Shown here: positions 1-12,203 of the stretch, in pieces
How the letters are laid out: each line of letters starts with the position of its first letter
Position numbering within the stretch: position 1 is the first letter of the stretch
DNA from: a bacterium
GTDB lineage: Bacteria; BMS3Abin14
DNA length: 12,203 bases
Direction of reading: 5' to 3'
Assembly (NCBI GenBank): GCA_029210545.1
Contig: JARGFV010000080.1
Coordinates: 1-12,203, forward strand
The notes under the pieces: model-generated
Told to the model about the DNA's origin: nothing
Databases searched by the model: none
The model's input: the letters and a program-made list of their open reading frames with translations, nothing else
Program-made: the position numbers and the translations under genes

Positions 1-71
1 AGCCCCCGTGAGGGAACCGAAAACCACGCTTTTCGGTTCCCGTTGAGCCAAAGTCTTACCCGGACTTTGGC
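1..71. repeat. Two-stem palindromic repeat, copy 1
   Basis: Stem A is a perfect 12-bp inverted repeat (12-23 with 30-41) around the 6-nt loop CCACGC. A short linker (GTTGA, 42-46) leads to stem B, a perfect 9-bp inverted repeat (47-55 with 63-71). Bases 6-56 are identical over 51 bp to 12149-12199 at the other end of the window, and the unit recurs in diverged form 82 bp downstream. No protein is encoded. It resembles REP-type intergenic palindromes or a structured RNA, but I do not recognise the family. The unit may extend left of the window. Confidence 0.85.
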
Positions 72-82
72 GATATTACAGT

Positions 83-156
83 AGCCTCCGTGAGGGAAGG
101 GGAAACCACGCTTTTCCCTTCCCGTGGAGCGAAAAGTCCCGGATTGGACTTTTTGC
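83..156. repeat. Two-stem palindromic repeat, copy 2 (diverged)
   Basis: This has the same layout as copy 1, shifted by 82 bp. Stem A pairs 94-105 with 112-123 and keeps the identical loop CCACGC (106-111). Stem B pairs 129-139 with 146-156 with one mismatch. Compared with copy 1, two stem-A pairs are swapped from C-G to G-C on both arms (99/118 and 100/117) and one A-T pair becomes G-T (102/115). The changes therefore preserve pairing. The linker is GTGGA instead of GTTGA. Confidence 0.8.
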
Positions 157-323
157 GACTCTATCAATGTTGGTGCTTTCTAATATTTTCTACTCTGTGC
201 AACTCTGTGGAGCGGCCTTCAGCCGGCCGCACTGTGGTTCGTTGATCCTTGCCTTGTTTAAAGGAACTGTTGTTACCCTTTACCTGTGACCTTTGAAAAT
301 GTCCTATTTACAAAGCCTTAATT
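157..323. other. Non-coding stretch with minor repeats
   Basis: No gene is visible. The stretch contains CTCTGTG-type low-complexity sequence (about 193-210) and a small GC hairpin (GCGGCC at 212-217 pairing with GGCCGC at 225-230). The remainder is unremarkable AT-richer spacer running up to the terminator of the minus-strand gene at 378-593. Confidence 0.5.
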
Positions 324-325
324 GC

Positions 326-354
326 AAAAAAAGCGAGGCCAGTGGCCTCGCTTT
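326..354 (-). terminator. Intrinsic terminator of the YdcH-family gene
   Basis: On the minus strand a perfect 11-bp stem (AAAGCGAGGCC, 330-340 with 344-354) and a 3-nt loop are followed by seven T residues (326-332). It lies 23 bp past the stop codon of the gene at 378-593, the expected place for its Rho-independent terminator. The paired A-run also gives partial function on the plus strand. Confidence 0.85.
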
Positions 355-377
355 GAGTAAGCCATTGGCTTGAAATT

Positions 378-593
378 TTATCTATACCTGGTAAGGATCC
401 TTTCCATCTTGTCTTTCCCCGCGAGCTTCTGCTTCTTGAGCGTCTCGATCTCGAAGTGCAGTTCCGTGGTGGGTGGTCTTTTCAAAAGTTCCTCGATCTT
501 TTCTTCGAAGGCCAGGTGATCTTCGTAAAGCGCCTTGAACTCCCCGTTCTCGGCACAGACCCTCTCGATCAGTTCATGGTCTCTGGTGGTCAT
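378..593 (-). CDS. YdcH/DUF465 family small protein
   Basis: This 71-residue protein is highly charged and almost entirely helical. It has the DUF465 (YdcH) pattern: a helix with FKALYEDHLAFEEKIEELLKR, a short loop (PPTTEL), then a second helix containing LKKQKLAGKDKM. Members usually have 60-80 residues, fold as a helical hairpin, and have no firmly established function. No signal peptide or membrane segment is seen. The ATG is supported by GGGAG 5 nt upstream. The gene is monocistronic, with a strong promoter (623-652) and an intrinsic terminator (326-354). The family assignment rests on sequence pattern and length. The role is unknown. Confidence 0.8.
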   Translation of the reverse strand: MTTRDHELIERVCAENGEFKALYEDHLAFEEKIEELLKRPPTTELHFEIETLKKQKLAGKDKMERILTRYR

Positions 594-622
594 GGTTCTC
601 CCTTGGAAAAAAAATAAGTTGG

Positions 623-652
623 ATTATAGGGTTATGGGGGTTTTAAAGTCAA
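623..652 (-). promoter_or_regulatory. Sigma-70-type promoter of the YdcH-family gene
   Basis: On the minus strand TTGACT (652-647) is followed after 18 bp by a perfect TATAAT (628-623). Transcription would start near 615-617 and give a leader of only about 22 nt before the ATG at 593. The -35 hexamer lies at the edge of a 17-bp perfect palindrome (648-691), which could act as an operator. Confidence 0.7.
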
Positions 653-691
653 GACCTGAAATCCGCGGGGGGTAGGATTTCAGGTCTTGAC
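648..691. repeat. Perfect 17-bp inverted repeat overlapping a promoter -35
   Basis: The left arm at 648-664 and the right arm at 675-691 are exact reverse complements (GTCAAGACCTGAAATCC), with a 10-nt G-rich spacer. Each arm ends outward in TTGAC. On the minus strand this is the -35 of the YdcH gene. On the plus strand it forms TTGACA at 687-692, but I see no convincing -10 after it. It may be an operator, a cruciform or part of a mobile palindrome. It is not a standard terminator because no T-run follows. Confidence 0.7.
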
Positions 692-926
692 AGCTGTATC
701 GGCGTAACGGTGTGTCGGGGTATCGGGGTAAAGCAGGTTTTTGCCTGCTGCGGTTAGTAATCGGTATTGAACATCGAAAATCAGAACCAAACCATGCCTC
801 ACACGGAGACACGGAAAAGATCAACTTCGGGGATTTGGGGTAATCTAAGCCTTATGGCGTAAAAGCCCGGGTTTCACCACAGGGTACACAGCGCGGTCTG
901 TTTTGACCGCATCACAGGGTAAATCA
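692..926. other. Non-coding spacer with degenerate CACAGGG/CACGGAG repeats
   Basis: No coding region is supported. Short degenerate motifs occur: CACACGGAGACACGG near 796-812, and CACAGGGTA at 878-886 and again at 913-921. Between the last two lies a small hairpin (GCGGTC 893-898 with GACCGC 905-910). TATCGGGG-like repeats lie near 697-730. These look like low-complexity intergenic debris. Confidence 0.4.
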
Positions 927-966
927 GTGAACCGCTCCCCGGCCTAAAGGCCGGGGAGCGGTTCAC
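927..966. repeat. Perfect 18-bp inverted repeat before the PAP2 gene
   Basis: Bases 927-944 and 949-966 are exact reverse complements with a TAAA loop. The stem is very GC-rich (GTGAACCGCTCCCCGGCC). It ends 6 bp before the first possible start of the plus-strand PAP2 reading frame and contributes that frame's upstream stop codon (TGA, 928-930). No T-run follows on either strand, so a canonical terminator is unlikely. Confidence 0.75.
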
Positions 967-972
967 TTCCAT

Positions 973-1470
973 GTGTTCGGCCTTGGCGGAGCCCTTGTTT
1001 TCAGTTCTCCCCGGTACCTCATCAGGGTCGTCAACGCTCTCGTCACTGCCAGTCTCGCCGGAACGATCATTTATTGGATCGTTCCGAGTTTAGGGCCCTA
1101 TTTCTATAGTGAGACCGCAGCTCTTTTCGACAGGATGCCTGACAACCCTCTTCTCAAGGAGATGCTTCTTCGCCAACTTCTCGCAACCATGGAATCTCCC
1201 GAGAACTTTCATGTGACCTTCGGCGGCGGGATCGCCGCGTTTCCAAGTCTACACATTACATTCAGCACCATCCTCCTCTTTTTCTTATGGAGCAAACATA
1301 GGATTCTGACCGTACTTCTGCTTTTCCCTTTCTCACAGCTCGTGGTTTCCACGGTCTATCTCGGATGGCACTATGCTTTCGATTCCCTTGGGGGGATAGT
1401 ACTGGCCTGGATAGTAATCACCCTGATCGAGTGTTTGGAGGTATCGAAGGCATCCATGAAGGAAAGCTGA
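973..1470 (+). pseudogene. PAP2-superfamily (AUR1/PAP2_3-like) phosphatase, probably 5'-truncated
   Basis: The 165-residue product keeps the C-terminal half of an integral-membrane PAP2 enzyme. FPSLH (residues 90-94) is the second phosphatase motif, and LGWHYAFDSLGG (about 130-141) is the third, with H133 and D137 as candidate catalytic residues. Hydrophobic segments lie near 15-37, 95-106, 111-128 and 138-153. PAP2_3/AUR1-like proteins normally have a longer N-terminus with additional membrane helices. Here the frame opens at GTG 973, right after an 18-bp palindrome that supplies the upstream stop. No convincing ribosome site exists except GGGGAG inside the palindrome stem. The GC content looks lower (near 50%) than the neighbours. 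I infer a truncated or decaying gene for a lipid-phosphate phosphatase or phosphotransferase. An intact short protein cannot be excluded. Confidence 0.65.
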
Positions 1471-1499
1471 TCGATGCCCTGGCGGGATCAGCTTTCCTT
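1459..1499. repeat. 14-bp inverted repeat joining two convergent gene ends
   Basis: AAGGAAAGCTGATC (1459-1472) and its exact reverse complement (1486-1499) flank a 13-nt spacer. Each arm contains the last codons and TGA stop of one of two convergent genes, so both proteins end in Lys-Glu-Ser. It may serve as a bidirectional 3'-end structure, although it lacks a T-tract. Confidence 0.75.
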
Positions 1500-2603
1500 G
1501 AATGTATCCTCGAAAAACTCTTCCAGCTTCACATCCAGATCGTCGTCCGGATTGCCGGCCGACTGCGGTTCAGGATCCGGCAGCGGCGCGCCATCGCCCT
1601 GGAACCCGGTCATGTCCGGCACGGGGGGAACGTCGAAGGAGTACTCCGCCACCTCCGAAGCATCTCCTTGGCCGGCTGAATCCCCTGCCTGGATGAGCTC
1701 TTCCGGGATGACATCATCGGGACGGACCCCCGCCGGTGACCAGTCAGCCGGGACATCCATGGCGGGAATGCCGGACTGGGCGTCCAGCCTGGCGTCAAAC
1801 CCGAGGTCGGAGGCCATCTCCTGTACGATGGAATCGTCGATGATCCTCTGCCTCATGAGAAACCCCTGGAACAGGGCGTTGTCGCACAGGACGTTGATCT
1901 TCCTGGGGAACCCGTCCGAGTAACGATAAATACGCCTGAGGGCCGTGTCGGTGAAGACGGGGTCCCTGGTGCCGGCGATGGCCATCCGATGCACGACGTA
2001 GGCCTTGGTGGCCTCCTCGGTAAGGGTGGACAGGCGGATCTTCATGGCCACCCGCTGCAGAAGGGGCGGGTCGAGGGCCATGACATCCTCGATCTCGGGC
2101 AGGCCGAAAAAGACGAAAGTGATGAGCTTGTGGGCCGTCACCTCCAGGTTAAGAAGGCCGCGGAACTCTTCCATGAGTTCCCGGGTGTTGAGCATCTGGG
2201 CCTCGTCGATGAGGACCACAGCCTTCTTTCCCATCTCGTGGAGGTGGATGAGCTTGCGGTACAGCTGGCCGATAATCTGGAGCTTTTCCGTGGCGGGGTT
2301 TTCGATACCGAGCTGCTGGGCGATGCGCCTGAGGAGCCACTCCTGGGATATCTCCGAGTGGAGGATGACGAGAAGGGCCGATTCGTAGGCTTCCGAGGGA
2401 AGACCGTCGAGGACCTTCCTCGCCAGGGTTGTCTTGCCGGTGCCGATGTCGCCCACCACAACGGCAAGCCCCTTCATGGTCTCGGCCACGTACATGATCC
2501 GTGTCAGGGCCCTGGCATGCTGGGCGCTATTGTAGTAGAAACGCTCATTCGGGGCGTTGGAAAAGGGCTCTATCTGGAGGCCGTAAAAATCGAGGTAGCT
2601 CAT
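1488..2603 (-). CDS. ExeA/GspA-like AAA ATPase with acidic C-terminal tail
   Basis: The 371-residue protein begins with the signature of the ExeA/GspA ATPase family (YLDFYGLQIEPFSNAP). It has Walker A GDIGTGKTT (residues 51-59), Walker B VVLIDEAQ (129-136) and an AAA-type lid region (about 215-255). ExeA-family ATPases help assemble secretin or envelope machinery, and related proteins occur in exopolysaccharide loci. This one lacks an obvious membrane helix or peptidoglycan-binding domain. Instead residues about 265-371 are acidic, Pro-rich and probably disordered, ending in LEEFFEDTFKES. The ATG at 2603 has AGGAG 5 nt upstream. It lies downstream of the large TPR gene but beyond a terminator, so it probably has its own promoter or depends on read-through. 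A role in pilus or secretion assembly is inference; the ATPase assignment is firm. Confidence 0.85.
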   Translation of the reverse strand: MSYLDFYGLQIEPFSNAPNERFYYNSAQHARALTRIMYVAETMKGLAVVVGDIGTGKTTLARKVLDGLPSEAYESALLVILHSEISQEWLLRRIAQQLGIENPATEKLQIIGQLYRKLIHLHEMGKKAVVLIDEAQMLNTRELMEEFRGLLNLEVTAHKLITFVFFGLPEIEDVMALDPPLLQRVAMKIRLSTLTEEATKAYVVHRMAIAGTRDPVFTDTALRRIYRYSDGFPRKINVLCDNALFQGFLMRQRIIDDSIVQEMASDLGFDARLDAQSGIPAMDVPADWSPAGVRPDDVIPEELIQAGDSAGQGDASEVAEYSFDVPPVPDMTGFQGDGAPLPDPEPQSAGNPDDDLDVKLEEFFEDTFKES

Positions 2604-2710
2604 TTTCTCCTCTAGTCCCGCCCGTGAAGGAGCGGGTTCCGATCAAGTGGTAACCCTTTTTTGAACCTTTATTATTCCTTCAGTCAGTTTCCCGGCGCGG
2701 ACCTCTCGGG

Positions 2711-2757
2711 AAAAATAGCTATAAAACCGCCATGGTGTCCGAATGGCGGTTTTATAG
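2711..2757 (-). terminator. Intrinsic terminator overlapping the TPR gene stop codon
   Basis: A perfect 15-bp stem (CTATAAAACCGCCAT, 2719-2733 with 2743-2757) with a 9-nt loop is followed on the minus strand by five T residues (2715-2711). The stop codon of the 923-residue TPR protein (2752-2754) lies inside the first arm. It would separate transcription of the TPR gene from the ATPase gene downstream. Confidence 0.7.
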
Positions 2758-5523
2758 ATAGGAGATCCTGTCTTTCTTGGGTTTACCGGGATCGTCACCG
2801 GTCTCGCCCGCCGTTTCCCTGGCCATCTCCTCAACCTCCCTGATGAGATCGGAGAGCATGTCGTCCATGCCGCCGTCCAGGGGCATGTCAGCCTCGACTT
2901 CGTCTTCAGCCTCTTCCACAAGGTGGGATTTTACCCTTTCGATAGCCTCGCCGATCCGCTCGAAGGTGGGATCCTTGGCCTGGACCTCCTCGTAGGCGGC
3001 AACAGCCTCGGGCCACGCCTTTTTACGCTCCAGGGTCTCTCCCATCTGGTAGAACAAGCCAGTCCTGGTAGACACTTCCGAGATGTCGATCGCCTTCTGG
3101 ATCGCCTTCACAGCGGAATCCAGATCCTTCTTTTCCACAAAACACATGGCCATCAGGCTGAGGCTGTCCTGGGCAAGGTCAGGGTCCCTGCTGCTGATCT
3201 CGAACTCCCTGAGGGCATCGTCGGAAAGCCCCATGTCCTTGTAGGCGATCCCCAGGTTGTAATGGGTCTCGTACTCCTCGTCTCCAAGAGTCTCAGCGAT
3301 CCCTTTCTTGAACTGGGAAAAGATCTCCTCGAAGGTGATACCGCCGCCGTCTGAAACCGTCTCCGCCGGGGCCTGGAACTCATCGGCAAGCTCCGTCCGC
3401 AGTTCCTCGGCAAGGTCCAGGAAACCTCCGGCGCCTTCTGTTTCCGAGTCCTCGACGATGAGTCTCCCTTTCACCTCACGGGCATCACCAGGCAGCACCC
3501 GTGTACCGGCGGCCGGCACCTTTTGTGCGGGGGCAGCCGGGGATTCGGGCACAGGAGGCGCCCCGGTAACAGGCGGAGCAGATCCTTGCGAAGGGGCCTC
3601 GACCCCTTCAATGGCAGCCGCCGCAGCCGCATGGCCGGGAGAGCGCTTGAGAATCGACTGGTAGATGCGGTGAGCCTCATCCTCGAGACCTTGGGACATG
3701 TAGAAATCGGCTTCCTCCATGTCCTCCGCAAAGGGGTCATGCCCTTCCCTGGCCCCGGGTTCTGAAACCGGCTGTGCTTCCGGAGGTTGAGCGAGGGTTT
3801 CATCAGGGAGTTTGACGGACTCTTCTAACCCGGGGACTTGCCCGGTGGCCGCATCGGCAGGCGCAGGCGCTCCCGAGGCGGCGGCCTCGATCCGTTCAAG
3901 GACCCTTGGGTCGTCCGGGGCCTTGGCCCTGGCGCTTTCAAGGATCTCCATGACCTTATCCGTCAGCCCGTAACGTTCGTAGACCTCGGCCTCGGCGAGA
4001 AGTTCGTCGACGGTCATCTCCTCTTCAGGGGAGGCTTCGGGCTCAAAAGCAGAAACACCCGGTTCCCCTGGAGCGAGGTCCCCGCCGCCTTCAGCGACCA
4101 GTTCCACCTCGTCGTCGAAATCTTCCAGAACGATATCAGGGATGGAATCGATCTCTTCTTCAGAGATCACCTCCACCGACTCGATATCGTCAAACTCAAG
4201 TTCCTGGCCATCATCGAGATCGATGGCCTCGATCTCCTCTTCTTCGCTGATCTCCATCCCCTCTTCGACATCCGTGCCTTCTTCGGAGATCAGTTCCAGA
4301 TCCTCTATCTCGGTCAGTTCTTCAAGTTCCGCTGCCCCGAGCTCCACCGGCGCCTCACCAGGACCCGCGCTGTCAACAGCCGCCGATAGTGCCTCGAGAT
4401 CGCCGGCCTGCACCCTCGCCAGGTACCCCTTGGCCTCCTCGTTGAGAGGATCGAGTTGGCTCACCTTCTCGAAGGCCTTGCAGGCACCCTTCGCATCCCT
4501 GCTCTGTACCAGGGACCTTCCCAGGAGCAGCAGGTTCTTGATCTGTCCTACCCTGTCATTCCTGGCCTCGGCAACGCAAATGAGGCCCTTGATGGCCCTG
4601 ATCTCCCCCGGCACGACCATCATGATCTGCCGGTAGAACGCCTCGGACTCGTCCAACTCCCCGTTGCGCAGGTGTGACTGGGCAACGAAAAGGTACTCCC
4701 TCATGACCCCTTCCAGCTCTCCCGACTTGAGGAACAGCTGCAGCGATTGCGCGATCATCTGTTCGCCGCCGGAATTGTTTCCCAGCTGGAAGTGGATCCG
4801 CCCGAGGAGAAGCGCCATGCGGGGATCGTCGGGCTCCACTGCCAGAATGGCCTCGATCTCCTTCCGGGCCTCCTTGAACTGGCCGCTCTCCAGATAATGG
4901 GCGCACAGCTCCTTGCGAACCGCCGTGTTGTCGGGGTTGAGGCCCGTGATCTTCTCGAAGAGCTGGGAAGCCCGATCGTGGAAACCACGGCGGCTCAAGG
5001 TGGTGGCGGCCTTGGCGAAGGCTTCGGCTGCCTCCTGCTTGCGGCCCTTCCTGGCCAGGGTCTCACCCAGCCGGACCTGGAAACCCAGGTTCTCCGGGTC
5101 CATGTTGACCATGAGCTGCAGGACCTCGATCTGCTTGCCTTCGTCGCTCCTCTTCTCGTAGATCTGGAAAAGATTCTCCAGCTGGGACAGGGCTTCAGCC
5201 TCGAGCCCCTGGCTCTTGTACAGCTCGGCCAGCTTGTCGTAGGTCGACAGCAGCTCGGGATCGAGCCTGAGGATTGTCTTGTAAACGGCAATGGCCTTGG
5301 GGGTGAAATCCTGCTGGATATACCTGGTGGCGACTTTCTCGTAATTTTGAACCGCTTCGGACTTGCGGCCTGCGCGGGCCTGCAGGTCGGCCAGCCTGAG
5401 GGTGAGCCTCTGGTCCCTCGGATCGACCTCCACCAGGTTCTGGAAGGTTTTTATCGCCTTGTCCAGGTTGCCCTTGGAAAGGTGTTTCTGGGCAACCTTG
5501 AGCAGTTTTGCTTTATCAGTCAT
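2752..5523 (-). CDS. Large acidic TPR-repeat protein
   Basis: This 923-residue protein has no signal peptide or membrane segment, so it is predicted to be cytoplasmic. Tetratricopeptide repeats fill residues 1-375 (units of the form KAIKTFQNLVEVDP and KAIAVYKTILRLDP). A very acidic linker follows (about 399-480). Two isolated TPR-like modules (about 505-548 and 602-640) resemble those at the C-terminus of FimV-type proteins, with a Pro/Ala-rich spacer after them. A second TPR block (about 730-870) starts at TFEEIFSQFKKGI, then YNLGIAYKDMGL. The end is acidic with a basic tip. Such proteins act as scaffolds; no enzyme motif is visible. The ATG at 5523 has a weak GGGGA ribosome site. It sits 100 bp after accC and before the ExeA-like ATPase. 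A link to envelope machinery or cell polarity is inference. Confidence 0.85.
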   Translation of the reverse strand: MTDKAKLLKVAQKHLSKGNLDKAIKTFQNLVEVDPRDQRLTLRLADLQARAGRKSEAVQNYEKVATRYIQQDFTPKAIAVYKTILRLDPELLSTYDKLAELYKSQGLEAEALSQLENLFQIYEKRSDEGKQIEVLQLMVNMDPENLGFQVRLGETLARKGRKQEAAEAFAKAATTLSRRGFHDRASQLFEKITGLNPDNTAVRKELCAHYLESGQFKEARKEIEAILAVEPDDPRMALLLGRIHFQLGNNSGGEQMIAQSLQLFLKSGELEGVMREYLFVAQSHLRNGELDESEAFYRQIMMVVPGEIRAIKGLICVAEARNDRVGQIKNLLLLGRSLVQSRDAKGACKAFEKVSQLDPLNEEAKGYLARVQAGDLEALSAAVDSAGPGEAPVELGAAELEELTEIEDLELISEEGTDVEEGMEISEEEEIEAIDLDDGQELEFDDIESVEVISEEEIDSIPDIVLEDFDDEVELVAEGGGDLAPGEPGVSAFEPEASPEEEMTVDELLAEAEVYERYGLTDKVMEILESARAKAPDDPRVLERIEAAASGAPAPADAATGQVPGLEESVKLPDETLAQPPEAQPVSEPGAREGHDPFAEDMEEADFYMSQGLEDEAHRIYQSILKRSPGHAAAAAAIEGVEAPSQGSAPPVTGAPPVPESPAAPAQKVPAAGTRVLPGDAREVKGRLIVEDSETEGAGGFLDLAEELRTELADEFQAPAETVSDGGGITFEEIFSQFKKGIAETLGDEEYETHYNLGIAYKDMGLSDDALREFEISSRDPDLAQDSLSLMAMCFVEKKDLDSAVKAIQKAIDISEVSTRTGLFYQMGETLERKKAWPEAVAAYEEVQAKDPTFERIGEAIERVKSHLVEEAEDEVEADMPLDGGMDDMLSDLIREVEEMARETAGETGDDPGKPKKDRISYL

Positions 5524-5565
5524 TCAAATAATCCCCGACCTCACCGGATAAAAAAATAAAATGAA

Positions 5566-5594
5566 ACGATAACACACATGCAGTTTTCCGTTAA
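5566..5594 (-). promoter_or_regulatory. Possible promoter of the large TPR gene
   Basis: On the minus strand TTAACG (5594-5589), a 17-bp spacer and TATCGT (5571-5566) each match four of six consensus bases. It lies in the 100-bp gap between accC and the TPR gene. An AT-rich T-run (about 5551-5559) follows before the start codon. This is a weak call. Confidence 0.3.
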
Positions 5595-5616
5595 CAGTGA
5601 ACTGTGAACAGTGAAC
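5593..5616. repeat. Short direct repeat AACAGTGAAC
   Basis: The 10-mer AACAGTGAAC occurs at 5593-5602 and again at 5607-5616, immediately downstream of the accC stop codon. It resembles the simple (GTGAACA)n runs seen in intergenic regions of many environmental genomes. No function is apparent. Confidence 0.5.
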
Positions 5617-5623
5617 CAACCCT

Positions 5624-6976
5624 CTATTTCTTCATCGTCTCCATGAAATCGGTCCCGTACTCACCCTTGCGGAACTTCATGGTGGCCAGTATCCGCTGGT
5701 GGAGGGGAAGGGTGGTCTTGATCCCCTCGATGACGAACTCTTCCAGGGCGCGCTGCATCCTTGCCAGGGCCTCTTCACGGTCCCGTCCGTGGGCGATGAG
5801 CTTGGCGATCATGGAATCGTAATGGGGTGTGATATAGTAGTGCTGGAACGCCGCGGAATCCACCCGGATCCCCGGGCCGCCGGGGGCATAATAGAAGGAA
5901 ATGGTACCGGGGTTTGGCCTGTGGTCCACCGGATCTTCCGCGTTGATACGGCACTCGATGGCGTGCCCCTGGATCTTCACGTCCTCCTGTGAAATCCCCA
6001 GCGGGTGCCCGGCACTGATCCGGATCTGCTCCTTGACGAGGTCGATACCTGTCACCATCTCTGTGACCGGGTGCTCTACCTGGATCCGGGTGTTCATCTC
6101 CATGAAGTAGAAGTTCCCCTCGGCATCCAGCAGGAACTCCACCGTCCCGGCGTTGAGATAGCCTGCCTCGCGGGTCAGGGATGTCGCTGCCTCACCCATG
6201 CGGGCCCTCAGCTCGTCGGTCATGGCCGGGGAGGGTGCCTCCTCGATGAGTTTCTGGTATCGCCGCTGGATGCTGCAGTCCCTTTCGCCAAGGTGGACGA
6301 CCTTTCCGAAGCTGTCCGCGAGCACCTGGATCTCCACGTGACGGGGAGACTGGATGAACTTTTCCACGTAGACTTCCGGATCGTTGAACGCCGTACCCGC
6401 CTCGGCCTGGGCCATGGAAAAAGATGTCCTGAAAGAGGCTTCGGAGTGGACGACCCTGATCCCCCTGCCTCCTCCGCCCGAGGCAGCCTTGATGATCACC
6501 GGGAAACCAAGCTGCTTTGCCCCCTCGAGGGCCACTTCAGGGTCGCTCACCCCCTCCACCCCCCCCGGGGGTATGGGGACACCGGCCCTCACGGCGAGGT
6601 TGCGGGCCTGGATCTTGTTCCCCATAAGCCTGATGTGATTCGAACGGGGACCGATAAAGGTGATCCCGCTGGCCTCGCAGACCTCTGCGAATTCAGGGTT
6701 TTCGGCCAGGAAGCCGTACCCCGGGTGGATCGCCTCGCAATCCGACACCTCGGCAGCGCTCACGACCGCCGGGATGTTGAGGTAGCTCTGGATGGGGTTT
6801 GCCGGGCCGATGCAGATACTCTCGTCCGCGAACCGCGTGTGGAGAGCGTCCTTGTCGGCTTCGGAAAACACGGCTACCGTCCTGATGCCCAGTTCCCTGC
6901 AGGCGCGGATCACCCTGAGGGCGATCTCACCCCTGTTGGCGATCAGGATCTTGGAGAAAAGTCTCGACTTGCTCAC
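5624..6976 (-). CDS. accC: Acetyl-CoA carboxylase, biotin carboxylase subunit
   Basis: AccC carries out the ATP- and bicarbonate-dependent carboxylation of the biotin on AccB, the first half-reaction of acetyl-CoA carboxylase, in the cytoplasm. From the GTG at 6976 the protein is 450 residues, close to the 449 of E. coli. It begins [11 protein letters not shown], the conserved start of the family. ATP-grasp features are K163 and the glycine loop ASGGGGRG (165-172), HVEIQVLAD (213-221), and the active-site strand [12 protein letters not shown] (292-303) with E280, E293, N295 and R297. The frame stays open upstream to 7105, but that extension only overlaps accB and is not conserved-looking. GTG overlaps the accB stop by 4 nt (GTGA) and has no clear Shine-Dalgarno, which suggests translational coupling. 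accA and accD are not in the window. Confidence 0.97.
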
Positions 6977-7449
6977 GACAGATCGACGATAAACAGCGGC
7001 TGACCGTACTCGACCGGCTGGGCGTTTTCTACCAGGATCGAAGAGACTTTGCCCGAGACCTCGCACTCGATCTCGTTCATGATCTTCATGGCCTCGACGA
7101 TGCACATCACTGTGCCCTTGCTTACATTGGTGCCGACCTCAACGTAGGGCGGGGATTCCGGGCCCGGGGCCCTGTAGAAGGTCCCCACGATGGGAGAAGT
7201 GACGAGGAACTGGTTCACGCCCACGGCCAGGGTGTCGCCCGCGGCAGCGGGAACATCGCCAGGTGCGGCCTGCGCCGGGCGGGCGGATGCCTCCTGGAAA
7301 GGAAGCTCACGAGTCCTGCCAACCGCCGTTTCCTCCAGGACACCCCCTTTCCTGACCCGGATCCGGGTATCCCCCCTCTGGAGGGTAAAATCCTGGACCC
7401 CGTACCTTTCAACAAGTTTCAGGATCTCCCTGATCTCCTTGATATCCAT
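6973..7449 (-). CDS. accB: Acetyl-CoA carboxylase, biotin carboxyl carrier protein
   Basis: AccB carries the covalently bound biotin that shuttles the carboxyl group from AccC to the carboxyltransferase. The protein is 158 residues. An N-terminal helical domain ([17 protein letters not shown]) is followed by an Ala/Pro-rich linker (about 52-72) and a biotinyl domain (about 82-158). The biotin attachment motif is EAMKIM, with K122 as acceptor. I chose ATG 7449 over the in-frame GTG 7458 because AGGAG (about 7458-7462) lies 8 nt before the ATG but would abut the GTG. That ribosome site overlaps the TAG stop of efp. The 3' end overlaps accC by 4 nt. Confidence 0.95.
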
Positions 7450-7460
7450 CTGCTGCACTC

Positions 7461-8021
7461 CTATCTGACGCGTTCGATATAATCGCCAGTGCGCGTATCG
7501 ATCTTGACGACATCCCCCTCGTTGAGGAAAAGGGGAACGTTGATGACGGCTCCCGTCTCCAGCTTGACCGGTTTGGTGGCGCCGGTGGCCGTATCTCCCT
7601 TGGCGCCGGGCTCAGCCTCTTCAATGACCAGTTCCACGAAGATGGGCAGCTCCACACCCACCGGTTTACCGTTGTAAAATTGGACGTTCACCTCGAGCTG
7701 TTCCTTCAAAAACCCGGTGATGTCACCCAGATCCCCCGAGGTGATGAGGGTCTGATCGTAGGTGCCGGTATCCATGAAGTGAAAACCGCCATCGTCGCTG
7801 TAAAGGAACTGCATGGTCTTCTCTTCAAAATCCGGCCTTTTCAGCTTCTCCCCGGACCTGAACGTCCTGTCCAGCACGTTTCCGGAAATGAGGCTCTTCA
7901 GCTTCGTTCGTACGAACGCCCCTCCCTTGCCCGGCTTGACGTGCTGGAACTCCACGATAATGTACGGTTCCCCGTCCATCTCGACCTTCATACCCCTTTT
8001 GAACTGATTGGTGCTGATCAA
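7461..8021 (-). CDS. efp: Translation elongation factor P
   Basis: EF-P binds the ribosome between the P and E sites and rescues stalling at consecutive prolines. The 186-residue protein has the family's three-domain length, opens with [13 protein letters not shown], and shows the domain-I loop KPGKGGAF, in which K32 is the lysine that is modified in many bacteria. No modification enzyme (epmA, epmB) is encoded in the window. The start is TTG at 8021, matching the usual N-terminus (MISTNQF). It is supported by a strong GAGGAGGAG 5 nt upstream and overlaps the aroQ stop by 4 nt (TTGA). The Pro-rich stretches in the two TPR proteins nearby are possible EF-P-sensitive targets, which is inference. 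Confidence 0.96.
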
Positions 8022-8488
8022 GACAACTCCTCCTCTGAGCCGGGACGGTCAGCGGCCAGGAGGTCCAGGGCCCCAAGGAGGGCTAACCGGTACCCCACAG
8101 GCCCGAACCCCATGACGATGCCGGAGGCGACGTCCGAAACGAGGGAACGGCTGCGGAATTCCTCCCTGGCATGGATGTTTGAAATATGGATCTCGAAAAA
8201 AGGCAGTCCCGCCGCTAACAGGGCATCGCGGATCGCCACGCTGGTGTGCGTAAAGGCGGCAGGGTTGATGACCAGCGCACGAAAACCGGCCCCGGGAGCC
8301 CGCTGGATCCGTTCGACGATCTCACCTTCGTGGTTGGACTGGAAAGTCTCCACATGGACCCCATGCCCGCGCCCGAAATCGACGAGGCCGGAATCGATCT
8401 CCTCCAGCGTCATGACCCCGTAATGATCCGTTTCCCGGCTTCCGAGAAGGTTAAGGTTGGGGCCGTGGATAACGAGGATACGTGTCAT
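8018..8488 (-). CDS. aroQ: Type II 3-dehydroquinate dehydratase
   Basis: AroQ converts 3-dehydroquinate to 3-dehydroshikimate (shikimate pathway step 3) as a dodecameric cytoplasmic enzyme. The 156-residue protein has the family motifs: GPNLNLLG (9-16), the catalytic Tyr 23 in the flexible lid loop, FQSNHEGEIV (49-58), INPAAFTHTSVAIRDAL (74-90) and EIHISNIHAREEFR (99-112) with His 101 as general acid. The usual Gly-Tyr in the third motif is Ala-Phe here, a tolerated variant. The ATG overlaps the stop of the Roadblock gene by 4 nt (ATGA), and AAGGA lies 6 nt upstream. The last codons (SEEELS) double as the ribosome site of efp. Its pathway partner aroB lies upstream at 10681-11772. Confidence 0.97.
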   Translation of the reverse strand: MTRILVIHGPNLNLLGSRETDHYGVMTLEEIDSGLVDFGRGHGVHVETFQSNHEGEIVERIQRAPGAGFRALVINPAAFTHTSVAIRDALLAAGLPFFEIHISNIHAREEFRSRSLVSDVASGIVMGFGPVGYRLALLGALDLLAADRPGSEEELS

Positions 8489-8844
8489 GTAAATTCCTTG
8501 ATGAGGCGGGGAGCAGCCAGTTTCATCAGGTATCTTGCTTTCCCGCGGTTACCATCCGGGCCGAGGACCACAGCGATAAAATATTCGTCTGTGACCAGGC
8601 GCAGGATGAACGTGCTGTTCCGGGTGCTGATGAACACCTCCTCAACCTGACCGGCCGAAAGGGAGACGGAAGCTTTCTGTATGCTCTTGATGGCTGATGC
8701 GTACTCGATACCCACCGTCTGGATATTGCACGATTCGTCCACGAGATGCTCGCCAATGGCGATACCGTCCATCCCCATGATGACGGCGCCCATGAGCCCG
8801 TCGGACCGCTGTGCTATATCCGTCAGTATTTCGTCAAAGATCAT
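8485..8844 (-). CDS. Roadblock/LC7-domain protein (MglB-like)
   Basis: From ATG 8844 this is a 119-residue single-domain protein with the Roadblock/LC7 fold pattern: an N-terminal helix (IFDEILTDIAQRSDG), the strand pair GAVIMGMDGIAIGEHL, a long central helix (YASAIKSIQKASVSL) and later strands VEEVFISTRNSTFILRLV and YFIAVVLGPDGNRGKARYLM. Such proteins dimerise and regulate small Ras-like GTPases; MglB acts on MglA in Myxococcus polarity. No MglA-like GTPase is visible in the window. The frame is open to 8877, but ATG 8844 overlaps the upstream TPR gene's stop by 4 nt (ATGA) and has AAAGGATG upstream, so it is preferred. The tight coupling to the TPR gene suggests a functional pair. The partner and process are unknown. 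Confidence 0.85.
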   Translation of the reverse strand: MIFDEILTDIAQRSDGLMGAVIMGMDGIAIGEHLVDESCNIQTVGIEYASAIKSIQKASVSLSAGQVEEVFISTRNSTFILRLVTDEYFIAVVLGPDGNRGKARYLMKLAAPRLIKEFT

Positions 8845-10376
8845 TTCTGTTTCATCCTTTCCGCATTCTCGAGCCACCGCCCCAGGGTCTCGCTCATCTT
8901 GTTTCCAGGGGCAGCCGCCTCCCTGGCGGCCATCGGCTCCGTTACAGGCGCAGGTGCCGTCGCGGCCACCGGTGCGGCGGCCGGCTCCGGAACCCCTGGG
9001 ACCGCATCTGAGACCAGTTGAGCCTGCGGGGGAGCAGGGGGGGGATGAATTACAGTCACAGTCTCCGTCTCAGTCACGGGCTGAGTGACGGTCACAGGCT
9101 TTTCGATGAACGGTGGGGGCTGAACTGCAGGCTGCTCCTCCATCATCTCTTCCAGTGCCGAGATCTTCAGCTCGATGACCTCATCCCCCGGCCTTTCCTG
9201 GAGGATCTGCCTGTAGATCTCCAGTGCCTTGTCCGTAAGTCCCTGTTGAGCGTAAAGGTCCGCGAGGGTCTCCGTCGAGATGGCGCCGCCGGTCGCTGAA
9301 GCGTCCAGTGAGGGCGGCGACTGTGGGACCGGCTCGGACGTTTGCCGCGCCAGATCCAGATCCAGGGCCGGTTCCTGTTCCGGCTCCCGGAAGATCATTG
9401 CCGGCTCGGGAATCGAGAGGAGGTCGGGGGCCGGAGGCGCCGGCCGGGTCTCCATAACAGTCTCGTTCACCGTCTCAGTCTCCGTCACAGAAACGATCTC
9501 GTCGGCATCAGGTGGCGGCTGAACTGATGACGGGGCTTCGGGTACCGTCCCGGGGATCACCTCTTCAGCCAGACTGGCCTCGGCCAGATTTTCTCCCTCC
9601 TCCATGAAGGCGGCGATCTGGGGATCGAACTGATCGATGTCGTCCACATCGTCCACCTGGAAAACTCCGCCCTCCTCCTCAATCAGGTCAACATCAATCT
9701 CGTCGACATCGTCCTCGGGAACGTCAATGACAGCCTCATCCGCTATCATTGGACCTTCAGCGACGGGGGTTTTAACGACAGTTACCGGGCGGACGGCAAC
9801 CGGGTCCGTGGTGACGTCCTGGCCTTCCGGGGAGAAAGAGAAGGTCTCCTCGGTCGGCAGGGGGTCGAGTTCGACGCCGTCTACCGTAGTGGGCTTTTGC
9901 TCGTAGGTGACAAGGTGTCCTTCTCCATCCCCCCTGCCCGATCCCGCCTCGAACTCCATCTTCCTGGGAGGCTCCGCCTTCTTCTTCATCTCCTCCAGGA
10001 TCAGGGCCACTTCCTGATCTTCGGGACTGAGAAAGTTGGCTGCCTCCAGAGCCCGAAGCGCTCCCTGGATGTCTCCCTTGTCCCTGAGAGCCTTACCCAG
10101 GAACTTTTGCCCCAGGTAGTTTTCAGGGCTGTCGGCTACGGTCTTCCGAAGGACATCCACCGCGGGGTCAAGTTCCCGGCTCTCGTAGAGGGCTCTGCCC
10201 AGAACGAGCAGACCGCCGCTGTAACCCGGGTGGACTTCCAGTCCCGCTCTTGCGGTCCGGATGGCGTCATCCAGGCGTCCCGCCTTTCGGTAGGCTTCAG
10301 CCAGAGGGGCAAACGCCCTGGATTCAGGGTCATCGGCCAGCATCCGTTCGTATCGCTGAATATCATCTTCGCTCAT
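8841..10376 (-). CDS. TPR protein with long acidic Pro/Val/Thr-rich linker
   Basis: The protein has 511 residues and no signal peptide or membrane helix. N-terminal tetratricopeptide repeats cover about residues 5-130 (ESRAFAPLAEAYRKAGRLDDAI; GYSGGLLVLGRALYESREL). A long acidic and Pro-rich segment follows (about 135-365), with runs such as DDVDEIDVDLIEEE. One isolated TPR module (368-405, TLADLYAQQGLTDKALEIY) closely resembles modules in the 923-residue protein. Two VTETETV linkers flank it. The chain ends in a short amphipathic helix (SETLGRWLENAERMKQK). The ATG at 10376 has GGAGG 6 nt upstream. It is the first gene of the operon and overlaps the Roadblock gene by 4 nt. A scaffold role with the Roadblock protein is inferred from coupling only. 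Confidence 0.8.
   Translation of the reverse strand: MSEDDIQRYERMLADDPESRAFAPLAEAYRKAGRLDDAIRTARAGLEVHPGYSGGLLVLGRALYESRELDPAVDVLRKTVADSPENYLGQKFLGKALRDKGDIQGALRALEAANFLSPEDQEVALILEEMKKKAEPPRKMEFEAGSGRGDGEGHLVTYEQKPTTVDGVELDPLPTEETFSFSPEGQDVTTDPVAVRPVTVVKTPVAEGPMIADEAVIDVPEDDVDEIDVDLIEEEGGVFQVDDVDDIDQFDPQIAAFMEEGENLAEASLAEEVIPGTVPEAPSSVQPPPDADEIVSVTETETVNETVMETRPAPPAPDLLSIPEPAMIFREPEQEPALDLDLARQTSEPVPQSPPSLDASATGGAISTETLADLYAQQGLTDKALEIYRQILQERPGDEVIELKISALEEMMEEQPAVQPPPFIEKPVTVTQPVTETETVTVIHPPPAPPQAQLVSDAVPGVPEPAAAPVAATAPAPVTEPMAAREAAAPGNKMSETLGRWLENAERMKQK
9030..9098 (-). repeat. Val/Thr/Glu/Pro linker repeat, copy 2 (in the TPR gene)
   Basis: This encodes residues 427-449 of the 511-residue TPR protein: VTETETVTV followed by a proline cluster (PPPAPP). 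A related segment lies at 9426-9494. The DNA is correspondingly repetitive (GTCTCAGTCACG-like units). It probably forms an extended linker on the C-terminal side of the isolated TPR module. Confidence 0.5.
9426..9494 (-). repeat. Val/Thr/Glu/Pro linker repeat, copy 1 (in the TPR gene)
   Basis: This encodes residues 295-317 of the TPR protein: VSVTETETVNETV and then RPAPPAP. It parallels 9030-9098 in both the VTETETV core and the proline cluster that follows. The two copies flank the isolated TPR module at residues 368-405. Confidence 0.5.
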
Positions 10377-10474
10377 GGCAGACCTCCCCCTCCTGTACTC
10401 TCACGGCATTACCCGATTGGGAATAAAAATTAAAAATTGATGACTTCGCAAAAAATCTCAATGGTATTCTTTTG

Positions 10475-10503
10475 ATGCTATGGGAATTGACGTATCAAGT
10501 CAA
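10475..10503 (-). promoter_or_regulatory. Candidate sigma-70 promoter of the TPR-Roadblock-aroQ-efp-accBC operon
   Basis: On the minus strand TTGACT (10503-10498), a 17-bp spacer and TAGCAT (10480-10475) match five and four of six consensus bases. Transcription would begin near 10467 and leave a leader of about 90 nt before the ATG at 10376. An 11-bp inverted repeat lies immediately upstream (10506-10552) and could bind a regulator. Confidence 0.45.
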
Positions 10504-10587
10504 TCACCCGAAATCCACTGGAACACAATTCATCCCCCGGCGGATTTCGGGTCCGGGAACAGGAAGAGGAAGAGGAAGGCGGAATGT

Positions 10588-10620
10588 GGATCCTCCTTCG
10601 CTAAAGCTATGGAGGACAAG
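10588..10620. repeat. Dispersed-type intergenic repeat (TTCGCTAAAGCTATGGAGGA)
   Basis: TCCTCC (10591-10596) pairs with GGAGGA (10611-10616) around a loop TTCGCTAAAGCTAT. From memory, very similar sequences recur in intergenic regions of many environmental bacterial genomes and give spurious peptides of the form SFAKAxED. Only one copy is in this window, so repeat status is knowledge-based, not shown here. Confidence 0.35.
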
Positions 10621-10680
10621 AGGTGGAAGAGACCGTTTGAACCTTGTCTTTCTTCCCTATTCCCTGCCCCCTACTCCCTG

Positions 10681-11772
10681 TCATTTCTCCTCCTGCCAGT
10701 CTTTTTTCCACTCCTTGAGCGCTCTTAACAAAGCTGCCGGATCTTCCAGCGGGACGATCCGGTGCTGACCGATCCCGCTGACGAGGACAGCATGCACGGA
10801 ACTGCCCACGCTTTTTTTATCTCTGCTCAGGTACAATGCTGCCTCATCGGGTATCGTTACTTCAGGAGTGGGGATACGGCGAAGGAGGGCGGAGGCCCTC
10901 GCATACTGCTCCTCAGGCAGTGAACACAGGTCGACCGAAAGCCGCAGGGCGGCGCCCATTCCCAGAAGAACCGCTTCGCCGTGACGCATGACCCCGAAAC
11001 CCAGTGAAGCCTCGATGACATGGGCCAGGGTGTGTCCGAAGTTCAGCACCCTCCTGAGACCCGTTTCCCTCTCGTCCAGCTCGACAACTTCCGCTTTGCG
11101 GGCGCAGGCAGCCGCGACAATGCGGGCCACATCCAGTCCTCCGCCAGGGGAAAGGTCGTCAACCGACTCCATGTAGCGGAAAAGCTCCTCGTCAAGCGCG
11201 ATGGCGATCTTGACCACTTCAGCCAGCCCTGAGTCCCAGTCCCGGGTCTCGAGGGTGGAAAGGCACGGAGTCTCGGCGAACACGGCCTCGGGCTGGTAGA
11301 AGGTACCCACGAGGTTCTTCCCCTCCGGGATGTTGATCCCGGTCTTGCCCCCGACGCTGCTGTCCACCATGGCGAGAAGTGTCGTGGGCATCTGCACGAA
11401 ACGGACACCCCGCAGGTACACCGACGCCGCGAAACCCGCCAGGTCCCCCACGACACCTCCCCCGAGGGCAAGGACAAGGGACCCTCTGTCCATGTCGGAA
11501 GCGGCCATGGTCCGGCACAGCGCCTCGACCTTCTCAAAGGACTTGCTTGGCTCACCTTCAGGGACGACGTACCGCAGGACCCTGACGCCTCCGCGCACCA
11601 GCATCCCGTGAACAGTCTCCCCGTAAAGGGAATCCACACGCTCATCGGTGACCATGATCACGCCGGTTGGAAGCGAGGCTGCCAGATGAGGAACCAGACC
11701 GTCCCAACTCCCGGGTCCGATCTGGATGGAATAGGACCTGTCATCGAGACCGACATTTACAATCTGGACCAT
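10681..11772 (-). CDS. aroB: 3-dehydroquinate synthase
   Basis: AroB uses NAD+ and a divalent metal (Zn or Co) to cyclise DAHP to 3-dehydroquinate, shikimate pathway step 2, in the cytoplasm. The 363-residue protein matches E. coli AroB in length. It shows the NAD-binding GGGVVGDLAGF (104-114) and the substrate loop SSVGGKTGIN (138-147). The metal ligands are E185 (AEVVK), H247 (NFGHTLAH) and H264 (MRHGEAV). The last residues (KEWKKDWQEEK) are charged and species-specific. The ATG at 11772 has AGGAGG 8 nt upstream. It reads toward the operon containing aroQ, 304 bp away, and may be transcribed separately. aroK, often next to aroB, is absent. Confidence 0.97.
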   Translation of the reverse strand: MVQIVNVGLDDRSYSIQIGPGSWDGLVPHLAASLPTGVIMVTDERVDSLYGETVHGMLVRGGVRVLRYVVPEGEPSKSFEKVEALCRTMAASDMDRGSLVLALGGGVVGDLAGFAASVYLRGVRFVQMPTTLLAMVDSSVGGKTGINIPEGKNLVGTFYQPEAVFAETPCLSTLETRDWDSGLAEVVKIAIALDEELFRYMESVDDLSPGGGLDVARIVAAACARKAEVVELDERETGLRRVLNFGHTLAHVIEASLGFGVMRHGEAVLLGMGAALRLSVDLCSLPEEQYARASALLRRIPTPEVTIPDEAALYLSRDKKSVGSSVHAVLVSGIGQHRIVPLEDPAALLRALKEWKKDWQEEK

Positions 11773-11843
11773 CTACCTTGCCTCCTGTCAAACGAATGAG
11801 TTCCTCGGCTGTCTGTGCCGGGGTCTACTCATCTGTTTTGACG

Positions 11844-11866
11844 AAAAACCGCCCGAGTTGGGCGGT
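11844..11866 (-). terminator. Intrinsic terminator upstream of aroB
   Basis: On the minus strand ACCGCCC (11866-11860), a 5-nt loop, GGGCGGT (11854-11848) and a T-run of five (11848-11844) form a compact Rho-independent terminator 72 bp before the aroB start. It could end a gene lying to the right of the window, or act as an attenuator in an aroB leader. Confidence 0.65.
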
Positions 11867-11990
11867 CAGCGGTCTGCCGACGGTGCTCTTTCACAAATCC
11901 TTGGATTTGGCGCCGGGTGCCCTGGTTCGTGAATACCCGGTCCTGCAATTCAAACTGTCTGAAGTCCTGACCCTCTTTATAAGCTGTAAA

Positions 11991-12019
11991 GTTGATGGAC
12001 TCGCCAAAAGTCCATCAAC
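11991..12019. repeat. 11-bp perfect hairpin with GTTGATGGACT arms
   Basis: GTTGATGGACT (11991-12001) pairs exactly with 12009-12019 around the loop CGCCAAA. Its loop plus right arm (CGCCAAAAGTCC) resembles stem B of the terminal repeats (GCGAAAAGTCC at 129-139), which suggests a related element. No T-run is adjacent. Confidence 0.7.
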
Positions 12020-12037
12020 GCGCCCCGCGCGGGGCGC
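12020..12037. repeat. 18-bp perfect GC palindrome
   Basis: GCGCCCCGCGCGGGGCGC is its own reverse complement (9-bp arms without a loop) and directly abuts the hairpin at 11991-12019. It could be a dyad protein-binding site or part of a compound palindromic element. Confidence 0.65.
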
Positions 12038-12052
12038 CCAAATCAATGGCAA

Positions 12053-12128
12053 GCCGCTCCTGGGAGAGGCGCCCGGATCGATGACCCGTGAAAACTGCCG
12101 CGCCTGGGAGCGGCGCCCGGATCGAATG
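12053..12128. repeat. Tandem 31/32-bp direct repeat, each copy a hairpin
   Basis: Copies at 12053-12083 and 12097-12128 (period 44 bp) differ by two substitutions and one inserted A. Each starts GCCGC(T/G)CCTGGGAG and ends GGCGCCCGGATCG. Within each copy GCCGCTCC-type and GGAGCGGC-type arms pair with one mismatch around TG. The sequence GTGAAAACT lies between the two copies. Confidence 0.7.
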
Positions 12129-12148
12129 CCAATGGCTGTGTGTTCGAT

Positions 12149-12203
12149 CCGTGAGGGAACCGAAAACCACGCTTTTCGGTTCCCGTTGAGCCAAAGTCTC
12201 GCA
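12149..12203. repeat. Two-stem palindromic repeat, copy 3 (cut by window end)
   Basis: The first 51 bases (12149-12199) are identical to 6-56. Stem A pairs 12155-12166 with 12173-12184 around the loop CCACGC, and the linker GTTGA and left arm of stem B follow. The right arm of stem B lies outside the window. Confidence 0.85.

Follow-up and report, generated by a model that had tools for sequence, protein, structure and literature searches.

The start of this contig carries two copies of an 82-bp unit whose stems differ by paired substitutions, which raises the question of what kind of element keeps its folded form while its sequence drifts. The window analyzed here is the whole stretch of 12,203 nucleotides, that is, contig C80 in a draft genome of 2.72 Mb and 241 contigs. 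The answer that we consider highly probable is a composite MITE, moved in trans by a DDE transposase, whose plus-strand hairpin fold is kept. The mobile nature of the repeat family is an addition to the first-pass annotation of this DNA, which had described the folded repeats.

A modular element family at the edges of the contig

Read directly, window positions 1-165 hold two 82-bp units, each with a hairpin A and a hairpin B, in the layout and with the period that had been reported. Hairpin A has a 12-bp stem and a 6-nt loop in both: the stem of unit 1 lies at 12-23/30-41 (GGGAACCGAAAA / TTTTCGGTTCCC) around the loop CCACGC at 24-29, and unit 2 repeats this frame at +82, with its stem at 94-105/112-123. 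The paired swaps reported earlier are present, C17-G36 becoming G99-C118 and C18-G35 becoming G100-C117, as is the change from A20-T33 to G102-T115, the latter a wobble pair, and stem B is altered on both arms (GCCAAAGTC/GACTTTGGC in unit 1 versus GCGAAAAGTCC/GGACTTTTTGC in unit 2). The CCACGC loop had been called invariant, a description that the family does not bear out, as CGACGC, CCCCGC, CCGCGC, TGACAC and other loops also occur. Folding of window 1-178 yields -77.1 kcal/mol, compared with -52.8 ± 4.3 for shuffles (z -5.7).

What lies at positions 1-165 is a fragment, the right-hand portion of a composite element whose remainder extends beyond the contig start. A third copy at 12149-12199, overlooked in the first reading, belongs to another element, which is cut by the contig end and comprises the left end, GC modules, hairpin A and the start of hairpin B; its terminal repeat forms a left hairpin (11992-12018) together with the sequence to its right. 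The features are as follows.

1-165, plus strand: composite hairpin MITE, right part (A1-B1, A2-B2/right end); covariance-model match at 39-167
12-41, plus strand: hairpin A copy 1, 12-bp stem, loop CCACGC
47-71, plus strand: hairpin B copy 1, arms GCCAAAGTC (47-55) and GACTTTGGC (63-71)
94-123, plus strand: hairpin A copy 2, with compensatory changes relative to copy 1
129-156, plus strand: right-terminal hairpin (stem B of unit 2), arms GCGAAAAGTCC (129-139) and GGACTTTTTGC (146-156)
147-165, minus strand: right terminal inverted repeat, reverse complement GATAGAGTCGCAAAAAGTC
166-171, no strand: AATGTT, the presumed right-hand copy of the duplicated 6-bp target (consensus AANNTT; the left copy would lie off the contig)
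10433-10457, plus strand: solo decayed left end AAAATTGATGACTTCGCAAAAAATC, between a TPR gene and aroB, a probable MITE remnant
11988-11993, no strand: putative left target copy of the second element, AAAGTT
11994-12203, plus strand: second composite element, left part, truncated by the contig end; covariance-model match at 12097-12203
11994-12012, plus strand: left terminal inverted repeat of the second element, GATGGACTCGCCAAAAGTC

Loci fetched from the own genome and read out follow one order: the hairpin of the left end is followed by one to four GC-rich modules and then by one to five tandem 82-bp A/B units, and the hairpin of the right end comes last. Architectures span LMAR to LMMMAAAAAR, and lengths range from 46 to about 570 bp (45 to 564 bp as measured between the termini). 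The typical form of 158 bp begins with the left end TTGATGACTTCGCAAAAAGTCATCAA and the GC hairpin GCGCCCCGCGCGGGGCGC, continues through the hairpin AATCAATGAC...GTCATTGATT and hairpin A (GGAAAGGGAAAA...TTTTCCCTTTCC), and closes with the hairpin CGAAAAGTCC...GGACTTTTTGCG and the terminus GACCCTGTCAA; longer forms have extra GC modules and A/B units, and minimal forms of about 46 bp consist of the two ends alone. The elements are thus short and built of hairpins, lie far below the length of a transposase and have no transposase gene, and they bear the terminal inverted repeats GAYRRNNTCGCAAAAAGTC at both ends. As in BOX-type elements, end modules flank a variable count of internal modules.

The search of the host genome and its relatives with a covariance model, which the first-pass annotation had proposed as a check, returned at least 150 matches in the own genome (model R1); a simple hairpin-A pattern gave 104 (58 forward, 46 reverse), and its reversed control none. 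The class was represented by 12 genomes that together form one family, and with the same model 11 of them show copies; none of 181 genomes of other families, scored with stricter filters, has any. The MAG SZUA-204 (QIEJ01000245.1) is one relative. One single-contig family genome (G001) is without any copy, and 11 relatives have copies; its absence could reflect either loss or a line that was never invaded. The exact left-end pattern had no match in viral contigs, nor did the consensus element in a distant BLAST against plasmids and phages, and in the papers searched the terminal-repeat string turned up in two unrelated works only, outside any bacterial context. The window has no Rfam 15 match that reaches the gathering score, and an element searched at E up to 1 gave only sub-threshold chance matches; no tRNA or tmRNA was found. 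The family is a modular, non-coding MITE with at least 150 copies here, mostly between genes, and it is new, from an under-studied class.

Between the two partial elements, the genes at 973-11772 are mostly on the minus strand and include aroB, a TPR protein, a roadblock-like protein, aroQ (type II), efp, a biotin carboxyl carrier, a biotin carboxylase, a large TPR protein and an AAA ATPase, with a PAP2-family gene on the plus strand. Upstream of the PAP2-family gene lies a perfect 20-bp inverted repeat with a 2-nt loop (926-967; AGTGAACCGCTCCCCGGCCT), and a few similar hairpins occur in other contigs of the genome. Hairpins around GACCYGAAATCCGC / GCGGATTTCRGGTC at 648-691 and 10503-10553, together with similar ACCCGAAATCCGC stretches elsewhere in the genome, suggest a second dispersed repeat family.

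Covariation, strand asymmetry and genomic placement

When 52 copies are aligned with plain MAFFT (A2) and read with the named structure, 20 of 42 pairs are changed on both sides, compared with 7.4 ± 1.6 in shuffles; at most one of 500 shuffles (0 or 1) reaches the observed measures, and sliding the pairing partners abolishes the pairing. Larger alignments fitted to the covariance model, and hence biased towards it, show two-sided changes at 35 of 42 pairs in the relatives (263 cells versus 62 ± 6 shuffled) and at 40 of 42 in the own genome (418 versus 87 ± 8), with none of 500 shuffles reaching any observed measure. A sequence-anchored test that makes no use of the covariance model and concerns hairpin A alone, located by its outside neighbors, finds 811 of 828 cells paired, versus 747 ± 5 with the arms shuffled. 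The first-pass annotation had claimed selection on the folded form and had set, as the outcome that would count against it, a lack of covariation among genome-wide copies; copies covary strongly both genome-wide and class-wide, and selection on the fold is supported.

The intermediates of these changes are informative as to the strand. Steps between nearest copies pass through G-U 23 times versus A-C once in the relatives, and 23 times versus 6 in the own genome, a result that depends in part on the model-fitted alignments and whose counts, like those of covariation, do not represent independent events since the copies share ancestry. Per column, stems have undergone recent changes several times less often than loops. 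In the anchored hairpin A, one-sided changes comprise 26 G-U and 6 A-C (25 and 6 in a repeat run, p ~9e-4); counted by distinct position and type, the figures of 9 and 6 do not differ significantly. Because G-U and A-C mirror each other across strands, a symmetric cruciform predicts equal steps, and the excess of G-U on the plus strand therefore points to selection on one strand, as RNA or single-stranded DNA, the two forms that had been suggested from the sequence of the window. For this new MITE family the evidence for selection on the fold is unusually strong, with one strand probably being its object.

With respect to genomic context, a simple ORF-based gene map places 40 of the 62 elements scored (65%) between genes, compared with 7% of random positions, and a further 7 partly so; the flanking genes have no clearly preferred orientation. 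This is consistent with insertions that land in AT-rich gaps and are tolerated in them, and it speaks against the element serving as a terminator or riboswitch on one particular side of genes. Two species of one genus allow orthologous sites to be compared: at two such sites G004 has a full copy and G009 a short remnant, and at a third the element of G004 faces a probable empty site in G009, at low identity.

These observations bear on a functional RNA, such as a regulator, an mRNA stabilizer or an RNase processing site, that would be spread by transposition, kept by the host and selected as RNA at many sites. Strong covariation, the one-strand excess of G-U over A-C, recent changes that are several times rarer per column in stems than in loops, and retention across nearly the whole class are what such an RNA would show; the indifference to neighboring gene orientation, the varying number of modules, the remnants and losses at orthologous sites and the lack of an Rfam match do not agree with it, and we regard this explanation as rather unlikely.

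Two-sided changes could also result from nothing more than the correction of palindromes by template switching, a caveat to any claim of selection. Covariation would then arise without selection, from replication template switching between the arms combined with recombination of module variants among copies, and it is true that module variants are common to several loci and that hybrid hairpins with mismatched arms occur (e.g., GGGAACCG...CCCTTTCC). Such a process should, however, treat G-T and A-C alike on both strands, whereas G-U steps exceed A-C, and intermediate single changes are common; we accordingly give it a small likelihood.

Target duplications and a candidate mobilizing transposase

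Evidence for mobility comes from the flanks. In a comparison of 62 paired ends, the flanking 6-mers of the own genome agree at 231 positions, versus 173.5 ± 5.8 matches for shuffled pairings, and in the relatives there are 58 matches versus 44.4 ± 2.4. An excess of this kind is not seen with flanks of 4, 5 or 8 bp, and with 7 bp it is small. The elements are thus bordered, as expected of a MITE, by a 6-bp target duplication with the consensus AANNTT.

A search for a partner with the DDE_Tnp_1 profile across the 12 family genomes led to an IS at G000:C1:15778-17292, with a reading frame of 531 aa, which directly adjoins a MITE copy. Its termini are GATGGACCCGCAATTAGTC / GACGGCATCGCAAAAAGTA, and its borders read TTGATGGACCCGCAATTAGTC and TTGACGGCATCGCAAAAAGTA, identical to the MITE terminus, so that an IS with matching ends is present in the same genome. 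The frame contains DUF772 and DDE_Tnp_1, both above the Pfam cut-offs, and scores 116.5 bits with NCBIfam NF033551 (IS1182), below the cut-off of 270; judged by these profiles, the transposase is of the DDE type and distantly IS1182-like. The IS has one copy in the own genome, whose own target duplication is imperfect (AACCTT / AATATT), and fragments only in three relatives, of which that in G009 retains one end; genomes that yielded no IS copy are also rich in the MITE. This IS is likely the mobilizer of the MITE, and since the relatives hold IS fragments only, its action in trans is what we infer from the matching ends. Another candidate, a 486-aa DDE transposase of G003 (L114), adjoins a copy as well; it was set aside, as matching ends belonging to it were not found.

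An origin from IS200/IS605-type or REP-associated transposases, proposed in the first-pass annotation, does not fit these findings. It would have palindromes moved by a Y1 (HUH) transposase that recognizes hairpins in single-stranded DNA, and the hairpins, the strand asymmetry, the intergenic placement and the occurrence of Y1 genes in the own genome (2) and in 8 of the 12 family genomes are all in keeping with it. Y1 transposition, however, makes no target duplication, whereas clear 6-bp duplications are seen here; the presence of Y1 genes does not go with that of the repeat, as G006, G007, G010 and G011 combine many copies with the absence of any Y1 match and G001, with two Y1 genes, lacks the repeat; and the IS with matching ends is of the DDE type. 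We consider this origin very improbable. The Y1-like genes of the own genome lie at G000:C27:11754-12113 (L128) and G000:C150:1874-2200 (L136), and a MITE copy lies about 0.8 kb from the latter without flanking it. Chance or an assembly artefact, which might be suspected given that both window copies sit at contig ends, where repeats break assemblies, is refuted by internal copies in many contigs of the own genome and in single-contig relatives such as G008 and G002, and its probability is negligible.

We therefore return to a composite MITE moved in trans, for which the following course can be proposed. A DDE transposase, likely encoded by the IS at contig C1, would cut at the inverted termini GAYRRNNTCGCAAAAAGTC, and the excised element would join AANNTT sites, with 6 bp being duplicated. 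The copies that spread, or that the host tolerates, would be those whose plus strand folds into a row of hairpins, as RNA or single-stranded DNA. Most likely, the fold would be kept through compact read-through transcripts or through resistance to loss, rather than through a dedicated RNA function.

A bolder suggestion, which we hold to be doubtful, is that a class-wide transposon spreads a selected multi-hairpin plus strand (RNA or single-stranded DNA) that is useful to the element or the host. If so, the spread RNA structure could, for example, shield or process the mRNAs it enters, and the tandem hairpin units would be dosage modules. The family accounts for abundant repeats at which assemblies of this lineage break, and its hundreds of paralogous copies make covariation and the asymmetry of G-U and A-C measurable, so that selection on the folding of a MITE, and on its strand, which is usually assumed, becomes testable.

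Comparison with known repeat families

REP/BIME sequences with TnpA-REP are likewise dispersed intergenic palindromes, but their mobilization leaves no target duplication; the family described here has one of 6 bp, and its distribution does not match that of Y1 genes. The Correia elements of Neisseria, whose transcripts can be cleaved by RNase III, and the ERIC elements, whose transcripts can be influenced via an RNase E site (PMC10969869), are similar to it as structured intergenic MITEs; they are not modular arrays. The Chunjie MITE of Geobacter uraniireducens, as summarized in a review, measures 178-235 bp and occurs, mostly between genes, in 38 copies with a further 57 partial copies (PMC10969869, citing Chen et al. 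2008). Compared by description, it shares the variable size and the mostly intergenic placement, while a modular hairpin array does not feature in the review's account of it (PMC10969869).

The closest known analogue, in terms of design, appears to be the BOX elements of Streptococcus pneumoniae, a modular MITE (boxA-boxBn-boxC) of 67-637 bp with more than 100 copies (PMC3049150). The likeness, which is one of design, lies in end modules with variable internal tandem modules, more than 100 copies, similar sizes, a location mainly between genes, predicted hairpins and termini that resemble a resident IS. In contrast to BOX, the family described here has GC-rich hairpin modules, a 6-bp AANNTT target and a span that is nearly class-wide, and its two-sided covariation and strand asymmetry have been measured.
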